From Novosphingobium barchaimii LL02 (GTDB lineage: Bacteria; Pseudomonadota; Alphaproteobacteria; Sphingomonadales; Sphingomonadaceae), in contig NZ_KQ130459.1 of the NCBI RefSeq assembly GCF_001046635.1, forward strand, positions 86,001 through 150,000: 64,000 nucleotides of DNA. Direction: 5' to 3'. Below, piece by piece: positions 1 to 64,000 of this stretch. Under the pieces are notes generated by a model. The model did no database searches. It was not told where the DNA came from and worked only from the letters and a program-made list of their open reading frames with translations. The first letter of the stretch is position 1. Each line of letters begins with the position of its first letter. The position numbers and the translations under genes are program-made.

Positions 1-2
1 GC

Positions 3-578
3 AAAACTGAACAGAGTAGCCAAACTACAGTCACTTTGGCTGCAAATTCCGGCCTTGTGAATGTTTATCTTGGCAAGCTCGTTAACGCAAATGCAATGAC
101 TAAACCCGTACCAATACTCACGAGTTCAGACTTTGAGTATACAGATATACTTAGGACAAGCCTCCTGGGAATCGAGTTGGCCGCGATACAAGGCAAAGCC
201 GTGGTGCAACCTGTAATTGGTGCGAGCAATAATAACATTACTTTTGTACCGGACCCAAACCAGACCTTCGATCCTGCACAGCCGATCTCGTTCGGCGGCG
301 GGGTGGTTGTAGGCAACAGGCTGCAGGTTGGCGCGACGTTGCAGGGTTTGACCAAAGATTTGAAGCTCAAGGCATGTACGATATTGGTGGGCTGCATCGT
401 GAATACGGATGCGCAGGCATTGTCGAATGTTCTGAGCGTGGTGAACACCGTTGGCGGCGTGCTGGGAAACACTACCGACCCGCTGCTCGACAATATCCTG
501 GCCGCGCTCGGTGTCGAACTGGGCCATGCCACAGTCTGGGTAAGCGGCGCGCGGTGCGGTGTGCCGGTGCTGATCTAA
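3..578 (+). CDS. TadG-like pilus assembly protein, C-terminal part (5' truncated by window)
   Basis: The reading frame is open from the first complete codon at base 3, so the gene starts outside the window; the TTG at 36 is only an internal codon. The visible ~190 residues are rich in small, hydrophobic and Asn/Thr residues. They end in a conserved-looking tail (GHATVWVSGARCGVPVLI) that I associate with sphingomonad TadG/DUF2134-like proteins of Flp pilus loci. Flp pilin and TadE genes follow directly on the same strand, which supports a pilus assembly role, probably as a membrane-anchored periplasmic minor pseudopilin. The family call rests on this tail and on context; no catalytic motif is expected. 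Confidence 0.55.
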   Translation, partial: KTEQSSQTTVTLAANSGLVNVYLGKLVNANAMTKPVPILTSSDFEYTDILRTSLLGIELAAIQGKAVVQPVIGASNNNITFVPDPNQTFDPAQPISFGGGVVVGNRLQVGATLQGLTKDLKLKACTILVGCIVNTDAQALSNVLSVVNTVGGVLGNTTDPLLDNILAALGVELGHATVWVSGARCGVPVLI

Positions 579-657
579 GGTTTCAATGGCGCCATCGGGC
601 TTCCCTCCTGCCTGGTGATGGCCTCTGTCGAAATGGAGGATTTGGGGAGTGAATACT

Positions 658-831
658 ATGATGACTTCAATTCAGAAGCTTATGATCCGTCTCCGCAGCG
701 ATGAGCGCGGCCTGACGGCAGTCGAATACGCCGTGCTTGGCGCAATTGTTGTGGCAGCCATTGGTGCAGTAGGGGCGGCTTTCCGCTCGTCACTTATCGC
801 TGCCTTCGCCCGTATTTTCACGGCCACTTGA
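658..831 (+). CDS. flp: Flp/Fap-type type IVb pilin
   Basis: A 57-residue prepilin, the structural subunit of the Flp (tad) adhesive pilus. A basic leader is followed by the class IVb motif DERGLTAVEYAVLGAIVVAAIG: the processing site lies after the Gly of ERG, with the conserved E of the hydrophobic segment five residues on, and then one membrane-spanning helix. Length is typical for Flp pilins. ATG 658 is preferred over GTG 649 because GGGGAG at 644-649 is about 8 bases upstream. It sits between the TadG-like gene and the TadE-like gene, all on the plus strand, and is probably cotranscribed with them. Confidence 0.9.
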   Translation: MMTSIQKLMIRLRSDERGLTAVEYAVLGAIVVAAIGAVGAAFRSSLIAAFARIFTAT

Positions 832-846
832 AAGGGAGCAGCGGTG

Positions 847-1287
847 ATGCGCAAGTCAGCAAGGAATCTGTTCCAACTGCTGAAGTGCGAGCAGGGCATC
901 GCAGCGCTGGAATTCGTCTTTCTGGCTCCGGCGCTGCTGGCCCTTGTCTTTTCGATCATCGTCTATTCGATCTACTTCACCGCCGTGATCGGCGTGCGTC
1001 AGGCCGCCGCCGAAGGGGCCCGGGCCGCTGTCGCCGGCCTCTCCAGCACCGAGCGCGTCTCGCTTGCGCAGGCGCGCGCGATGGAGGTGATCACCAATTA
1101 CGGCGCCATGCTGGGCGGTGGCCACCAGCCGGTGATTACTGCCGGTGCGGGCACTACTACCGGCACTTTTCAGGTACAGGTGAGCTATGACATGAGCGGC
1201 AGCCCGATCATGCGCTACGGTAACTTCATTCCGCTTCCATCAAGCAACGTCCAGGCCAGCGTCGTGGTCACCAACGGAGGCTACTGA
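847..1287 (+). CDS. TadE-like pilus assembly protein
   Basis: A 146-residue protein with a TadE-like N-terminus: after a short basic segment comes EQGIAALEFVFLAPALLALVF, a pilin-like membrane helix with the conserved Glu, then a periplasmic domain with VRQAAAEGARAAVAG typical of TadE/TadG. TadE-like proteins are minor pseudopilins of the Flp pilus processed by the same prepilin peptidase as Flp. AAGGGAG at 832-838 lies about 8 bases before ATG 847; GTG 844 is an alternative. It is 15 bases behind the pilin gene and 1 base ahead of the next gene, so operonic organisation is likely. Confidence 0.85.
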   Translation: MRKSARNLFQLLKCEQGIAALEFVFLAPALLALVFSIIVYSIYFTAVIGVRQAAAEGARAAVAGLSSTERVSLAQARAMEVITNYGAMLGGGHQPVITAGAGTTTGTFQVQVSYDMSGSPIMRYGNFIPLPSSNVQASVVVTNGGY

Positions 1288-1288
1288 C

Positions 1289-1750
1289 GTGGATGCCGCA
1301 GGATATTTCTACCTGGCCCTGCTGGTTCTGGTGTTGATACCCGTCGTGATACTGCCATGGGAAGGGCATACGCCCCCGGACTGGCTCTACATCGTGCTGG
1401 CGGCCTGCGGGCTGACCGGGGCGATGCTGCTGGGCGGGCTTCCGGCGCTTGCGCTATCGTGCGCTGCGGGGCTGGGATGCCTTGTCTTGGCCGGCGGCGC
1501 GGTCACCTTGTTGCGGATGCGGACCCGGCTGCGGATACTCACCGGCGGGCAGATAAAGCTGCTATCCGCGGGTTCTACGTGGCTCGGTGTAAATGGGGCC
1601 TTGGCAATGGTGGTCGTAGCGCTATTCACTCTATTTGTGATCGCCGCGTTTCAGCGGGCAGGTGCTGTCAGGCGCCGGCCCGATGCTTCGGCGATCGTGG
1701 CAATGGCCATTGTTTCGGTCGCCATGCAACAACATCTGCCTGGATTGTGA
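1289..1750 (+). CDS. Prepilin peptidase (A24/CpaA)-like membrane protein lacking catalytic aspartates
   Basis: A 153-residue, highly hydrophobic protein with about four to five membrane segments. The second half contains LTGGQIKLLSAGSTWLG, aligning with the GGGDxKLxAAxGxWLG block of A24 prepilin peptidases, but the catalytic Asp is Gln88. The first Asp block (D-x-R-x3-IPNW) aligns with PWEGHTPPDW, where Pro23 replaces Asp. Both catalytic aspartates therefore appear absent. GTG 1289 is used, one base after the TadE-like stop, with ACGGAGG at 1273-1279 as the ribosome site. Location fits TadV/CpaA, but it is probably not an active peptidase; a working copy may lie to the left of the window. Confidence 0.6.
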   Translation: MDAAGYFYLALLVLVLIPVVILPWEGHTPPDWLYIVLAACGLTGAMLLGGLPALALSCAAGLGCLVLAGGAVTLLRMRTRLRILTGGQIKLLSAGSTWLGVNGALAMVVVALFTLFVIAAFQRAGAVRRRPDASAIVAMAIVSVAMQQHLPGL

Positions 1751-1788
1751 TATAGGTGTTCGCAAACATACTATGACGGGACGATGCG

Positions 1789-2808
1789 ATGCCTAAGAAC
1801 TGGCGAACCCGACTAGGGTCGATTCTTGGACCCAATGCCTCGGAAGACAATGATTTCGGTGCGGAATATGCAGTCGAACGTGCAGCCTCGGCGGAATTGC
1901 CAAAGGCGACGGAAGCAGGAGCATTCCAGTCCGTCGAACCGGTACTCATCGTCGACGACGATGCCGACTGGGGCAAGGAATGCGCTTTCAGCCTGCGCCA
2001 GATGGGCTACGAGCCCTTCGTGGCGACCAGCGCCGACGAGGCGCTGGCCCTGTTTGTCGACCACGACATCTCCATCGCCATCGTCGATTACAACCTGCCC
2101 GGGCTCGATGGCATCACCCTGATCCAGGAAATGGCGCAGCAGGCCGAGGCGGAGGGGCGCCAGCTGCGCTTCATCATGGCCACCGGCTATGCGACAAAGG
2201 ACGTCGCGATCGACGCGATGCGGGCCTCGGCGATCGACTTTCTGGAAAAGCCGATCAGCCAGTCCGACCTGCGCCGCGCGCTGCAGCGTATTCGCGGGCT
2301 GGCGCCCGCACCGGGCGCGCGCAAAGTTCTGATCGACAAGATTTCCAATCTCAGCACCGAACTGCAGCGCCTTGCCCATTTGATGGACGAGCCGGGTCGC
2401 TCCTCGGCGCCGGCGGAGGCGCCGGTGCCATCCGTTTCCTCGCCGCTGCCGGGCGGACCGGTCACGCCGGAGCAGTTGACCGTGTTCATCCGCGATCAGC
2501 TCCGCCGGGAAACCAAGCGGCGCGCGATCGGCGGCGGAGAACTGTTCGGCGACCCGGCCTGGGCGATGATGCTGGACCTGTTGCTGGCGAAGATCGAAAA
2601 GCGTCAGGTTTCGGTATCGAGCGCCTGCATCGCGTCGGGCGCGCCGATGAGCACCGCGCTGAGGCTGGTGCGCCGCCTTGTCGACGAAGAGGTGCTGTGC
2701 CGCCTGCCCGACGAACACGATCGGCGGCGCCATTTCCTGGCGATCAATCCCAAATGCGAGAAGCCGCTGGTGGATTACCTCACGGAGCAGGTACGCCAGC
2801 GCGGCTGA
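1789..2808 (+). CDS. Response regulator with MarR-like winged-helix output domain
   Basis: A 339-residue protein. Residues 52-165 form a receiver domain: acidic triad DDD at 56-58, phospho-acceptor Asp100 in IVDYNLPG, Thr at ATGYA, and Lys154 in EKP. After a Pro/Ala-rich linker, residues ~225-335 look like a winged helix of MarR type (RQVSVSSACIASGAPMSTALRLVRRLVDEEVL followed by DEHDRRRHFLAINP, a typical wing). REC plus MarR-like output is uncommon outside sphingomonads. No kinase gene is adjacent. It begins 39 bases after the peptidase-like gene on the same strand, so control of, or by, the pilus locus is possible but unproven. Confidence 0.75.
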   Translation: MPKNWRTRLGSILGPNASEDNDFGAEYAVERAASAELPKATEAGAFQSVEPVLIVDDDADWGKECAFSLRQMGYEPFVATSADEALALFVDHDISIAIVDYNLPGLDGITLIQEMAQQAEAEGRQLRFIMATGYATKDVAIDAMRASAIDFLEKPISQSDLRRALQRIRGLAPAPGARKVLIDKISNLSTELQRLAHLMDEPGRSSAPAEAPVPSVSSPLPGGPVTPEQLTVFIRDQLRRETKRRAIGGGELFGDPAWAMMLDLLLAKIEKRQVSVSSACIASGAPMSTALRLVRRLVDEEVLCRLPDEHDRRRHFLAINPKCEKPLVDYLTEQVRQRG

Positions 2809-2833
2809 TGCCGGCTCTCGGCGGGATGCTCGC

Positions 2834-2987
2834 AGATCGTTTGAAAAATGCGCAGAAGAGCGCATTTTGAAGGCGGCACCAGCCCACTCGCCCACCCGGC
2901 CACCCAACGGCAGTATTCTATGGGTGGCCGGGTGGGGGAGTGGGCTGGTGCGGCAAAATGGGCAAAGCCCATTCTCAAACGGTCTCT
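2834..2987. repeat. Palindromic repeat element, copy 1
   Basis: The ends are inverted copies of AGACCGTTTGARAATG: AGATCGTTTGAAAAATG at 2834-2850 and CATTCTCAAACGGTCTCT at 2970-2987. The left ~40 bases match the reverse complement of the right half of the element at 13117-13185, so the two are one family. A long hairpin occupies the interior. The element lies in the 314-base gap after the response regulator gene and before the convergent SDR gene, and may act as a transcription barrier there. Confidence 0.75.
2871..2954. terminator. Long near-perfect hairpin inside the repeat element
   Basis: The arms are about 34 bases (left 2873-2906, right 2921-2954), with about 32 of 34 positions paired around a 14-base loop (2907-2920). 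The stem includes CCCACCCGGCCACCCA and its complement. It has no downstream T-run, so it is not a classical intrinsic terminator, but it lies between convergent genes and would form a very stable structure in RNA from either strand. Confidence 0.55.
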
Positions 2988-3122
2988 CGGGCGTCGTTGA
3001 GTTTACGCCCGAGTGTTACGCGGTTGTTCCAGCGTTATCTCACCCCCCTGGCGACGCCGTGAAGCATGACGGACACAGCGTCCGTCATGCTTCTGCTGGC
3101 AGTCAGGGGGCGATCATGCCCG

Positions 3123-3920
3123 TCATGCGATGGTTGGGATGATGCCGCCTTCAACTCGAACCGAAGCGCCGTTGGTGACAGCGCCGAGCGGGCTGGCGAG
3201 CAGGGCCACCTGTGCGGCGATCTCGTCTGCTTCGATCAGGCGGCGGATCAGCGAAAGCGGGCGCAGCTTGGTGAAGAACTCCTTCTCGCGCTCGGCCTCG
3301 GGGGCGTCCTTGTTTTCGACGACCGAGCGGATGAATTCGACAATCCCTTCCGAGCGGGTCGGGCCGGGCAGGACCGAGTTCACCGTCACCCCGGTGCCGC
3401 GCGTCTGCTCGGCAAGGCCGCGGGCGATCGCGAGCTGGGCGGTCTTGGTCATGCCGTAGTGGATCATCTCGCCGGGGATCACGAGCCCGCTTTCGCTGGC
3501 GATGAAGATCACGCGGCCCCAGTCCCTGGCGAGCATCCGGGGGAAGTAGTGGCGGGCCAGGCGCGCGCCGCTGACGACGTTGACCTCGAAAAAGCGGTGC
3601 CAGTCCTCGTCGGAAATCTCGGTGAAGGGCTTGGCCTCGTAAATGCCCAGGTTATTGACCAGAATGTCGACATCCGGAACCGCCGCGATCAGCGCAGCGG
3701 CGCCTTCGGCCGTCGCGGGATCGGCAAGGACGGCGCGCACCTTGCCGCCTTGCGCAGCCTTGGCAGCGACCTTGACGGCGGCTTCGTCGAGCTTGTGCCG
3801 GTTACGGCCCGAAATGACCACGTCGACGCCTTCGCCAACAAGGCGCTCGGCGATGGCAAGGCCGATGCCGGCGGTCGATCCGGTAACGAGAGCGGTCTTG
3901 CCGGTGAGTTTCAAATCCAT
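3123..3920 (-). CDS. Short-chain dehydrogenase/reductase (SDR)
   Basis: A 265-residue classical SDR. The dinucleotide motif TGSTAGIG is at residues ~13-20, the NNLG structural motif follows IDILV-like sequence, and the active site has Ser of FIASESG with Y-x3-K as YGMTK. The start at 3920 is chosen because a ribosome site (AAGGACT on the minus strand) lies just upstream; the frame extends further upstream without a good start. It is divergent from a LysR gene with a ~110-base gap, the usual arrangement for a regulator and its target. The substrate is unknown; family members reduce ketones or oxidise secondary alcohols with NAD(P). Confidence 0.88.
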   Translation of the reverse strand: MDLKLTGKTALVTGSTAGIGLAIAERLVGEGVDVVISGRNRHKLDEAAVKVAAKAAQGGKVRAVLADPATAEGAAALIAAVPDVDILVNNLGIYEAKPFTEISDEDWHRFFEVNVVSGARLARHYFPRMLARDWGRVIFIASESGLVIPGEMIHYGMTKTAQLAIARGLAEQTRGTGVTVNSVLPGPTRSEGIVEFIRSVVENKDAPEAEREKEFFTKLRPLSLIRRLIEADEIAAQVALLASPLGAVTNGASVRVEGGIIPTIA

Positions 3921-4031
3921 GAGATAAAGTCCTTCACGATGTTGCCCGCGAATGTAGGACGCAGTGGTATTGATGAACAGCCAGCGCGAGGGCATCTTAG
4001 AAGTGATTCAAAATCACGGATGCGACGATAT

Positions 4032-4970
4032 ATGGATAACCGCTTCGGTGAAATGCAGATCTTCCTCGCCGTCGCGCAAAGCGGCAGCTTTGCCGGTGCG
4101 GCCCGGGCGCTGCGGCTTACCCCGTCGGCGGTCAGCCGCGCCATCGCCCGGCTGGAGGCGCGGCTGGGGGCGCAGTTGGTGTCTCGCACCACGCGGGCGC
4201 TGGCGCTGACGGCGGAAGGCGAACTCTACCGCGAGCGCGTGGCCGGGCTCGTCGCCGAGATCGACGAAGTGGAGCGCGGCTTCGCGCGCGCTGACGAAGC
4301 GCCCCGGGGGCCTTTGCGGATCAACGCTTCGGTGCCGTTCGGAACCCAGTGCCTGCTGCCGATCCTGCCGCTATTCCAGGCGCTTCACCCCGGCGTGACG
4401 CTGGATTTGGCGCTGTCGGACACGCTGGTCGATCTGGTGGAGGAGCGGGCGGATATCGCCATCCGCATAGGTCCGCTACGCGATACCGGGCTCAAGGCGA
4501 AGAAGCTGGGGCGCAGCGCGATGGCCGTGGTCGCCAGCCCTGCCTATCTGCGGGAACGAGGCGAGCCCGTCCATCCGCGTGAACTGGCGCAGCACGCATG
4601 TCTGCGCTTCAGCTTCCGCCGTTCGGTAGACACATGGCCGTTCCTCGTCGAAGGAACGCTTGTTCACCGGCCGATAGACGGCGTGTTCATGGGCAATTCG
4701 GGCGAAGTGGTGCGGATGATGGCGGCAGCCGGCGGCGGTATTGCCCGGCTGGGCCGGTTCCACGTTGCCGCCGATCTTGCTTCGGGCCGGTTGGTCGAGA
4801 TCCTGCGCGACTGCAATCCGGGCGACCACGAGGACATCCACGCGCTTTATGCGGGGCACCAGCGGCTGGCATCGCGGATCAGGGCGTTTCTGGACTTTCT
4901 TGACGCGCACCTGAGGCTACCGGGCGCGCCGCCGAAGATCAGCGAGCGGGCCGGTCCGCGCGCCAGTTGA
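4032..4970 (+). CDS. LysR-family transcriptional regulator
   Basis: A 312-residue LysR protein. The N-terminal winged helix shows FGEMQIFLAVAQSGSFAGAARALRLTPSAVSRAIARLE at residues ~4-41, followed by an effector domain with GPLRINASVPFG and IRIGPL typical of the group near AaeR/DmlR. The frame is open far upstream to 3066, but that part carries no homology and overlaps the SDR gene on the other strand, so the start is placed at ATG 4032 (ATG 4020 is possible). It probably controls the divergent SDR gene. Its last 32 bases overlap the convergent DUF3325 gene. Confidence 0.88.
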   Translation: MDNRFGEMQIFLAVAQSGSFAGAARALRLTPSAVSRAIARLEARLGAQLVSRTTRALALTAEGELYRERVAGLVAEIDEVERGFARADEAPRGPLRINASVPFGTQCLLPILPLFQALHPGVTLDLALSDTLVDLVEERADIAIRIGPLRDTGLKAKKLGRSAMAVVASPAYLRERGEPVHPRELAQHACLRFSFRRSVDTWPFLVEGTLVHRPIDGVFMGNSGEVVRMMAAAGGGIARLGRFHVAADLASGRLVEILRDCNPGDHEDIHALYAGHQRLASRIRAFLDFLDAHLRLPGAPPKISERAGPRAS

Positions 4971-5220
4971 TGATGGCGATGGCCAGCCATGCCCCCATGC
5001 TGACTTCGCCGATCCAGACGATCGTGCCCAGCGCCGGGCCGAGCATCCAGCCTTCCAGCGCCCAGCAGAGCGCGATGAGCAGCCAGCCGGCGATCCGGGC
5101 AAGCCTGGCACGGGCCTCGGGCACGGTGCGGCCGACAAGGTCGCGCTGATGGCGCTTCATCGACAGCGCAAGCATCAGGAACGCCGCGCAGGCCAGCGCT
5201 ATGGCAAGGGTGTGGATCAC
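4939..5220 (-). CDS. DUF3325 family membrane protein (iron-uptake associated)
   Basis: A 93-residue protein with three hydrophobic segments and the pattern KRHQRDLVGR between the first two, as in DUF3325 proteins that accompany PepSY proteins and siderophore receptors. The GTG start at 5220 overlaps the upstream stop as GTGA, so translation is probably coupled. It is the last gene of a three-gene operon DUF3649-PepSY-DUF3325 on the minus strand. Its 3' end overlaps the convergent LysR gene by 32 bases. The molecular function of the family is unknown; a role in iron acquisition is inferred from conserved neighbourhood. Confidence 0.75.
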   Translation of the reverse strand: MIHTLAIALACAAFLMLALSMKRHQRDLVGRTVPEARARLARIAGWLLIALCWALEGWMLGPALGTIVWIGEVSMGAWLAIAIINWRADRPAR

Positions 5221-6779
5221 TGGCTCACCGCCTTGCGCGAAGTCCGGCGGAGCGGGGCCGCCGCCTTTTTCGCCCGGTGCTGCGCCACTTTGCCAGCCGC
5301 GTGCAGGAAGCAGGCCGCCAGCGCGATCATCACCAGATCGAACGCTATGAACAGCCAGTCGCCATTGGTGATACTGGCGGCGAACCCGCGCGAAGTGGTC
5401 AGAGCATTGACTACCGGCACCGCCGCAAAGCAGGCCCCGGCGAGGGCCAGCGTCTCGGTCCATGCCCGTCCGGCGGGGCGCACCATGCCCCACAGGCCCA
5501 CGGCGAGCCAGGCGAGGAACAGGCTGTCGATCTCGCGGTCTGGCCGCTGGGCAAGATCTGCGGGAAGCAGGCGATTGGCGAGGAAATAGACGGCGATGCC
5601 GGTGGCAAGGCCGGGGATCGCAGCGATGTTCAGCCGTTCAACAAGACGGAAGCCGAAGTGCGGCCGCGCCGGATCGGGGAGGCGGGCGCGGCGTTTGACG
5701 GTCCAGAGCACCAGTCCGCTGCCGACCATGACGGTGCCGCCGATGCCGCTCAGGAAATACAGCCAGCGCAGGCCCCACTGGGCGAAGCGCCCCGTGTGCA
5801 GGCCGATCATCACGCTTTCCGTCGCCAGCGCCGCGCCGCTGGCGGTGTGAGCGGCCAGATCCTTGCCGGTGGCGCCTGCGAAGGCGGCCGTCTCTCCGCG
5901 CGCGGCAATGGCAGCGCCGGGCGACCGGGTGAACAGGACGCGGGCCGTCGCATCGCCGGGGTTCGTCACGCTGATATAACCCACCTGTTTGCCGCCCCAT
6001 CCGGCAGAGGCCGCGCGCATCAGCGGCGCAAGATCGACGAGCGGCTGGGCCCTGCCGCTGCGTTCGGCCGCCGGTTCGCGGCCGAAAACCTGCTCCTGAA
6101 ATACCGACGGCGAGGCATAGTTCGCGGCGATGCCCCAGGGCATGTACATCGAGGCCAGCGTGACCAATCCGGTAAAGGTGATCATCAGGTGGAAAGGCAG
6201 TGCGATCACGGCGGTCACATTATGCGCGTCCAGCCAGCTTCTCTGCCCCTTGCCGAAGCGTAGCATGAAAAAATCGGCGAAGATCTTCTTGTGGGTGACG
6301 ATGCCCGAAAGGATCGCCGTAAGCATGAACATCGCCGCGATACCCACGAGGTAGCGCGCCCACAGCACCGGCATATAGTGAAGGTCGAAATGGAAGCGGT
6401 AGAGGAAGAAGCCGCCGCTGGTTTCGCGCACGGTGATCGCGCGGCCTGCCTGGTCCAGCACAGCGGAGGTTTCGCCGCGTTTACCGCGTGTCCCGTCGCC
6501 GGGTTGCCAGTAAACCTGGGTGGTGGCGCTGCGGCCGTTCGGCAGGGTGATATACCAACTGATCGCATCGGGGGCGACTTTGTTCAAGTATCTCACAGCG
6601 CCTTGGGCGGACGCTTCAGGATCGGCGCTGCCGGTTACTTCCGGCTGCATCCAGCGGGTGATCTCGTCCTGGAAATAGGCTGCGGTGCCGGTGGCGAACA
6701 TCGCGAAGAGCAACCAGCCAAGCAGCAGCCCGCTCCACGTGTGGAACAGCGCCATGGATTGACGCAGGCTGTCCTTCAC
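5217..6779 (-). CDS. PepSY-associated transmembrane protein (siderophore/iron reductase-like)
   Basis: A 520-residue PepSY_TM protein. An N-terminal membrane segment (LFHTWSGLLLGWLLFAMFATG) carries the conserved H-x-W-x-G-L signature. A periplasmic PepSY region follows, then further membrane segments with the HNVTAVIALPFHLMI motif and a C-terminal multi-span region. Members are thought to be inner-membrane reductases or accessory proteins in siderophore-iron uptake. The GTG start at 6779 overlaps the DUF3649 stop (GTGA); an upstream ATG at 6854 would overlap that gene by 79 bases. Operon with DUF3649 and DUF3325. Confidence 0.85.
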   Translation of the reverse strand: MKDSLRQSMALFHTWSGLLLGWLLFAMFATGTAAYFQDEITRWMQPEVTGSADPEASAQGAVRYLNKVAPDAISWYITLPNGRSATTQVYWQPGDGTRGKRGETSAVLDQAGRAITVRETSGGFFLYRFHFDLHYMPVLWARYLVGIAAMFMLTAILSGIVTHKKIFADFFMLRFGKGQRSWLDAHNVTAVIALPFHLMITFTGLVTLASMYMPWGIAANYASPSVFQEQVFGREPAAERSGRAQPLVDLAPLMRAASAGWGGKQVGYISVTNPGDATARVLFTRSPGAAIAARGETAAFAGATGKDLAAHTASGAALATESVMIGLHTGRFAQWGLRWLYFLSGIGGTVMVGSGLVLWTVKRRARLPDPARPHFGFRLVERLNIAAIPGLATGIAVYFLANRLLPADLAQRPDREIDSLFLAWLAVGLWGMVRPAGRAWTETLALAGACFAAVPVVNALTTSRGFAASITNGDWLFIAFDLVMIALAACFLHAAGKVAQHRAKKAAAPLRRTSRKAVSQ

Positions 6780-7102
6780 AGTCGTCCTCCCGATGTCAGG
6801 GAAAGCCACAGGCCTGCGCCCAGGACGGCGCCCGAACCGATCATCCAGAGCCACAGCTTAAGGGCCGATCTCACGCCGAACGCCACAAGCGCCAGCACCG
6901 AGAACATCACGAAGGAGGCCAGCATCGCCGCCACGCTGGCATTGGCCGGATCGACGCCCAGCCCGCGCCACAGCAGGCGGGCGAGGGTCGCGGTCGCGAG
7001 GGACGTCAGCAGATAGTTGGCCGGGATCGCCGCGAGCAACCGCGCTGCCACGTCTGTCCGGCCGGCCGGAATTCGTCCCACACCCTGCGCTTTTCCTGCC
7101 AT
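6776..7102 (-). CDS. DUF3649 family small membrane protein
   Basis: A 108-residue protein with three to four hydrophobic helices; AARLLAAIPANYLLTSLATATLARLL at its N-terminus is typical of DUF3649, found with PepSY and DUF3325 next to TonB siderophore receptors. The start at 7102 gives the family length. The frame continues to ATG 7204, but the extra 34 residues look non-conserved and reach almost to a possible iron-regulator site at 7214-7237. First gene of the operon; the receptor gene that normally precedes it is not present next to it. Confidence 0.65.
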   Translation of the reverse strand: MAGKAQGVGRIPAGRTDVAARLLAAIPANYLLTSLATATLARLLWRGLGVDPANASVAAMLASFVMFSVLALVAFGVRSALKLWLWMIGSGAVLGAGLWLSLTSGGRL

Positions 7103-7213
7103 CGCCGCTATGCCGACCAGGACCGGCGGCGCGGCGATGATGCGCGTGGGCGCAATTGGGTGCGGGGTAGCAGGCGCAACGGCATCTCGTTTTCTGACGG
7201 GCATCGCACGCTA

Positions 7214-7237
7214 TTGCGAGGCACTCTCAATTATTGT
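7214..7237. promoter_or_regulatory. Possible Fur-type operator upstream of DUF3649 operon
   Basis: TTGCGAGGCACTCTCAATTATTG resembles the TGCGAATNATTCTCATTT-like iron-regulator sites of TonB receptor promoters. It lies just ahead of the iron-associated operon on the minus strand. The match is partial, and this is only a candidate. Confidence 0.25.
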
Positions 7238-7702
7238 CGCTAAGGCGCGCGTCGGTGGTTGTCAATGATCGGCGTGGCTTGTGCAGGGGCGGGTAGGTCC
7301 CCGCCATGGGCTGTTTGCCGGAAATCAGGGCTCTTTGAATGCGCGGGAGGCGGAATCCGCCCGCAGCGTTCCGAATAGCAGGGCATCTTATGTGCGCGGC
7401 TTATAATACGGATTACATCACGATCTCATGCGCTGCGATTGCCGTGCGGCTGATGCAATAACTCCCTATTTTCCTCGTTTACACGGCAACTTGGTGAACA
7501 GCCATCCTGGCGCACGTCCGCCGCGTCATCGCGGTCCCGGTGAGGTCACGGCGCTGCTTTGATCTGGGTTGGGCGAATCAGGTCCTGTGCGAATAGGCGT
7601 AGCAAGCAGCGAAGCGAGGCGAGAAGGCCGGATTTTCTCGCGGTATGCCTCATGCAGCGCGACCGGCGGCACCCTTGTGCAAAATGGCGGCCATTTACGA
7701 TT

Positions 7703-7722
7703 GAATGAAAACGTCACTCATT
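7703..7722. promoter_or_regulatory. Palindromic operator-like site, copy 1
   Basis: GAATGAAAACGTCACTCATT contains the inverted arms AATGA and TCATT, nine bases apart. A near-identical site lies 119 bases downstream. The spacing and arm sequence suit a TetR-type dimer, but no regulator gene of that class is adjacent. Confidence 0.4.
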
Positions 7723-7821
7723 TGTGTTCATATAAAAAATCTCGTGAAATGATAGCGTTGAGGTCTTTCTATATGGGGGGTCGCGATGGCTGGCTTGCAA
7801 TCGCCTGCGAATCGGTCATTG

Positions 7822-7841
7822 TAATGAAAACGACACTCATT
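7822..7841. promoter_or_regulatory. Palindromic operator-like site, copy 2
   Basis: TAATGAAAACGACACTCATT differs from copy 1 in its first base and at one internal position, within a region that is otherwise not duplicated. It ends 21 bases before the receptor-like start codon at 7863, a position from which a bound repressor or activator could control that transcript. Confidence 0.4.
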
Positions 7842-7862
7842 CGGGCGTTCAAGGGGTTCACA

Positions 7863-7928
7863 ATGGTCTCGAAGCGTTTTGCCCTCATGGCTGGCGGCTC
7901 CAGTCTCGCGATGGATACTGCACTGTGA
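7863..7928 (+). pseudogene. Probable remnant of a secreted/receptor gene (signal peptide only)
   Basis: ATG 7863 opens a 21-codon frame MVSKRFALMAGGSSLAMDTAL then TGA. It reads like the start of a sphingomonad TonB receptor or exported protein signal peptide (basic start, then AL-A-G-S-A-LA). No beta-barrel coding follows; about 150 bases of non-coding sequence separate it from the amidase gene. I infer a deletion or decay of a receptor gene that once headed the amidase/RutA operon. The evidence is short and could be chance. Confidence 0.3.
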
Positions 7929-8075
7929 ACGCTGCCCTGCAGCCGCCCCGCGCGATTTGAGAATGGGCGGCGCGGCATCGTTCTCCTCCCGGACGCTGCG
8001 CCGCCTTCACTCCCGCCCTTCGCGAGCGCAAGCGCGAGGGGCGGGAGCATGACCCTTTCATCAGGTGAGACCGCC

Positions 8076-9467
8076 ATGCCCGACGCAGATCTGCCCACCG
8101 ACCTGTTCGACCTTGCCGAAGCCATCGCCGCAGGAGACGTCAGCGCCGAGATGGCCGTCAATGCCGCCATCGCCAAGGCGCAGACGTGGGAGCATCTGGG
8201 CGCCTTCGTCGCGATCGAGGCCGAAGCGGCGCTGGAGCAGGCGCGTGACTGCGACCGTGAACGGGCGCGCGGCAGGCTTCGCGGGTCGCTTCACGGGGTG
8301 CCGCTGGCGCACAAGGACATGTTCTTCCGCGCCGGAATACCGACCGAGGCGGGTTCGCTGATCTGGCGCGGCCATCTGCCGCGCGAAACCTCGCCGCTCG
8401 TTTCGCGGCTGGAGGCAGCGGGCGCGATCACCATCGGGCGGCTGCACATGGCCGAATTCGCTATGGGCCCCACCGGGCACAACGCGCACCTGGGGCGCTG
8501 CGGCAATCCCTGGAACGCCGAGGCTATTTCGGGCGGCTCGTCGTCGGGCTCGGGGGCTGCGGTCGGCGCGCGGATCGTCACGGGGGCGCTGGGCTCGGAT
8601 ACGGGCGGATCGGTTCGCCTGCCAGCCGCGTTCTGCGGCGTGGTGGGGCTCAAGCCCACCAACGGGCTGCTGCCGGGAACCGCGATGATGCCGCTGTCGC
8701 ACACGCTCGACACCGCCGGGCCGCTGGCCACGTCGAGCCGTTCGCTGGCCCGGCTCATGACGGTTCTTACCGCGTCGGGCCACGATTACGAGGCTGGTCT
8801 TGCCGCCGGCTGCGATGGCCTCACCATCGGCGTGCCTACCCGCTATTTCACCGAAGACCTGCACCCCGAAGTCGCCGCGGCCTTCGCCGCCGCGCGCGCG
8901 GTGTTCGAACGACTGGGCGCGAAAGTGGTCGATGTCGCCATCCCCGACCATTCGGGCTACCCGGAAATAGCGGCGCGGATATGGGCGCCCGAAGCCGCCG
9001 CCTTCCACGCCCGCCACCTTGCCGAACGTCCCCGGGATTTCGGTGAACAAGTGCGCAACCGCCTGACGGCGGGCGCTGCCGTGGCGCCGCAGGACTATCT
9101 GGCGGCGCTGGGCCGGCGAAAGTCCGCGCAGTCGGATATGCTGTCCGGCCCCTTCGCCCAGGTGGACCTCCTGTTGACACCCGCCGCGCGAATGCCGGTG
9201 CCGCTGGCCGATGAAGTCGGTGCGACAGGCGGCGCGGCGATGCAGGCGATGATCGGCGAACTGTCCGCGCTGACACGCACGATCTCGATGCTGGGTTTCC
9301 CCGCGCTGGTGACGCCTATGGGCTTCGACACGCGCGGCCTGCCACTGGCGCTGCAACTGATCGGCCCTCCGAAGGCCGAACAGTATCTGCTGTGCGGAGG
9401 TTTCGCCTACGAGCAGGCGACGGACTGGCTCGGCCGTGTACCTTCCGCTTTTCCTTCTCTCCCTTAA
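8076..9467 (+). CDS. Amidase (amidase-signature family)
   Basis: A 463-residue amidase-signature hydrolase. All catalytic elements are visible: Lys in [10 protein letters not shown], the Ser-rich loop [14 protein letters not shown] with the cis-Ser, and the nucleophile in [16 protein letters not shown] followed by VVGLKPT. Members hydrolyse amides or ureido acids such as allophanate; substrate is unknown here. ATG 8076 is preferred over 8049 because AGGTGAG at 8063-8069 is correctly spaced. The RutA-like gene follows 23 bases after the stop, so the pair probably acts in sequence on a cyclic amide: oxygenation and ring opening, then amide hydrolysis. Confidence 0.88.
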
Positions 9468-9490
9468 CCTCTCTTCCCAGGAGTAAGCCC

Positions 9491-10573
9491 ATGGATATCG
9501 GTCTGTTCATTCCCATCGGCAACAACGGTTGGCTGATCTCGGCCAATGCGCCGCAGTACAAGCCCAGCTTCGAAATGAACAAGAAGCTCGTCCAGACCGC
9601 CGAAGGCTACGGCTTCGATTTCGCGCTTTCCATGATCAAGCTGCGCGGTTTCGGCGGCAAGACGGAATTCTGGGACTACAACCTGGAAAGCTTCACGCTG
9701 ATGAGCGCGCTGGCGGCCGTGACGAGCAAGATCAAGCTGTTCGCCTCCACCGCGATCCTGACGCTGCCTCCTGCCATGGTGGCGCGCATGGCCGTGACCA
9801 TCGATTCCGTCGCACCGGGCCGCTTCGGCATCAACATCGTCACCGGCTGGGCCAAGGGTGAGTACGAGCAGATGGGTATGTGGCCGGGCGATGCCTATTT
9901 CGGCCACCGCTACGACTATGCCAGCGAATACGTGCAGGTCATGAAGGACCTGTGGACCGATGGTAAGTCCGACTTCAAGGGCGAGCACTTCCAGATGGAG
10001 GACTGCCAGCTTCTGCCCAAGCCCAGCAATGGCAAGATCGAGATCGTCGGCGCCGGCCAGTCGGCGCGCGGCATGGAGTTCGTGTCCAACTACGGCGACT
10101 ACAACTTCGTCACCGCTGGCGGCGTCAACAAGCCGACCAAGCACGCCCCCACCGTGGAGGCACTGGTCGAAGCAGCCGCCAAGACCGGACGCGACGTGGG
10201 CGCCTACATCCTGTGCATGGTCATCGCCGACGAAAGCGACGAGGCCGCGATGGCCAAGTGGCAGAGCTACCGTGAAGGCGCCGACGTCGACGCGCTGGCA
10301 TGGATGAGCGACCAGGGCGCTGCCGACAAGAATGCCGGCGCGGATTCAACTGCCCGCCACATCAACCTGCCGGAAGGCGCGGTGAACCTGGGTATCGGCA
10401 CGTTCGTCGGTTCCTACGAGACCGTCGCCAAGCTGCTCGATGAAGCCGCCTCCGTACCCGGCACCAAGGGCATCATGCTGACCTTCGACGACTTCGAGAA
10501 GGGTCTCGTCGACTTCGGCGAGAAGATCCAGCCGCTGATGGCCTGCCGCGCGGATCGCCTCGTGGCGGCCTGA
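9491..10573 (+). CDS. rutA: RutA-like pyrimidine oxygenase (flavin-dependent LLM monooxygenase)
   Basis: A 360-residue luciferase-like monooxygenase closely matching the RutA pattern: [15 protein letters not shown] near the N-terminus, [27 protein letters not shown], then the flavin-binding [16 protein letters not shown] and WPGDAYF. RutA uses FMNH2 and O2 to open the uracil ring between N3 and C4, giving ureidoacrylate peracid. No rutB-G genes are adjacent; an amidase precedes instead, so the substrate could be uracil or another cyclic amide. AGGAG at 9479-9483 precedes ATG 9491. A flavin reductase partner was not seen in the window. Confidence 0.85.
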
Positions 10574-10591
10574 CCCCATTTGCCTACCCTG

Positions 10592-10625
10592 ACGGCCCAG
10601 TCTCTCCCTTTTTCGGGGCCGTTTT
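10592..10625 (+). terminator. Intrinsic terminator after RutA-like gene
   Basis: ACGGCCC at 10592-10598 pairs with GGGCCGT at 10616-10622, followed by a short T-run. It starts 19 bases past the RutA-like stop. Confidence 0.55.
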
Positions 10626-10633
10626 GATGAACT

Positions 10634-10680
10634 GGCCGCCGACATGCCGCTTTCGCGGGCATGTCGGCGGCCTTCTTTTT
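10634..10680 (+). terminator. Strong intrinsic terminator
   Basis: A perfect 15-base stem, GGCCGCCGACATGCC (10634-10648) with its complement at 10658-10672, a 9-base loop, and TTCTTTTT directly after. It separates the amidase/RutA operon from the GH3 gene. Confidence 0.85.
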
Positions 10681-10815
10681 GAGGATGTTCGGCGCGCGGC
10701 ACGGATGAGTCGCCCCGAAAGCGGGCTACCCCGTTTGCCGCAATGCAACAAAATCCGGCGCGATCGCTTAGAAGCGGATAGGTGCACATCCTTCCAGAGT
10801 GATTTTTCCGCCTTC

Positions 10816-13083
10816 ATGAAAATAGATCGCCGCAGTGTCCTGTCCGGCATCATCACCAGCTCTTTCGCTCTCGGGGTATCCCGCGGGGCACTGGCCGCGG
10901 GCGATGTCGAGCGTGTGGATGACCTCATCAAGCGCATGACGGTAGAGGAAAAGGCGGGGCAGATGACCTGTCTTGCCGATGCCTTCCGTCCATTCAATCC
11001 GCCCAACCCGGATGCCGGCATCCAGGATGTGAAGCGGCTGGCGCAGGAAATCCGCAAGGGCCGCGTCGGCTGTCTGTTCAACGGCATCGGCGTGGCAGGG
11101 GCGCGCAGGGCCCAGGAAATGGCGGTTAACGACAGCCGTCTGGGCATTCCGCTGATCTTTGCGGGCGACGTGATCCACGGCCTGAAAACGATCTTCCCGG
11201 TGCCGCTGGGCGAGGCGTCGTGTTTCGACCCGGCGATGGTCCGGCGCACCGCGCGGGCCATGGCGGTCGAAGCGACGGCGGCGGGCCTTCACCTGACGTT
11301 CGCGCCGATGGCCGATGTCGCGCGGGACCAACGCTGGGGCCGCGTGGTCGAAGGGGCGGGCGAGGACGTGACCCTCACCGCTCTTCTGACCGCCGCGCGG
11401 GTCCGGGGCTTCCAGGGCCGTGATCTGCGGCGCGACGATTCGCTGCTGGCATGTCCCAAGCACTTCGCCGCTTACGGTGCGGTGGCGGCGGGGCTGGAAT
11501 ACGGCAACGTCGATATCAGCGACGAGACGTTGCGCGAAACCCACCTGCCGCCCTTCGGCTCGGCTTTTGCGGCGGGGGCGCTGACGACGATGGCGGCGTT
11601 CAACGAGATCAACGGCGTGCCCGCCACCGCCGACCGCGAACTGATGACCGATATCCTGCGCGGCGAGATGGGCTTTCGCGGCTTCGTCTTCTCGGACTAC
11701 ACCGCCGATGAGGAACTGGTCGCGCACGGCTTTGCCGAAGACGACCGCGATGCGGCGCGGCTGGCGGTGCTGGCCGGCGTCGACATGTCGATGCAGAGCG
11801 GGCTCTACATCCGTTATCTGCCCGAACTGGTGAAGAGCGGCGCGGTGCCGATGGGTACCATCGACGTTGCCGTGCGCCGCATCCTTTACGTGAAGGCCGC
11901 CATGGGCCTGTTCGAAAACCCGTGGCGTTCGCTGGACGAAAAGGCGGAAAGCAGCCGGATCGGCGCGCCTGCCCATATCGCCCTCGCACGGGAGGCAGGG
12001 ACGCGTTCGGCGGTGCTGCTCAAGAACGACGGTGTGCTGCCGCTGGACCCGGACAAGCAGCAGAAGATCGCCTTGATCGGCCCTTTCGGCGAGGACAAGG
12101 ACAACCTTTACGGGCCCTGGGCCTTCTACGGCGATCCGGCCAAGGGCGTCGATATCGCCAGCGGCCTGCGCGCCGCGCTGCCCGATCCCGCCAAGCTGAC
12201 GGTGGTGGTGGGCTGCGGCATCCATGAGCCCCTGGACGGCGGCATCGAGGCGGCGGTGAAGGCGGCCAAGGCGGCCGATGTCGTCCTGCTGGCGGTTGGC
12301 GAATCGCAGGACATGTCGGGTGAGGCACAGTCGCGCACCGTGATCGAGATTCCCGCCGCCCAGCAGGCGCTGGCCGATGCCATCGCCGCGACCGGCAAGC
12401 CCACGGTTGTCCTTCTGCGCCACGGCCGCGCGCTAGCGCTGCACGAAGGCGTCGCCAATGCCAATGCGGTGCTGGCAACGTGGTTCCTCGGTTCCGAGGC
12501 GGGCAATGCCATCGCCGATCTGGTCACAGGGAAGGCTGATCCTTCGGGCAAGCTGCCGGTCAGTTTTCCATGGGAATCGGGCCAGGAGCCGTTCTTCTAC
12601 GACCGCAAATCCACCGGTCGCCCGGTGCTCGACAAGGGCAGCACTGAGTACAAGGCCCGCTATTCCACTACCGACAACAGCGCTCGCTACCCCTTTGGCC
12701 ACGGCCTCAGCTACACCGATTTCGCGCTGGACCGGCTGCACGTTGCCGATCCGGCCCTGCGCTGGGACGGGACCATCGAGATCACGGTCCGCCTTACCAA
12801 CAAGGGCAAGCGCAAGGGCAGCGAAGTGGTGCAGCTTTATATCCGCGACCGTGTGGCCAGCCGCACCCGGCCAATTCGGGAGCTGAAGCGGATGGAGCGG
12901 GTGACGCTCGATCCGGGGGGCAGCCGGACGGTAAGGTTCACGCTGTCGCGCATCGATCTGGAGTTCGTCGGTTCGGGTAACAAGCGTATCGCCGAGCCGG
13001 GGCTGTTCGATATCTGGGTGGGCCAGTCTTCGGAAGGGGGACTGCATTCGCAGATCACGCTCTACGCAGCGGTAGCCGCGTAG
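10816..13083 (+). CDS. Glycoside hydrolase family 3 beta-glucosidase, Tat-exported
   Basis: A 755-residue GH3 enzyme. The start at ATG 10816 gives a twin-arginine signal (DRRSVLSGIITSSFALG, Ala-rich cleavage region). The (beta/alpha)8 domain contains PKHFAAYGA and the nucleophile Asp294 in GFVFSDYTADEE. The second domain follows with AVLLKNDGVLPL, and a C-terminal Fn3-like domain with FGHGLSYTDF and EVVQLYIRD. It removes terminal beta-glucosyl or related residues from oligosaccharides or glycosides in the periplasm. It is a single gene between a strong terminator and a palindromic repeat. Product sugar could feed the oxidative sugar locus near 23-29 kb. Confidence 0.93.
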   Translation: MKIDRRSVLSGIITSSFALGVSRGALAAGDVERVDDLIKRMTVEEKAGQMTCLADAFRPFNPPNPDAGIQDVKRLAQEIRKGRVGCLFNGIGVAGARRAQEMAVNDSRLGIPLIFAGDVIHGLKTIFPVPLGEASCFDPAMVRRTARAMAVEATAAGLHLTFAPMADVARDQRWGRVVEGAGEDVTLTALLTAARVRGFQGRDLRRDDSLLACPKHFAAYGAVAAGLEYGNVDISDETLRETHLPPFGSAFAAGALTTMAAFNEINGVPATADRELMTDILRGEMGFRGFVFSDYTADEELVAHGFAEDDRDAARLAVLAGVDMSMQSGLYIRYLPELVKSGAVPMGTIDVAVRRILYVKAAMGLFENPWRSLDEKAESSRIGAPAHIALAREAGTRSAVLLKNDGVLPLDPDKQQKIALIGPFGEDKDNLYGPWAFYGDPAKGVDIASGLRAALPDPAKLTVVVGCGIHEPLDGGIEAAVKAAKAADVVLLAVGESQDMSGEAQSRTVIEIPAAQQALADAIAATGKPTVVLLRHGRALALHEGVANANAVLATWFLGSEAGNAIADLVTGKADPSGKLPVSFPWESGQEPFFYDRKSTGRPVLDKGSTEYKARYSTTDNSARYPFGHGLSYTDFALDRLHVADPALRWDGTIEITVRLTNKGKRKGSEVVQLYIRDRVASRTRPIRELKRMERVTLDPGGSRTVRFTLSRIDLEFVGSGNKRIAEPGLFDIWVGQSSEGGLHSQITLYAAVAA

Positions 13084-13116
13084 CTGCCTGCATGATGCGG
13101 GGATGACCGGGCCTTA

Positions 13117-13185
13117 GAGACCGTTTGAGAATGGGCTGGCGGCGCATTCAAAATGCGCTCCTCTGCGCATTTTCAAACGGTCTCT
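13117..13185. repeat. Palindromic repeat element, copy 2
   Basis: Inverted arms AGAGACCGTTTGAGAATG (13117-13134) and CATTTTCAAACGGTCTCT (13168-13185), with an inner ATTCAAAATGCGC/GCGCATTTT-type structure. It shares its right half, reverse-complemented, with the left end of the 2834-2987 element. It fills the gap between the convergent GH3 and DctD-like genes and touches the latter's stop codon. Confidence 0.75.
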
Positions 13186-14498
13186 TAGCCGTCCCGCGCG
13201 GCGTCCTTGCGCAGTGCGGTCAGGTCGATCCCCAGCTTGTTGACCTTGTAGTAGAAGGTCTTGCGCGGGATCCCCAGGCGCTGAATCGCCGCGCCGATCT
13301 CACCGTTGGCGTTCATCACCGCCCCCACGATCGTCTCGCGCTCGAAGGCGTCCAGCCGCTGCGGCAGGGTGTCACCGGCGGCGTCGGATTGCGGCTGCGG
13401 CGCTGACTCGATCAGCCGCAGCACGAAGCGTTCGGCATAATGCGCCAGTTCGCGCACATTGCCGGGCCAGTCGTGCCCGGCAAGGTGGTCGCGCACGGCG
13501 CCGGTCATCTCGGGCAGGGGGCGCCGCAGACGCGCGGCCGCCGCGCCGGCAAGGTGCGCGAACAGCGCGGGCACATCCTCGCGCCGTTCACGCAAGGGAG
13601 GCATCCGCAGGCGCAGCGCCGCCAGCCGGTAGAACAGGGCGGGCGCGATCCGTTCGGCCAGGTCACCTTCTTCCGCTCCGCCAGTGGCGATCACGCGCAG
13701 GTCCAGCGGCAGCGGCTCGCGCGCGCCGGGGCTGCGCAGGGCGCGTTCCTCCACCAGAGGCACCAGCCGCGACTGCAGGCGCCGCGCGGCCTGGTCGATA
13801 TCGTCGAGGAACAGGGTGCCGCGATTGGCGGCAGCGATGCTGGCCTCGCCGCTGGGGGCGAAGAGTTCATCCTCCAGCGGATCGGGCAGGGCAGCGCAGG
13901 CAACCGCCAGAAAACGGTGCCGCGCGCGCTTGCCGGCGCGGTGGATCAGGCGGGCGAGCAGTTCCTTGCCGGTGCCGGTCTCACCCTCGATGAACAGGTC
14001 GATATCGGCATTGGCAAGGGTGGGTATCATCTCGCGCAGGCGCCGGATCGCGGGCGACTGGCCGACCAGCCCGGACGATTCCTCCCCTTGCGCCTCCGCC
14101 CGCAGCCGCCGGTTGTCGAGCACAAGGGAGCGGGCGGTCGCCGCGCGGTCGGCGGCGGCGATCAACGCCTGCGGGTCGAACGGCTTGGTGAGGAAGTCCC
14201 AGGCCCCGGCCTTCAGTGCATCGACCGCCATGGTCACGTCTCCGTGGCCGGTCACCAGGATCACCGGCAGTTCGCTGTCCCGTTCGTGCAGGGCGCGCTG
14301 CAGCTCGATGCCGGACATGTACGGCATGCGCACGTCGGTCACCACCAGGCCGGGCCAGCCGGCATCGATGGCTGCCAGCGCGGGCGCGGCGGCGGCGAAG
14401 GATTCCACCGTGAAACCGGCAAGGGTCAGAACCTGCGCGGTGGAGACGCGAAGGTCTTCGTCGTCCTCCACCAGAGCGACGCGGCGGGAACTGTCCAT
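13185..14498 (-). CDS. NtrC/DctD-like response regulator lacking the GAFTGA loop
   Basis: A 437-residue protein with receiver (Asp55 in VVTDVRMPY, Lys105), an AAA+ domain with Walker A GETGTGKE (172-179) and Walker B GTLFLDDID, and a Fis-type helix-turn-helix at the C-terminus (IGAAIQRLGIPRKTFYYKVNKLGI). Between ELF and NRGTLFLDD, where sigma-54 activators carry GAFTGA, there is only APSGEASIAAA, so the sigma-54 contact loop is missing. It is translationally coupled to the upstream kinase gene (TGATG at 14500-14496; GTG 14501 also possible). Together they probably sense C4-dicarboxylates and control dctA, but perhaps not through sigma-54. Confidence 0.85.
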   Translation of the reverse strand: MDSSRRVALVEDDEDLRVSTAQVLTLAGFTVESFAAAAPALAAIDAGWPGLVVTDVRMPYMSGIELQRALHERDSELPVILVTGHGDVTMAVDALKAGAWDFLTKPFDPQALIAAADRAATARSLVLDNRRLRAEAQGEESSGLVGQSPAIRRLREMIPTLANADIDLFIEGETGTGKELLARLIHRAGKRARHRFLAVACAALPDPLEDELFAPSGEASIAAANRGTLFLDDIDQAARRLQSRLVPLVEERALRSPGAREPLPLDLRVIATGGAEEGDLAERIAPALFYRLAALRLRMPPLRERREDVPALFAHLAGAAAARLRRPLPEMTGAVRDHLAGHDWPGNVRELAHYAERFVLRLIESAPQPQSDAAGDTLPQRLDAFERETIVGAVMNANGEIGAAIQRLGIPRKTFYYKVNKLGIDLTALRKDAARDG

Positions 14499-16210
14499 CA
14501 CGACGGCGCGCGCTTCAGGGTGATGGCGAAGCAGGCGCCCGTTTCGGTGGGCACAAGGTGCAGGTTGCCGCCGAAGTCCTCCATAATGTCCTTGGCGATC
14601 ACCAGCCCAAGGCCAAGGCCGGTCTGGCGGCTGGTGGCGAAGGGGGTGAACAGGCGGCCCGCCACTTCGGGCGCGATGCCGGGGCCGTTATCGGCGACGA
14701 GCATACGCACGGCGCCTTCATGGTACGCCCATGTCAGGGCAAGGCGCGGTTCGGGGCACGTCTCCAGCGCTTCCAGCGCGTTTTGCAGGACGTTGACCAG
14801 CACCTGCTCCAGCCGCACCCGTCCGCCGAAGACCACCACTTCCGGGCCGATCTGCGGCCGTGCGAAATCAACGCGCGAGAGGCGTTCCTTGAGCAGGAGG
14901 CAGGCGCCTTCCACGACTTCCTCCAGCGGGATCGGCCCGCCCGCCCGGCTGCCCTTGCGCGCGAAACCGCGCAGTTCGGCGGTGACGGTGCCGATACGCT
15001 CGGCCAGCCGGTCTATCGCCTGAAGGTTGGCGCGCACTTCGCCGTCCGCCCCCATGTCCAGCAGCTGGCGCGAGGTTGCGGCATAGTTGCGGATCGCCGC
15101 CACCGGCTGCGCGGTTTCATGCGCGACGCTGGCGGTGACCTGCCCCAGCGTGGCGAGGCGGTTGGCCTGCCGCAGCCCTTCGCGTAGCTGCGCGGCATGT
15201 TCCTCGGCGGCGGCGCGCTCCTCGATCTCGCGGCGCAGGTCCACCGTTCGTGCGGCGACGGCGGCTTCCAGCTGCGCGGTGCGTTCGGAGCGGCGGCGTC
15301 CGCGCTCGCGCAGGAACAGGGCAAGGGCAAGCAGCGCGAGGGTGGCCAGGGCGGCGCCGATCTGGGCCGCGCGCACGGTGGTATCGATGGCGCGCAGGGG
15401 CAGCGCCAGGTTCACCCGCCACCCGGCGGGGCTGGGCGGCGTGGCGGCGAGCAGGAAATCTCCCCTTACACCGGGGATCGCGATGCGGCCGTCCGCCAGC
15501 ACGGTGAAGGGGGGCGGGCCGAGATTGCCGACGCCGATCGTCTCGCGCTCGATGCGGCTGCGCTGCGGGCCAAGGGTGCGCGTGGCGGCATAGCGCCAGT
15601 CGGGGCGGCTGGTGACGAGGATCACGCCGTCGCGGTCAGTCACGAAAGTCAGGCCGCCGCTTTCGCGCCACTGCGCCTCGACCCGGTCGAACGCCATCTT
15701 CATGACCACCACGCTGCCCCCGGCGGCGCGTCGCGCGAAGAACAGGCCGGGCTGGCGGCTGACCGTGCCCAGCGCGAACTGTTCGCCGGTGCCGGTGCGC
15801 ATGGCGGCGCGGAAATAAGGCCGAAAGCTATAGTCCTTGCCCAGGAAACTGCGCGGATCGCGCCAGTTGCTGGCGGCCAGCGTCAGTCCGTCGCTGCGGA
15901 TGACGTAGATGATCGGCGATCCGAAATCGCGTGAAAGCCGCTCCAGCTTGGCGTTCATCACGCCCGCTGCGCCGGGTTTGCCGGAGACGAGCGCCACAAG
16001 GTCCTCATCGTCGCCCAATGCAAGGGGGAGCAGGCGGAAGCGCGCCACTTCGCTGGCGAGCAGGGCCTGACGCAGCCGCGCGTCCGTGGCTGCTGCCTGC
16101 GCAAAGCGCGCCGTGGCGGCGCTGCGCACGGCCAGTCCGGCGGCGAAGGCCATGAGCGCGGCGCAGACCAGCGCTGCGGCCAGCAGACCGAGGTTTCTCG
16201 TTCGGATCAC
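14498..16210 (-). CDS. dctB: DctB-like sensor histidine kinase
   Basis: A ~570-residue kinase with an N-terminal membrane helix ([22 protein letters not shown]), a periplasmic double-PDC domain ([27 protein letters not shown] and QPGLFFARR are typical of DctB), a second helix, a coiled-coil linker, the H-box [20 protein letters not shown], and an ATPase domain with N, DNGPGIA and GLGLGL boxes. The start is placed at GTG 16210 just before the first helix; the ribosome site is weak and the frame extends upstream to 16378. It is divergent from dctA, the classical arrangement for dicarboxylate sensing. Confidence 0.85.
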
Positions 16211-16239
16211 CCGAATCCGATACGCCAAGGCTTGGCGAT

Positions 16240-16255
16240 GTGCAAATTTCTGCAC
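16240..16255. promoter_or_regulatory. Palindrome in the dctB-dctA divergent promoter region
   Basis: GTGCAAATTTCTGCAC has perfect arms GTGCA/TGCAC. It lies between the divergent kinase and transporter genes and is a reasonable binding site for the DctD-like protein. Confidence 0.4.
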
Positions 16256-16282
16256 TTTTTGGACGGGGCATGTGCAGGAAGC

Positions 16283-16297
16283 TGGACAGGAACGTGC
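16283..16297 (+). promoter_or_regulatory. Weak sigma-54-like promoter element upstream of dctA
   Basis: TGGACAGGAACGTGC keeps the GG and GC dinucleotides at the -24/-12 spacing of TGGCACG-N4-TTGC, but misses several other consensus bases. It is ~140 bases ahead of dctA. Treat as tentative because the adjacent regulator lacks GAFTGA. Confidence 0.25.
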
Positions 16298-16439
16298 CTG
16301 TTGTATTGCTAAAGAATTGAAAAACAACGATTCATCAATTTTCGCAATTCCCTTTGCGCGCAGCGCATCAAAGCGCAAAATTGCCCGGCACGAGCACCGC
16401 CCCAGGCGTTGCCTTGCCCGAGAGGATCAGGCGACCGAT

Positions 16440-17777
16440 ATGAAGTACACACCCACCGACGTTCAGCCCCATGACGGCGCGCATCCCGCGCCGCGCCGCT
16501 GGTATTCCCATCTCTACCTGCAGGTGCTGGTGGCGATCACGGCGGGCGTCCTGCTCGGGCACTTCTATCCGGCCTTGGGCGAATCGCTGAAGCCGGTGGG
16601 CGACATGTTCATCAAGCTGGTGAAGATGGTGATTGCCCCCGTCATCTTCCTCACCATCGTGACCGGCATCGCCGGGATGCGCGATCTCGGCTCGGTGGGC
16701 CGCGTGGCCGCCAAGGCGTTCGGCTACTTCTTCTTCTTCTCCACCCTGGCACTGATCGTCGGCATGGTGGTCGCCAACGTGGTGAAGCCGGGCTCGGGCC
16801 TCAACATCGACCCTGCCTCCCTCGATGCCGGCAAGGTCGCCGAATATTCCGAGAAGGCGCACGAAACCTCGCTGGTCGGCTTTCTCAATGCGATGATCCC
16901 GGAAACGCTGGTGTCCTCGCTCACGCAGGGCAACATCCTTCAGGTCCTCGTAGTCGCGATCCTGTTCGGCATTTCGCTGGCCTCGATCGGTGAGCGGGGC
17001 GAGCGTATCCTTTCGATCCTCGAAGACGTCTCGGTCGTCGTCTTCAAGCTGGTGTCGATCGTCATGCGCGTGGCGCCGATCGGCGCCTTTGGCGCCATGG
17101 CCTTCACCATCGGCAAGTACGGTGTGGGCAGCCTGGCCAACCTGGCCGCGCTGGTGGCGACGTTCTATGCAACCTCGCTGATCTTCGTGTTGGTGGTGCT
17201 GGGCGCCGTGGCGCGCCTTTGCGGATTCTCGATCTTCCGCCTGATCGGCTATCTCAAGGGCGAACTGCTGCTGGTGCTGGGCACGTCCTCCTCGGAAAGC
17301 GCGCTGCCCGCGCTGATCGAGAAGATGGAGCGCGCCGGTTGCCCCAAGGCGATCGTCGGCCTCGTCGTCCCCACCGGCTACAGCTTCAACCTCGACGGCA
17401 CCAATATCTACATGACGCTGGCGGCGCTGTTCATCGCGCAGGCCTGCAACGTCGACCTGACCATCGGCCAGCAGCTGCTTCTGCTCGGCGTGGCGATGCT
17501 TTCGTCCAAGGGCGCGGCGGGCGTTACCGGGGCGGGCTTCATCACCCTGGCGGCCACACTGTCGATCGTGCCTTCTGTGCCGGTCGCGGGCATGGCGCTG
17601 ATCCTGGGCGTGGACCGCTTCATGTCCGAATGCCGCAGCCTCACCAACTTCATCGGCAATGCGGTGGCGACGGTGGTGGTCTCGCGCTGGGAAGGCAGGC
17701 TGGACCACGACCAGCTGGATGCCGCGCTCAGCGGCACCACGCTGGCGCTGCCCGCCCACGCCGTTCCCGCCGAATAA
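16440..17777 (+). CDS. dctA: C4-dicarboxylate transporter DctA
   Basis: A 445-residue sodium or proton:dicarboxylate symporter of the DAACS family. It has eight or more membrane helices and the hallmark motifs: [22 protein letters not shown], the serine-rich hairpin [11 protein letters not shown], and [16 protein letters not shown] in the substrate site, plus [14 protein letters not shown]. Length matches DctA. It imports succinate, fumarate and malate. It is divergent from dctB/dctD and followed at 58 bases by a porin-like gene on the same strand, suggesting an outer-membrane partner. Confidence 0.95.
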
Positions 17778-17835
17778 GCGCGGCCCCGAGACAACAAGCG
17801 CGCCCGATAGAGGCGCGCGCACCGGGAGACTCTCG

Positions 17836-19290
17836 ATGACTACGTTTTGCGCGCGGCTGTTTGCCGCCACCCTTTCGCTCGCCTCCGTCATGGTCCCTGC
17901 GCTGGCGCACGCCGAAGACAAGAAGGCTGAATATCCCGCCTCCTACAACGGCGACGGCGCCGTCACGGGCGGCTACAGCCTTTCACGCTGGGCCGAGGAC
18001 TGGACCTCGATGGGCGATGCGAAAAAGCGCGACGACCCGCTGGACCGGCTGAAGTATCTGCCGCTGGACGAGGACGGCGACATCTATCTCACCCTCTCGG
18101 GCGAACTGCGCCTGCGGGTAAACGAGACGACCAATCCGAACCTGCGCGAAGCCGATGCCCAGCGCCAGGACATCACCCGCGTGGTTGCCGGGGCGGATCT
18201 GCATATCGGTGAGCACTTGCGCGCTTATGGCGAGCTTGCCCATGGCGGCATCGGCGGGCGCAATCTTGGCGTGCCATCCACCTCGCTGCGCAACGATCTG
18301 GTGATCCAGCAGTCATTCGTCGAAGCCAGCGGCGAGATCGGCGGCATCGACGTCGGCGTGCGCTATGGACGGCAGGAATTCACCGACGGTCCCAATCTGC
18401 TGACCTCGCAGCGTGACAGCAACACGATCCGCTATACCCTGAACGGCGTGCGCGCATGGGCGCGCGGGCGGACGGTGCGTGCGGGCGTGTTCGATTTCCG
18501 GCCGACCTCTTACGGCGATCTCGGTACGGCGGACGATGTCAACGATCCGGCGCGCCGGTTTTCGGGCGGAAATCTTGGCTTCGTGCTGCCCAAGACGTTT
18601 CTTGGCGGCTCGCAGCTCTATCTCGATACCTTCCTGTGGCGGCGGCAGAACGACGTTGGGGCCTGGGGCGGACGGATCGGCCCGGCGACGCGCTATTACC
18701 TGGGCGCGCAGCTGCGCGGCGACGTTGGGCCGGTTAACGTGGACTGGACGGTCAACCACCAGTGAGGGACCTATATCAACCAGGACATCGATGCCTGGCA
18801 GGCCTTCATCGCCACGACCTACCGGCTGGGCAAGGCCAAGACCGCACCGCGCGTGGGTGTCCACGCCGACTATGCCAGCGGCGGCGGAGGCTATGGCGAC
18901 GGCAAGCTGCGCAATGCCTATTCGCCCTTCGGCAACAACATCTACTTCAGCTATCAGCTGTACCTCACGCCCTCGAACCTCGTTGCAGTGACCCCGAACG
19001 TCAGCTTCACTCCGTTCAAGAACGCCCGCGTCACGGCGGAGTATGAGATGGCCTGGCGCGATAATGTCTACGATGCGGTTTACCGGGCCAATGGTCAGCC
19101 CTTCGCGGGAACGCAGAACGGGCGGTCGCGCAAGATCGCCGATCTCGCGCGGTTGCAGCTGGTGTGGTCGATTACGCCGCGTGTATCGTTCACCGGCCGG
19201 TATGAGCATCTGGCGGCGGGTCCGGCGCTGACCGATGCGGGCTATCGCAGCTCGGACTTCCTTGCCGGCTGGGTCAGCTTTCGCTTTTGA
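17836..19290 (+). pseudogene. Alginate-export-type outer-membrane porin gene interrupted by in-frame TGA
   Basis: The reading frame encodes a signal peptide (ARLFAATLSLASVMVPALAHA) and a beta-barrel resembling the alginate_export family. Codon 310 (18763-18765) is TGA in the context V-N-H-Q-stop-G-T-Y-I-N-Q. The same frame continues for another 174 codons with matching barrel strands and a C-terminal Phe (GWVSFRF), as expected for an outer-membrane protein. A single change of TGG (Trp) to TGA explains it. The intact length would be 484 residues. GGGAG at 17823-17827 precedes ATG 17836. It sits behind dctA and likely served dicarboxylate or related uptake. Confidence 0.8.
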
Positions 19291-19305
19291 TATCCGCCGC
19301 CCGCT

Positions 19306-19328
19306 CGTCCTGAGCCTGTCGAAGGACG
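19306..19328. repeat. REP-like palindrome
   Basis: CGTCCTGAGCCTGTCGAAGG is the core; arms CGTCCT/AGGACG form a small hairpin, itself flanked by GATATC on both sides. It lies between convergent genes and belongs to the same CTGAGCCTGTCGAAG word family as the repeats at 47.1 and 53.2 kb. Confidence 0.5.
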
Positions 19329-19344
19329 AACAGGCGGGGAGATA

Positions 19345-20568
19345 TCAGCCCTTGATCGCGGCGCGGGCGGCGATCACGGCGCCCAGGGCGGCAACCCAGC
19401 TGACCAGCAGGAAGCTGGTGCCGTAATCGCCGCACCAGGCATAGATCGTCGCCATCGCGGCAGGGCCGATCATGACCCCCAGGAACGTGTAGACCAGCGA
19501 GCCGCCGATCACGCGGCCCGCGTCTTCGGGGGCGCAGTGGTGAGTGCATTCGGCCATGACCACGCCGTTCCACCCGCTCATGCAGAAGCCGAACAGGCAC
19601 AGCACCGCGATCTGGACCCAGATCGGCAGCGCGTCGAGCTGCCATAGCGCGATCATGCAGCCCATCGACACCGCGCCGATCAGCGCCAGCACCGCAAAGC
19701 CGCCGAACCGGTCGCCAAGGCCGCCCCATGAGACACGGCCCAGCGCGCCGCAGGCCTGAAGCGCTCCGGCGACAAGCCCGGCCTGAACCAGCGGCCAGCC
19801 GTGATCCACCAGCATGATGACCGCGAATGCGGACAGCGAAAGCTGGAGCGAGGAGTAGAGCATTCCCAGCACCGCCAGCGAACGCAGCGCGGCGCTGCCC
19901 CAGACGAGGCGCTGCTCGTAAACGAAGTTGGGCCACAGGGCGACGCTGGGGGGGCGCGTGGGCCGTGGCGGCCCGCCCTTCAGCGCCAGCACGCCGATCA
20001 TCGCGAAACAGGGAATGGCAAGCAGGGTCAGGGACATCTGCCAGCCCAGCCGCGGGGCCATCGCCGGCAGCAGCAGGCTGGCCAGCACCCCGCCGATAGG
20101 CACGCCCGCCTGCTTGATCGAGAAGATCAGCGAACGCCGGTGCGGCGGCGTCACCGCGCCCAGGATCTGCGCGCTGGCGGGGTTCTGCACCCCGTAGCCG
20201 ATGCCGATCACGATCGAGGCAAGCACCGCCACCCATGGGTTCGCGCTTGCCAGCAGAAGCAGCGCTGTGCCGAAGCAGCCCAGCGCCAGTTGCTCCACCT
20301 GCACGGGACCGCGGTGCTGGATCAGGGTTCCCGCGAAGGCCGATGCCATCATGCCCGCGGCGTAGATCACGCTGATCTGATAGCCGACGTAATGCGGAGC
20401 AAGCCCGAAATCAGGCGCGACCAGCGGCGCGATGCCGGTAAGAGCCAGCGCGGTCACCGTCGACAGAATCTGGATCGTCGTCGTGGTCGCGAGCGCGGCG
20501 GCGATCGACGGTCCGGCCGAGGGTCCGCGTGAATGCGGGGCCGCTTGAGGGCTGGCAGGCTGAGTCAT
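19345..20568 (-). CDS. MFS transporter
   Basis: A 407-residue, twelve-span major facilitator. The first half contains GIGYGVQNPASAQIL and SIKQAGVPIGGVLASLLLPAMAP, patterns of metabolite:H+ symporters and oxalate/formate-type carriers. The substrate is not predictable. It is divergent from an amidase gene with a 129-base gap, so it probably imports the amide substrate or exports its product. A palindrome in the shared promoter region (20584-20597) suggests joint regulation. Confidence 0.82.
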   Translation of the reverse strand: MTQPASPQAAPHSRGPSAGPSIAAALATTTTIQILSTVTALALTGIAPLVAPDFGLAPHYVGYQISVIYAAGMMASAFAGTLIQHRGPVQVEQLALGCFGTALLLLASANPWVAVLASIVIGIGYGVQNPASAQILGAVTPPHRRSLIFSIKQAGVPIGGVLASLLLPAMAPRLGWQMSLTLLAIPCFAMIGVLALKGGPPRPTRPPSVALWPNFVYEQRLVWGSAALRSLAVLGMLYSSLQLSLSAFAVIMLVDHGWPLVQAGLVAGALQACGALGRVSWGGLGDRFGGFAVLALIGAVSMGCMIALWQLDALPIWVQIAVLCLFGFCMSGWNGVVMAECTHHCAPEDAGRVIGGSLVYTFLGVMIGPAAMATIYAWCGDYGTSFLLVSWVAALGAVIAARAAIKG

Positions 20569-20583
20569 TGCTGCACCGCATAA

Positions 20584-20597
20584 TGTAATGCTTTACA
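20584..20597. promoter_or_regulatory. Palindrome in MFS/amidase divergent promoter
   Basis: TGTAATGCTTTACA has arms TGTAA/TTACA with a four-base centre. It is 16 bases upstream of the MFS start. It resembles, with one base more in the centre, the palindrome at 22974-22988 ahead of the LacI-type gene. Confidence 0.35.
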
Positions 20598-20697
20598 CAA
20601 GCCAAGCGGGAAGTCACACTGCTCACCTGTCATCAAGCCCTGCCTATGCATGTGACGCGCGTGCAGACGCGGTCTTCCTTGAGGGATTCGTTGATTC

Positions 20698-21948
20698 ATG
20701 GTCCAGAGCGCCTACTCCTCCGCCACCGCGAATGTCCATGCTGCATTGCAGCGCATCGCCGCGCGCGATGCGCGGGTGCGGGCTTGGCTTCATGTCGATG
20801 ACGTCGGCGCGTTGGCGTCTGCGCAGGCTCTGGATGCGCCAGGCGGCGCTAAAGGGCCGTTAGCAGGGCTTTGTGTGGGGGTTAAGGACGTCATCGCGGT
20901 CGCCGGACTGCCCCTGACGCACAACTCGCCGCTGTTCACAGGCTTCGTGCCGTCCGAGGATGCGGCCTGCGTCGCCACCCTGCGCGCGGCAGGCGCGGTG
21001 ATCCTGGGCAAGACCGACACCACCGAATTCGCCGCGGCCGGGCGTAATGCCGTCAGCGCCAATCCTCATGACCTTACGCGCACGCCGGGCGGGTCCTCGG
21101 CCGGTTCGGCGGCGGCGGTGGCGGACGGGCACGTGCCGCTGGCGCTGGCGACGCAGACCGGCGGATCGACCATCCGGCCCGCCAGTTTCTGCGGGATTCA
21201 CGGGTTCAAGCCGACCTGGGGCCTCGTCAGCCGCGAGGGGGTGAAGATGTACGCCAACAGCCTAGACACCGTAGGCTGGTACACCCGCGACCTTGATCTG
21301 TGCGACAAGGTCTGCGCGGTTTTCGGGCTGGCCGAGGCCGCGCCGCTTGGGCCGCAGCCCTTGCGGATCGGCGTTTTCCGCACGCCGTGGTGGGATGAGA
21401 TGACGCCCGGCGGCAAGGCCGCGTTCGACGGCGTGGCCGCCGCGATGGCGCGCGCCGGGGTGGTGATGGTGGATATCGCAGTGCTCCCTGAATTCGAGCA
21501 TCTCAACGACGATCACCGCGCCATCCTGTTCCGGGAAGGGGCGGCGGCGTTCCTCGGCCTGGCCCGTTCGCGGCCAGGCCTGCTCCACGCCGATTTCCAC
21601 CTGCGGGTCGATGCGCTCGCCAGTTATCCCGACGCGCGTCTGCGCGAAGCCCATGACCGCGCCGCTGCCGCGCGGGCGGGGTTCGAGCGGGCGATTGCGG
21701 GGCTGGATGCGGTGCTGGCGCCCAGCGCGCCGGGGATCGCGCCGCTGGGCCGTTCGCCGGGGGAGCCGAAGTTCAACCAGCCCTGGACGCTGCTCCACGC
21801 CCCTGTCGTCAACCTGCCGCTGGCGCAGGGAGAGGGGGGAATGCCCATCGGCGTGTCGCTGGTCGCGCCGCGCTATGCCGACAGGCGGCTGGTAGCGGCG
21901 GCGCGCGAGATCGAAGAGCGGCTCGGCGCGGCGCGGCCTTCGGCCTAG
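20698..21948 (+). CDS. Amidase (amidase-signature family)
   Basis: A 416-residue amidase with an intact triad: Lys in LCVGVKDVIAVAG, the loop TPGGSSAGSAAAVADG, and the nucleophile in TQTGGSTIRPASFCGIHGFKPT. It is shorter than GatA and closer to small general amidases. The substrate is unknown. Its stop overlaps the convergent stop of the LacI-type gene by four bases. It shares a divergent promoter region with an MFS gene, so transport and hydrolysis of one amide is a natural reading. Confidence 0.85.
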   Translation: MVQSAYSSATANVHAALQRIAARDARVRAWLHVDDVGALASAQALDAPGGAKGPLAGLCVGVKDVIAVAGLPLTHNSPLFTGFVPSEDAACVATLRAAGAVILGKTDTTEFAAAGRNAVSANPHDLTRTPGGSSAGSAAAVADGHVPLALATQTGGSTIRPASFCGIHGFKPTWGLVSREGVKMYANSLDTVGWYTRDLDLCDKVCAVFGLAEAAPLGPQPLRIGVFRTPWWDEMTPGGKAAFDGVAAAMARAGVVMVDIAVLPEFEHLNDDHRAILFREGAAAFLGLARSRPGLLHADFHLRVDALASYPDARLREAHDRAAAARAGFERAIAGLDAVLAPSAPGIAPLGRSPGEPKFNQPWTLLHAPVVNLPLAQGEGGMPIGVSLVAPRYADRRLVAAAREIEERLGAARPSA

Positions 21949-22970
21949 GCCTTGCGCCGCTTTTTCGGAGCGGCGGTGGATTGGCGCACGATCAGGCGAT
22001 GCGGCAGAATCACCTCGCGCGAGGCGCTGACCTGATCCGGCTGGAGCAACGAATCCAGCATCAGCCGCATCGCCGCCTCGCCGATCTCCACCGTCGGAAT
22101 GTGGACGGTGGTGAGCGGCGGGCTGGAGAAGGCGCCGAAGCGCAAGTCATCGAAACCGGTGACGGACATTTCGTCCGGAACGCTGATGCCGCGCTGTTGC
22201 AGGGCGCTGAGCGCACCCAGCGCCATTTCGTCGTTGGCGCAGGTGACGGCGGTGAACTGCGGGTCGGCGTCCAGCAGCCGCAGCATCGCATCGTAGCCCG
22301 ACTGGAGCGAGAAATCGCCGGTCGCGATGATGGCTTCGTCCACCTCGATGCGTGCGCGCAGCAGGCCCAGCTTGTAGCCGGAGAGGCGGTCCTTCGACAT
22401 GAACTGGTCAAGCGGGCCGGTGATCGCGGCGATGCGGGTATGGCCCAGTTCGGCAAGGTGGCCCACGACCAGCGCGCTGGCTTCGTGGTCATCGGTGCGC
22501 ACGCGCGGCAGGGTGATGTCCGGCGGATATTCGCAGGCCGCGACCAGCGGGGGCATCTTGCTTTTGGTGGGAGGATTGCGGACGATATCGGGCAGGGTCT
22601 TTTCGAGCAGGATCATGCCATCGGCCTGCTTGCCCGCGATCATCGAGACGTATTTGTTAAGGGTGTCGATATCGCCTTCGGTGATGCCCAGCAGAACGCG
22701 CATCTTGTTCGCCCGCGCCACGTTCTCGATGCCCTCGACGAAGGCGGAGGTGAACGGGTTGAAGATGCTGGGAACGGCGACGATGACGTTGTCGCTACGC
22801 TGGCGGCGCAGCCCTGCGGCGAGATGGTTGGGTTCGTAGTTGAGGTCGGCGATGGCCGCCTCGATCCGCTCGATGGTGGCGGGTCGCACCAGCGAAGGCG
22901 TGCTGAGCGCGCGAGAGACCGTTGCTACCGAAACACCCGCGACGCGGGCGATGTCCTTGATATTCGCCAT
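21945..22970 (-). CDS. LacI-family transcriptional regulator
   Basis: A 341-residue LacI/GalR protein. The N-terminal helix-turn-helix and hinge are clear (IKDIARVAGVSVATVSRALS, then NYEPNHLAAGLRRQRS), followed by a periplasmic-binding-protein-like effector domain (GYDAMLRLLDADPQFTAVTCANDEMALG, SVTGFDDLRFG). It probably represses the sugar genes to its right. A palindrome four bases ahead of its start codon (22974-22988) suggests autoregulation, and related sites occur upstream of three other genes of the locus. Confidence 0.92.
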   Translation of the reverse strand: MANIKDIARVAGVSVATVSRALSTPSLVRPATIERIEAAIADLNYEPNHLAAGLRRQRSDNVIVAVPSIFNPFTSAFVEGIENVARANKMRVLLGITEGDIDTLNKYVSMIAGKQADGMILLEKTLPDIVRNPPTKSKMPPLVAACEYPPDITLPRVRTDDHEASALVVGHLAELGHTRIAAITGPLDQFMSKDRLSGYKLGLLRARIEVDEAIIATGDFSLQSGYDAMLRLLDADPQFTAVTCANDEMALGALSALQQRGISVPDEMSVTGFDDLRFGAFSSPPLTTVHIPTVEIGEAAMRLMLDSLLQPDQVSASREVILPHRLIVRQSTAAPKKRRKA

Positions 22971-22973
22971 AGG

Positions 22974-22988
22974 ATGTAAACGTTACAT
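22974..22988. promoter_or_regulatory. LacI-type operator at the regulator's own promoter
   Basis: ATGTAAACGTTACAT: perfect ATGTAA/TTACAT arms around ACG. Central CG flanked by AA/TT agrees with LacI-family operators. It lies immediately upstream of the LacI-type start. Confidence 0.6.
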
Positions 22989-23053
22989 TTGCGATCGCCT
23001 GGCGGCAAGCGCGGGTGTTGCATGACGTGCAATTCATTGTTGAGGTGACGGCG

Positions 23054-24676
23054 TCAGAACACCTCGGCCGCGATCACTTCCGCCGCGCGCCAGGCGAAGG
23101 CCATGGCCGGGCCGTTGGTATTGCCCGAGATCGCGGTCGGCATGGCCGAACAGTCCGCCACGTAAAGCCCGCTCACGCCGTGGACGCGAAGGCCGCCGTC
23201 GATGACATTCTCCGCCGCATCCGGCCCCATGCGGCAGGTGCCGGTGCCGTGCAGGCCCGTGGAGATCATCCAGTTGGCGGCCTGCTGGATTTCCTCGTCG
23301 CTCTGAACTGCGGAACCGGGCGCGGTTTCCTCGCCCACGTAAGGCGCGAGGGCGGGCTGGGCCATGACTTCGCGCACCTTGCGGATGGCGCGCTGGATGG
23401 TCACGCGGTCTTCGGGGACGGAAAACCACTGCGGCACCAGACGCGGCGATACGGCCGGGTCGGTCGAGGCGATCTCGACATAGCCGTGGCTGCTCGGGCG
23501 CAGACAGAAGGCGGTGGCGGTGATGCCGGGGACGCTTTCCGTCTGGCCGCGCCCGGCCTCGGGCTTGTCGTCTTCCGACTGAGCCATGGAATAGGGCGAG
23601 ATGCCGATCTGGAGATCCGGCCAGTCCTTGTCGGCCTCGATCGAGGCCATGACCGAGACTTCCGGCAGCAGCGAGGCCATCAGGCCCTTGCCGCCCAGCA
23701 TGTAGCGCAGCCCATGCATATAGGCGCGCCAGCCCCGGAATTCATGATTGAGGCCGCGCGCTTTCTTGAGCCGCCATGACAGCGAGACCATCATGTGTTC
23801 GTTCATGTGGCGGCCGACGTGCGGGTTTTCGTGGACGACCTCGATGCCGTGACGACGCAGGACTTCGCCCGGGCCGATGCCGGAAAGCTGGAGCAGCTTG
23901 GGGCTTTGCAACACACCTGCCGACAGGATGGTGCGCGGCGCGGTTAAGGTCACCTCGCGGCCGCCCACCTGGACCAGCACGCCAGTGGCCTGCTTGCCCT
24001 CAAAGGTCACGCGGCGGACCAGTGCGCCCGTCAGGATCGTCAGATTGGCCCGCTTTTCAGCCTGCTTGAGGAAGGCGGTATAGGCGGTGACGCGGTTGCC
24101 GCGCGCATCGACGGTCTGCTGGGTCCGCCCGGCGACCTGTGTGCCAGGCGTGTTGACGTCGGGGTGGACGGGAATGCCTGCCTCGCGCGCGGCTTCCAGG
24201 ATCGCGCCGGTCAGCACGGCGTCGCCCCGGGGCACTTCGGTTACCTGCATCGGGCCGCCCTTGCCGCGCTGGCCGTAGCCGGTTCCCCGGAAGTCTTCGA
24301 TTTCGCGGTAGCAGCGCTCAATCTCGGACCAGTTCCAGCCCTTGTTGCCCAGCGCTTCCCAGGCGTCGAAATCGCGCGGCTGGCCGCGGAAATACCAGGT
24401 GCCGTTGACCGCGCTCGATCCGCCAAGGCCCTTGCCGTAGTACCAGGTTTCGCCGGCGGGGCGTTCCCCCTGCTGTTCGGCGGGGAAGGGCCAGTACCAC
24501 TTGGGCCTGGCCCAGATCTTGACCATTCCGCGCGGCATGCGGACCATGAATTCGTCGTTGCGGCCGCCTGCTTCCAGCAGCAGCACCTGCTTGCTGCCGT
24601 CGGCGCTGAGGCGCTCGGCCAGGACGCAGCCGGCCGAACCGGCGCCAACGATGATGTAGTCGAACTGAGTGCGCAT
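23054..24676 (-). CDS. GMC-family FAD-dependent oxidoreductase
   Basis: A 540-residue GMC flavoenzyme. The Rossmann motif VGAGSAGCVLAERLS starts at residue 10, the GMC signature GKGLGGSSAVNG near 85, and the catalytic region shows His476 in HGTGTCRMG and Asn in SGNTNGPAMAFAWRAAEVI. Known members oxidise alcohols, including choline, glucose and glucosides. Genomic context (GPH sugar carrier, TIM-barrel isomerase-like protein, Gfo/Idh/MocA oxidoreductase, LacI) favours a sugar or glycoside dehydrogenase over choline dehydrogenase. It is the last gene of a three-gene operon running from 26976. Confidence 0.85.
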   Translation of the reverse strand: MRTQFDYIIVGAGSAGCVLAERLSADGSKQVLLLEAGGRNDEFMVRMPRGMVKIWARPKWYWPFPAEQQGERPAGETWYYGKGLGGSSAVNGTWYFRGQPRDFDAWEALGNKGWNWSEIERCYREIEDFRGTGYGQRGKGGPMQVTEVPRGDAVLTGAILEAAREAGIPVHPDVNTPGTQVAGRTQQTVDARGNRVTAYTAFLKQAEKRANLTILTGALVRRVTFEGKQATGVLVQVGGREVTLTAPRTILSAGVLQSPKLLQLSGIGPGEVLRRHGIEVVHENPHVGRHMNEHMMVSLSWRLKKARGLNHEFRGWRAYMHGLRYMLGGKGLMASLLPEVSVMASIEADKDWPDLQIGISPYSMAQSEDDKPEAGRGQTESVPGITATAFCLRPSSHGYVEIASTDPAVSPRLVPQWFSVPEDRVTIQRAIRKVREVMAQPALAPYVGEETAPGSAVQSDEEIQQAANWMISTGLHGTGTCRMGPDAAENVIDGGLRVHGVSGLYVADCSAMPTAISGNTNGPAMAFAWRAAEVIAAEVF

Positions 24677-24688
24677 TTCAGGTCTCGA

Positions 24689-26020
24689 TCAGGCGGGAGC
24701 AGCTTGGCCGCGCGTATAGGCGGGGGCAAAGCGGAACAGCAGAAGCGACAGGCCCATCGCCACATAACTGGCGGCGGGCAGCCAGACGTGGCCGGCCATA
24801 ACGGCGGTGACCACGGCGGGCGTGGCGGCGGCCTTGGCGTCATAGGCGGCAAGGCTGAGGAACCATGCGCCGGCGGCGCCGCCCACGCTCATGCCCAGCT
24901 TCACGCCGAAGCTGGAGGCGGCGAACAGGAAGCCCTGCGCCCGGAAGCCCGAGCGCCACGCGCCGTAGTCCACTGCGTCGGCCATCAGCGAGAACAGCAG
25001 GCCGCCGATCAGGCCCTGGCCCATATAGGCGACGACATTGGCGGTAATGAGCCACGCGTGGCTGTCCGACAGCGGCATCAGGGCGGTGAACAGCGTGGCC
25101 ACGCCGGCGCCGATGGCGCCGGTCATGCGCTTGCCGATGGCATTGGCGCACACGCCCGCGAGCGCGGTGCCGATCAGCACCGCCAGCATCGTCAGCATCA
25201 GGGTGGAGGTGAACTCGGCATCGCCCAGCACGTTGCTGGCGAAATAGACGAAGGACTGGATGTGACCGGTAAAACCGATCCAGAAGAAGAAGTTGACCAG
25301 CATCGTCGCGATCCACGGCCAGTTGCCTTTGGTGGCCTCAAGCGACTGTGCGGTGGTGAGTTTGGCGACGCTGGCGTCCACCTCCACCCGCTCGCGCGTA
25401 TTGGCGAAGGCATTGAGCATGCACACCAGCGTGATGACGCCGGTGATCGCGGCCAGGACGAGGAAGCCATGCGCCTCGTCGCCATGGCTGAACGCCTTGA
25501 TGAGTGGCAGCGCGGCATAGCCGATGCCGACCGTGGCGGATGATCCGATCACTTCGCGCAGGGCGTTGATGGTGTTGCGCTGGCGTGGATCGCGGGTCAG
25601 CGTGGGCAGCATCGAGTTGAGCGGCAGGCTGACGGCGGAATAGAGTATGCCCATCAGCGTGTAGCTGACGAAGATGAAGGCGATCTTCTCCCAGCCTTGC
25701 AGCGGCGGCGCCCAGAACACGATCGCGCCGCACACCGCGAAAGGCACGGCCAGCCACAGCAGGAATGGGCGGTGCTTGCCCCAGCGCGTCTCGGTGCGGT
25801 CGATCAGCAGGCCCATCATAGGGTCGAAAATCGCATCGACGCAGCGCGCGATCAGGAACAACGAGGCGACGGTGCCGGCGCTGACGCCGTAGATGTCGGT
25901 ATAGAAGTAAAGCAGGTAGGCATTGGTCATGCCGAACGGCAGGTTGATCCCGAAATTGCCCAGCGCGTAGCTGAGCTTTTCGCGCCAGGTCAGTGCGCTG
26001 CCGTCCAGGCCGCCGCTCAT
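24689..26020 (-). CDS. GPH-type (MelB-like) sugar:cation symporter
   Basis: A 443-residue transporter of the glycoside-pentoside-hexuronide group. Typical features are TWREKLSYALGNFGINL at the N-terminus, then DPMMGLLIDRTETRWGKHRPF, the loop signature of the family between helices 2 and 3. About twelve membrane helices. It probably imports a glycoside or oxidised sugar. Its start overlaps the upstream TIM-barrel gene stop (ATGA), and the GMC gene follows after 12 bases, so the three are one transcription unit. Confidence 0.88.
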   Translation of the reverse strand: MSGGLDGSALTWREKLSYALGNFGINLPFGMTNAYLLYFYTDIYGVSAGTVASLFLIARCVDAIFDPMMGLLIDRTETRWGKHRPFLLWLAVPFAVCGAIVFWAPPLQGWEKIAFIFVSYTLMGILYSAVSLPLNSMLPTLTRDPRQRNTINALREVIGSSATVGIGYAALPLIKAFSHGDEAHGFLVLAAITGVITLVCMLNAFANTRERVEVDASVAKLTTAQSLEATKGNWPWIATMLVNFFFWIGFTGHIQSFVYFASNVLGDAEFTSTLMLTMLAVLIGTALAGVCANAIGKRMTGAIGAGVATLFTALMPLSDSHAWLITANVVAYMGQGLIGGLLFSLMADAVDYGAWRSGFRAQGFLFAASSFGVKLGMSVGGAAGAWFLSLAAYDAKAAATPAVVTAVMAGHVWLPAASYVAMGLSLLLFRFAPAYTRGQAAPA

Positions 26021-26976
26021 GCCGGGCAGCCGACGCGCGAAGGGGGCAGGCGTTCGAGCACGGTGCGGGCGAATTCAAGCGACTTGCGGGTCTCGGTAAG
26101 CGGGTCCGGCACGGCGTCGATCTCCAGGATGGCCCAGTTCTGGCTGGTACGTGTCGCCATCAACTCCGCCCATGCGCCGAAGTCCACCTTGCCGTCGCCA
26201 AGCGCGCAGAAATAGGCGCGGTGGGCGTGGTGGATGGCGTGGTCGATGGGGATGTTGATCGGCATGGGGCCGGTCGCGTCCTTCCAGTGGGCGATTACCA
26301 CGCGCTCGGCATGGCGCGCCGCGATGGCCGCCGGATCGCCGCCGGAAAGCAGGATATGCGCGCTGTCGGGGCAGAAGCCGACATAGACCGGATCGGTCAG
26401 CAGCATCAGCAGGTCGATGTCGCGCGGCTGGCAGAACATCGAGTGCGCCTCGGTGTGGAGCGCCAGGCGCACGCCGTGGCGCAGCACCGCCGCGCCGAGG
26501 CGATTGGCGAAATCCGCCGCCTTCTGCGCCAGGTCGAGGCCTACAAAGAGCGGCGGCTGGGCATCCCAGCTGGCCCGCATCGGCAGGCCGATCACCATGA
26601 CGTCGGCGCCCCACCCGGCAAGCGCCTTGGCCAGTTCCTCACCCTTGGCGAGCCAGCGGGCCTCGGACTGCGGATCGCCGACGCCGCCCTCGATGGCGAT
26701 GTCTGCGAAGAAGCCGCTGGCGACGGCCAGGCCCCGCCGGTCCAATTCGGCCCTGGCCCCTTCATGCGATCCGTAAGCAGCGATCAGGCCGTCCGCGCCG
26801 AAAGGGGCGAAGGTCATTTCGATGCCGGTGACGCCGCTCTGCTCCAGCGTATCGAGCATCCGGTCCCAGAAGGGGCGCGGCTGGGCATTGCCGAAAGCGA
26901 CGACCTCGTCCTCATTCGCCATCCCCCAGAAACCGGGATGGAAGAACGTGATGAGATCGACACCGAACGGAAGCAT
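26017..26976 (-). CDS. Sugar-phosphate isomerase/epimerase-like TIM-barrel protein
   Basis: About 319 residues, AP_endonuclase_2 (xylose-isomerase-like) fold. Metal-site-like residues are seen in VTGIEMTFAP, LALHTEAHSMF, VGFCPDSAHI, VIAHWKDA and WAILEID: Glu, His, Asp, His and Glu at the usual barrel-strand ends. ATG 26976 is preferred for its AAGG ribosome site; ATG 27018 would add 14 residues. First gene of the operon with the GPH carrier and GMC oxidoreductase. In 3-keto-glycoside pathways such proteins act as lyases, hydratases or epimerases of keto-sugars; that role is inferred. Confidence 0.8.
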   Translation of the reverse strand: MLPFGVDLITFFHPGFWGMANEDEVVAFGNAQPRPFWDRMLDTLEQSGVTGIEMTFAPFGADGLIAAYGSHEGARAELDRRGLAVASGFFADIAIEGGVGDPQSEARWLAKGEELAKALAGWGADVMVIGLPMRASWDAQPPLFVGLDLAQKAADFANRLGAAVLRHGVRLALHTEAHSMFCQPRDIDLLMLLTDPVYVGFCPDSAHILLSGGDPAAIAARHAERVVIAHWKDATGPMPINIPIDHAIHHAHRAYFCALGDGKVDFGAWAELMATRTSQNWAILEIDAVPDPLTETRKSLEFARTVLERLPPSRVGCPA

Positions 26977-27028
26977 TTGACGATACCTTGGGTTGAGGCG
27001 AAGCACGGATTTCCCCATGCGCTGCCAA

Positions 27029-27042
27029 TGTAAACCTTTTCT
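27029..27042. promoter_or_regulatory. LacI-type operator-like site (TIM-barrel/GMC operon)
   Basis: TGTAAACCTTTTCT matches the LacI pattern TGNAANCGNTTNCA except for the central CC and the last base. It lies 53 bases upstream of the start at 26976. Confidence 0.35.
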
Positions 27043-27129
27043 TTTCGAAAAAGCCCGAATCCTCAGGCCTTGTCAAGACATGCCGTACCAAGGGTTGCCG
27101 GATTTCCGGTTTTCCGGGTGACTAACGTG

Positions 27130-27143
27130 TGTTATCGTTTTCA
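27130..27143. promoter_or_regulatory. LacI-type operator-like site (Gfo/Idh/MocA operon)
   Basis: TGTTATCGTTTTCA agrees with the LacI-family pattern with a central CG, 48 bases before the start codon at 27192. Confidence 0.45.
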
Positions 27144-27191
27144 TATGCCCCAGTGAAAGCCGCCGGGCGAAGGCTAAAGTGAAGGAAAACA

Positions 27192-28310
27192 ATGCCTGAT
27201 CGTATCCGTATGGGCCTCGTCGGTGGAGGTCCCGGCTCGTTCATAGGGCCGGTACACCGCATCGCTGCCGAACTGGACGGCGAGATCGCGCTTGTCGCGG
27301 GCGCCTTCAGCCGCGATGCGCAGCGCAGCGCAGAGGCCGGGCGCGGCTATGGCATTGCGCCGGAGCGCGCTTATCCCTCGATCGAGGCAATGCTGGACGC
27401 CGAGGCGGCCCGCGCCGACGGCATCCAGTTCGTCACCATCGCCACGCCCAACTTCCATCACCTGCCCGCCGCCTGCGCAGCAATGCGCGCCGGGATCGCG
27501 GTGATGAGCGACAAGCCGATGACCGCGACGCTGGACCAGGCGCGCGAACTGGCGGCGGTGCTTGCTGCGAACCCGGTGCCGTACGGGCTGACGTATACGT
27601 ATTCCGGCTACCCGCTGGTGCGTGAAATGCGCGAACGCATTGCCACAGGCGCGATCGGCGCGGTGCGCAAGGTCGTGGTGGAATACAACCAAGGCTGGCT
27701 GGCCGGAGCGGGAGAGGGCAAGCAGGCCGAATGGCGGCTGGACCCGGCCCGCTCGGGCGAGGGCGGTTGCATCGCCGACATCGGCGTCCACGCCTTTCAC
27801 CTCGCCGAATTCGTCACCGGCCTGCGCGTCAGCCGTATCAACGCCGATCTTGGCACCGTGGTGCAGGGCCGCGCGCTCGACGATGATTGCCAGATGTTCC
27901 TGCGCTTCGAAGGCGGCGCGCGGGGGCTGCTCTCGGCCTCGCAGGTGATGACGGGTGAGGGCAACGATCTTGCCATCCGCATCTACGGCGAAACCGGCGC
28001 CTTGCGCTGGAGCCAAGAAAACCCGAACCGCTTCGAATGGCTGAAGGGCGAGGGCGGCATGGAAGTGGTGCGCGCCGGCGATCCGGGGCTGTCCGCGATC
28101 GCCATGCGCGGCATCCGCCTTCCGGGCGGTCACCCGGAAGGGCTGCTGGAAGCACTGGCCAATCTCTACCGCGATTTCGCGCGGGACATGCGCGGCGAAG
28201 GCGGCTCGCTGGTGCCGGGTATCGAGGATGGCCTGCGCGGCATGGCGCTGGTCGCCGCTGCCGTGGCCGCAAGCCGCGCCGAAAGCGGCTGGGTCGATCT
28301 CAAGGTTTGA
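27192..28310 (+). CDS. Gfo/Idh/MocA family oxidoreductase
   Basis: A 372-residue NAD(P)-dependent oxidoreductase. Dinucleotide motif [16 protein letters not shown] at residues 8-23; active-site block [12 protein letters not shown], the EKP-type motif with Asp in place of Glu; then [11 protein letters not shown] as the second conserved His region. GAAGGA precedes ATG 27192. The enzyme probably oxidises or reduces a secondary hydroxyl of a sugar, most often C3 of hexosides. It is followed by a TIM-barrel gene 17 bases downstream; both are divergent from the GMC operon. Confidence 0.88.
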
Positions 28311-28327
28311 AGGAAAGGCTTTCGCAT

Positions 28328-29383
28328 ATGAAAACGATCAAGGGTCCGGGCATCTTCCTTGCCCAGTTCGTGGGCGATGACGCGCCTTTCAATTCGCTCG
28401 ATTCGATTGCGGAATGGGCTGCTGGCCTGGGCTACAAGGGCCTCCAGGTTCCCAGCAACGACAGCCGGTTGATCGATCTTGAAAAGGCGGCGGAAAGCCA
28501 GGATTACTGCGACGAAGTGCTGGGCACGCTGGCCGCTCACGGGCTGGAGCTGACCGAGCTTTCCACTCACATTCAGGGGCAGTTGGTAGCCGTGCACCCG
28601 GCCTATGACGCCGCGTTCGATGCTTTCGCGCCAACGCAGGTGCGCGGCAACCCCGGCGCGCGCCAGCAATGGGCGGTGAGCCAGCTGGAAATGGCGGCGC
28701 GCGCCAGCCAGCGGCTGGGCCTGACCACCCACGCCAGTTTCTCGGGCGCGCTGGCATGGCCCTATTTTTATGCCTGGCCGCAGCGCCCGGCGCAGCTGGT
28801 GGACGAGGCTTTCGCCGAACTGGCAAGGCGCTGGCGCCCGATTCTGGACCGCTTCGACGAAGCCGGCGTCGATATCGGCTTCGAATTGCACCCCGGCGAA
28901 GACCTGCACGACGGCGTCACGTTCGAACGCTTTCTGGAAGCCACGGGCAATCACCCGCGCGCCAATATCCTCTATGATCCCAGCCACTTCGTGCTGCAGC
29001 AGCTCGATTACCTGGGCTTCATCGACATCTACCATGAGCGGATCAAGTGCTTCCACGTCAAGGACGCCGAGTTTCGCATGTCCCCCAGATCCGGCGTCTA
29101 CGGTGGCTATCAGGGCTGGGTCGATCGTCCCGGACGGTTCCGCTCGCTGGGCGATGGACAGGTGGACTTCACGCAGATCTTCTCGAAGATGGCGCAGTAC
29201 GATTTTGCCGGCTGGGCCGTGCTCGAATGGGAATGCGCGCTCAAGCATCCCGAAGTCGGCGCGGCGGAAGGCGCACCCTTCATCGACCGGCACATCATCC
29301 GCGTGACCGACCATGCCTTCGACGACTTCGTCAGTGGCAATGATGACATGATACCGGATTTCGCCCGGATGGGTATGGCCTGA
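28328..29383 (+). CDS. Xylose-isomerase-like TIM-barrel protein (sugar isomerase/epimerase or lyase)
   Basis: A 351-residue AP_endonuclase_2-type protein. Barrel-end residues that would bind a divalent metal are in DIGFELHPGED (Glu, His), ANILYDPSHFVLQ (Asp, His), CFHVKDAEF (His, Asp) and AVLEWECA (Glu). Longer than hydroxypyruvate isomerase and similar to partners of Gfo/Idh/MocA oxidoreductases in glycoside and inositol loci. AAGGAAAGG precedes ATG 28328. Operon with the oxidoreductase upstream; a strong terminator follows. Confidence 0.85.
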   Translation: MKTIKGPGIFLAQFVGDDAPFNSLDSIAEWAAGLGYKGLQVPSNDSRLIDLEKAAESQDYCDEVLGTLAAHGLELTELSTHIQGQLVAVHPAYDAAFDAFAPTQVRGNPGARQQWAVSQLEMAARASQRLGLTTHASFSGALAWPYFYAWPQRPAQLVDEAFAELARRWRPILDRFDEAGVDIGFELHPGEDLHDGVTFERFLEATGNHPRANILYDPSHFVLQQLDYLGFIDIYHERIKCFHVKDAEFRMSPRSGVYGGYQGWVDRPGRFRSLGDGQVDFTQIFSKMAQYDFAGWAVLEWECALKHPEVGAAEGAPFIDRHIIRVTDHAFDDFVSGNDDMIPDFARMGMA

Positions 29384-29407
29384 CCGAAAACTCGGGCCGG
29401 AAAGATA

Positions 29408-29443
29408 GAAACCCCGGGGGTTGCGGATAGCCCCCGGGGTTTC
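29408..29443 (+). terminator. Intrinsic terminator
   Basis: GAAACCCCGGGGG (29408-29420) pairs with CCCCCGGGGTTTC (29431-29443) around a 10-base loop. It closes the Gfo/Idh/MocA-TIM-barrel operon. Confidence 0.8.
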
Positions 29444-30167
29444 ATCTTGTCTTCCGCGGTGCGACCCGAGAAGGCTCCGCGCCGTGGCGTCAGCGGGTGC
29501 AGAGGGAGGAGAGTGCACCCGCTTCGCCGTCCGGCCCCGCACAGGGGGCTTCAGCGCTTGAACGCATCAATACATGTAAACGATATCATCTGCAAGTTGT
29601 ACTAAAGGACAACAGTTCCCGCACCGGGACGCAAGAGCAGCGCATATAGAAGCCGCCCGCCGTCCATCCGGCGCCGAGGTGTGCTGCGAACAAAAGGTCG
29701 AATCCTTGGTGAAGATCTTGCTCCCGTCGTGCCGTGGCTGGCAGGCGGCCCGCGTATGACGGTTTCTTTGCGCAAGGTGCCCCGCCATTTGATCGCGAGC
29801 GCACGCAGGCACTTGCCGCTTGCGCCGCGCCGCAAATCGCCGAAGCTGGACGTACAAGGCGCGGTGAGGCTGAATTTGTAGTCTTGCCCGGCCGGAAGTA
29901 TCCGTACACGAGCAGTTCCAGATGCATGGAAGATAACCATGTCAGTTAAACAAGAAAAATCAGGGAAGTAGTGCAGGCTGGCTGCGGTGGCGCACAGGAC
30001 CATCGCAGCGCGGGATTGCAGGTGCCGCCGGGCTTTGCCGGCGCCTTGCATGAAGGCCGGGCATCGATCCGGGCGATCCAGCCGGGATGAGGATATCCAG
30101 AATCTGAAGGGCGGTGGAAACGCGCGCATCCATTGCGGTGCGCCTCCAACGATGGGGGGTTATTGTG
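29444..30167. other. Intergenic leader of the TonB receptor gene
   Basis: About 720 bases without a convincing gene; open frames on both strands (for example 29602-30129 minus) have no recognisable motif. The only signal I see is an LacI-operator-like palindrome at 29575-29588, plus the receptor's ribosome site. Confidence 0.5.
29575..29588. promoter_or_regulatory. LacI-type operator-like site (TonB receptor leader)
   Basis: TGTAAACGATATCA shares its left half with the site at 22974 and has the central CG. It is ~580 bases ahead of the receptor start, in the leader region. Confidence 0.35.
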
Positions 30168-32600
30168 ATGACGAGAACTCGACTGATGAAATCCACGGGT
30201 GTCTCCGTCCTGGCGCTGCTTGCCGCGACGTGCCCTGCCCATGCCTGGGCGGACGAGGCTGCAGCATCGGGCGAAGCTGAAGCTGCAGATGCGGCGGCCG
30301 ACGGTGCTGGCGGCTCAGGCGGCGGCCTTCAGGAGATCGTCGTTTCCGCCGAACGCACCAACGTCACCCTTCAGAAGGCATCCCTTTCGGTTTCCGCCGT
30401 CACCGACGACACGCTCAAGAAAGCGAACATCACCGAGATCACCGGCCTCAACGGCAGCGTGCCGGGTCTGGTCATCGCCAAGAGCGGCGGCGGTGAGCGC
30501 AACATTTCCATTCGCGGCATCGGTACGGCAACGCCCGAGAACCCGAATACCCAGCCCGGTGTCTCGTTCCACATCGACGGCGTCTACATCTTCAACTCGA
30601 TCGCCGCCAACGCCGCCTTCATCGACGTGTCGCAAGTGGAAGTCCTGCGCGGTCCCCAGGGTACGATGTACGGCCAGGGTTCGACCGGTGGCACCATCAA
30701 CGTCGTCTCCAAGCAGCCCGAACCGGGCGTGCTGACAGGCTCCGCCAATGTCGGTTACGGCAACTACAACCTGCTCAAGGCCGATGCCGCGCTCAATGTT
30801 CCTATCGGCGAGACGATCGCGGTGCGCGGTGCCGTCCAGCGCTACCGCCACGATGGTTATGCCAAGGCGACATCCGTGGCGGGCGACTCCGGCTACGAAC
30901 TCGACAACGCCAACGACTGGGGCGGCAAGCTGGCGGTCAAGTGGCAGCCCAGCGACCGGGTTTCGGTGCTGCTAAGTACAATCCAGTACAAGGGCGACGC
31001 GAATGCCACGGCGCAGAAGAACATTCTCGACCCCGATCCCGATCCGCGCAGGCTTACGCAGGATTATCCGGGCAAGACCTATATCCGCACACAGCTATAT
31101 TACGGCGTGGTCAAGTTCGACATGGGCGCGGTGACGTTCAACTCCATCACCAGCTACCAGAAGCTGCACAGCAAGTTGTCGTGGGACAGCGACGGGCTGA
31201 ACACCGACCTGTTCTATGCCCTGACCGAAGGCATCCAGGCCGGAACCGGCGTGCGGTACGATCATACCGCGCTGTGGGAACAGAACACGACGTCGTGGAC
31301 CCAGGAATACAACCTGGCGTCAAGCAACGACGGGCCATTCCGCTGGATCGTCGGCGCAGTGTACCTGCATTCGAAGAACCAGAGCTACATCAACGAGTAC
31401 CGCTCCGGGATGGGTGACGGGCTTGACGCGCCGCTGCCGGACAACGCTGCGTACAACGATCCGCTGGTCTCCAGACTGACCTATGCCGAACTCTCGTCGA
31501 TCACCCGCGAGGCTTACGCCGGATACGCGCAGGGCAGCTACGAACTGACCGACAAGCTGACCGTCACGGCCGGCATCCGCTACAACCACGACAAGTATTC
31601 GGGCGTAAGCGACAGCCTTTCGGGCGGTTCGACCAGCAGCACCTCGGGCGCGTTTCTTCAGCCCACGCCCGGCGCCGGCACCACCACCCAGCGCATGACC
31701 GGCAAGTTCGCGCTGGACTATGATCTGACGCCGGAAAACATGGTCTACGCCAGCTTCACACGCGGCTTCAAACCGGGCGGCATCAACAGCTCGGCAGCGC
31801 AGGGCAACAGCTCGTTCACGATCTTCGGGTTCGAGAACGGCACCAAGCCGACCTTCAAGCCGGAAACCCTGGACTCGATCGAGGTCGGCTCAAAGAACCG
31901 CTTCTTGAACAACACGTTGCAGATCAACGCTTCGGCATTCTATTATTTCTACAAGGACCTGCAGTTCCTCGAAGACGATGCGATCCTCTATTCCGAAGGA
32001 ATCAGCAACGGACCAAAGGCCGAAGTCTACGGCGCCGAGCTTGAGATGGACTGGAAGGCCACCTCGCACTTGCGCTTCGAAGGGTCGCTGTCATTGCTCC
32101 ACAGCAAGTTCACCGGGGATTACCTGGCGCTCGACCCGACGGCGGCGGACGCGGCCCAGGCAGCGGCCGGGTATGCCGGCAACCTGTTCTACACCAACTT
32201 CTTCGGAGCCTCACTGGCACGCGAAGGCGCGCGGGTGAACATCAAGGGGAATAAACTTCCGCAGATGCCGACCGTGCAGGGTTCGGCGGCGGTTTCGTGG
32301 ACCGGGCAGGTCGGCCCGGGCGAATTCACGGCCCGCGCGCAGTACATCTATCGCGGCAAGTTCAATTCGCGCGCTTTCGCCGTTCCGGTGCAGGACGATA
32401 CGCCGGACTACTCGCAAGTGAACCTCTTTGCGAGCTACGCGCTTGGCGATAGCGGCCTCAGCGTCTCGGCGACGGTGACGAACCTGTTCAACAAGGACGG
32501 CGTCAATTCACGCTTCACGGATCCTTATGGCAGCGGGCAGGTGTCCGACACCTACATCCCGCCGCGCCAGGCGATCTTCTCGGTCGGCTACGCTTTCTGA
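30168..32600 (+). CDS. TonB-dependent receptor
   Basis: An 810-residue outer-membrane receptor. Signal peptide (STGVSVLALLAATCPAHAWA), a TonB-box-like QEIVVSAER, plug domain with ISIRGIGTATPE and VEVLRGPQGTMYGQGSTGGTINVVSK, then a 22-strand barrel ending in FSVGYAF with C-terminal Phe. A GGGGGG site at 30154-30159 precedes ATG 30168. Sphingomonads use such receptors for sugars, glycosides and aromatics as well as iron. Position after the sugar locus and an upstream operator-like site suggest uptake of the same glycoside. Confidence 0.9.
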   Translation: MTRTRLMKSTGVSVLALLAATCPAHAWADEAAASGEAEAADAAADGAGGSGGGLQEIVVSAERTNVTLQKASLSVSAVTDDTLKKANITEITGLNGSVPGLVIAKSGGGERNISIRGIGTATPENPNTQPGVSFHIDGVYIFNSIAANAAFIDVSQVEVLRGPQGTMYGQGSTGGTINVVSKQPEPGVLTGSANVGYGNYNLLKADAALNVPIGETIAVRGAVQRYRHDGYAKATSVAGDSGYELDNANDWGGKLAVKWQPSDRVSVLLSTIQYKGDANATAQKNILDPDPDPRRLTQDYPGKTYIRTQLYYGVVKFDMGAVTFNSITSYQKLHSKLSWDSDGLNTDLFYALTEGIQAGTGVRYDHTALWEQNTTSWTQEYNLASSNDGPFRWIVGAVYLHSKNQSYINEYRSGMGDGLDAPLPDNAAYNDPLVSRLTYAELSSITREAYAGYAQGSYELTDKLTVTAGIRYNHDKYSGVSDSLSGGSTSSTSGAFLQPTPGAGTTTQRMTGKFALDYDLTPENMVYASFTRGFKPGGINSSAAQGNSSFTIFGFENGTKPTFKPETLDSIEVGSKNRFLNNTLQINASAFYYFYKDLQFLEDDAILYSEGISNGPKAEVYGAELEMDWKATSHLRFEGSLSLLHSKFTGDYLALDPTAADAAQAAAGYAGNLFYTNFFGASLAREGARVNIKGNKLPQMPTVQGSAAVSWTGQVGPGEFTARAQYIYRGKFNSRAFAVPVQDDTPDYSQVNLFASYALGDSGLSVSATVTNLFNKDGVNSRFTDPYGSGQVSDTYIPPRQAIFSVGYAF

Positions 32601-32622
32601 ACCGAACGCGAGAACTGTCGAG

Positions 32623-32656
32623 GAAAGGGCCGTCGCCGCAAGGTGGCGGCCCTTTC
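32623..32656 (+). terminator. Intrinsic terminator after TonB receptor
   Basis: GAAAGGGCCG (32623-32632) pairs with CGGCCCTTTC (32647-32656), with further pairing inside, and is followed by GTATTT. Confidence 0.65.
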
Positions 32657-32681
32657 GTATTTGTGAAAAGGCCGCAAGGAT

Positions 32682-33578
32682 TCAGATCGAGCCGAGCGCT
32701 TCGTCCGGGACGCCGCTCATTCGCGCCGCATCGCGCGAAGGCGGGGCACCGAACTGCCGGGCATATTCGCGGCTGAACTGTGAGGCGCTCTCATAGCCCA
32801 CGGCAAAGGCGGTGCGGGCGGCATCGTGGCTGGTCGCCAGCAGCCGGCGCGCGGCCTGAAGGCGCAGCGTCTTCTGGTATTGCAGCGGGCTCATGCCGGT
32901 GATGGCCTTGAAGTGGCGGTGAAACGAGGGGACGCTCATGCCAGCGATCCCGGCAAGGTCGCCGATGGGAAGCGGCTGGTCGAACTGGCGCCGGATACGC
33001 TCTATCGCCCGTCGGATGCGCGACAGGCGGCTGTCCTCGCGGCCCACCTGCCGCAGCATCGGCCCGTGGTTGCCCTGAAGCAGCCGGTACAGCACTTCCC
33101 GTTCGCGCGCCGGGCCAAGAATCGGGATGTCTGCCGGGGTGTCGAGCAGGGCAAGTAGCTGGTCCCAGGCGTCCAGCAGTTCGCGGGTCACCGGCGCCAC
33201 GCCGAAGCCAGCGGCCGGAGGCGTTGGCGGCGCCGAGGGCAGCTGGGCCAGCAGGTCGGACAGCACCGCGCGGTCCAGCGCGAGGCTGGTGACGACATAG
33301 GGCTGCGCTTCCGAGGCTTCCATCACGCAGCCGGTGGCAGGCAGTTCCAGCGACGTGACGAAACAGCTGGCGGCGTCATAACGCAGGACGCGGTTCCCGA
33401 TCATCACTTGCTTTGCGCCTTGCAGCACCAGGCAGATCATCGGTTCGTAAACCGTGCTCACCGGCGTGCTGCTCTGGCTGGAAACGCCCAGGCCCAGGCG
33501 GGGGACCGGCGTTTTGAGGCGCAGGCCATCGGTGTGGCGGCGGACCCGGGCGGCCATGCGTTCGAGCAATTCCTGCAT
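32682..33578 (-). CDS. AraC-family transcriptional regulator
   Basis: About 298 residues. The N-terminal cupin-like domain is of the AraC_N type (TVYEPMICLVLQGAKQVMIG), the C-terminal part has two helix-turn-helix motifs (IGDLAGIAGMSVPSFHRHFKAITGMSP and AFAVGYESASQFSREYARQFG). ATG 33578 gives the family length; the frame is open to 33680. It is divergent from an SDR gene, the typical arrangement in which this subgroup controls a neighbouring oxidoreductase. Confidence 0.88.
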   Translation of the reverse strand: MQELLERMAARVRRHTDGLRLKTPVPRLGLGVSSQSSTPVSTVYEPMICLVLQGAKQVMIGNRVLRYDAASCFVTSLELPATGCVMEASEAQPYVVTSLALDRAVLSDLLAQLPSAPPTPPAAGFGVAPVTRELLDAWDQLLALLDTPADIPILGPAREREVLYRLLQGNHGPMLRQVGREDSRLSRIRRAIERIRRQFDQPLPIGDLAGIAGMSVPSFHRHFKAITGMSPLQYQKTLRLQAARRLLATSHDAARTAFAVGYESASQFSREYARQFGAPPSRDAARMSGVPDEALGSI

Positions 33579-33738
33579 GGCGGCAAGATCGCACCGCGCC
33601 GCTCTCGTTTCAAGCGGGCTGATAGGATCGGGCAAGGCGTTGATACGATCGGGCACCGGGATCAGGCGCGCTCCGGCCATATGCTGGGCAGGGCCGCAAA
33701 GCCGCGCTCGGACATATATTGCCTATCAGGAGATGGAC

Positions 33739-34704
33739 ATGACCAGTACTTTTGGCGCTACCTCGACGACGGATGACGTGCTTGCCGGCATCGACCTTGG
33801 CGGCAAGCGCATACTCGTGACCGGCGCTTCCGCCGGGCTGGGGGTAGAGACTTGCCGCGTGCTCGCAGCGCACGGAGCAAACGTGGTGGGCGCTGCCCGC
33901 GATCTGGGCAAGGCCGCGCAGGCGACGGCGAGCGTACGCGAAGCGGCCGGGCGCGGCCGCGGCAGCTTCGATCTTGTCGAACTGGATCTTGCCTCGCTCG
34001 CCAGTGTGCGGGCCTGCGCGGATGGGCTGGTCACCGACGGTACGCCTTTCGACATCGTGATCGCCAATGCCGGGGTGATGGCGCCGCCGCTGGGCCGCAC
34101 CTCTGACGGTTTCGAAACCCAGTTCGGCACCAATCACCTCGGCCACTTCGTGCTGGTGAACCGCATTGCCGGATTGATCCGTGAGAACGGGCGGCTGGTG
34201 AACCTTTCGTCCGCCGGGCACCGCTTTGCCGACGTCGACCTCACCGACCCCAATTTCGAGCACACCGCCTACGATCCGTGGATCGGCTATGGTCGCTCCA
34301 AGACGGCGAACGTGTTGTTCGCGGTGGAGTTCGACCGGCGCCACCGGGATCGCGGCGTGCGCGCGGCGGCGGTCCATCCAGGCGGCATCCGCACCGAACT
34401 GAGCCGGCATATGTCCGAGGCCGACGAGGAAGCGTTGATCGCCTCCCTCAACGCGACCCAGGCGGCCGCCGGGCTGCCGCCGTTCGCCTACAAGTCCATA
34501 CCCCAGGGCGCGGCGACGTCGGTATGGGCGGCCGTGGTTGCCGACGCCGAAGCCATCGGCGGACGCTATTGCGAGGATTGCCACGTCGCCGAACTCCAGG
34601 ACAGCGAAGGCATTCGTGCCGGCGTGCGGCCCTATGCGCTGGACGCGGACCGCGCGCAGGCCCTCTGGACCAAGAGCGAGGAACTGGTTTCCGAACGGTT
34701 CTGA
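33739..34704 (+). CDS. Short-chain dehydrogenase/reductase
   Basis: A 321-residue SDR of the longer retinol-dehydrogenase/WW-oxidoreductase-like group: TGASAGLGVET cofactor motif, ANAGVMAPPLG, TNHLGHF, LSSAGHR and YGRSKTANVLFAVE with the catalytic Tyr and Lys. AGGAG at 33728-33732 suits ATG 33739; ATG 33733 is too close. Regulated probably by the divergent AraC protein. The substrate is unknown. Followed by an intrinsic terminator. Confidence 0.88.
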   Translation: MTSTFGATSTTDDVLAGIDLGGKRILVTGASAGLGVETCRVLAAHGANVVGAARDLGKAAQATASVREAAGRGRGSFDLVELDLASLASVRACADGLVTDGTPFDIVIANAGVMAPPLGRTSDGFETQFGTNHLGHFVLVNRIAGLIRENGRLVNLSSAGHRFADVDLTDPNFEHTAYDPWIGYGRSKTANVLFAVEFDRRHRDRGVRAAAVHPGGIRTELSRHMSEADEEALIASLNATQAAAGLPPFAYKSIPQGAATSVWAAVVADAEAIGGRYCEDCHVAELQDSEGIRAGVRPYALDADRAQALWTKSEELVSERF

Positions 34705-34710
34705 TGCGGC

Positions 34711-34740
34711 GAAGGGCGGGATTTTCGCATCCCGCCCTTC
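34711..34740 (+). terminator. Intrinsic terminator after SDR gene
   Basis: GAAGGGCGGGAT (34711-34722) pairs perfectly with ATCCCGCCCTTC (34729-34740), followed by a T-rich stretch. Confidence 0.75.
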
Positions 34741-34769
34741 GTTCGATTTCAGCCCGGTGCGCGGGGCAG

Positions 34770-34937
34770 TCAGTTGACGTGGAGCTTGTGCCGGCGCCAG
34801 GCATGATCGGCGACAAGGCCCATGGCGGCCATCGCGCCGCCGGTCAGACCCGCCGTGCCCAAGGCGACGATCACCGGCTGCGCAAACCCCGCAATAGCGC
34901 GGGCGCGTTCGTTGAAGGGTTCGATAAGGCGGCTCAT
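34770..34937 (-). CDS. Small hydrophobic protein, 55 residues
   Basis: A complete short frame: M-S-R-L-I-E-P-F-N-E-R then a hydrophobic segment (FAQPVIVALGTAGLTGGAMA) and a basic tail ending RRHKLHVN. An ideal ribosome site, AGGAG seven bases before the ATG, supports translation. The composition suggests one membrane helix with the tail in the cytoplasm. I do not recognise a family. It stands alone between the SDR terminator and the PfkB kinase gene on the opposite strand. Confidence 0.6.
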   Translation of the reverse strand: MSRLIEPFNERARAIAGFAQPVIVALGTAGLTGGAMAAMGLVADHAWRRHKLHVN

Positions 34938-35257
34938 GTCTTTGCTCCTGCGCAGTGGTCCGGTGTCTCGGCCCTCAAGCTGCGCCGTGAGTTCTCGATA
35001 GGCGCATTCGCATGTCCAGATAACTGGGATAAAGTTGCAGGATTCGTTCGAATAACCGGAACAAGGGCCTCGCAGGTACTGTGTTGAACGGGGGATTCGG
35101 CACCGAGATCATCGGTCCAGACACGTTGCATCTTGCACTTCGGCACTGTGTTCGACGACACTCGCGATATCCGCGAAATGCGCCGGAACCAGGTCAAGGG
35201 GGACAGTCCTTGCCAGGATTCGGTGCTATCAAAAGCGGGGCTGTTCAGGGGTATGGT
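34938..35257. other. Intergenic region, no gene seen
   Basis: About 320 bases between the divergent small-protein and PfkB kinase genes. The imperfect direct repeat GATAACTGGGATAAAG / GAATAACCGGAACAAGG (near 35022 and 35049) is the only structure noticed; it may be a regulator site. Confidence 0.4.
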
Positions 35258-36175
35258 ATGAGCGTCAGCGTCTTCGGTTCCCTCAATCTCGACATCGCCC
35301 TGCGCCTGCCGGTCCGCGCGGCCTGGGGGCAGACCCTGCTGGTGGACGAGGGTGAGCAGGCGGTGGGCGGCAAGGGCCTCAACCAGGCGGTAGCGGCCGC
35401 GCGGTTCGGTTCGGTCACGCACATGGCGGGCGCGGTCGGCGGCGATGCGGCTGGCGTGATGCTGCGCGAGGCGCTGGAGGCCGAGGGTGTCGATACCGCG
35501 CATGTCGAAGTGCTCGAAGGCCGCGGCAGCGGGCGGGCGACGATCCTGATCGAGCCGGGCGGCGACAACATGATCGCGGTGGAGGCGGCCGCCAATCTCT
35601 CTGCGCGCGCGGCGGCGGCGATGGGAGTGATCGATGCGGCAACGCGGGTGCTGCTGGTCCAGCTCGAAACCGATATCGACGAAATCGCCGCGCTGCTGGC
35701 CAGCGAGGCGGCGGGGCCGACACGCAAGATCCTCAACGCCGCCCCGGCCATCCTGCCGGGTTCGCGGCTGTTCGACCTGTGCGACATGCTGATCTTCAAC
35801 CAGACCGAATTTGCCGATTACCTCGGCCTCGACCGCGAGCCTGAGGGGCTGGACGACCTTCTCGTCTCGCGCCGATTGCTGACCCGGCCCGATCAGGCGG
35901 TGGTAGTGACGCTGGGCGCGGCAGGATCGGCTGCGGTCTGGGCTGACCGGGCGATTTTCGCCCCTGCCATCCGCGCAGAAACGGTGGTGGACACCAGCGG
36001 CGCGGGAGACTGCTTCTGCGGCGTGGTGGCGGCGTGTGTCGATCAGGGCATCGGGCTGGAGGATGCCTTGCGGCTGGGCAATGCGGCGGCGTCGATCTCG
36101 GTCGGGCGGCGGGGGGCGGCACCTTCCATGCCGCGCCGGGCAGAGGTGGACGCGCTGGTCGCCGCGCTGGCCTGA
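35258..36175 (+). CDS. PfkB-family sugar kinase (ribokinase-like)
   Basis: A 305-residue PfkB carbohydrate kinase. N-terminal FGSLNLDIALRLP and the GGKGLNQAVAAARFG motif bind the sugar; the C-terminal signature DTSGAGDCFCGVVAACV contains the catalytic Asp in the anion hole. ATG 35258 is chosen over the upstream open frame because the conserved N-terminus begins there, with CAGGGG upstream. Ribokinase is the closest match, but substrate could be another pentose, nucleoside or ketohexose. The following TfdA gene is ~90 bases away on the same strand. Confidence 0.85.
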   Translation: MSVSVFGSLNLDIALRLPVRAAWGQTLLVDEGEQAVGGKGLNQAVAAARFGSVTHMAGAVGGDAAGVMLREALEAEGVDTAHVEVLEGRGSGRATILIEPGGDNMIAVEAAANLSARAAAAMGVIDAATRVLLVQLETDIDEIAALLASEAAGPTRKILNAAPAILPGSRLFDLCDMLIFNQTEFADYLGLDREPEGLDDLLVSRRLLTRPDQAVVVTLGAAGSAAVWADRAIFAPAIRAETVVDTSGAGDCFCGVVAACVDQGIGLEDALRLGNAAASISVGRRGAAPSMPRRAEVDALVAALA

Positions 36176-36264
36176 CGGGCGAAGGAATACGGCGCTCACA
36201 CGCAAGATCGCAGCGGACGGCGCGGTAGAATGCGGCCCCATCAGGCAGGAAACAGGAGGCATTG

Positions 36265-37116
36265 ATGGACGTCGTGGCTGAACACAGGGTCGAAGCGGGG
36301 ACCGGCTATCGGCTAATCACGGTGGAGAAGCTCAACCCCACGATCGGCGCCTATGTGAGCGGCGTCGACCTGACCCAGCCATTCGGCGAGGACGTGGCCG
36401 ACGAACTGCGCCGCGCGCTGGCGGAAAACCTGGCGATCTTCCTGCGTGACCAGCCGATTGATTTCGCGGCGCACCGCCGCCTCGCCGCCGTGTTCGGAGA
36501 GGCGCATGTCGCCCCCAGCACCAAGCCGTGGCGGGTGCCCGGCTTCGACGAAATCACCAGGATGCACGCGGACGAGAACTCCACTTACGTTGCGGGCGAG
36601 GACTGGCATTCGGACATGAGCGCCGACCCCGAGCCGCCGATGGGTTCGCTGCTCTACCTCCACACGATCCCGCCGCTGGGCGGCGACACCGTGTTCGCCA
36701 GCATGTATGCGGCGTGGGATGCGCTGTCAGACCGGATGAAGGCGCAGCTTGAAGGGCTGAGCGCGGTCCACGATGCGGTTAAGGCGTTCGGCGGACTCGT
36801 GCCCAAGGGCCAGGCATTGCCGTGCACTTCGCATCCGGTCGTGCGTATCCATCCGGTGACGGGGCGCAAGGCGCTTTACGTCAATCGCGGCTATACCACG
36901 CGGATCGAAGGCATTTCCGAACGGGAGAGCGAGGCTCTGCTCGGCTTCCTGTTCGAGCACGTGCAAAGCCCAATGTTCCAGTGCCGCTTCACCTGGAGCC
37001 CGCACGCAATCGCCATCTGGGACAACCGCTGCGGCCAGCACATGGCGATCTGGGACTATTTCCCGCAGGTACGCTCGGGCTACCGCATCCAGGTCAAGGG
37101 CGAGAAGCCGGTTTGA
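36265..37116 (+). CDS. TauD/TfdA-family Fe(II)/2-oxoglutarate dioxygenase (copy 1)
   Basis: A 283-residue enzyme with the complete facial triad: His115 and Asp117 in EDWHSDMS and His259 in DNRCGQHMAIWDYFPQVRSGYR, whose following arginines bind 2-oxoglutarate. Such enzymes hydroxylate next to sulfonate, ether or amine groups and release the side group. AGGAGG at 36254-36259 precedes ATG 36265. A close paralogue lies at 54777-55592, also beside an amidohydrolase, so this pair is part of a duplicated module. It converges on the MFS gene across a perfect hairpin. Confidence 0.9.
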   Translation: MDVVAEHRVEAGTGYRLITVEKLNPTIGAYVSGVDLTQPFGEDVADELRRALAENLAIFLRDQPIDFAAHRRLAAVFGEAHVAPSTKPWRVPGFDEITRMHADENSTYVAGEDWHSDMSADPEPPMGSLLYLHTIPPLGGDTVFASMYAAWDALSDRMKAQLEGLSAVHDAVKAFGGLVPKGQALPCTSHPVVRIHPVTGRKALYVNRGYTTRIEGISERESEALLGFLFEHVQSPMFQCRFTWSPHAIAIWDNRCGQHMAIWDYFPQVRSGYRIQVKGEKPV

Positions 37117-37125
37117 ATGCTCCGT

Positions 37126-37150
37126 CGTCCCGGACGCAGGGTCCGGGACG
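37126..37150. terminator. Bidirectional hairpin between convergent genes
   Basis: CGTCCCGGAC (37126-37135) and GTCCGGGACG (37141-37150) form a perfect 10-base stem with a five-base loop between the TfdA and MFS stops. No T-run. Confidence 0.5.
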
Positions 37151-37153
37151 CTA

Positions 37154-38398
37154 TCAGCTTTCGGCCACCAGCGTTCCCTGAAACCGCGCCTTTGCGGCAG
37201 GCTTGCGCAGCACCGCCACCACGCAGAACAGCACCGCGCTAAGCGCCGCCAGCCCGAAGAATACGCCCGAGAAGCTCCCCGTCTGATCCTTGATCGCCCC
37301 GCCCAGCGCCGGGCCCAGCGCGGCGGAAGTCGAGACCGCCATCATGATCGAGTACAGTTCAAGCGAGGCTTTCTGGCCGAAATATTCCTGCAGCAGCATC
37401 ACCGTGCTGACGTAGCTGAATCCCAGTCCACCGCCGAAGGCGATCATCCACAGGATCAGCACCAGCGGACCGTCGGCCACCGCCAGCAGCGCGGCTGAGA
37501 AGCCCAGGCATCCCAGCGAGAACATCGTCAGCGCGCGCGGGCTGGTCTTTTCTCCCGCCACGCCCGCCAGCGCAGAGCCGATCGCGCAGACCAGCGCCGA
37601 AAGGCTGATCATCTGCGAAGCGCGGCCTTCGCCGATGCCGTGTTCCAGCAGATGCTGGTAGGCGAAACTGTGCGTGGTGGTATTGATGGCGAGGCAGGCG
37701 GTATAAGCGAAAACGATCACCCAGAACTGCACCGTGCCCAGCGCCGCGCGCACGGTCCACGCGGCCGGGCCGTCGACCGCCTGGGTGTGCTGTTCGGGGC
37801 CGGGCAGGCGCAGTCGGCTGGCGGCGATGGTGCTGAAGCCGCCGATCACCACGGCTGCCACCGCGAACAGCAGCCAGTAGCTGCGCCAGCCCATGCCGCC
37901 GCTTTGCAGACCGTAGTACATCATCGGCCCGGCCACCGCGCCAAGATTGCCGATGGTGAAGTACAGCCCCAGCACCGTCGAGCGGCGGCGGAATGTGCTG
38001 GACAGGACATGGACCGCAGGCACCGTGCCGCAAAAGCAGTAGCCCACGCCCAGCAGCGTCGTGCCCAGGTAATAGGTCATCACCCCGGTCGAGGCGTAAA
38101 GCAGCCCAAACCCGGCAAAGAGGATCACCGTACCCGTCAGCAGCGTGCGCCCCACGCCCAGCTTGCGGATCGTCCAGGCCGGCGCCAGGCTGATGATCCC
38201 GCAGGCGGTGCCCAGCAGGGTGAAGCCGAAGCCCGCCTGCGCCCACGACATGCCGAATTCCTGCACCATCGAGGGGATCACCATCCCCAGCGAGTTGAAG
38301 GTGCCCGCCGAAAGCAGAAAGTACATCAGGCACAGTGCCTGCAGCACGATGTAGACGAGCAGCCGGGTGTTCATCGGGGCTTTCAAGGGCATGGTCAT
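37154..38398 (-). CDS. MFS transporter (operon end)
   Basis: A 414-residue major facilitator with twelve predicted spans; the first half contains NSLGMVIPSMVQEFGMSWAQAG and LGLYFTIGNLGAVAGPMMYYG. Oxalate/formate-antiporter or metabolite-symporter-like; substrate is unknown. ATG 38398 is used; the open frame runs 41 codons further into the gap and the upstream gene. It follows the amidohydrolase gene after 43 bases and is the last gene of the LLM-isochorismatase-amidohydrolase-MFS operon, so it probably imports the operon's substrate. Confidence 0.82.
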   Translation of the reverse strand: MTMPLKAPMNTRLLVYIVLQALCLMYFLLSAGTFNSLGMVIPSMVQEFGMSWAQAGFGFTLLGTACGIISLAPAWTIRKLGVGRTLLTGTVILFAGFGLLYASTGVMTYYLGTTLLGVGYCFCGTVPAVHVLSSTFRRRSTVLGLYFTIGNLGAVAGPMMYYGLQSGGMGWRSYWLLFAVAAVVIGGFSTIAASRLRLPGPEQHTQAVDGPAAWTVRAALGTVQFWVIVFAYTACLAINTTTHSFAYQHLLEHGIGEGRASQMISLSALVCAIGSALAGVAGEKTSPRALTMFSLGCLGFSAALLAVADGPLVLILWMIAFGGGLGFSYVSTVMLLQEYFGQKASLELYSIMMAVSTSAALGPALGGAIKDQTGSFSGVFFGLAALSAVLFCVVAVLRKPAAKARFQGTLVAES

Positions 38399-38441
38399 GG
38401 CGTGATCCCCAGCGGGATTGAAGAGGAACTGGCGGCCGTGC

Positions 38442-39842
38442 TCATAGCACCGGCCACCGGCAGGGAACGGTCTTTCCGGCGCGCGCGAGGAGCGCCGGGG
38501 CGGCGGCTTCCACTTCGGCAAGGATTTGCTCCTCGTCGATGGTGGTCGCGCGGTAATTGTCTACCAGACGCCGTCCGTCGACCCAGACCGAGTGGACGCC
38601 GCGTCCGTCAGCCGACCAGACCAGCTGGTTGACCACGTTGAGCAGCGGCGTCCATTCCGGGCGCTGGCGGTCGTGAGCGACGAAGTCGGCCTTCTTGCCC
38701 GGCTCCAGGCTGCCGATCAGGTGGCTCATCCGCGCGCCGGCAGCGCCGTTCACGGTGGCGAATTCCAGCACGTCATAGGCCGAGAACAGGCTGGAATCGC
38801 GCCGCGCGTCCTTGAACAGCCCGGCGGTGACGTACATCGCGCGCATCATGTCGGCGGCGTTGCCGTTGTTGTTGCCATCCGTGCCCAGCTGGATCGGCAC
38901 CCCCGCTGCCATCATTTCCGGGAAAAGCCCCGAGTGGGTGGCCCCGTAAGCGCCCTTCATCGCCGTCATCGGGCAATGGGTTACGTGAGTGCCGGTGCTG
39001 GCGAGCAGGCCGACTTCCTCGGCATCGAGGAAGATCGCATGGGTCAGCGACAGATGATCTCCGAGCGCTTCGATGTCGGCAAGGTGGGCGATGGGCCGCT
39101 TGCCGGTCATGGCGAGGTAGAATTCGGGGTCCTGCGGGTCCGGGCTCATGTGCGCGGTGACGCCGGCGCCGTGGTCCCTGGCGAGGCTGGTGGCCGCGCG
39201 CCACAACTCGTCCGTGGCAGTGGAGTGGCCGACCAGCGCGGGCCACGCCGCCAGCAGCGGATCACCGGCGCAGGAATAGCGCTCCACCTCGCGCTGCAGG
39301 GTGTCGATGGCCTTCGCGGTCAGCGCGGCCTGGTTCTCGGCCGGATCGAAGGCGCGGTCCTGTGCCCACTGGCCGATGCGCCCGCGAATGCCGGTTTCGG
39401 CAAGGCCGTCATGGACCGCGTGAAGGTCGAGAATGGTGCCGGCCTCGACGAAGCAGGTGGTGCCGGTACGCAGCATTTCCAGCGCGGCGAAGCGGGCGGA
39501 AAGGCGCTCCTCCTCCGGCGTCTGGGCCAAGTCGATGGGGATCAGCCAGCCCATCACGTTGGTTTCCCAGTCCGCATCGTCAGGCACGGCGCCGCGCGTC
39601 AATGGCTCGCCGGTGGTGTGGACGTGGCAGTTGACGAAGCCGGGCGTGAGCACGAATCGCGAGCCGTCGATGACCTCGCGGGGGCTGACTGCGGCCTCGA
39701 TCTCGGCGGTGGGCCCTACCGCGTGGATTCGGTCGCCGATCACGGCAAGGGCGCCGTCGCGGTAGATGCGCCGCTCGGCGTCCATGGTGACGATCCACGC
39801 GCCGCGGATCAGCAGGTCGACCGGAACCGGATCACTGGGCAT
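38442..39842 (-). CDS. Amidohydrolase (AtzA/TrzA/cytosine-deaminase-like), copy 1
   Basis: A 466-residue metal-dependent deaminase or hydrolase. Metal ligands expected for this subgroup are present: His73 and His75 in GFVNCHVHT, His231 in TAHMSP, His268 in LTHAIF and Asp322 in LGTDGNNN. The start at 39842 overlaps the isochorismatase stop (TGATG). Family members deaminate or dechlorinate triazines, guanine or cytosine. About half the residues, including HMSP, TGTHVTHCP and QLVWSADGRGVHSVWVDG, are shared with the gene at 53383, showing a paralogous pair. Confidence 0.88.
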   Translation of the reverse strand: MPSDPVPVDLLIRGAWIVTMDAERRIYRDGALAVIGDRIHAVGPTAEIEAAVSPREVIDGSRFVLTPGFVNCHVHTTGEPLTRGAVPDDADWETNVMGWLIPIDLAQTPEEERLSARFAALEMLRTGTTCFVEAGTILDLHAVHDGLAETGIRGRIGQWAQDRAFDPAENQAALTAKAIDTLQREVERYSCAGDPLLAAWPALVGHSTATDELWRAATSLARDHGAGVTAHMSPDPQDPEFYLAMTGKRPIAHLADIEALGDHLSLTHAIFLDAEEVGLLASTGTHVTHCPMTAMKGAYGATHSGLFPEMMAAGVPIQLGTDGNNNGNAADMMRAMYVTAGLFKDARRDSSLFSAYDVLEFATVNGAAGARMSHLIGSLEPGKKADFVAHDRQRPEWTPLLNVVNQLVWSADGRGVHSVWVDGRRLVDNYRATTIDEEQILAEVEAAAPALLARAGKTVPCRWPVL

Positions 39843-40480
39843 CACGCCGACCATGCCGCCACCACAGCGTCGGTCGTCACCAGCAGCGAGGTATGTTCGT
39901 TGAGCGCGGTCAGAGTGTGGACGTGCAGCGCCTCGTCGAAGCTGGCGCAGGCGTCGGACACCACGAAGGTATGGAAATCGCGGTGGAAGGCGTCGCGCGT
40001 AGTGGAATCGACGCAGCAGTCGGTTGTGAGGCCGGTCATCACCAGCGTGTCGATCCCGCGCGCGCGCAGTTGTTCCTCGAAATCGGTGCCGTGGAAGCTG
40101 GAATAGGCCAGCTTGCTCACCTCGATGTCGCCCGGCTCGGGGGCGACGCGGTAATAGTCCTCGCCGCCGCTGCCAATGCGGCAGATGCCCTCGCTGCCCG
40201 GCGTGCCGCGGCGGGTCATCCAGGTTTTCAGCGCATTGGAATCGGTTTCGGGCCGGGTCATCACGCGCATGAAGCCTACCGTGGCCCCGGCCTTGCGCGC
40301 GGCGATGATGAGGGCCTCGATCCTGTCGATCGCCGCTTCGGCGGGGGACATGTCGGTGCCGTAGCGGCCGATCAGCCCCTCGGGAGAGGCGAAGTCCACC
40401 TGCACGTCGACTACGATCAGGGCGGTGCGCTGCGGGGCGATCATCTCGCCCGGCTGGGCGACGTGGGGTAGATCAGCCAT
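39842..40480 (-). CDS. Isochorismatase-like cysteine hydrolase (RutB-like)
   Basis: A 212-residue hydrolase with a full triad: Asp25 in VVDVQVDF, Lys123 in SKLAYSSF, and Cys156 in TDCCVDSTTRDAF. Relatives include RutB (ureidoacrylate amidohydrolase), biuret hydrolase and N-carbamoylsarcosine amidase. It overlaps the upstream RutA-like gene by eight bases and the downstream amidohydrolase by one, indicating coupled translation. In this context it would hydrolyse the ureide or amide released by the monooxygenase. Confidence 0.9.
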   Translation of the reverse strand: MADLPHVAQPGEMIAPQRTALIVVDVQVDFASPEGLIGRYGTDMSPAEAAIDRIEALIIAARKAGATVGFMRVMTRPETDSNALKTWMTRRGTPGSEGICRIGSGGEDYYRVAPEPGDIEVSKLAYSSFHGTDFEEQLRARGIDTLVMTGLTTDCCVDSTTRDAFHRDFHTFVVSDACASFDEALHVHTLTALNEHTSLLVTTDAVVAAWSA

Positions 40481-41609
40481 TCGTGGTCTCCACTGCCGCC
40501 ATCTGCGCGGGGAAGCGCTCGCGCAGCACCGGCAGCACCTTCTCGCCGAAGACCGGCAACGATGCGTGATAGTCGGGGAAGATCAGCATCAGCCCGTCGA
40601 GCGAGGTTTTCTCGAAGATCGCACTCAGCCGTTCGATCACCGTTTCGGGCGTGCCAAGCACATGCGGGGTCATGAAGGTGGAGCGGGCCTTCTGGGTAAA
40701 GGCGTTTTCCTTGCCGATCTCGCTATCGAGAAAGCCGTAAGCGCGCATCATGCCGTGCAGGGCGCCTTCGTCGAACCCGGCGCGAAAGTGCGCGGCGGTT
40801 TCCTCGGCTTGCGCGTCGGTCTCGCCGAAGACCACGGTCATCATCGAATATGTGCGGATCTTCGCGCCGAGCGCGGCGGCGCCGGCCTTGGCATCGGCGC
40901 TGGCCTTGGCCAGTTCCTCGACGTTGCCGCCCGATAGGAACAGGGCGTCCATTTCATTGGCGGTGAACTCGATCCCGACTTTTGACGTGCCGGCGCAGAC
41001 CAGGAACGGCGGGCTGGCGGGCTTGGGGTCGGAAATGCAGTCGTCGAGGGTGAAATACTTGCCGTGGCTGGTGACCGACGGCTGGGTCCACAGTGCCTTG
41101 ATGGCCTGTATCCATTCGGTGGCGAGGACGTAGCGTTCGTCGTGGTCAACGCCTTCGGGCCATGCGCCCATCTGCGAAAATTCGCCCTTGTAGGCGCCGG
41201 TCACGACGTTGAGCCCGGCGCGGCCGTGGCTGATCTGGTCAAGCGTGGCGATCATCTTGGCGGTGACGGCGGGGTTCTGCAGGATCGTATGGACCGTGGC
41301 CCAGACCTTCACACGGCTGGTCGCCTGCGCAAGACCCGCCATCATCATCGGCGAATCCAGACTGGCGCGCCAGTGCTCGGTCTCGCCGCCATAGCCCCGG
41401 TATTTCGCCATCGCCATGATGAAGTCCAGACCGATATCCTCGGCCAGCTTCGCGGCTTTCAGGTTGTAGTCGTAGGAGCCGTCGAGCGTGGGGGCGTTCT
41501 TCGAGAGGATCCAGCCGCCGTTCGCCATCGGCATGAAAATGCCGAGGTCCCGCCCGCCGGTGTCGGACGGCAGGCCGAATGTTGCCGGTCTCGGTTGGCT
41601 CGTGCTCAT
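40473..41609 (-). CDS. RutA-like LLM flavin-dependent monooxygenase (second, divergent copy)
   Basis: A 378-residue luciferase-like monooxygenase. The layout matches RutA and SsuD-type enzymes: DLGIFMPMANGGWILS, IMAMAKYRGYGGETEHW, and LNVVTGAYKGEFSQMGAWPEG. Compared with the gene at 9491, GNNGWLIS has become ANGGWILS and the active-site loop differs, so substrate probably differs. AGGGGAG precedes ATG 41609. It leads a four-gene operon with a RutB-like hydrolase, an amidohydrolase and an MFS carrier, and is divergent from an SDR gene. Confidence 0.88.
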   Translation of the reverse strand: MSTSQPRPATFGLPSDTGGRDLGIFMPMANGGWILSKNAPTLDGSYDYNLKAAKLAEDIGLDFIMAMAKYRGYGGETEHWRASLDSPMMMAGLAQATSRVKVWATVHTILQNPAVTAKMIATLDQISHGRAGLNVVTGAYKGEFSQMGAWPEGVDHDERYVLATEWIQAIKALWTQPSVTSHGKYFTLDDCISDPKPASPPFLVCAGTSKVGIEFTANEMDALFLSGGNVEELAKASADAKAGAAALGAKIRTYSMMTVVFGETDAQAEETAAHFRAGFDEGALHGMMRAYGFLDSEIGKENAFTQKARSTFMTPHVLGTPETVIERLSAIFEKTSLDGLMLIFPDYHASLPVFGEKVLPVLRERFPAQMAAVETTNG

Positions 41610-41789
41610 GTGGCTCCCCTGAATAGCCGCGTCGTTGCTGGGTGGAGGCTAGAATGGGGTGTGCGCGCGATCTTGTCACCCTGCGCCCGCGCTCTTGTCG
41701 TATGGTCAAGATGCCGGGCGCGGGCGGTAAAGATGTGGCGGGGCAGGGCGCGGTAGGCCACACCGCATCAGGCACGAGGGAGATCGAAC

Positions 41790-42614
41790 GTGAGCAACTG
41801 GTTCATCACAGGCGTAAGCACCGGCCTTGGCCGCGCGATCGCGCGCGCGGCGCTGGCAGCGGGGGATACCGTCGTCGGCACGGTGCGCAGCGCTGATGCG
41901 GCCGCCTCGTTCGAGGCGCTTGGCGAGCGCGCCATCGGCATGGTGCTGGACGTGACTGATGCGGAGGCCGTCACCGCCGTGGTCGATGCGGCCGAGGCGC
42001 GGACCGGCGGGCTGGACTTCATCGTCAACAATGCCGGTCTTGGCTATACCGGCGCGATCGAGGAAACCCCGATCGCGGACGCCAAGGCGCTGTTCGACGT
42101 CAATGTATGGGGCGCGCTGGCGGTTATTCAGGCGGCCTTGCCGCACCTTCGCAGCCGAAAGGCGGGGCATATCGTCAATGTCGGCTCGATCAGCGGCATG
42201 GCCTGCTGGAACGGCACCGGCATTTACGGCGCCACCAAGTTCGCGCTGGACTGCATCGGGCGCACGCTGGCGCAGGAGGTGAACCCGCTGGGCATCAAGG
42301 TGACAAATGTGGCGCCGGGCGGAATGCGTACCGAGTTCGCCGCCTCGCACTTGCTGGGGGCCGAGCCAAGCATCGCCGATTATGCCGGGACCGCGCATGT
42401 CGCCCGCGAGGTGCTGACCGGACACCACGGCGAGGAGCCGAGCGATCCCGACCTCATTGCAGCGGCGATCCTGACTGCGGTGACGTCGAGCGAGCCGCCG
42501 CTGGTACTGCTGCTGGGCACTGATGCGCTGGGCTATGCCACGCGCGAGTTCGCGATGCTGGGCGAGCAGTTCGAGACGTGGAAGCACCTGACGACATCGG
42601 TTGGGGCGGCGTAA
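41790..42614 (+). CDS. Short-chain dehydrogenase/reductase
   Basis: A 274-residue classical SDR. TGVSTGLGRAIA is the cofactor motif, NNAGLGYTG the structural motif, with VGSISG and YGATKFALD supplying Ser, Tyr and Lys. GTG 41790 is the start, with GAGGGAG at 41776-41782. It is divergent from the RutA-like operon; the ~180-base gap is likely a shared control region. Role unknown; may reduce or oxidise an intermediate of the same pathway. Confidence 0.88.
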   Translation: MSNWFITGVSTGLGRAIARAALAAGDTVVGTVRSADAAASFEALGERAIGMVLDVTDAEAVTAVVDAAEARTGGLDFIVNNAGLGYTGAIEETPIADAKALFDVNVWGALAVIQAALPHLRSRKAGHIVNVGSISGMACWNGTGIYGATKFALDCIGRTLAQEVNPLGIKVTNVAPGGMRTEFAASHLLGAEPSIADYAGTAHVAREVLTGHHGEEPSDPDLIAAAILTAVTSSEPPLVLLLGTDALGYATREFAMLGEQFETWKHLTTSVGAA

Positions 42615-42637
42615 GGGGGCTGCCCTGAGCTACACGC

Positions 42638-42777
42638 ATCGTCACCCTGAACTTGTTTCAGGGTCCATTGCGTCGCATATCCTGCGCGATAGTCGGCAAA
42701 CCGCCGGGGCGGCTGGTGAAGCAACACCTCGGTCAACGGCGCCTGATGGACCCTGAAACAAGTTCAGGGTGACGATG
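42638..42777. repeat. Perfect 31-base inverted repeat pair
   Basis: The arm at 42638-42668 and its exact complement at 42747-42777 share the core CCTGAACTTGTTTCAGGGTC. Each arm is itself a small palindrome. The spacer of 78 bases is not conserved with anything visible. The pair sits between convergent genes and matches a word I know as widespread in sphingomonad genomes. Confidence 0.85.
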
Positions 42778-42812
42778 TCTGGAGGGAGGCATGGTGTGTT
42801 CGCGAAAAGCAA

Positions 42813-45140
42813 TCAGGATGAGAACAGGCTTTTCCTGATAACCGCGTGCACGCCCCAGTTGCCGTTCGCCACCTGGCTGATCCCGAAGTCCACACCCACC
42901 GACAGCAGCGAGATCGCCTCGTCCTCGGTGAAATCGCGCAAGGTCATCAGGAACCGGCGGGCCTTGCGGAACGCATCGCGCATGGCGGCGTCGATGGAGC
43001 TTTGCTTGTAGACTTCGCTCTGCGCGCTGGCGCCGAGTTCCTTGAGGTAATCGGGGTGGGAGAAGCCCAGGATCACCCATTCGTCGGGCGTCTCGATCAT
43101 CGGATAGTCGATGCCGCGGATGTATTTGCGGCTGGTCTTGGCCGGGTGAAGAATAACCTGGATCACCGCCGTCATCGAACATTCGATGGCGGTGCCGCAC
43201 AGTTCGCTATCGCCCTGGCTGGCGTGGGGATCACCCATCGACAGCAGCCCGCCCGGCACGCCCACGGGAAGAAAGCAGCTGGCGCCCTTGCCCAGCCGCC
43301 AGTTGTCGATGTTGCCGCCGAAGTTGGCGGGCGGAACGGAGTCTATCAGTTCAGAATGGGCCGGGGCCAGCGCGATCACGCCGAAGTGCGGGCGCACCGG
43401 GATCGTCACGTCGCGCAGGACATCGAAGTTGCGGGTGATCGTCTCTGGATCTACCGGGACGCCGGGATAGTCGTAGCGATCGTGGACCACGCCCGAAGGG
43501 TCGGTCTGCGGGGTCCAGCGATAGGAGTACACCGCCTGCGCCGTGGCCCGGCCGGGTTCGTCGTCCATTTCGTAGATGGTGATGACCTCGCGGTCCTTGG
43601 GTTCGGTCAGCAGGTCCTTATAGTGAAAGCCCCAGTACGCGGCGACGTTGCTGCCGAACGAGCGGCCCGCGAAGCGCGGGTTCTGGCTGGGGCGGGCTTC
43701 CATGTCGAGGATGCGTACTTCGATCACGTCGCCGGGGCGAGCGCCCTCCACCGCGATCGGGCCGGTGCAGATATGCACGCCGAACCCCTCGCCGGGGCCG
43801 CGACCCAAGGCAGATGCGTCGAATGGACCGGCACCGCGGCGTTCAACCGCCTTGCCCTCGGCGGTCCAGTGGAACACCGCTTCGGCGCCCGCATCGCCCT
43901 CGATCATACGCTCGGCATCGTCGTTGGCGTGGTGGGTGAGGGTTTCGATGGTGACATAGTCGCCCGAGCGCACTTCCAGCGCCGGGCTTAGCGAGCGGCT
44001 GAAATAGCCCCAGTGAATGGTATCGGGCCGGGCGGGCAGGAAATGGTGACGGCGGGTGCGCGCTGCGTCGTCCAGCGCGGGCAGGGCATCCGCGCCGGGC
44101 AGTACGCCTTCGAGTACGCTCGCGGGCTCGCGGTTTTCCAGCCGCACGTCGCGGGCCTTTTCCGGGCGGCCGCGCCGGGGTGCTTCGGCGGATGTGCCCA
44201 CGGATTCGGGTGACTTGCGATATTCGCGCGGGCTCATCCCGTACTGCTCGCGAAAGGCGCGGGAGAACGAGGCGCTGTCGTTGAAGCCCCACTGGAACAG
44301 GATTTCCGAAATCGAACGCTGCGCGTGCAACGGGCTGCCAAGGTCCAGCCGGCAGCGTTCCAGCCTGCGCAGTTTGACGTAGTGGCCGAAACTTTCGCCG
44401 TGCTGCTCGAACAGCTTTTGCAGATAGCGCGGCGAGATATTGTGCTCCGACGCGATCTGGTGGGTGTTCAAATTGGGGTCGGAGAGGCGCATCTCGATCG
44501 ACTGGAACACCCGCTCCAGGATCGCGGCGCGTCCGCCCGCCGCGCCGCCCAGCGCCTTGGCGGGCGCGCGGTCCAGCAGGGTGGCGGCGATCATCTCGGG
44601 CAGGGCCAGTTCGACCGGGCGGATCTGGTCGTCCGAAATGTCGAGAATGGTGTCGGCGACGGTGCGCAGCAGGCTGGACATCATGCGGCCAACGGCAGTG
44701 TCGGCGATGAGGTCGCTGATCTGTGTCGGCAGCTGCGAGCGCGATTTGAGCGCCGGCAGGCTGTGCGGCACCTTGACGATGAGCAGTCGGAAATCGCCCT
44801 CGGCGGTGATCCGGCAGCGGGTGTCGCCGCCGCCGTAAACCATGTCGCCCTCGCCGATCTCGACCACCGCATCGCCGCTGGTGGCGGTAAGGCGGCCTTC
44901 CAGCAGGAGGACGAGCCAGAAACAGCGCGCCTCCTGCCGGAAATCCAGGGTCAGCGCCTGCGCCGTGCCGGTGCAGCGGATGAACTGAATCTTCTGGCCG
45001 CTGGTGAAGCTGACGAGGTCTCCGTAGATGTCCTCGTCGCCGCCATCCAGTTCGAGGCTGACGCGCTGCAGTGCAAAACGCCAGGCTTCCAGGCGCTGGT
45101 CGTGCGGATAGGCATTGGTCGTCAATCGCACGCCGGTCAT
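42813..45140 (-). CDS. Fusion of AraC-family regulator and FmdA-type acetamidase/formamidase
   Basis: A 775-residue single frame without interruption. Residues ~15-195 form an AraC-type sensing domain. Residues ~206-310 carry a complete AraC DNA-binding domain (IASEHNISPRYLQKLFEQHG and GFNDSASFSRAFREQYGMSPREYR). A ~55-residue basic, Pro-rich linker follows. Residues ~366-770 are an FmdA_AmdA acetamidase/formamidase domain with DTIHWGYF, GDVIEVRILD, GGNIDNW, SMGDPHASQGDSELCGTAIEC. A free-standing FmdA paralogue is at 47347. ATG 45140 has AAGGG ten bases upstream. The protein could bind DNA and hydrolyse, or only sense, an amide such as formamide. It follows the Rieske gene in the same direction. 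Confidence 0.85.
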   Translation of the reverse strand: MTGVRLTTNAYPHDQRLEAWRFALQRVSLELDGGDEDIYGDLVSFTSGQKIQFIRCTGTAQALTLDFRQEARCFWLVLLLEGRLTATSGDAVVEIGEGDMVYGGGDTRCRITAEGDFRLLIVKVPHSLPALKSRSQLPTQISDLIADTAVGRMMSSLLRTVADTILDISDDQIRPVELALPEMIAATLLDRAPAKALGGAAGGRAAILERVFQSIEMRLSDPNLNTHQIASEHNISPRYLQKLFEQHGESFGHYVKLRRLERCRLDLGSPLHAQRSISEILFQWGFNDSASFSRAFREQYGMSPREYRKSPESVGTSAEAPRRGRPEKARDVRLENREPASVLEGVLPGADALPALDDAARTRRHHFLPARPDTIHWGYFSRSLSPALEVRSGDYVTIETLTHHANDDAERMIEGDAGAEAVFHWTAEGKAVERRGAGPFDASALGRGPGEGFGVHICTGPIAVEGARPGDVIEVRILDMEARPSQNPRFAGRSFGSNVAAYWGFHYKDLLTEPKDREVITIYEMDDEPGRATAQAVYSYRWTPQTDPSGVVHDRYDYPGVPVDPETITRNFDVLRDVTIPVRPHFGVIALAPAHSELIDSVPPANFGGNIDNWRLGKGASCFLPVGVPGGLLSMGDPHASQGDSELCGTAIECSMTAVIQVILHPAKTSRKYIRGIDYPMIETPDEWVILGFSHPDYLKELGASAQSEVYKQSSIDAAMRDAFRKARRFLMTLRDFTEDEAISLLSVGVDFGISQVANGNWGVHAVIRKSLFSS

Positions 45141-45178
45141 GCCGGATTACCCTTGTTATTTAACCCTGAATACAAAGC

Positions 45179-46387
45179 CTAGTCGATCGTCCCGGCACCG
45201 GCCAGACGCTTGTGTGCATTGCGGTAACGGTGGACCAGCCACTTGTTGAACTGGCCTTGCGCGCCCTCCTGCCACGAATAGCGGCCGCGCGGTGCGAAGC
45301 GCGAACGCAGGCCTTCCTGCACCAGTCCGTCGACATGCATGTCCTGGGCGATGATCTTGCCCGAGGCGGAAAGGTTCATGTCGAGCAGGTTGTCGAAATT
45401 GGGCTCGGCCATGGCGCCCGGCGCGAACAGGAAGCCGGTTTCCAGTTCGTGCGATTCCGGGCCGTCCGGGCGCAGGATGAGGTAGATCACCATGTCGCTC
45501 ATCATCACCAGCGACAGCGAGGGCGGGACGTTAGCGAAGGTCATGCGGCTGCGGCCCTCGTCGGTCAGGCCGGGGAATACCGGCAGCACCGCGCGCTGGG
45601 TGGCGTTGAAGCTGGCGTCGGGATGCAGAGTGCCGTTGAAGCGCAGGAACCCGGCGTCCTCAGGCTCGGAATGCGGGAATTCCGCGCGGCCCGAGGGCAC
45701 GAAGTCATGCAGCGGCCCGGCATGCAGGCGGCTGGCGTGATAGCCGTCGTTGTTGTTCTCGAACATGACCTTCCAGTTCCACGGCAACTTGGCCGCAGGG
45801 TCCGGGCGCGGCCCCTCGGCGCTGGCGAGGTCGTACCCGGAGATCGCGTCCGCGACTTTGGCAAGGCGAGGGCCGAGCGGGGCGGCGTTCAGGTCGAAGT
45901 TGACGAAGATGAAGCCGTTCCAGATTTCGACGGCAAAGCGTGGCAGGCCGTTTTCCTTGCGGTCGAAATTGCAGGTCTTGTTCATGGCCGGGGCGGCCAC
46001 CAGCGCGCCGTCGAGCGAGTAGCTCCAGTGGTGGTACGGGCACAGGAACCCGCGCGCCTTGCCCGCCCCTTCGGCAACCAGCATCGCGCGGTGCTGGCAC
46101 ACCGCCGACATCGCGTTGATCTCTCCGGCAAGGTTGCGCGCGACGATGATCGGCTCATTCACGGTGCGGGTGGTGAAAAACTCGCCTGGCTCCCCGATCC
46201 ACGATTCGCGCCCCACGCACTGCCACTCGTTGAAGTAGAGCGCCTCCTTCTCGAACTCGTAGAAGTCGGTGCCGGTGTAGCATTCGGGCGGCAGCGTCAC
46301 CGCATCGGCAAGGTCGATCGCCGAGGCGGAGAGGGACTCGATGAAGCTGTCTGACATCAAAGGGGCGTGCATCGTTGGCGCGGACAT
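45179..46387 (-). CDS. Rieske non-heme iron oxygenase, alpha subunit
   Basis: A 402-residue ring-hydroxylating oxygenase component. The Rieske cluster ligands are Cys97, His99, Cys116 and His119 in CQHR and CPYHHWSY. The mononuclear iron site shows Asp214, His217 and His222 in NNNDGYHASRLH, with the distal acidic motif in IIAQDMHVDGLVQEG. It could hydroxylate or N/O-dealkylate an aromatic or amine substrate. No ferredoxin or reductase gene is adjacent, so electrons must come from elsewhere. AGGGAAG precedes ATG 46387. It lies 38 bases upstream of the AraC-FmdA fusion gene and behind the VOC gene. Confidence 0.9.
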   Translation of the reverse strand: MSAPTMHAPLMSDSFIESLSASAIDLADAVTLPPECYTGTDFYEFEKEALYFNEWQCVGRESWIGEPGEFFTTRTVNEPIIVARNLAGEINAMSAVCQHRAMLVAEGAGKARGFLCPYHHWSYSLDGALVAAPAMNKTCNFDRKENGLPRFAVEIWNGFIFVNFDLNAAPLGPRLAKVADAISGYDLASAEGPRPDPAAKLPWNWKVMFENNNDGYHASRLHAGPLHDFVPSGRAEFPHSEPEDAGFLRFNGTLHPDASFNATQRAVLPVFPGLTDEGRSRMTFANVPPSLSLVMMSDMVIYLILRPDGPESHELETGFLFAPGAMAEPNFDNLLDMNLSASGKIIAQDMHVDGLVQEGLRSRFAPRGRYSWQEGAQGQFNKWLVHRYRNAHKRLAGAGTID

Positions 46388-46507
46388 GGTGTACTTCCCT
46401 GGTGTGTTGGCCTGGTGTGTTTAGGTGCGCTTCGGGTGCAGCTTGGGCCGAACTCTGCATGCCGCATCTGCGAAGACAAGAACGCAAATGCGAACGGGGT
46501 GTTCGAC

Positions 46508-46993
46508 TTATTCGCGGGTGTAGTCGTCCGGGATCCTGGGCGGATCGCCGGCTTTGCCCCAAAGCAGGATCTCGTTACCCCAAGGGTCGCGAAAAGCGTG
46601 GTTCAGGCCGTTGAACGTGCCCCAGAAATGGTTGCGCCACAGCACCGTGGCGCCGCGCTCCTCGGCGGCGGCAAGGATGCGCTCAGGCGTGTCGTCGTCG
46701 CTGATGAGCACCCAGATGCGCGGCTTGCGGCCCTCGGCCGAGATAGCGCGCGGGTCGACGCCCGCGTCGTTGGGATGCGGGCGGGCATTGGCGGGATCGA
46801 AGATGCCGACGTGCAAGTTGCCGATCTCGCTGTCGCTGCCGTCGGGGTTGGGGAACATGCCGCCCGGCACCATGCGGTGATAGACGCCTTCCGGCTTGTG
46901 ATCGTCGCGCCAGCCGAAGACTTCGGCGTAGAAACGGCCCGCGGCGGCGGGATCGTCGGCAGGCAGGTCTACGAAGATGAGCGTGTTGGGCAT
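46508..46993 (-). CDS. VOC-superfamily (glyoxalase-like) protein
   Basis: A 161-residue VOC protein of two beta-alpha-beta-beta-beta units: IFVDLPADDPAAAGRFYAEVFGW at the start and the second half RIWVLISDDDTPERILAAAEERGA with HAFRDPWGNEILLW at the end. Such proteins are metal-dependent lyases, isomerases or ring-cleavage dioxygenases, or binding proteins. ATG 46993 has AAGGAA upstream; ATG 47014 has no ribosome site. It probably heads the transcript with the Rieske oxygenase and the fusion gene. Confidence 0.8.
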   Translation of the reverse strand: MPNTLIFVDLPADDPAAAGRFYAEVFGWRDDHKPEGVYHRMVPGGMFPNPDGSDSEIGNLHVGIFDPANARPHPNDAGVDPRAISAEGRKPRIWVLISDDDTPERILAAAEERGATVLWRNHFWGTFNGLNHAFRDPWGNEILLWGKAGDPPRIPDDYTRE

Positions 46994-47092
46994 GGGCGTG
47001 TTCCTTGCGGTCATGATGACGGAGGGTGTGCGCCAATCGGGCGCGGCGCTCTTGGCGGCAGGCGTCCGGTTTGTTGATGTTGGCGCTTGGGG

Positions 47093-47227
47093 GCTTCGAC
47101 AAGCTCAGCCTTGACCCTTCGACAAGCTCAGGGTGAGCGGAGGTCGCTCTATACTTTCAACGCCGCTCGGGGTGTGCGGAAGTTGTTCTATACCTTCAAC
47201 CCCGCTCAGGCTGAGCTTGTCGAAGCC
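47093..47227. repeat. REP-like inverted repeats in the VOC/FmdA gap
   Basis: Three related words: GCTTCGACAAGCTCAGCC (47093-47110), CCCTTCGACAAGCTCAGGGT (from 47115), and the inverted CTCAGGCTGAGCTTGTCGAAG (from 47204). They can fold into a long imperfect hairpin. They fill most of the 353-base divergent gap between the VOC gene and FmdA. Confidence 0.7.
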
Positions 47228-47346
47228 CTCCGCGGATGCACCAACTACCGCCGTCGCCAACTCGGAGGGCGCGCACGGCCAAGACCCTTTCGCGCATCCC
47301 CGCGAAGCTGAGACCCTAGATCCTCCATCCAGCAAAGGGGCAATGC

Positions 47347-48453
47347 ATGGCTTCGGTCACCACTTTCGGTTCGGCGAAGGCGCAGGTTCGGCCTTCGGCG
47401 ATCTGGCATCTCAAGGCCACGCCGGAGACCATCCACTGGGGCTACTTCTCGCCCGATATCAAGCCGGCGCTGCGCATCAGAAGCGGCGACCTCGTCCATG
47501 CCGAGGCCGTGACCCACCATGCCGGCGACGATGCCAGCCTGATGTTCGACGAGGGCATCGAGCGCATCTTCCGCGAGGTGGACCCCGCCAGCCGCGCGCC
47601 CGGCTGCCACATCATGACCGGCCCGATCTACATCGAGGATGCCGAGCCGGGCGACATGATCGAGGTGCGCTACCTGCAGATGGTGCCCCGCTGCAATTAT
47701 GGCTCCAACCTCGCCGCCAACTGGGGGCATCTGTATGAGGAGTTCGGCAAGCAGGAGCGGGTGACGATCTACGAACTCGATCCCAATGCCAATACCGCCC
47801 ACGCGCTCTACGCCTACGATTTTCCCGGCGACTATACGGTGCCCGGCACGATCACCAATTGCCCGGAATGCGACCGTCACCCGGCGCTGCCCGGCATCAC
47901 CATCCCGGCCCGCCCGCATCTGGGCACGGCGGGCGTGGCGCCTGCGGTGAACGCGCCGGTCTCGACCATCCCGCCGGGCCTGCATGGCGGGAACATCGAC
48001 AACTGGCGCATCGGTGCCGGTTCGACGATGTTCTACAAGTGCCAGGTCAAGGGCGGACTGTTCTCGATCGGTGATCCGCATGTCAGCCAGGGCGACGGCG
48101 AAATCAGCGGCACCGCGATCGAGGCCTCGCTCGACTGCCTGTTCCAGATCATCCTGCGCAAGGACTTCGACTTCCCCTCACCGCTGCTGGAAACGCCGGA
48201 GAACTGGATCGTCCACGGCTTCGGCGCGGACCTCGACGAGGCGATGAAGAACTGTTCGCTGGATATGATCCACCTGCTCCACGAGAAGCAGGGACTGAGC
48301 CGGAACGACGCCTATTCGCTGATGAGCGTGGCGGCGGACTTCGGCATTACCCAGGTCGTGGACGGCACGCTGGGCGTCCACGCACGCATCGAGCGCCGGA
48401 TGTTCCCCGCCAAGGGCACGGTCGTCGATCCCGTCAAGCTCGATCCCGAGTAA
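47347..48453 (+). CDS. Acetamidase/formamidase (FmdA family), free-standing
   Basis: A 368-residue FmdA_AmdA hydrolase. It has ETIHWGYFSPD, GDMIEVRYLQM, NCPECDRHP, HGGNIDNWRIG and FSIGDPHVSQGDGEISGTAIEASL, the same blocks as in the fusion protein at 42813. It hydrolyses a small amide, releasing ammonia and a carboxylate. AAAGGGG precedes ATG 47347. It is a single gene closed by an intrinsic terminator, and is divergent from the VOC-Rieske-fusion operon; it may be a target of the AraC-FmdA protein. Confidence 0.9.
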   Translation: MASVTTFGSAKAQVRPSAIWHLKATPETIHWGYFSPDIKPALRIRSGDLVHAEAVTHHAGDDASLMFDEGIERIFREVDPASRAPGCHIMTGPIYIEDAEPGDMIEVRYLQMVPRCNYGSNLAANWGHLYEEFGKQERVTIYELDPNANTAHALYAYDFPGDYTVPGTITNCPECDRHPALPGITIPARPHLGTAGVAPAVNAPVSTIPPGLHGGNIDNWRIGAGSTMFYKCQVKGGLFSIGDPHVSQGDGEISGTAIEASLDCLFQIILRKDFDFPSPLLETPENWIVHGFGADLDEAMKNCSLDMIHLLHEKQGLSRNDAYSLMSVAADFGITQVVDGTLGVHARIERRMFPAKGTVVDPVKLDPE

Positions 48454-48484
48454 AGGAGCCCTCACTCCTGACGGAGCTACTGAA

Positions 48485-48513
48485 AGCCCGGTTCGAAGGA
48501 ACCGGGCTCTTTT
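48485..48513 (+). terminator. Intrinsic terminator after FmdA
   Basis: AGCCCGGTTC (48485-48494) and GAACCGGGCT (48499-48508) form a perfect 10-base stem with a GAAG loop, then CTTTTTC. Confidence 0.9.
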
Positions 48514-48664
48514 TCATGCGGGCGTGAACGAGGCTGCACCCGGCATGATATCCGGGCAGAGCACCGAACTTTGCGCGGTCTGCCTGCCAGCCCCGCCGTC
48601 CGCCGGGTTTTACTGTCATGAAATCCTGTTACGACCATGCCCTTGACGGGGATGGAGAACGACA

Positions 48665-49153
48665 ATGCGCTTTGCCAGGACTGCGATGATGCTGGCTACC
48701 CTGATCGTACTTGCGGCAGCGGCGGCGGGGCCTGTGAACATCGCGCAGTTGAACGTGATGCGTGATGTGCGGGCGGGGATGTGGCAGCACACCTTCACCA
48801 CCATTCCCAAGAATCCGGGGGTCCCCAACCAGAGCGAAAAGGCCTGCGTATCTCAGGCGGACCTTGGCGTCATGCTGGAACAATCGCTGAAATCGTCTCT
48901 GGAAGAGCAGCACTGCCCGATCACGGTAGAGAGCGACGCGATGACCATGGCGCGCTTCACGATGCATTGTCCGGCGATCAACATTCCCGAACTGGGCGTG
49001 TCAGCGCCGGGCGCCGATATGCCGGCCACGATCCAGAAGACCGGCGGCGAGGAGCATTGGACCGTGTCGGTCAAGACGCCGCCCGTACCCGGGGTGGCGC
49101 CCGCGGCGGTGTGGCGTCATGAATATCGCCGCCTGGGCGCTTGCCCCGGCTGA
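48665..49153 (+). CDS. DUF3617 family periplasmic protein
   Basis: A 162-residue protein with an N-terminal signal segment (MMLATLIVLAAAAAGPV) and a body with paired cysteines (KACVSQAD, EQHCPIT, MHCPAI, ACPG) and VRAGMWQHTFT, matching DUF3617 proteins of sphingomonads. Their function is unknown; they are small exported proteins. GGAG lies upstream of ATG 48665. It converges on an MFS gene 16 bases away and shows no operon link to the amide genes. Confidence 0.75.
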   Translation: MRFARTAMMLATLIVLAAAAAGPVNIAQLNVMRDVRAGMWQHTFTTIPKNPGVPNQSEKACVSQADLGVMLEQSLKSSLEEQHCPITVESDAMTMARFTMHCPAINIPELGVSAPGADMPATIQKTGGEEHWTVSVKTPPVPGVAPAAVWRHEYRRLGACPG

Positions 49154-49169
49154 CGGGGCGTAGGGCGGC

Positions 49170-50438
49170 TCAGCTCGCTGTGGGCAGCAGATCGCCCAGG
49201 GCCTTGGCCCGCCGCGCGGGGCGAAGGCGGGTGCGTCCGTCTGCGCCGATACCGGGCAGGAGGAACAGCAGCGCCATGCCCACGCCCAGAACCGCGATGA
49301 TCGCGGTCGAAGCCTGGTCGTAAGTGCCGGTGCTGCCGTAGCTGAGGTCCATCGCCGCCGGGGTCAGCCCCTGGGCAAGGATCACGGCGGCATAGAGCAC
49401 CGCGTTGATCGAACCGAAGTGCTTCAGCCCGAAGTAGCGCGAACAGAAGTAAGAAAGCGCGCCGTATTCAGCCCCCATGCCCACGCCCAGCAGTACGCCC
49501 GCTGCGGTCATGGCCAGGCTGCCCTGGCCGAACTGGAGCAGCCCCAGGCCGGCCATCGCCGCGCCGTACATCGGCACGACCAGCAGCGGCGTGCGCAGCC
49601 GGTCGAGCAGCCCGCCCGTCACCACCTGCCAGGCAGCGGTGACGAGGGCGAAAGTCGCCACCGTGGCGGTCGCCTCGCCAAGGCCGTATCCCCGGTCGGT
49701 CATCATCGGCACGACATGGGTGAATACGGCGGTCATGCCGCCTGCGCCGCTCGCCACAGCGATCAGCAGCACCCAGAAGCGGCGGGTGGAGGCCGCCTCA
49801 CGCAGGGTCATGCCTTCGAACACGCGGGCCGGGGCGCTGGGCGCGCGCGCTGGGGTATCGTGCAGCCACAGCCACATCAGCGGGAAGCCGATGACGAGCA
49901 CGATCAGCCCGATGGCGCCGTAAGTGGCGCGCCAGCCGATGATCGGCAGCAGGATGCCCGCCGCGATCGGCATCAGCGTGGCGCCCACGCCGTTGCCCAC
50001 CCCGGCGGTGACGCCCAGCATCAGGCCGCGCCGTTCGTCGAACCAGTTGGAGACGATCTTGGCGATCATCGGCGATGCGCAGGTTGCCCCGGCCAGTCCG
50101 ATGGCCCCGAACTGGGCATAGAACAGCCAGATGTTCCCGGTGGTCTGCGACAGGCTCATGATCAGCACCGCCAGCGCCGCGTTGCCGCCCAGGATCAGCG
50201 GGCGTGCGCCCACCCGGTCCATGGTCCGCCCGATCAGCGGATAGCTTATGGCAGCAACGATCGCGATCAGTCCCAGCACCCCCGAAACCGCCGCGCGCGA
50301 CCATCCCAGATCCTGCGAGATCGGCACGAGCAGGGTCCCGAATGTGGCGCTGATGGCAGCGGTGACACATACGAGGTTGCCGGTAGTCGCGGCGATGGCG
50401 AGGTGCGTTGCGGTTCGGCCCCGGGAAGCGGTCGGCAT
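49170..50438 (-). CDS. MFS transporter
   Basis: A 422-residue major facilitator. SQDLGWSRAAVSGVLG in the first loop and SNWFDERRGLMLGVTAGVGNGVGATLMP place it near the monocarboxylate/oxalate-formate carriers. Twelve spans are likely. Substrate is unknown. It is divergent from the extradiol-dioxygenase gene with a 212-base gap, suggesting uptake of the compound degraded by the 50.6-55.6 kb gene set. Confidence 0.83.
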   Translation of the reverse strand: MPTASRGRTATHLAIAATTGNLVCVTAAISATFGTLLVPISQDLGWSRAAVSGVLGLIAIVAAISYPLIGRTMDRVGARPLILGGNAALAVLIMSLSQTTGNIWLFYAQFGAIGLAGATCASPMIAKIVSNWFDERRGLMLGVTAGVGNGVGATLMPIAAGILLPIIGWRATYGAIGLIVLVIGFPLMWLWLHDTPARAPSAPARVFEGMTLREAASTRRFWVLLIAVASGAGGMTAVFTHVVPMMTDRGYGLGEATATVATFALVTAAWQVVTGGLLDRLRTPLLVVPMYGAAMAGLGLLQFGQGSLAMTAAGVLLGVGMGAEYGALSYFCSRYFGLKHFGSINAVLYAAVILAQGLTPAAMDLSYGSTGTYDQASTAIIAVLGVGMALLFLLPGIGADGRTRLRPARRAKALGDLLPTAS

Positions 50439-50650
50439 TGCGGGTCTCCAGTTTTTCGAATTTCCCGGAGTAAATGCCCCCTCGGCCCCGATCCCAAGCG
50501 ATTATCACCGCACCGCAACAAATCCTTCGCAGCCCATCAAGTCTGCCCCCTTGCGCAGGCGGGGCCTGCCCCCGATTTTGAAGACAGCGCCCGTCCGTAT
50601 CCAGAACACGCGCAGGCCACAGGAAATTCAGCAAGGGACGATTCGCGGCG

Positions 50651-51502
50651 ATGAATGTTCAAACAGCCGATATGGCGGCCTCGAAGGCAACTTCAGGCAC
50701 TCAGATGCCCACCTTCTTCATCCCCCATGGCGGCGGGCCGTGCTTCTTCATGGACTGGACGGCGATGGGCGGTCCCGCCGACACCTGGCACAAGACCGAG
50801 GCGTGGCTGCGTGCGCTCGTCTCCACCTTGCCGGAAAAGCCCAAGGGCATCGTCGTGATCTCGGGCCACTGGGAGGAGCCGGCCTTCACCGCCTCCGCCG
50901 CCGTCGAGCCGGGCATGATCTACGACTATTACGGCTTTCCGCCCCATACTTATGAGCTGAAGTACCCCGCGCCCGGCGCGCCCGGACTGGCGGAGCGCGT
51001 GGTGTCCCTGCTGAGCGAAGCGGGCCTCCCGGCGCGTACCGATGCCGCGCGCGGGTTCGACCACGGTGTATTCGTGCCGTTCCTGCTGATCGACCCCGAA
51101 GCCTCGATCCCGGTCGTGCCGCTTTCGCTGAAAGCGGACCTCGATCCGGCCGAGCACATCGCCGCAGGCCGCGCGCTGGCGCCCCTGCGCGAGGAGGGTA
51201 TCCTCGTAGTCGGCTCGGGCATGAGCTACCACAACATGCGCGGCTTTCGCACACCCGCGGCAACGCGGCCCTCTGCCGTGTTCGATCAGTGGCTGACCGG
51301 CGCCGTCGAATCAGCGCCGCCGGAACGCGAAGCCAACCTGACCGCATGGGCCGATGCGCCGGCGGGCCGCCTCTCGCACCCGCGCGAGGAGCATCTGCTG
51401 CCGCTGATGGTGGCAGCCGGGGCCGGCGCGGATTCGCCGGGCGCCAAGGTGTTCGGCGACAACGTGATGATGGCCGATATTTCCGCCTATCGCTTCGGCT
51501 GA
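50651..51502 (+). CDS. Class III extradiol dioxygenase (LigB/DODA-like)
   Basis: A 283-residue member of the LigB superfamily, DODA/YgiD branch. Conserved metal-site residues are visible: His in FFIPHGGGPCFF, His in VVISGHWEE, the FDHGVFVPFLLI block, VGSGMSYHNMR and SHPREEHLLPL. Such enzymes use Zn or Fe to cleave catechol-like rings (for example 4,5-DOPA) or act on related dihydroxy compounds. AAGGGA lies 11 bases before ATG 50651. It starts a plus-strand set with AtzG/AtzE-like, amidohydrolase and TfdA genes. Confidence 0.87.
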   Translation: MNVQTADMAASKATSGTQMPTFFIPHGGGPCFFMDWTAMGGPADTWHKTEAWLRALVSTLPEKPKGIVVISGHWEEPAFTASAAVEPGMIYDYYGFPPHTYELKYPAPGAPGLAERVVSLLSEAGLPARTDAARGFDHGVFVPFLLIDPEASIPVVPLSLKADLDPAEHIAAGRALAPLREEGILVVGSGMSYHNMRGFRTPAATRPSAVFDQWLTGAVESAPPEREANLTAWADAPAGRLSHPREEHLLPLMVAAGAGADSPGAKVFGDNVMMADISAYRFG

Positions 51503-51628
51503 TATCCCTCTCCGTCCCGAACTTGATCCCGCAAGGGGGCTGCCACAAACGCGAACCGTCTTGCCGCTTGTCGGCAAGGCTGTAAGGGTGCCTCGATAGG
51601 TACTCGATCGCGTGAAGGAGCGAAGGCG

Positions 51629-51829
51629 GTGGCGCAGGAAAGCGGGAAAGCGGCTCATCCGACCGAGGACAGCATCGCCGCGCGCATGGCCGAGGCCGGC
51701 ATCGCCGCACCTGCGGACTGTACGCCCGGCGTCCTGTCCAACCTGATCGTCCTGCAGGACCACGTCGCCACTTTGCGCGCTTTCGCGCTCGACCCGCGCA
51801 GCGCCAGCGCCATGCGCTTCGAGGCCTGA
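51629..51829 (+). CDS. AtzG-like small subunit (DUF4089)
   Basis: A 66-residue protein matching the AtzG/DUF4089 pattern (IAARMAEAGIAAPADCTPGVLSNLIVLQDHVATLRAFALD). In cyanuric-acid and 1-carboxybiuret degraders AtzG forms a complex with the amidase AtzE in a GatC-like way. The GTG 51629 start has AAGGAG at 51615-51620. It ends one base before the AtzE-like gene, exactly as in atzGE pairs. Confidence 0.82.
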   Translation: MAQESGKAAHPTEDSIAARMAEAGIAAPADCTPGVLSNLIVLQDHVATLRAFALDPRSASAMRFEA

Positions 51830-51830
51830 C

Positions 51831-53192
51831 ATGACGACTGCCCATACCGCACCTCTAACCGCGATCGCGATGGCCGCGAAGGTCCGCTCAGGCCAGGTCA
51901 CGGCGGTGAGCTTGTGCCAGGCCGCGCTGGACCGTGCAGAGGCGCTGGGCGGCGAGCATAGCGGCTTCACCCGCCTCCTGCGCAGGCGCGCCCTGCCGCG
52001 CGCGGCGGCGGTCGATAAGCTGGTAGAGGCAGGGCTTGATCCCGGTCCGCTGGCGGGTGTTCCTTTCGGCGTGGCAGACCTGTTCGACGTCGCCGGTGAA
52101 ATCACCACCGCCGGATCGCGCACGCGCCTCAGCGCATCGTTCGCCAGCCGCGATGCCCGCGCCATCGTGCTGCTCGAAGCGGCGGGGGCGGTGCTGATCG
52201 GCACGCAGAACATGGACGAGTTCGGCTACGGCTTCGTAACCATGAACGCCCATTACGGCACCACCCGCAACCCGCACGACCCTTCGCGGGTGGCAGGCGG
52301 CGCGGCGGGCGGGTCGGCCGTGGCGGTGGCGACGGGCACGGTGCCGATCAGCCTTGCCTTCGACACCAATGGCTCGCTGCGCGTGCCCGCCGGCCTCACC
52401 GGGGTGATCGGCCTCAAGCCCACATACGGCGATCTGCCCCGCGAAGGCGTCTATCCCTTTGTCGAAAGCCTCGACGTGGTCGGCGCACTGGGCCGCGATC
52501 TGGAAGATGTTGCGCTGGTCCGCACCGTGCTGCGCGAAGGCGCGCCGGAAAGGTCGGATCCTCCGCGCGGCGAGATCGCCTTCGGCCGCCTGATGAGCTG
52601 GTTTGACGACAACATCTCCGAGGAGATGCGCGGCCCGCTCGATGCATTCTGGAACCGCCTTGGCCGCATCAGCTTCGAACTTCCCCATTCCGAAATCGCC
52701 CGCGCCGCCGCCTCGGTCATCATCGCCGCCGAGGGGGCCAGCCTGCACCGCCCCGCGCTGGAAGCGGACCCCATGCAGTTCGAGCCGCCGGTGCGCGACC
52801 GTATGCTGGCGGGCCTGCTGCTCCCTGCGGACGACTACCTTGCCGCCCAGCGCTTCCGCAGCTGGATTCAGGCGCGCCTGCGCCGCCAGTTCGAGCTGGC
52901 CGACGTCCTTTTCACCCCCGCCGCGCCCGGGTTCGCACCGACGATCGCCGATCCGGTCATGATGTTCGAGGGCAAGTCGATCCCGGCGCGTAGCCACCTT
53001 GGCATCTACACCCAGCCGATCAGCCTGATGGGCCTGCCCGCGCTGGTGCTGCCGCTGGCGGGCGACTTCGCGATGCCGCTGGGCATCCAGCTCATCAGCG
53101 CGGCCGGGAACGAGCCGCTGCTGTTCCGCGCAGCGCGTCAGTTGATCGACAAGGGCCTCTGCGCGGTTCCGCCGCCGCCCGCGCGGACATAG
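51831..53192 (+). CDS. AtzE-like amidase homologue with degenerate catalytic triad
   Basis: A 453-residue amidase-signature protein resembling AtzE along its length (NMDEFGYGFVTMNAHYGTTRNPHDPSR, RVPAGLTGVIGLKPTYGDLPREG). Two catalytic elements are changed. The Lys of the VPFAVKNLFD block is Ala82 (GVADLFD). The cis-Ser loop GGSSGGS is GGAAGGS (Ala158-Ala159). Only the nucleophile position, Ser182 in DTNGSLRVPA, remains. The codons read GCA and GCGGCG, so this is not a frame artefact. The gene is otherwise intact and follows the AtzG-like gene by one base. It is probably inactive as an amidase and may be a structural or regulatory partner. Confidence 0.8.
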   Translation: MTTAHTAPLTAIAMAAKVRSGQVTAVSLCQAALDRAEALGGEHSGFTRLLRRRALPRAAAVDKLVEAGLDPGPLAGVPFGVADLFDVAGEITTAGSRTRLSASFASRDARAIVLLEAAGAVLIGTQNMDEFGYGFVTMNAHYGTTRNPHDPSRVAGGAAGGSAVAVATGTVPISLAFDTNGSLRVPAGLTGVIGLKPTYGDLPREGVYPFVESLDVVGALGRDLEDVALVRTVLREGAPERSDPPRGEIAFGRLMSWFDDNISEEMRGPLDAFWNRLGRISFELPHSEIARAAASVIIAAEGASLHRPALEADPMQFEPPVRDRMLAGLLLPADDYLAAQRFRSWIQARLRRQFELADVLFTPAAPGFAPTIADPVMMFEGKSIPARSHLGIYTQPISLMGLPALVLPLAGDFAMPLGIQLISAAGNEPLLFRAARQLIDKGLCAVPPPPART

Positions 53193-53207
53193 GCAGGGTC
53201 CGCATCT

Positions 53208-53284
53208 GACCCTTCGTCAGGCTCAGGGTGAGCGGAAGTTGCTCTATGCTTCCCATTCCGCTCAGGCTGAGCTTGTCGAAGCCC
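53208..53284. repeat. REP-like inverted repeat
   Basis: GACCCTTCGTCAGGCTCAGG (from 53208) and the inverted CTCAGGCTGAGCTTGTCGAAG (from 53260) are the same words as at 47.1 kb, with AGCGGAAGTTGCTCTAT shared between. Lies between the AtzE-like and amidohydrolase genes. Confidence 0.7.
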
Positions 53285-53382
53285 CCGCAGCCAAACACCG
53301 GTGTCAACAATTGCGCCGCGCTCGCACAAGCCGCAAAGCCCATGGCGGCTAGAGTAGCACCGCAACAAGGGCGCGAAGGTTC

Positions 53383-54750
53383 ATGCAGGCAGATACTCTC
53401 ATCACCGGCGCGACCATCATCACGGTGGACGGCGCGCGCCGCGTCATTCGTGACGGCGCCGTGGCTTTCACCGGCGATACCATCGTTGCGGTGGGCAAAA
53501 GTGCCGACCTCGCCTCCATCGATGCGCGTGAGGTCATCGACGGGCGGCGCTTCGTGCTCACCCCCGGGTTCATCAACTGCCACGTCCATGTCACAGAAAC
53601 GCTGATCCGGGGCTTCATCCCCGAGGCGCTGCCGTTCGACGAGGAACTGGGCGAATGGGTGATCCCGCTCTACAAAAGCCATGACGCGGCCGAGCAGGCG
53701 GTCAGCGCGAAACTGGCCATCGCCGCGATGCTGCGTTCGGGCACGACGACTTTCCTGGAAGCCGGCACCGTCATCGCCTTCGACGAAGTCATGGCCGCGA
53801 TCGAGGACACCGGCATTCGCGCCCGCAACGGCCGCTGGACCGAGGACCGCGCCTGGGACCCCTCGGCCGACGCCGAGGCGCTCACCCGCGATGCGCTCTC
53901 CGCGCTGGCGCGGGATCTGGAACGCTACCCTCAGGACGGACGCCGGATCGCCGCCTGGCCCAACCTCATCGGTCACATGACCGCCACCGACGCACTGTGG
54001 CAGGGCGTCACCGCACTGGCCACGCGTACCGGCACCGGCATTTCCGCGCATATGAGCCCGGTCGCGGGCGACAGCGAATGGTATCTAGCCAACACCGGCA
54101 AGCGCCCGGTGGAGCATCTGGCGGACCTTGGCGTGCTGGGCCCGCACCTCAACCTCGTCCACATGGTCCATATCGACGCGCGCGAGGCAGAACTGGTCGC
54201 GCAGAGCGGCACTCATGTCACTCATTGCCCCGGAGCCTCGATCCGCTGCGGCTACGGGGTGGGCAAGCACGGCCTGTTCCCCGAAATGGCGCAGGCCGGG
54301 GTCAACATCGCGCTCGGCACCGACGGGGCCGATAATCACGACATGATGCGCGTCATCACGCTGATGGCGGCGCTGTTCAAGGATGCGCGGCAGGACCGCT
54401 CGCTGTTCCCGGCGCATGAAGTGCTGGAAATGGCGACGATCAATGGCGCGAAAGTGCTGGGCATGGCCGATGCGATCGGCAGCATCGAGGTCGGCAAGAA
54501 GGCGGACATCGTCGCTCACGACACGCGCCGCCCGGAATGGCAGCCGGTCAACAATGCGGTGGATCAGCTGGTCTGGTCGGCGGACGGGCGGGGCGTGCAT
54601 TCGGTCTGGGTCGACGGGCTGCGCGTGGTCGCGGATTTCGCCTGCACCATGATCGACGAGGACGCGCTCTACGACGAGGGGCAGGCGATGGCGGATGCCG
54701 TGCTCGCCCGCTCCGGCCTGCCGCTGATGAGCGAATGGCCGATCCTGTGA
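53383..54750 (+). CDS. Amidohydrolase (AtzA/TrzA/cytosine-deaminase-like), copy 2
   Basis: A 455-residue metal-dependent hydrolase and paralogue of the gene at 38442. Metal-site residues His67, His69, His223, His260 and Asp313 are in place (FINCHVHVTE, SAHMSP, LVHMVHID, LGTDGADNHD). The shared tail SADGRGVHSVWVDG marks common descent. It is followed at 26 bases by a TfdA-type gene (or overlapped by it through GTGA at 54747). It likely deaminates or hydrolyses an intermediate of the same pathway as copy 1. Confidence 0.88.
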   Translation: MQADTLITGATIITVDGARRVIRDGAVAFTGDTIVAVGKSADLASIDAREVIDGRRFVLTPGFINCHVHVTETLIRGFIPEALPFDEELGEWVIPLYKSHDAAEQAVSAKLAIAAMLRSGTTTFLEAGTVIAFDEVMAAIEDTGIRARNGRWTEDRAWDPSADAEALTRDALSALARDLERYPQDGRRIAAWPNLIGHMTATDALWQGVTALATRTGTGISAHMSPVAGDSEWYLANTGKRPVEHLADLGVLGPHLNLVHMVHIDAREAELVAQSGTHVTHCPGASIRCGYGVGKHGLFPEMAQAGVNIALGTDGADNHDMMRVITLMAALFKDARQDRSLFPAHEVLEMATINGAKVLGMADAIGSIEVGKKADIVAHDTRRPEWQPVNNAVDQLVWSADGRGVHSVWVDGLRVVADFACTMIDEDALYDEGQAMADAVLARSGLPLMSEWPIL

Positions 54751-54776
54751 CACCATCAATCGAGGAAGCGAACACG

Positions 54777-55592
54777 GTGGAATATTCGGCAATCACGGTC
54801 ACTGCGCTCACCCCCGGCATGGGCGGGATCGTCTCGGGCGTGGACCTGACGCAGCCGCTTTCGGACATTCAGGTCGCGGAACTGCACCGCGCGCTGGACG
54901 ACCGGCTGGTCATCTTCTTTCGCGACCAGCCGCTGGATCACGCGGCGCACATCCGTTTCGCCAATTACTTCGGCGGCATCCACATCGCGCCCAGCACCAA
55001 GCCGTGGCAGGCGCCCGGCCATCCCGAAGTGACGGTGATCCACGCCGACGCCGATTCCACCTTCGTCGCGGGCGAGGACTGGCATTCTGACATGAGCTGC
55101 GACCCCGAACCGCCGCTGGGTTCGATCCTCTACCTGCACACCATCCCGCCTTGCGGCGGCGACACCGCGTTCTCGAACATGTACGCGGCCTACGATGCGC
55201 TGTCGGACCGGATGAAGGACCACCTCGAAGGGCTTACCGCCATGCACGACGCCGTCGTCGGCTTTGGCGGCATCACGCCCGAAGGCATGACCCTGCCGCG
55301 CACCAGCCATCCGGTGATCCGCACGCACCCCTCGACTGGGCGCAAATGCATCTACGTCAACAAGGGCTTCACCACGTATATCGAAGGCATCCCCCGGCCC
55401 GAAAGCGACGCGTTGCTCGCCTACCTGTTCGACCATGTGAAGCAGCCGCTGTTCCAGTGCCGGTTCACCTGGGAAGCGCATTCGATCGCGTTCTGGGACA
55501 ACCGCTGCGCCCAGCACTCGGCGATCTGGGATTATTTCCCGCAAGTGCGCTCGGGCTTTCGCGTCCAGATCCTGGGCGACGTGCCGCGTTGA
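54777..55592 (+). CDS. TauD/TfdA-family Fe(II)/2-oxoglutarate dioxygenase (copy 2)
   Basis: A 271-residue dioxygenase, paralogue of the gene at 36265. Facial triad His103, Asp105 (EDWHSDMS) and His247 (DNRCAQHSAIWDYFPQVRSGFR). GTG 54777 is favoured by GAGGAAG at 54762-54768. GTG 54747 overlapping the amidohydrolase stop, or ATG 54735, are alternatives. The neighbourhood, an amidohydrolase directly upstream, mirrors copy 1. Followed by an intrinsic-type hairpin. Confidence 0.88.
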   Translation: MEYSAITVTALTPGMGGIVSGVDLTQPLSDIQVAELHRALDDRLVIFFRDQPLDHAAHIRFANYFGGIHIAPSTKPWQAPGHPEVTVIHADADSTFVAGEDWHSDMSCDPEPPLGSILYLHTIPPCGGDTAFSNMYAAYDALSDRMKDHLEGLTAMHDAVVGFGGITPEGMTLPRTSHPVIRTHPSTGRKCIYVNKGFTTYIEGIPRPESDALLAYLFDHVKQPLFQCRFTWEAHSIAFWDNRCAQHSAIWDYFPQVRSGFRVQILGDVPR

Positions 55593-55628
55593 GCGGCGGT
55601 TTTAGGACAGGGCGCGCAACATAAAACT

Positions 55629-55651
55629 GCCCCGCTCATGACGAGCGGGGC
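55629..55651. terminator. Hairpin terminator between convergent genes
   Basis: GCCCCGCT (55629-55636) and AGCGGGGC (55644-55651), a perfect eight-base stem, followed by GCGTTTAATT. It separates the TfdA gene from the convergent sugar dehydrogenase. Confidence 0.6.
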
Positions 55652-55693
55652 GCGTTTAATTCGCAGGGCAGGGGCAGCGCTGGCCGCTCTGGT

Positions 55694-56614
55694 TCAGAAG
55701 GCGAAAGCCTCGGTCACACGGCGATCCGCGATCAGGAATGCATCGGCGACGAGCCGCAGCGGGCGCAGGTCGACGTCGATCGCGCGTTCGGCCACGAGGT
55801 CGGCAAAGCGGTCGTAAAGCCGTGCGTATTCCTCGTCGGGCGCGGTCTGCTCTGCCTCGCCGGGCAGCTGGATCACGCTGCCGCCCTGCGTAAGGCGCAG
55901 GGTTCCCGCATCGGTGTCGACTTCGATGGACCATGTCTGCGGGCCGGTCTGGAGGAAGTCGAACTCGGCGCGCACTTCGGCGCTGCCGCAGCGCATCAAG
56001 ATGCTGGCGGCCAGCGGCGAGGCGCGGCCTTCAGGCACGTCCATGCTGGCGCTTTCCACAAAGAGTTCGCGCGGCAGGATTTCAGTCGCGATCGACAGCG
56101 CGTTGATGCCGGGATCGAAGACCCCGAAGCCGCCGGGGCCAAGAATCCATTCCTGCCCCGGGTGCCAGCGGCGGATATCTTCCTTCCAGTCGATCCGCAC
56201 CGCATCAATGCGCTTGTCGGCCAGCCAGGCGCGGGCAGGGGCCACGCCCGCCGCTTCGCGCGAGTGCCAGGTGGCGAACAGCGAGACGCCCGCCTTGCGC
56301 GCTGCCGCGACGAGCGCTTCGACATGCGAGAGCGTTACCGCCGGCGGCTTTTCGAGCATGACGTGCACGCCCGCCTCGATGGCGATCAGCGCCTGTTCGT
56401 AGCGCCCGTCCGGCGGCGTACAGAGCGAGACGGCGTCGAGCGCCGTAGCGCTAACCATCTCTGCGATATCGTGATAGCCGTCCACCCCGTCGAGGCGGCC
56501 ATGTCGGCTGGCGGTGGCGACGAGGTTCAGCCGGTCATTCCCGGCAATCGCGGGAAAGTGCTGGTCACGGGCGATCTTGCCGATGCCAACGAGGCCCAAT
56601 CTTACAGGCTCCAC
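55694..56614 (-). CDS. L-arabinose / D-galactose 1-dehydrogenase (Gfo/Idh/MocA family)
   Basis: A 306-residue aldose 1-dehydrogenase. RLGLVGIGKIARDQHFPAI at the N-terminus, VMLEKPPAVTLSHVEAL, FATWHSR and RRWHPGQEWILGPGGFGVFDPGIN closely match L-arabinose 1-dehydrogenase of Azospirillum and bacterial D-galactose dehydrogenase. It oxidises the sugar to its 1,4-lactone with NAD(P)+, first step of the non-phosphorylating pathway. The GTG start at 56614 has GAGGAG six bases upstream. The FadR-type regulator is divergent in function but on the same strand upstream, and alpha-ketoglutaric semialdehyde dehydrogenase is 2.6 kb away. Confidence 0.85.
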   Translation of the reverse strand: MEPVRLGLVGIGKIARDQHFPAIAGNDRLNLVATASRHGRLDGVDGYHDIAEMVSATALDAVSLCTPPDGRYEQALIAIEAGVHVMLEKPPAVTLSHVEALVAAARKAGVSLFATWHSREAAGVAPARAWLADKRIDAVRIDWKEDIRRWHPGQEWILGPGGFGVFDPGINALSIATEILPRELFVESASMDVPEGRASPLAASILMRCGSAEVRAEFDFLQTGPQTWSIEVDTDAGTLRLTQGGSVIQLPGEAEQTAPDEEYARLYDRFADLVAERAIDVDLRPLRLVADAFLIADRRVTEAFAF

Positions 56615-56726
56615 GTCGAACTCCTCTTTTATAGTATTTATCGCGCTTTATCGCCGCAAAGCGCGTGGATCAATCGCGAAAGCGCTGGGGTGCCATGGGA
56701 AAAGGCTGGTTTTCACAGCAGCGTGA

Positions 56727-57464
56727 TCATTCGCCCGCTGGTTGCCGGTCCTCGATCAGGCCAAGGACGTCGCCGATGATCCGGCGCATCGCGATCCTCG
56801 CCGCGTCGGGATCGCGCGCGGCGATAGCATCGCGCACCTTGGCGTGTTCGGCAACGTCTGCGGAGCGGCCCTTGATGCGGTTGGTGAAGCGGATCGAGGT
56901 GCGCAGCGCGGTACTGACCACGTCGCGCAGCTGGATGTAGAACGGGTTTTTCGAGGCCCGCAGGATCGCGACGTGGAAGGCGATATCGGCTTCCAGCGGG
57001 TCGTCCAGCCCGTGCTCGGCAGCCTGCATACGCTCCAGCCCGGCGTCGATGCGTGCCAGATCGTCTTCGCCCGCGACCGTGGCCGCCAGCGCCGCGCCTT
57101 CCGGCTCCACCGCGACGCGCAGTTCGTTGAACTGGCGCAGCAGGTCGATGGAGAGCTTGCGTTCCAGCATCCAGCGCAGCACGTCGGTGTCGAACAGGTT
57201 CCAGGACGAGGTCGGCTGCACCGTGGTCCCTTGGCGCGGTCGGGCGCTGAGCAGGCCCTTGGCGGTCAGCATCTTCACCGCTTCACGGGTGACGGAGCGG
57301 CTGACGCCGTGCTGCTTGGCGAGTTCGGCTTCGGTGGGGAACACGGCTTTCTCGAACTGGCCAGTAACGATGGCGCGGCCGATATTGTCGAGCAGTCCGT
57401 ATGTCAGGTTGCGGCCGAGCTGTGCAGCGGGTTCATCGATGATGAGGTGGGAAGAGCCTGTCAC
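56727..57464 (-). CDS. GntR/FadR-family transcriptional regulator
   Basis: A 245-residue FadR-type regulator. The winged helix reads FPTEAELAKQHGVSRSVTREAVKMLTAKGLLSARPRQGTTV, followed by the all-helical FCD domain with metal-type histidines (ADIAFHVAILRASKNPFY, AEHAKVRDAIAARD). GTG 57464 is chosen with AAGG upstream; the open frame runs to 57551 without a good site. It is 112 bases upstream of the aldose dehydrogenase gene on the same strand and probably responds to a sugar acid. Direct repeats ahead of it (57561-57586) are a candidate operator. Confidence 0.87.
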   Translation of the reverse strand: MTGSSHLIIDEPAAQLGRNLTYGLLDNIGRAIVTGQFEKAVFPTEAELAKQHGVSRSVTREAVKMLTAKGLLSARPRQGTTVQPTSSWNLFDTDVLRWMLERKLSIDLLRQFNELRVAVEPEGAALAATVAGEDDLARIDAGLERMQAAEHGLDDPLEADIAFHVAILRASKNPFYIQLRDVVSTALRTSIRFTNRIKGRSADVAEHAKVRDAIAARDPDAARIAMRRIIGDVLGLIEDRQPAGE

Positions 57465-57560
57465 GAACCTTGTCCTTATTACCGGCCTGCGCGCTGCGCT
57501 TTTCCGATCCTGTCGCACCAGGCATCGTAAAGGGCAGCGCACGCTACGCAAGGTCCTTTG

Positions 57561-57586
57561 ATATGATAAGTCGATTCATATGATAA
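57561..57586. promoter_or_regulatory. Direct repeat ATATGATAA x2 upstream of FadR-type gene
   Basis: ATATGATAA occurs at 57561-57569 and 57578-57586, 17 bases apart, in an AT-rich stretch about 100 bases ahead of the regulator start. It is a candidate operator or promoter of the FadR-type gene, with control of the divergent PepSY gene also possible. Confidence 0.35.
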
Positions 57587-57756
57587 TTGTGATTGATGGC
57601 GCGGAGAAGGTATCGCCGGAAACGACAGCCGTTTGCGCGTTAAGGCCGCGCTGTCTTGCGAGGGGCGGGGGCTTGGCCTAGGCAACGCTAGTGCTCGCTT
57701 GTCTGCAGCCCGCATTTTTCGCCGGTTTCGAACGGTTCATCTAAAACGGAAAATCC

Positions 57757-58923
57757 GTGACGCGCAATTCGATCCGAGCCTGGTACCTGGTGCATAAGTG
57801 GACGAGCCTTGCGTGCACCCTGTTCCTGCTGATGCTGTGCCTTACCGGGCTGCCGCTGATCTTCCATGACGAGATCGACGTGCTCACCGAAGGGCCATCG
57901 CAGGTGGGTATGCCGGGTGTCGGCTCGTCTTCCGACACGCCGGGACTGCTGCCGCTCGACACGATGCTGAAGATCGCGATTGCCAAGCGGCCGGGCGAGG
58001 TCGCTGCCTTCATGGCATTCGACAACGAAGGGCCGTTGATGACCGTCACCACCGCGCCCCGGCCGGACTCGCCCTCCGCGCAGATGACGGTTCTTATTCT
58101 CGACCGCTCCACCGGAAAGCTGGTGTCACAGGCGGACGAGAGCGGGGTGATGCACTTCCTGCTGCAACTTCACACCGACATGTTCCTGGGCCTGCCGGGG
58201 ATGCTGTTCCTGGGGTTCATGGGGCTGCTGTTCACCGCCGCGATCGTTTCGGGCGTGGTCCTTTACGCGCCCTTCATGCGCAAGATCGCTTTCGGCACGT
58301 TGCGGACCTCGCGCAGCCCCCGGCTCAAATGGCTCGACTATCACAACCTGCTGGGCATCGCCGCGCTGGCCTGGACGCTGGTGGTGGGGCTTACCGGCGT
58401 GGTGAACACGCTGGCGACACCGATCAACCGGGTATGGCAAAGCCGCGAACTGGCCGCGATGACCAGCGCCTATGCCGGCAAGCCCGCGCTGGAGCGTTCG
58501 CGCTACGTGTCGCTCGACAAGGCCATGGCGCAGGCGCGCAAGGCGTTGCCGGACACCAACCCGCAGTTCATCGGCTTTCCAGGCGGGGCCTTCAGTTCCA
58601 AGCACCACTACGCGGTGTTCTTTCAGGGCGATACGCCGCTGACCCAGCGCCTGCTGACCCCCGCGCTGATCGATGCCGAGACCGGGGCATTCACCGATGC
58701 CCGGCCGATGCCGTGGTACAATCAGGCGCTGGCGCTGTCGCAGCCTCTGCATTTCGGGGACTATGGCGGGCCGCCGCTGAAGATCCTCTGGGCGGTTCTG
58801 GACCTGTTCACGATCCTGATCCTGGGCAGCGGTCTTTACCTGTGGCTGGGCAAGCGCAAGACCTCCGTCGATGCGCATGTGCGCGAAGTGGAGACCGGCG
58901 GAACGGCGGGCGCGGCGGCATGA
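57757..58923 (+). CDS. PepSY-associated transmembrane protein
   Basis: A 388-residue PepSY_TM protein with four to five membrane helices: LVHKWTSLACTLFLLMLCLTGLPLIF at the start, LGLPGMLFLGFMGLLFTAAIVSG in the middle, LDYHNLLGIAALAWTLVVGLTG, and LDLFTILILGSGLYLWLG at the end. The H-K-W and Y-H-N-L motifs are conserved histidines that may bind heme. GTG start at 57757. It overlaps by four bases (ATGA) with a small membrane-protein gene. The pair resembles the iron-associated units of PepSY plus tiny membrane proteins; role is inferred. Confidence 0.85.
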   Translation: MTRNSIRAWYLVHKWTSLACTLFLLMLCLTGLPLIFHDEIDVLTEGPSQVGMPGVGSSSDTPGLLPLDTMLKIAIAKRPGEVAAFMAFDNEGPLMTVTTAPRPDSPSAQMTVLILDRSTGKLVSQADESGVMHFLLQLHTDMFLGLPGMLFLGFMGLLFTAAIVSGVVLYAPFMRKIAFGTLRTSRSPRLKWLDYHNLLGIAALAWTLVVGLTGVVNTLATPINRVWQSRELAAMTSAYAGKPALERSRYVSLDKAMAQARKALPDTNPQFIGFPGGAFSSKHHYAVFFQGDTPLTQRLLTPALIDAETGAFTDARPMPWYNQALALSQPLHFGDYGGPPLKILWAVLDLFTILILGSGLYLWLGKRKTSVDAHVREVETGGTAGAAA

Positions 58924-59102
58924 AGCGTGCAAAGCAGTCGCTGCGCCAGGTATTCGCCGTCCCCGCGGTGCTGGCCGTGTTGAGTCTGGTCGGCCTCATC
59001 GCCGCGCTTACCGGCGATGGACTGCGTGATGTCCTTTCGTGGATCGCGCTGGGGGTGCCGGTGCTGGCGGTGGTCTGGGCGATGAGGTTTCGGCGCAGCT
59101 GA
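58920..59102 (+). CDS. Small membrane protein coupled to PepSY gene
   Basis: A 60-residue protein with two hydrophobic segments (FAVPAVLAVLSLVGLIAAL and ILSWIALGVPVLAVVWA-like). Basic N-terminus (MKRAKQSLR) and C-terminus (RFRRS). Its ATG overlaps the PepSY stop as ATGA, so translation is coupled. I do not assign a family; location corresponds to DUF3649/DUF3325-type partners of PepSY proteins. Confidence 0.75.
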   Translation: MKRAKQSLRQVFAVPAVLAVLSLVGLIAALTGDGLRDVLSWIALGVPVLAVVWAMRFRRS

Positions 59103-59249
59103 ACGGCGCTTGCGCTTTTTACATGCCTAACCTTTCACCGTGCGGTTGCGCCCGCGCCGGGGGCTTCCGATATAGCGGCGTGATCCCCGCCGCGCCGGAG
59201 CGATCCCGCAGGATCGCCGGCTTTCGGCAAACTCATGGAGTCGTATCGA

Positions 59250-60689
59250 ATGGCCTATCTGGACACCCAGCTCTTCATCAATGGCGATTGGCAGAATGCT
59301 GCCGATGGCCGCACGCTGGCAGTACAGAACCCCGCGACCGGGCAGGAAATCGGCCGCGTCGCCCATGCGGGCAAGGCGGACCTCGACCGCGCGCTGGATG
59401 CAGCGCAGCGCGGTTTCGAGATCTGGCGCGATTATACTCCGGCCGCGCGCAGCAAGATCATGCGCCAGGCCGCAGCCCTGATGCGCGAGCGCGCGGGCGA
59501 CATCGCCCTGCTGCTTACCCAGGAACAGGGCAAGCCGCTGGCCGAGGCCAAGGGTGAGGCGATGGCCGCCGCCGAGATCATCGAATGGTTCGCCGAGGAA
59601 GGCTTCCGCGTCTACGGCCGCCTTGTCCCGCACCGCACCAACCTTGCGATCCGGCAGATGGTCATCAAGGACCCGGTCGGCCCGGTCGCCGCTTTCACGC
59701 CGTGGAATTTCCCGATCAACCAGGTCGTCCGCAAGATCGGCGCAGGCCTTGCAGCGGGCTGCTCGATGATCGTCAAGGCGCCCGAAGAAACCCCGGCCAG
59801 CCCGGCGGCGCTTATCAGGGCGTTCCAGGATGCAGGGCTGCCCGAAGGCGTGCTGGGCCTGGTCTACGGCGATCCGGCCGAGATTTCGGAATACCTGATC
59901 GCAAGTCCGATCATTCGCAAGATCACCTTCACCGGCTCCACCCCGGTGGGCAAGCTGCTGGCGGGCCTTGCCGGGCAGCACATGAAGCGGGTGTCGATGG
60001 AACTGGGCGGTCATGCCCCGGTGATCGTCTGCGAGGACGCCGACGTCGATCTTGCGGTGAAAAGCGTGGGCGGGGCCAAGTTCCGCAATGCCGGGCAGGT
60101 GTGCATCTCGCCCACGCGCTTCCTGGTGCACAACAGCGTGAAGCAGCAGTTCGCCGAAAAGTTGGCCGACCTTGCCCGCGGCATCAAGGTGGGTGACGGC
60201 ATGGAAGAGGGCACCCAGATGGGCCCGCTCGCCAATCCGCGCCGCCTGTCCGCCATGGCCGAATTCCAGCAGGACGCGGTGGCCAAGGGCGCCACGCTTC
60301 TGGCCGGTGGCAGCCGTATCGGCGAGACCGGCAACTTCTGGCAGCCGACCGTCCTGAACGACGTGCCGCTCGATGCCCGCCTGTTCAACGACGAGCCGTT
60401 CGGCCCGGTCGCCGGCATTCGCGGGTTCGACAAGCTGGAGGAAGCCATCGCCGAGGCCAACCGCCTGTCGTTCGGGCTGGCCGGCTACGCCTTCACCCGC
60501 TCGCTCGCCAATGCGGACCTGCTGACGCGGCGCGTGGAAGTGGGGATGCTGTGGGTGAATACCCCGGCGGCAGCCTCGGCGGAGCTGCCGTTCGGGGGCA
60601 TCAAGGATTCCGGCTACGGCACCGAGGGCGGCCCCGAAGCGCTCGACAACTACCTCAACACCCGCGCGGTCGTGGTCGCCAACGTCTGA
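59250..60689 (+). CDS. Alpha-ketoglutaric semialdehyde dehydrogenase / succinate-semialdehyde dehydrogenase family
   Basis: A 479-residue aldehyde dehydrogenase. Nearly the full pattern of Azospirillum alpha-ketoglutaric semialdehyde dehydrogenase is visible: [40 protein letters not shown] with the general base Glu, and the nucleophile Cys in [18 protein letters not shown] at 59237-59240 suits ATG 59250. It converts 2,5-dioxopentanoate to 2-oxoglutarate, last step of oxidative arabinose/galactarate pathways. Closeness of an arabinose/galactose 1-dehydrogenase gene supports that role over GABA catabolism. Confidence 0.85.
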
Positions 60690-60698
60690 TCGTTAATG

Positions 60699-60730
60699 GC
60701 GGGGAGGCACGGGCAGCCGTGCCTCCCCGC
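60699..60730. terminator. Terminator between convergent genes
   Basis: GCGGGGAGGCACGG (60699-60712) pairs perfectly with CCGTGCCTCCCCGC (60717-60730); AT-rich sequence flanks both sides, so it may serve both directions. Confidence 0.75.
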
Positions 60731-60736
60731 ATTGGT

Positions 60737-62833
60737 TCAGCGGGCAGGGCCGCCGAAGCGGAAGCTGGCCTCGATACCCAGCGTGCGCGGACGCAGGCGG
60801 TTCGACGTGATATCCAATACGCCCGGGGCAAGCGCCTGAACCTGGCGGAAGCTGGTGGCGCCATTGTCGTTCGTCAGGTTCTCGGCGAACAGCGCCAGCG
60901 TCACCTGCGCCAGGTCCAGGCCGATGCGGGCATCCACCCGGTCGATCCTGTCGCCCGGCAGGAAGCTGGCGTAGGACGAATTGCGGCGCGGCGAACTGTG
61001 CTGCCAGTCGACCCGCGCGAACAGCTGCGCCGTGTCCGATAGCACGGCGGTATAGTCCGCCGAGGCGTTGGCGGTGAACTTGGCGACATCGTCCACGGCG
61101 GCGCCCTTCACGATCCCGGTGCCTGCGACGCTGCCGATATATTCCGCGTCCACATAAGCGCCGCTCGCCGCCAGCGTCAGGCCGGGAACCGGGCGCGCGG
61201 TGATGCTCAGTTCGGCGCCCTTGGTACGGGTGCCGTCGGAGTTGATGAGGCCATTGAACGAGGTTCCCGGGATCGGGATACGCACCGCCACGTCCTTCCA
61301 GTCGCTGTAGAACAGCGCGGCTTCCACGGTCACCTTGCGGCCCAGCAGGTCGGCCTTGGCGCCGACCTCGTAAGTCCAGATCGAATCCTGGCTGAGCGTG
61401 GCCGGCAGATCGACCCCGTAGATCGGCCCGAGCGCGAGCGGCACGGTCGGCTGGATCTGGCCTGAGCGGAAGCCCTTGGCGGCGCTGGCATAGATCGTCA
61501 TGTCCGGCTGCGGGTGCCAGGCCACGGAAAAGCGCGGGTTCCAGGACTTGTAGGTGTCACCCGGCTGATCGGTGACGACGCCCGCATTTGCCTCGAAGCC
61601 GCGCAGCCGGTCCTCGAAATAGCGCAGGCCTGCGGTCAGGTCGACGGGCACGCCGGGCAGGGTATAGGTCGCCTCGCCGAACAAAGCGCGGGCGCGGGTG
61701 CGAAGCTGCGCATCGTTGTCGATGCCGGCGAAGGCGAACAGCACGCTGTCGTTGCGCTGGGCGTTGCGCAAGTAGCCGCCGACCGTCCACTGCAGCGGGC
61801 CATCGCCGGTCGATGCCATGCGCAGTTCATGCGATTCCACGCCGATGTCGATCAGGACATTGATCGAGCCGCGCACCGTCGTCGCCTGCTGCGGCAGCGT
61901 GAAGTCGCTATGGGAAAAGGCGTAGAATAGCTGCGCGCCGGGCAGGTCGTAGCGCGCGGTCGCACCGTAGAGTTCCATTCTGCTGCTGCTGGAAGGCACC
62001 GTCGCACGCGACTGCTGGCCATCGTCGCGCGCGCTCGATCCGCCGCCGGGAAAGTCGGACTTGGACAGCCAGTAGCTGCCGGTGATCGACAGGTTTGGGG
62101 CCGGGTCGAAGCGCATCTTGGCGCGGAAGGTATCGTATGTCTGGTCGTTGACGTTGGTCGTGCCGGCGGCGCTGTTGTCTACCCAGCCCTGATAACGCTC
62201 ATGCGTGCCGGCGACGCGAAAGGCCAGCACGCCGGGGATGATTGGCGCGTTGAAAGCGCCCTTGGCCCCGGCATTGGTGCCGCCGCCCTTGGTGTCCGAT
62301 ACGAAGCCGAGGCCCTTGGCTTCCCACTCGTTCAGGTTGGCGCCCTGCGTCAGAATACGCACGGTGCCGCCCATCGAGCCTTCGCCGAACAGCGTGCCCT
62401 GCGGCCCGCGCAGGATTTCGACGCGGTCGAGGTCCCAGGCGCGCACGTCGGGGCTGATCGGCACGCTCACACCGGTGAAGGGCAGATCGTCGAGATAGAA
62501 GCCGTTCTCGTTCGCCCCCAGCGAGGCCGAAATGCCGCGAATGGTGATCTTGGTGCCCAGCGCCGAACCGCCGTCATAGATCCCCACGCCGGGCGCTTCC
62601 TGCAGGAAGTCGGCTAGGTTGCGGGCACCGCGCTTTTCCAGCTGTGCGCCGCTGACGGCGGTGATCGCGATCGGCACGTCGATCGCGCGTTCCTCCCGCT
62701 TGCGGGCGGTCACGACTATGTCGTCGTCGCCTGTCGCGGCAGGCCCGGTGCCCACCTGCTCCTGCGCATGGACAGGAACGCTGACAAGGGCGGCGCAGAT
62801 CAGGGCGGCACGGCTGGCAATGCGGATGGGCAT
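60737..62833 (-). CDS. TonB-dependent receptor
   Basis: A 698-residue receptor. Signal peptide (RAALICAALVSVPVHAQEQ), TonB-box-like DDIVVTARKREE, plug domain with ITIRGISASLGANENGFYLDDLPF and VEILRGPQGTLFGEGSMGGTVRI, and a barrel ending GIEASFRFGGPAR, so it lacks a strict C-terminal Phe. Similar to sphingomonad carbohydrate or aromatic-compound receptors. It is divergent from the GH76 gene, which suggests a mannan- or glycan-uptake pair, and convergent with the semialdehyde dehydrogenase gene. Confidence 0.88.
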   Translation of the reverse strand: MPIRIASRAALICAALVSVPVHAQEQVGTGPAATGDDDIVVTARKREERAIDVPIAITAVSGAQLEKRGARNLADFLQEAPGVGIYDGGSALGTKITIRGISASLGANENGFYLDDLPFTGVSVPISPDVRAWDLDRVEILRGPQGTLFGEGSMGGTVRILTQGANLNEWEAKGLGFVSDTKGGGTNAGAKGAFNAPIIPGVLAFRVAGTHERYQGWVDNSAAGTTNVNDQTYDTFRAKMRFDPAPNLSITGSYWLSKSDFPGGGSSARDDGQQSRATVPSSSSRMELYGATARYDLPGAQLFYAFSHSDFTLPQQATTVRGSINVLIDIGVESHELRMASTGDGPLQWTVGGYLRNAQRNDSVLFAFAGIDNDAQLRTRARALFGEATYTLPGVPVDLTAGLRYFEDRLRGFEANAGVVTDQPGDTYKSWNPRFSVAWHPQPDMTIYASAAKGFRSGQIQPTVPLALGPIYGVDLPATLSQDSIWTYEVGAKADLLGRKVTVEAALFYSDWKDVAVRIPIPGTSFNGLINSDGTRTKGAELSITARPVPGLTLAASGAYVDAEYIGSVAGTGIVKGAAVDDVAKFTANASADYTAVLSDTAQLFARVDWQHSSPRRNSSYASFLPGDRIDRVDARIGLDLAQVTLALFAENLTNDNGATSFRQVQALAPGVLDITSNRLRPRTLGIEASFRFGGPAR

Positions 62834-63279
62834 TATATGACTTTCACAGGTCCGAACCTGACCGGCGAGGCGCAGGGGCGGAGATTTCTTCGATTTGCGA
62901 GAAACGGGGTGGTCAACTGGATATGGGGTATTGACGTATTTTGCAGACCGGACCGGTGGGGGTCGGTCCGGCGAGATGGTTCGAATCGTCAGGTCGTCAT
63001 CGGCATCGTTCTAAGTCTTGGAAACCACATATGTTTTATCGATGACCCCCCGGTCTGGATGCCGCAGAACGCCGTGCGCGAGCCCGGCGCTTAGCCCGCA
63101 AACCGATAAATTAGGCTTAATATCCGGTGTTCTTGCGGGTGCAGCGCAGTGGGTCTTTCCTTCCTGGCCGGCATCTCTATGGCCCAGTGTCCGATGGCCG
63201 GGGCAATCTGCGCCGGACATCGCCCTGCCCTGTATTGCCGGTGCGAAGGGGGCCTTACGGTTGGAGATTGCTTGCTACC
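62834..63279. other. Divergent promoter region, TonB receptor/GH76
   Basis: About 446 bases without a supported gene. Contains a perfect inverted repeat CCGGACCG/CGGTCCGG (62948-62955 and 62964-62971). Candidate promoters are not obvious. Confidence 0.5.
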
Positions 63280-64000
63280 ATGCGCACTGTGATGCCTCGC
63301 ATTCTTGTCGGACTGCTGCTTATGCTGGGCGCGGTTCCCCTTCACGCACAAGACCGCACAGGCCCGGACGAGACCCCGCCGCGCCGCTCCCAGGTCGCGG
63401 CGGCATACCTCGACCGGGAATGGGGCAAGCCGGGCGGCTGGAACGGGATCGAGGCGTGGCAGCGCTTCGTTGCCGTCGACGTGTTGATCGATCATGAGCG
63501 GCGCACCGGGGACAAGCGGTGGGCAGGCCGGATCGACGCTGCGGTGCGCAACCGTGCCGGCCTTTACCTCAACGACGATGCCTTGTGGGCGATCATCGCG
63601 AACGTCCATGCCTGGCGGCGCAGCAACGACCCGGAACTGCTGGACTACGCCGGTTCAACGTACCGCCGCCTCGTCGCCACCTATTGGGACGATCGCTGCG
63701 GTGGCGGCATGTGGTGGGACCCGGCGCGCACTTACAAGAATGCGATCACCAACGAACTGCTGTTCTACGCCTCGACCCAACTATATCTGGCGACCGGCCA
63801 GCAAGGCTACCGGGACTGGGCGCTGCGCAGTTGGTCATGGATCGAGGGATCGTCGATGATCGGCGCGGACGGGCTGGTGAACGACGGGCTGAATGCCCAG
63901 TGCCGCAACAATGGCCAGCCCCGCTTCACCTACAACCAGGGCGTTTTGATCGGCGGCCTCAACGATCTGGCCGGGATCACCGGCGATCCCGCCTACCGCG
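63280..64000 (+). CDS. GH76 alpha-1,6-mannanase-like glycoside hydrolase, 5' part
   Basis: An open frame of 240 codons runs off the window end. Signal peptide (VGLLLMLGAVPLHAQ), then the six-hairpin GH76 catalytic domain with DD at residues 99-100 (LNDDALWAII), GGGMWWDPARTYKNAITNELLFYAS, DGLVNDGLNAQCRNNG and FTYNQGVLIGGL, all typical of GH76. It would cut alpha-1,6-mannan backbones in the periplasm or outside. The start at ATG 63280 has GGAG 13 bases upstream; ATG 63292 is an alternative. Next to a TonB receptor, which suggests uptake of the released sugars. Confidence 0.88.
   Translation, partial: MRTVMPRILVGLLLMLGAVPLHAQDRTGPDETPPRRSQVAAAYLDREWGKPGGWNGIEAWQRFVAVDVLIDHERRTGDKRWAGRIDAAVRNRAGLYLNDDALWAIIANVHAWRRSNDPELLDYAGSTYRRLVATYWDDRCGGGMWWDPARTYKNAITNELLFYASTQLYLATGQQGYRDWALRSWSWIEGSSMIGADGLVNDGLNAQCRNNGQPRFTYNQGVLIGGLNDLAGITGDPAYR

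Follow-up and report, generated by a model that had tools for sequence, protein, structure and literature searches.

A single open reading frame in the window (the 64,000-nucleotide stretch of Novosphingobium barchaimii LL02 DNA analyzed here) joins an AraC-type regulator to an acetamidase/formamidase (FmdA) domain, and it is a true regulator-enzyme fusion, old, conserved and present in many bacteria of soil and water. The reading we favor, with a probability of roughly 0.57, is that the protein acts as a one-component, autoregulated AraC activator of an amide-yielding regulon, with the FmdA domain as its built-in sensor. The computed support consists of the fusion itself, its conservation, the single clade formed by the fused FmdA domains, their polar residues, a near-constant free-standing FmdA partner and an operator-like site; from these we infer DNA binding by the fusion protein, activation, amide sensing and any catalysis.

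The frame runs from position 45140 to 42813 on the minus strand, starts with ATG and encodes 775 amino acids with zero internal stops. The earlier note had described a 775-residue AraC-linker-FmdA frame, and the open frame, Pfam matches and predicted model bear this out, with the strand now added. The features of the gene are:

42813..45140, minus strand: AraC-FmdA fusion gene (open frame, Pfam, 42 full-length relatives, predicted model)
44643..45056, minus strand: AraC_binding_2-like N-terminal domain, residues 29-166
44211..44525, minus strand: AraC-type DNA-binding domain, residues 206-310 (HTH_18 and HTH_AraC above cut-off; dN/dS 0.044)
44058..44204, minus strand: disordered linker, residues 313-361 (pLDDT below 50; dN/dS 0.287)
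44163..44177, minus strand: RRGRP, residues 322-326 (RGxP constant inside an otherwise variable linker)
42816..44054, minus strand: FmdA (acetamidase/formamidase) domain, residues 363-775
43299..43319, minus strand: GGNIDNW block, residues 608-614 (G608, G609, N610, D612 and W614 in 58/58 fused rows)
43203..43235, minus strand: GDPHASQGDSE block, residues 636-646 (D637, H639, D644 and E646 in 58/58 fused rows; Q642 in 57/58)

Pfam places AraC_binding_2 at residues 29-166 (28 bits, cut-off 27), HTH_18 at 230-309 (74.3 bits, cut-off 33.6), HTH_AraC at 272-309 (48.3 bits, cut-off 26.6) and FmdA_AmdA (PF03069) with 104.9 bits against a cut-off of 27, its best stretch being 601-757. The protein thus has the two-helix-turn-helix DNA-binding domain of the AraC family and belongs to FmdA_AmdA by both profile match and fold. 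The free FmdA structure 3b9t in the PDB matches residues 359-773 with an E-value of 9.5e-177; from the fold search, the AraC and FmdA rows were taken into account. The predicted model consists of an AraC-like part and an FmdA part joined by the low-confidence linker; pLDDT also falls below 50 at residues 437-453 and 502-506. The GDPHxSQGDxE and GGNIDNW blocks were said to be shared with a free-standing FmdA copy nearby, which is correct: the free copy reads GDPHVSQGDGE at the first block, and GGNIDNW occurs in both. Within the linker, RGxP is present in 43/43 rows (42 loci plus the window) and in 8/8 plasmid fusions (L044-L051). An AT-hook reading of RRGRP was set aside because the x of RGxP varies (R, S, L, W).

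In one pattern-based scan of a genome collection, 42 of 43 related loci carry the same one-frame fusion, 766-781 amino acids long as measured from the match start and 62-99% identical over the best segment. The forty-third, L043, encodes an AraC protein without FmdA. The 42 loci belong to Novosphingobium, Sphingomonas, Sphingobium, Erythrobacteraceae, Hyphomonas, Asticcacaulis and Caulobacter, along with some unassigned bins; L007, a contig of 6 kb with an Actinobacteria label and 81% identity, was probably assigned to the wrong bin. The plasmid search gave 1731 records with a match, 15 of which cover at least 80% of the query, and these plasmid fusions come from Novosphingobium, Caballeronia, Paraburkholderia, Variovorax, Rhizobium, Neorhizobium, Sinorhizobium and one unclassified member of the Hyphomicrobiales. 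A count of the taxonomic spread of the AraC plus FmdA architecture, as the earlier note had proposed, yields alpha- and betaproteobacterial loci, plasmids and 8 of 398 sampled Pseudomonadota genomes, the last including the genome at the center of the sample (G001) and one, G197, whose match begins at residue 67. Many rows are close relatives, so these counts overstate independent events. The suggestion that the fusion is rare should be qualified by these 8 of 398 genomes and by a genus sample, in which the AraC half was found in 30 of 149 genomes (E-value 1e-60 or better) in frames of 777-886 amino acids, these genomes being called fusion-type by the AraC match and sufficient frame length rather than by the FmdA part. 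A sequencing or assembly artefact that merged two genes, such as a frameshift at the junction, has a negligible chance and is excluded in practice, since the identical one-frame layout and junction recur in dozens of independent genomes and the linker keeps a length of 43-58 residues while its sequence drifts.

The fusion gene lies in a catabolic neighborhood with the following members:

38442..39854, minus strand: TRZ/ATZ-type amidohydrolase (below the cut-offs of the families compared)
39842..40480, minus strand: isochorismatase-family hydrolase, RutB/BiuH-like (below both cut-offs)
40473..41609, minus strand: luciferase-like monooxygenase, RutA-like (254.7 bits, under the RutA cut-off of 498.3)
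45179..46387, minus strand: Rieske oxygenase alpha subunit (Pfam; 38 bp upstream of the fusion gene)
46508..47014, minus strand: VOC/glyoxalase-like gene, first of a probable VOC-Rieske-fusion operon (Pfam; operon inferred from strand and spacing)
47347..48453, plus strand: free-standing short FmdA, 368 amino acids, about 38% identical to the fused domain
50651..51502, plus strand: 4,5-DOPA-dioxygenase-like (LigB-type) gene (141.9 bits, cut-off 233)

Further neighbors in the window are an SDR gene, two MFS-type transporters and an AtzE-type amidase (473.7 bits, cut-off 461). By mechanical gene calls over the 43 loci plus the window (n=44), Rieske recurs in 27, VOC in 26, MFS in 25, RutA-like in 23, isochorismatase in 21 and LigB in 20. 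Together these genes would make up an oxidative route that releases a short amide; a literature search for the pathway substrate returned nothing useful.

Candidate operators lie in front of several of these genes:

41672..41697, minus strand: operator candidate 1, upstream of the RutA-like gene (GACAA-N17-GACAA at 41699-41673)
41646..41651, minus strand: TAGCCT, -10-like, 26 bp from the proximal box start of candidate 1 (fixed-distance count over loci)
47051..47076, minus strand: operator candidate 2, upstream of the VOC-Rieske-fusion genes
47258..47283, plus strand: operator candidate 3, upstream of the free FmdA gene

The underlying 22-bp direct repeat was first noticed in transporter promoters of rhizobial loci; aligning the regions upstream of FmdA genes revealed no clear footprint. 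GACAA-N17-GACAA occurs 21 times in the loci and the window taken together, some of these being from the same genome or species, versus a mean of 1.8 and a maximum of 8 at 39 other spacings (5-44). In the window alone, with one mismatch allowed, a single repeat was found versus 1.49 expected, which is not significant. The extended pattern CAA-N6-GKRYG-N8-CAAG has three matches in the 64-kb window versus 0.03 expected, a figure that is no blind test because the pattern was shaped after sites of the window and its relatives. A weight matrix built from 17 exact repeats serves, alongside the spacing comparison, as a partly independent check: at a score of 12 it finds 55 non-seed matches in the window and the 42 loci; intergenic sequence makes up 17.6% of the total and holds 37 of these matches. 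At a score of 11, with each locus Markov-shuffled once as a control, group A (44 sources) gives 79 matches (seeds included) versus 11, group B gives 13 versus 3, and 23 other loci give 0 versus 0; in L094, one of these 23, the later pattern finds a site.

Counting promoters with enough sequence, where 0 to 0.03 matches per class are expected, the extended pattern precedes 14/19 LigB, 13/16 RutA-like (LLM), 11/30 FmdA and 5/7 TonB genes, and more sparsely VOC (4/26), MFSb (3/18), RibK (2/12), Rieske (1/22) and COest (1/8). None of the 41 promoters directly upstream of the fusion gene has it, and it is likewise absent from 18 SDR, 21 isochorismatase, 24 MFSa, 15 amidohydrolase, 15 TauD, 17 SBF, 10 cluster-13, 8 FdR, 6 2OG and 6 AraC18 promoters; the exact GACAA repeat is present in some SBF promoters (L022, L027, L042). 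A looser form of the pattern occurs in 10 of 14 rhizobial/burkholderial SBP promoters versus 0.005 loci expected (L044, L045, L047 and L099 being without it), and L045 has a site before its short FmdA. The strict site is absent in L044, L048, L097-L101 and L043. In the genus sample, 33 of the 149 genomes together contain 39 matches of the exact extended pattern, compared with 26 matches of the reversed control. Eight of the 39 have a GGGCGC middle, and each of these is within 5 kb of a fusion-type gene on the same contig; among the 30 fusion-type genomes, 8 have the exact extended site and 22 have no GGGCGC-middle match. Related operator-like sites recur in other lineages.

AraC-family regulators typically bind tandem direct repeats spaced by some two helical turns, next to the -35 region, and the repeats here have a 22-bp period. 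A TAnnnT element stands 26 or 27 bp from the proximal box start in 35 of 103 sequence-distinct matches, compared with 0-3 at other offsets from 15 to 39, a fixed distance that would fit an activator adjoining the -35 region; the other 68 matches, window candidates 2 and 3 among them, lack it. The earlier note had proposed that the fusion controls the free FmdA gene and the Rieske and RutA-like genes, and such control is probable given three predicted sites inside the gaps that it named.

In the mechanism we propose, three units would be controlled: the RutA-like operon, the VOC-Rieske-fusion operon and the free FmdA gene. At each, the DNA-binding domain would dock on a 22-bp direct repeat, each half-site having one CAA-box, at a position adjoining the -35 region or immediately upstream of it. 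The ligand of the FmdA domain would be a short amide, either an intermediate of the pathway or a substrate taken up by the cell; the simplest candidate is the amide that the free-standing FmdA partner hydrolyzes. Binding or turnover of this amide would be relayed through the flexible linker and alter the regulator's state, and an active FmdA domain would, by hydrolyzing the amide, terminate the signal as well. Because the probable docking sites of the protein lie in front of the pathway genes, the enzyme part may be the cell's food sensor. A more specific version, which is less likely than not, is that a catalytically competent amidase within an AraC activator both binds the inducer and hydrolyzes it, one old fusion having been retained across alpha- and betaproteobacteria while its partners and pathways were exchanged. 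The exchanged contexts would be the Rieske/RutA-like cluster, an ABC importer with RidA, and an FmdA of the Tat-type clade.

The fused FmdA domains form one clade relative to all free ones (SH-aLRT 99 in 58 rows; 99/99 and 100% of 200 bootstrap trees in a 48-row tree). Two candidates for further fusions were considered. A second independent fusion in Sinorhizobium and R. etli, suspected from a better match to long free FmdA, was not supported, these rows nesting within the fused clade. In L071, a 752-amino-acid frame that suggested another fusion type was interpreted as a free FmdA beginning with a Tat-like segment and preceded by an open upstream stretch. Conservation was assessed at 36 positions common to 53 free FmdA rows (with at most one exception) and three distant members, and 27 of these are invariant in 58/58 fused rows. 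The invariant set includes all acidic residues and histidines (H456, D471, D612, D637, H639, E653, E683), as well as T459, N610, Q756 and structural glycines and prolines. The window protein accordingly keeps its conserved polar residues intact, in line with the earlier note, and departs from the reference at G590, L656, F660 and V758, all four of them non-polar positions. Across the 58 fused rows the common departures are G590A (49), L656M (51), F660I (44) and V758A (26), and the rarer ones G630E (8), G470N (4) and P386, V628 and Q642 (one row each). The long-branched Sinorhizobium/R. etli fusions further change G496, G643, A651 and G692, and the fusion of genome G092 has D394A.

Constraint on the two halves was compared through median dN/dS in 11 close relatives, which is 0.044 for the DNA-binding domain, 0.088 for FmdA, 0.206 for the N-domain and 0.287 for the linker. 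For the free short FmdA the median is 0.106 (10 of these genomes); another nine genes of the cluster, with mechanical gene starts, range from 0.109 to 0.229. The proximity of 0.088 to the free-enzyme value places the FmdA half under enzyme-like constraint, which could alternatively reflect metabolism. The NCBIfam formamidase profile NF045496 (equivalog cut-off 500 bits) was reached by neither the fused FmdA (69.3) nor the free one (60.7), so formamide as the substrate is only a guess.

One form of the favored explanation is that the FmdA domain is a binding-only sensor whose turnover has been lost or slowed, as has been described for MocR-type regulators with an enzyme fold. The common departures, which fall at positions shared by free and distant FmdA proteins, suggest that the pocket may be altered, and fusion-specific changes point the same way: Y624L in 48/48 fused rows (Y or F in 49/49 free FmdA), F633L in 47/48 and H403Q in 21/48. 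Against this, the conserved acidic residues, histidines and asparagine are intact in every one of the 58 fused rows, and position 624 is L in distant FmdA members too. We regard this form as possible, with the odds leaning against it.

Typical AraC regulators sense through a small cupin-like domain, and a rather unlikely alternative is that this domain does the sensing here as well, the FmdA part being a metabolic amidase fused for co-expression with no signaling between the halves. The intact polar residues of FmdA are compatible with such a bifunctional protein, and the N-domain folds like ligand-binding AraC domains. Unfused AraC paralogues also exist near pathway genes (cluster 18 and genome G352), so that the subfamily occurs without FmdA. 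In G352, an unfused AraC lies beside Rieske, LigB and a short FmdA, with the same kind of site before Rieske; the site therefore seems tied to this AraC subfamily whether or not FmdA is present, FmdA is unnecessary for its existence, and sensing may fall to the N-domain. Of the folded parts of the fusion, the N-domain is under the weakest constraint, which speaks against a sensing role, yet unfused paralogues likewise have a less conserved N-domain (37%, versus 59% for the DNA-binding domain), so its fast evolution alone is no proof that sensing has moved to FmdA. Another objection to a purely metabolic FmdA half is that a free FmdA is nearly always there too, making a second metabolic copy look redundant. 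In the AraC tree the fused rows are not one group and three changes are needed, the unfused paralogues and G352 standing among the fused rows at a weakly supported node (90/54). L043 nests within the alphaproteobacterial fused group, and a search of its genome for FmdA gave zero matches, which suggests secondary loss.

Of the 42 alphaproteobacterial fusions, 41 have a free FmdA in the same locus or genome: 29 have it within the fetched locus, and 12/12 further genomes have it by whole-genome search, up to about 37 kb away (L034) or on another contig (L032), while L007 is too short to show its presence or absence. Among rhizobial/burkholderial loci, 19/21 have one within an 18-kb stretch, L048 and L091 being without. 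Sphingomonad-type clusters have as partner a short FmdA sharing about 38% identity with the fused domain. In rhizobia and Burkholderiales the partner is a long FmdA, accompanied by an ABC importer and frequently by RidA. Sinorhizobium, R. etli 8C-3 and G197 have a long FmdA from the clade in which Tat-like N-termini occur. This frequent pairing could mean that the fused domain is an oligomerization or docking module that co-assembles with free FmdA, the regulator reading the state or amount of the enzyme. The long partners in rhizobial/burkholderial loci are of similar length, and the five that were compared share 55-59% identity with the fused domain of the window, which would suit such co-assembly, but the partners come from different clades (short, long and Tat-like), which argues against one conserved contact and makes docking improbable.

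In this fusion a whole amidase has sat inside a regulator since an old joining event, its conserved polar residues kept and a free enzyme copy usually near, providing a natural setting in which to ask whether an enzyme's turnover or only its binding pocket is the signal. The question lends itself to a direct test, since mutations could be confined to the sensor with the free FmdA left to serve metabolism. The predicted operator would give a ready reporter, and it links catabolic clusters in sphingomonads, rhizobia and Burkholderiales. Recognizing the fusion may also help annotation: database records name such proteins by one half, as an amidase or as an AraC regulator, so what is new is the fusion family, the single FmdA clade and the probable regulon. 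In the open-access literature, a search for AraC with formamidase/FmdA or acetamidase returned no paper describing such a fusion, and excerpts of PMC13296017 mention fmdA and araC apart.

Several known systems resemble parts of this arrangement. Ada (an AraC-type helix-turn-helix with a methyltransferase), MocR/PdxR/GabR, BirA and GlxA-type AraC proteins use an enzyme fold as signal input; to our knowledge, none of them has an FmdA domain. The NCBIfam Ada profile scores 19 bits of 345 against the fusion, over residues 208-314 only. FeaR, also an AraC_binding_2 regulator, is the closest NCBIfam regulator profile (NF007243, 131.6 bits, under the equivalog cut-off of 199), and we know of no enzyme domain in FeaR or other AraC_binding_2 regulators. 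The free FmdA_AmdA proteins 3b9t (Methylobacillus), 2wkn, 2f4l and 3tkk share the fold and conserved blocks of the fusion and have no attached regulator; 3b9t is named a twin-arginine signal protein, and 2wkn is a Delftia gamma-lactamase treated in PMC4602302. Excerpts of PMC13209695 describe control of amide use by AmiC/AmiR in acetamidase operons and FmdB in fmd operons, and those of PMC10781810 cover FmdA-AmdA formamidases and a formamide-inducible fmdCABDEF cluster with a putative separate regulator. In these systems, too, the regulation of amide use is encoded next to an amidase and a transporter for amides, but the sensor, regulator and enzyme are described there as separate genes.

A functional parallel is PutA, a proline dehydrogenase with a DNA-binding domain and a trigger enzyme (one polypeptide that both catalyzes and regulates), whose DNA-binding fold and enzyme differ from those of the fusion. 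PutA regulates genes by binding promoter DNA and senses substrate and cofactors, according to PMC9132996. It is thus a catabolic enzyme doubling as a DNA-binding regulator, as we propose for the fusion, which differs in having an AraC regulator and a separate free copy of the enzyme close by.

A second, unfused AraC regulator belonging to the same subfamily as the fusion (cluster 18) occurs in some fusion-bearing loci (L022, L025, L029, L031, L034 and L042), where it often adjoins a short FmdA gene. Consequently, the predicted operator may be shared between these two related regulators. An operator-like site also precedes the Rieske gene of a sampled genome (G352), whose locus provides a natural, unfused comparison:

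L094 (G352), 5530-9657: Rieske, LigB, short FmdA and unfused AraC genes, consecutive

In the window, a repeated element, CTTCGACAAGCTCAGNNTGAGC, occurs in five copies where none is expected:

Window 47117-47138, 47204-47225 and 53260-53281: copies of CTTCGACAAGCTCAGNNTGAGC
Window 19303 and 53212: copies with two mismatches

Two copies, in mutually opposite orientation, lie between candidate operators 2 and 3; since both contain GACAAG, they could be mistaken for half-sites.

Two further loci show other arrangements:

L043 (Sphingobium MAG), 5992-6957: AraC half alone
L051 (Rhizobium johnstonii TP60), 7289-9698: two-gene stretch

In the AraC tree, L043 branches within the fused clade; a search of its genome returned no match to FmdA. 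In L051, a 'hypothetical protein' (7289-7810) is followed by a shorter gene encoding the DNA-binding domain and FmdA (7860-9698), which may reflect a natural split or a sequencing error.

Within the otherwise hypervariable linker of the fusion, one motif persists:

Window 44163-44177, residues 322-326: RGxP motif

RGxP is present in every row examined, comprising 43 rows (42 fusion loci and the window) and eight plasmid fusions. It takes the form RRGRP in 32 of the 43, while rhizobial and burkholderial fusions read RGLP or RGWP. RGRP is similar to the core of an AT-hook, but the x of RGxP is variable.
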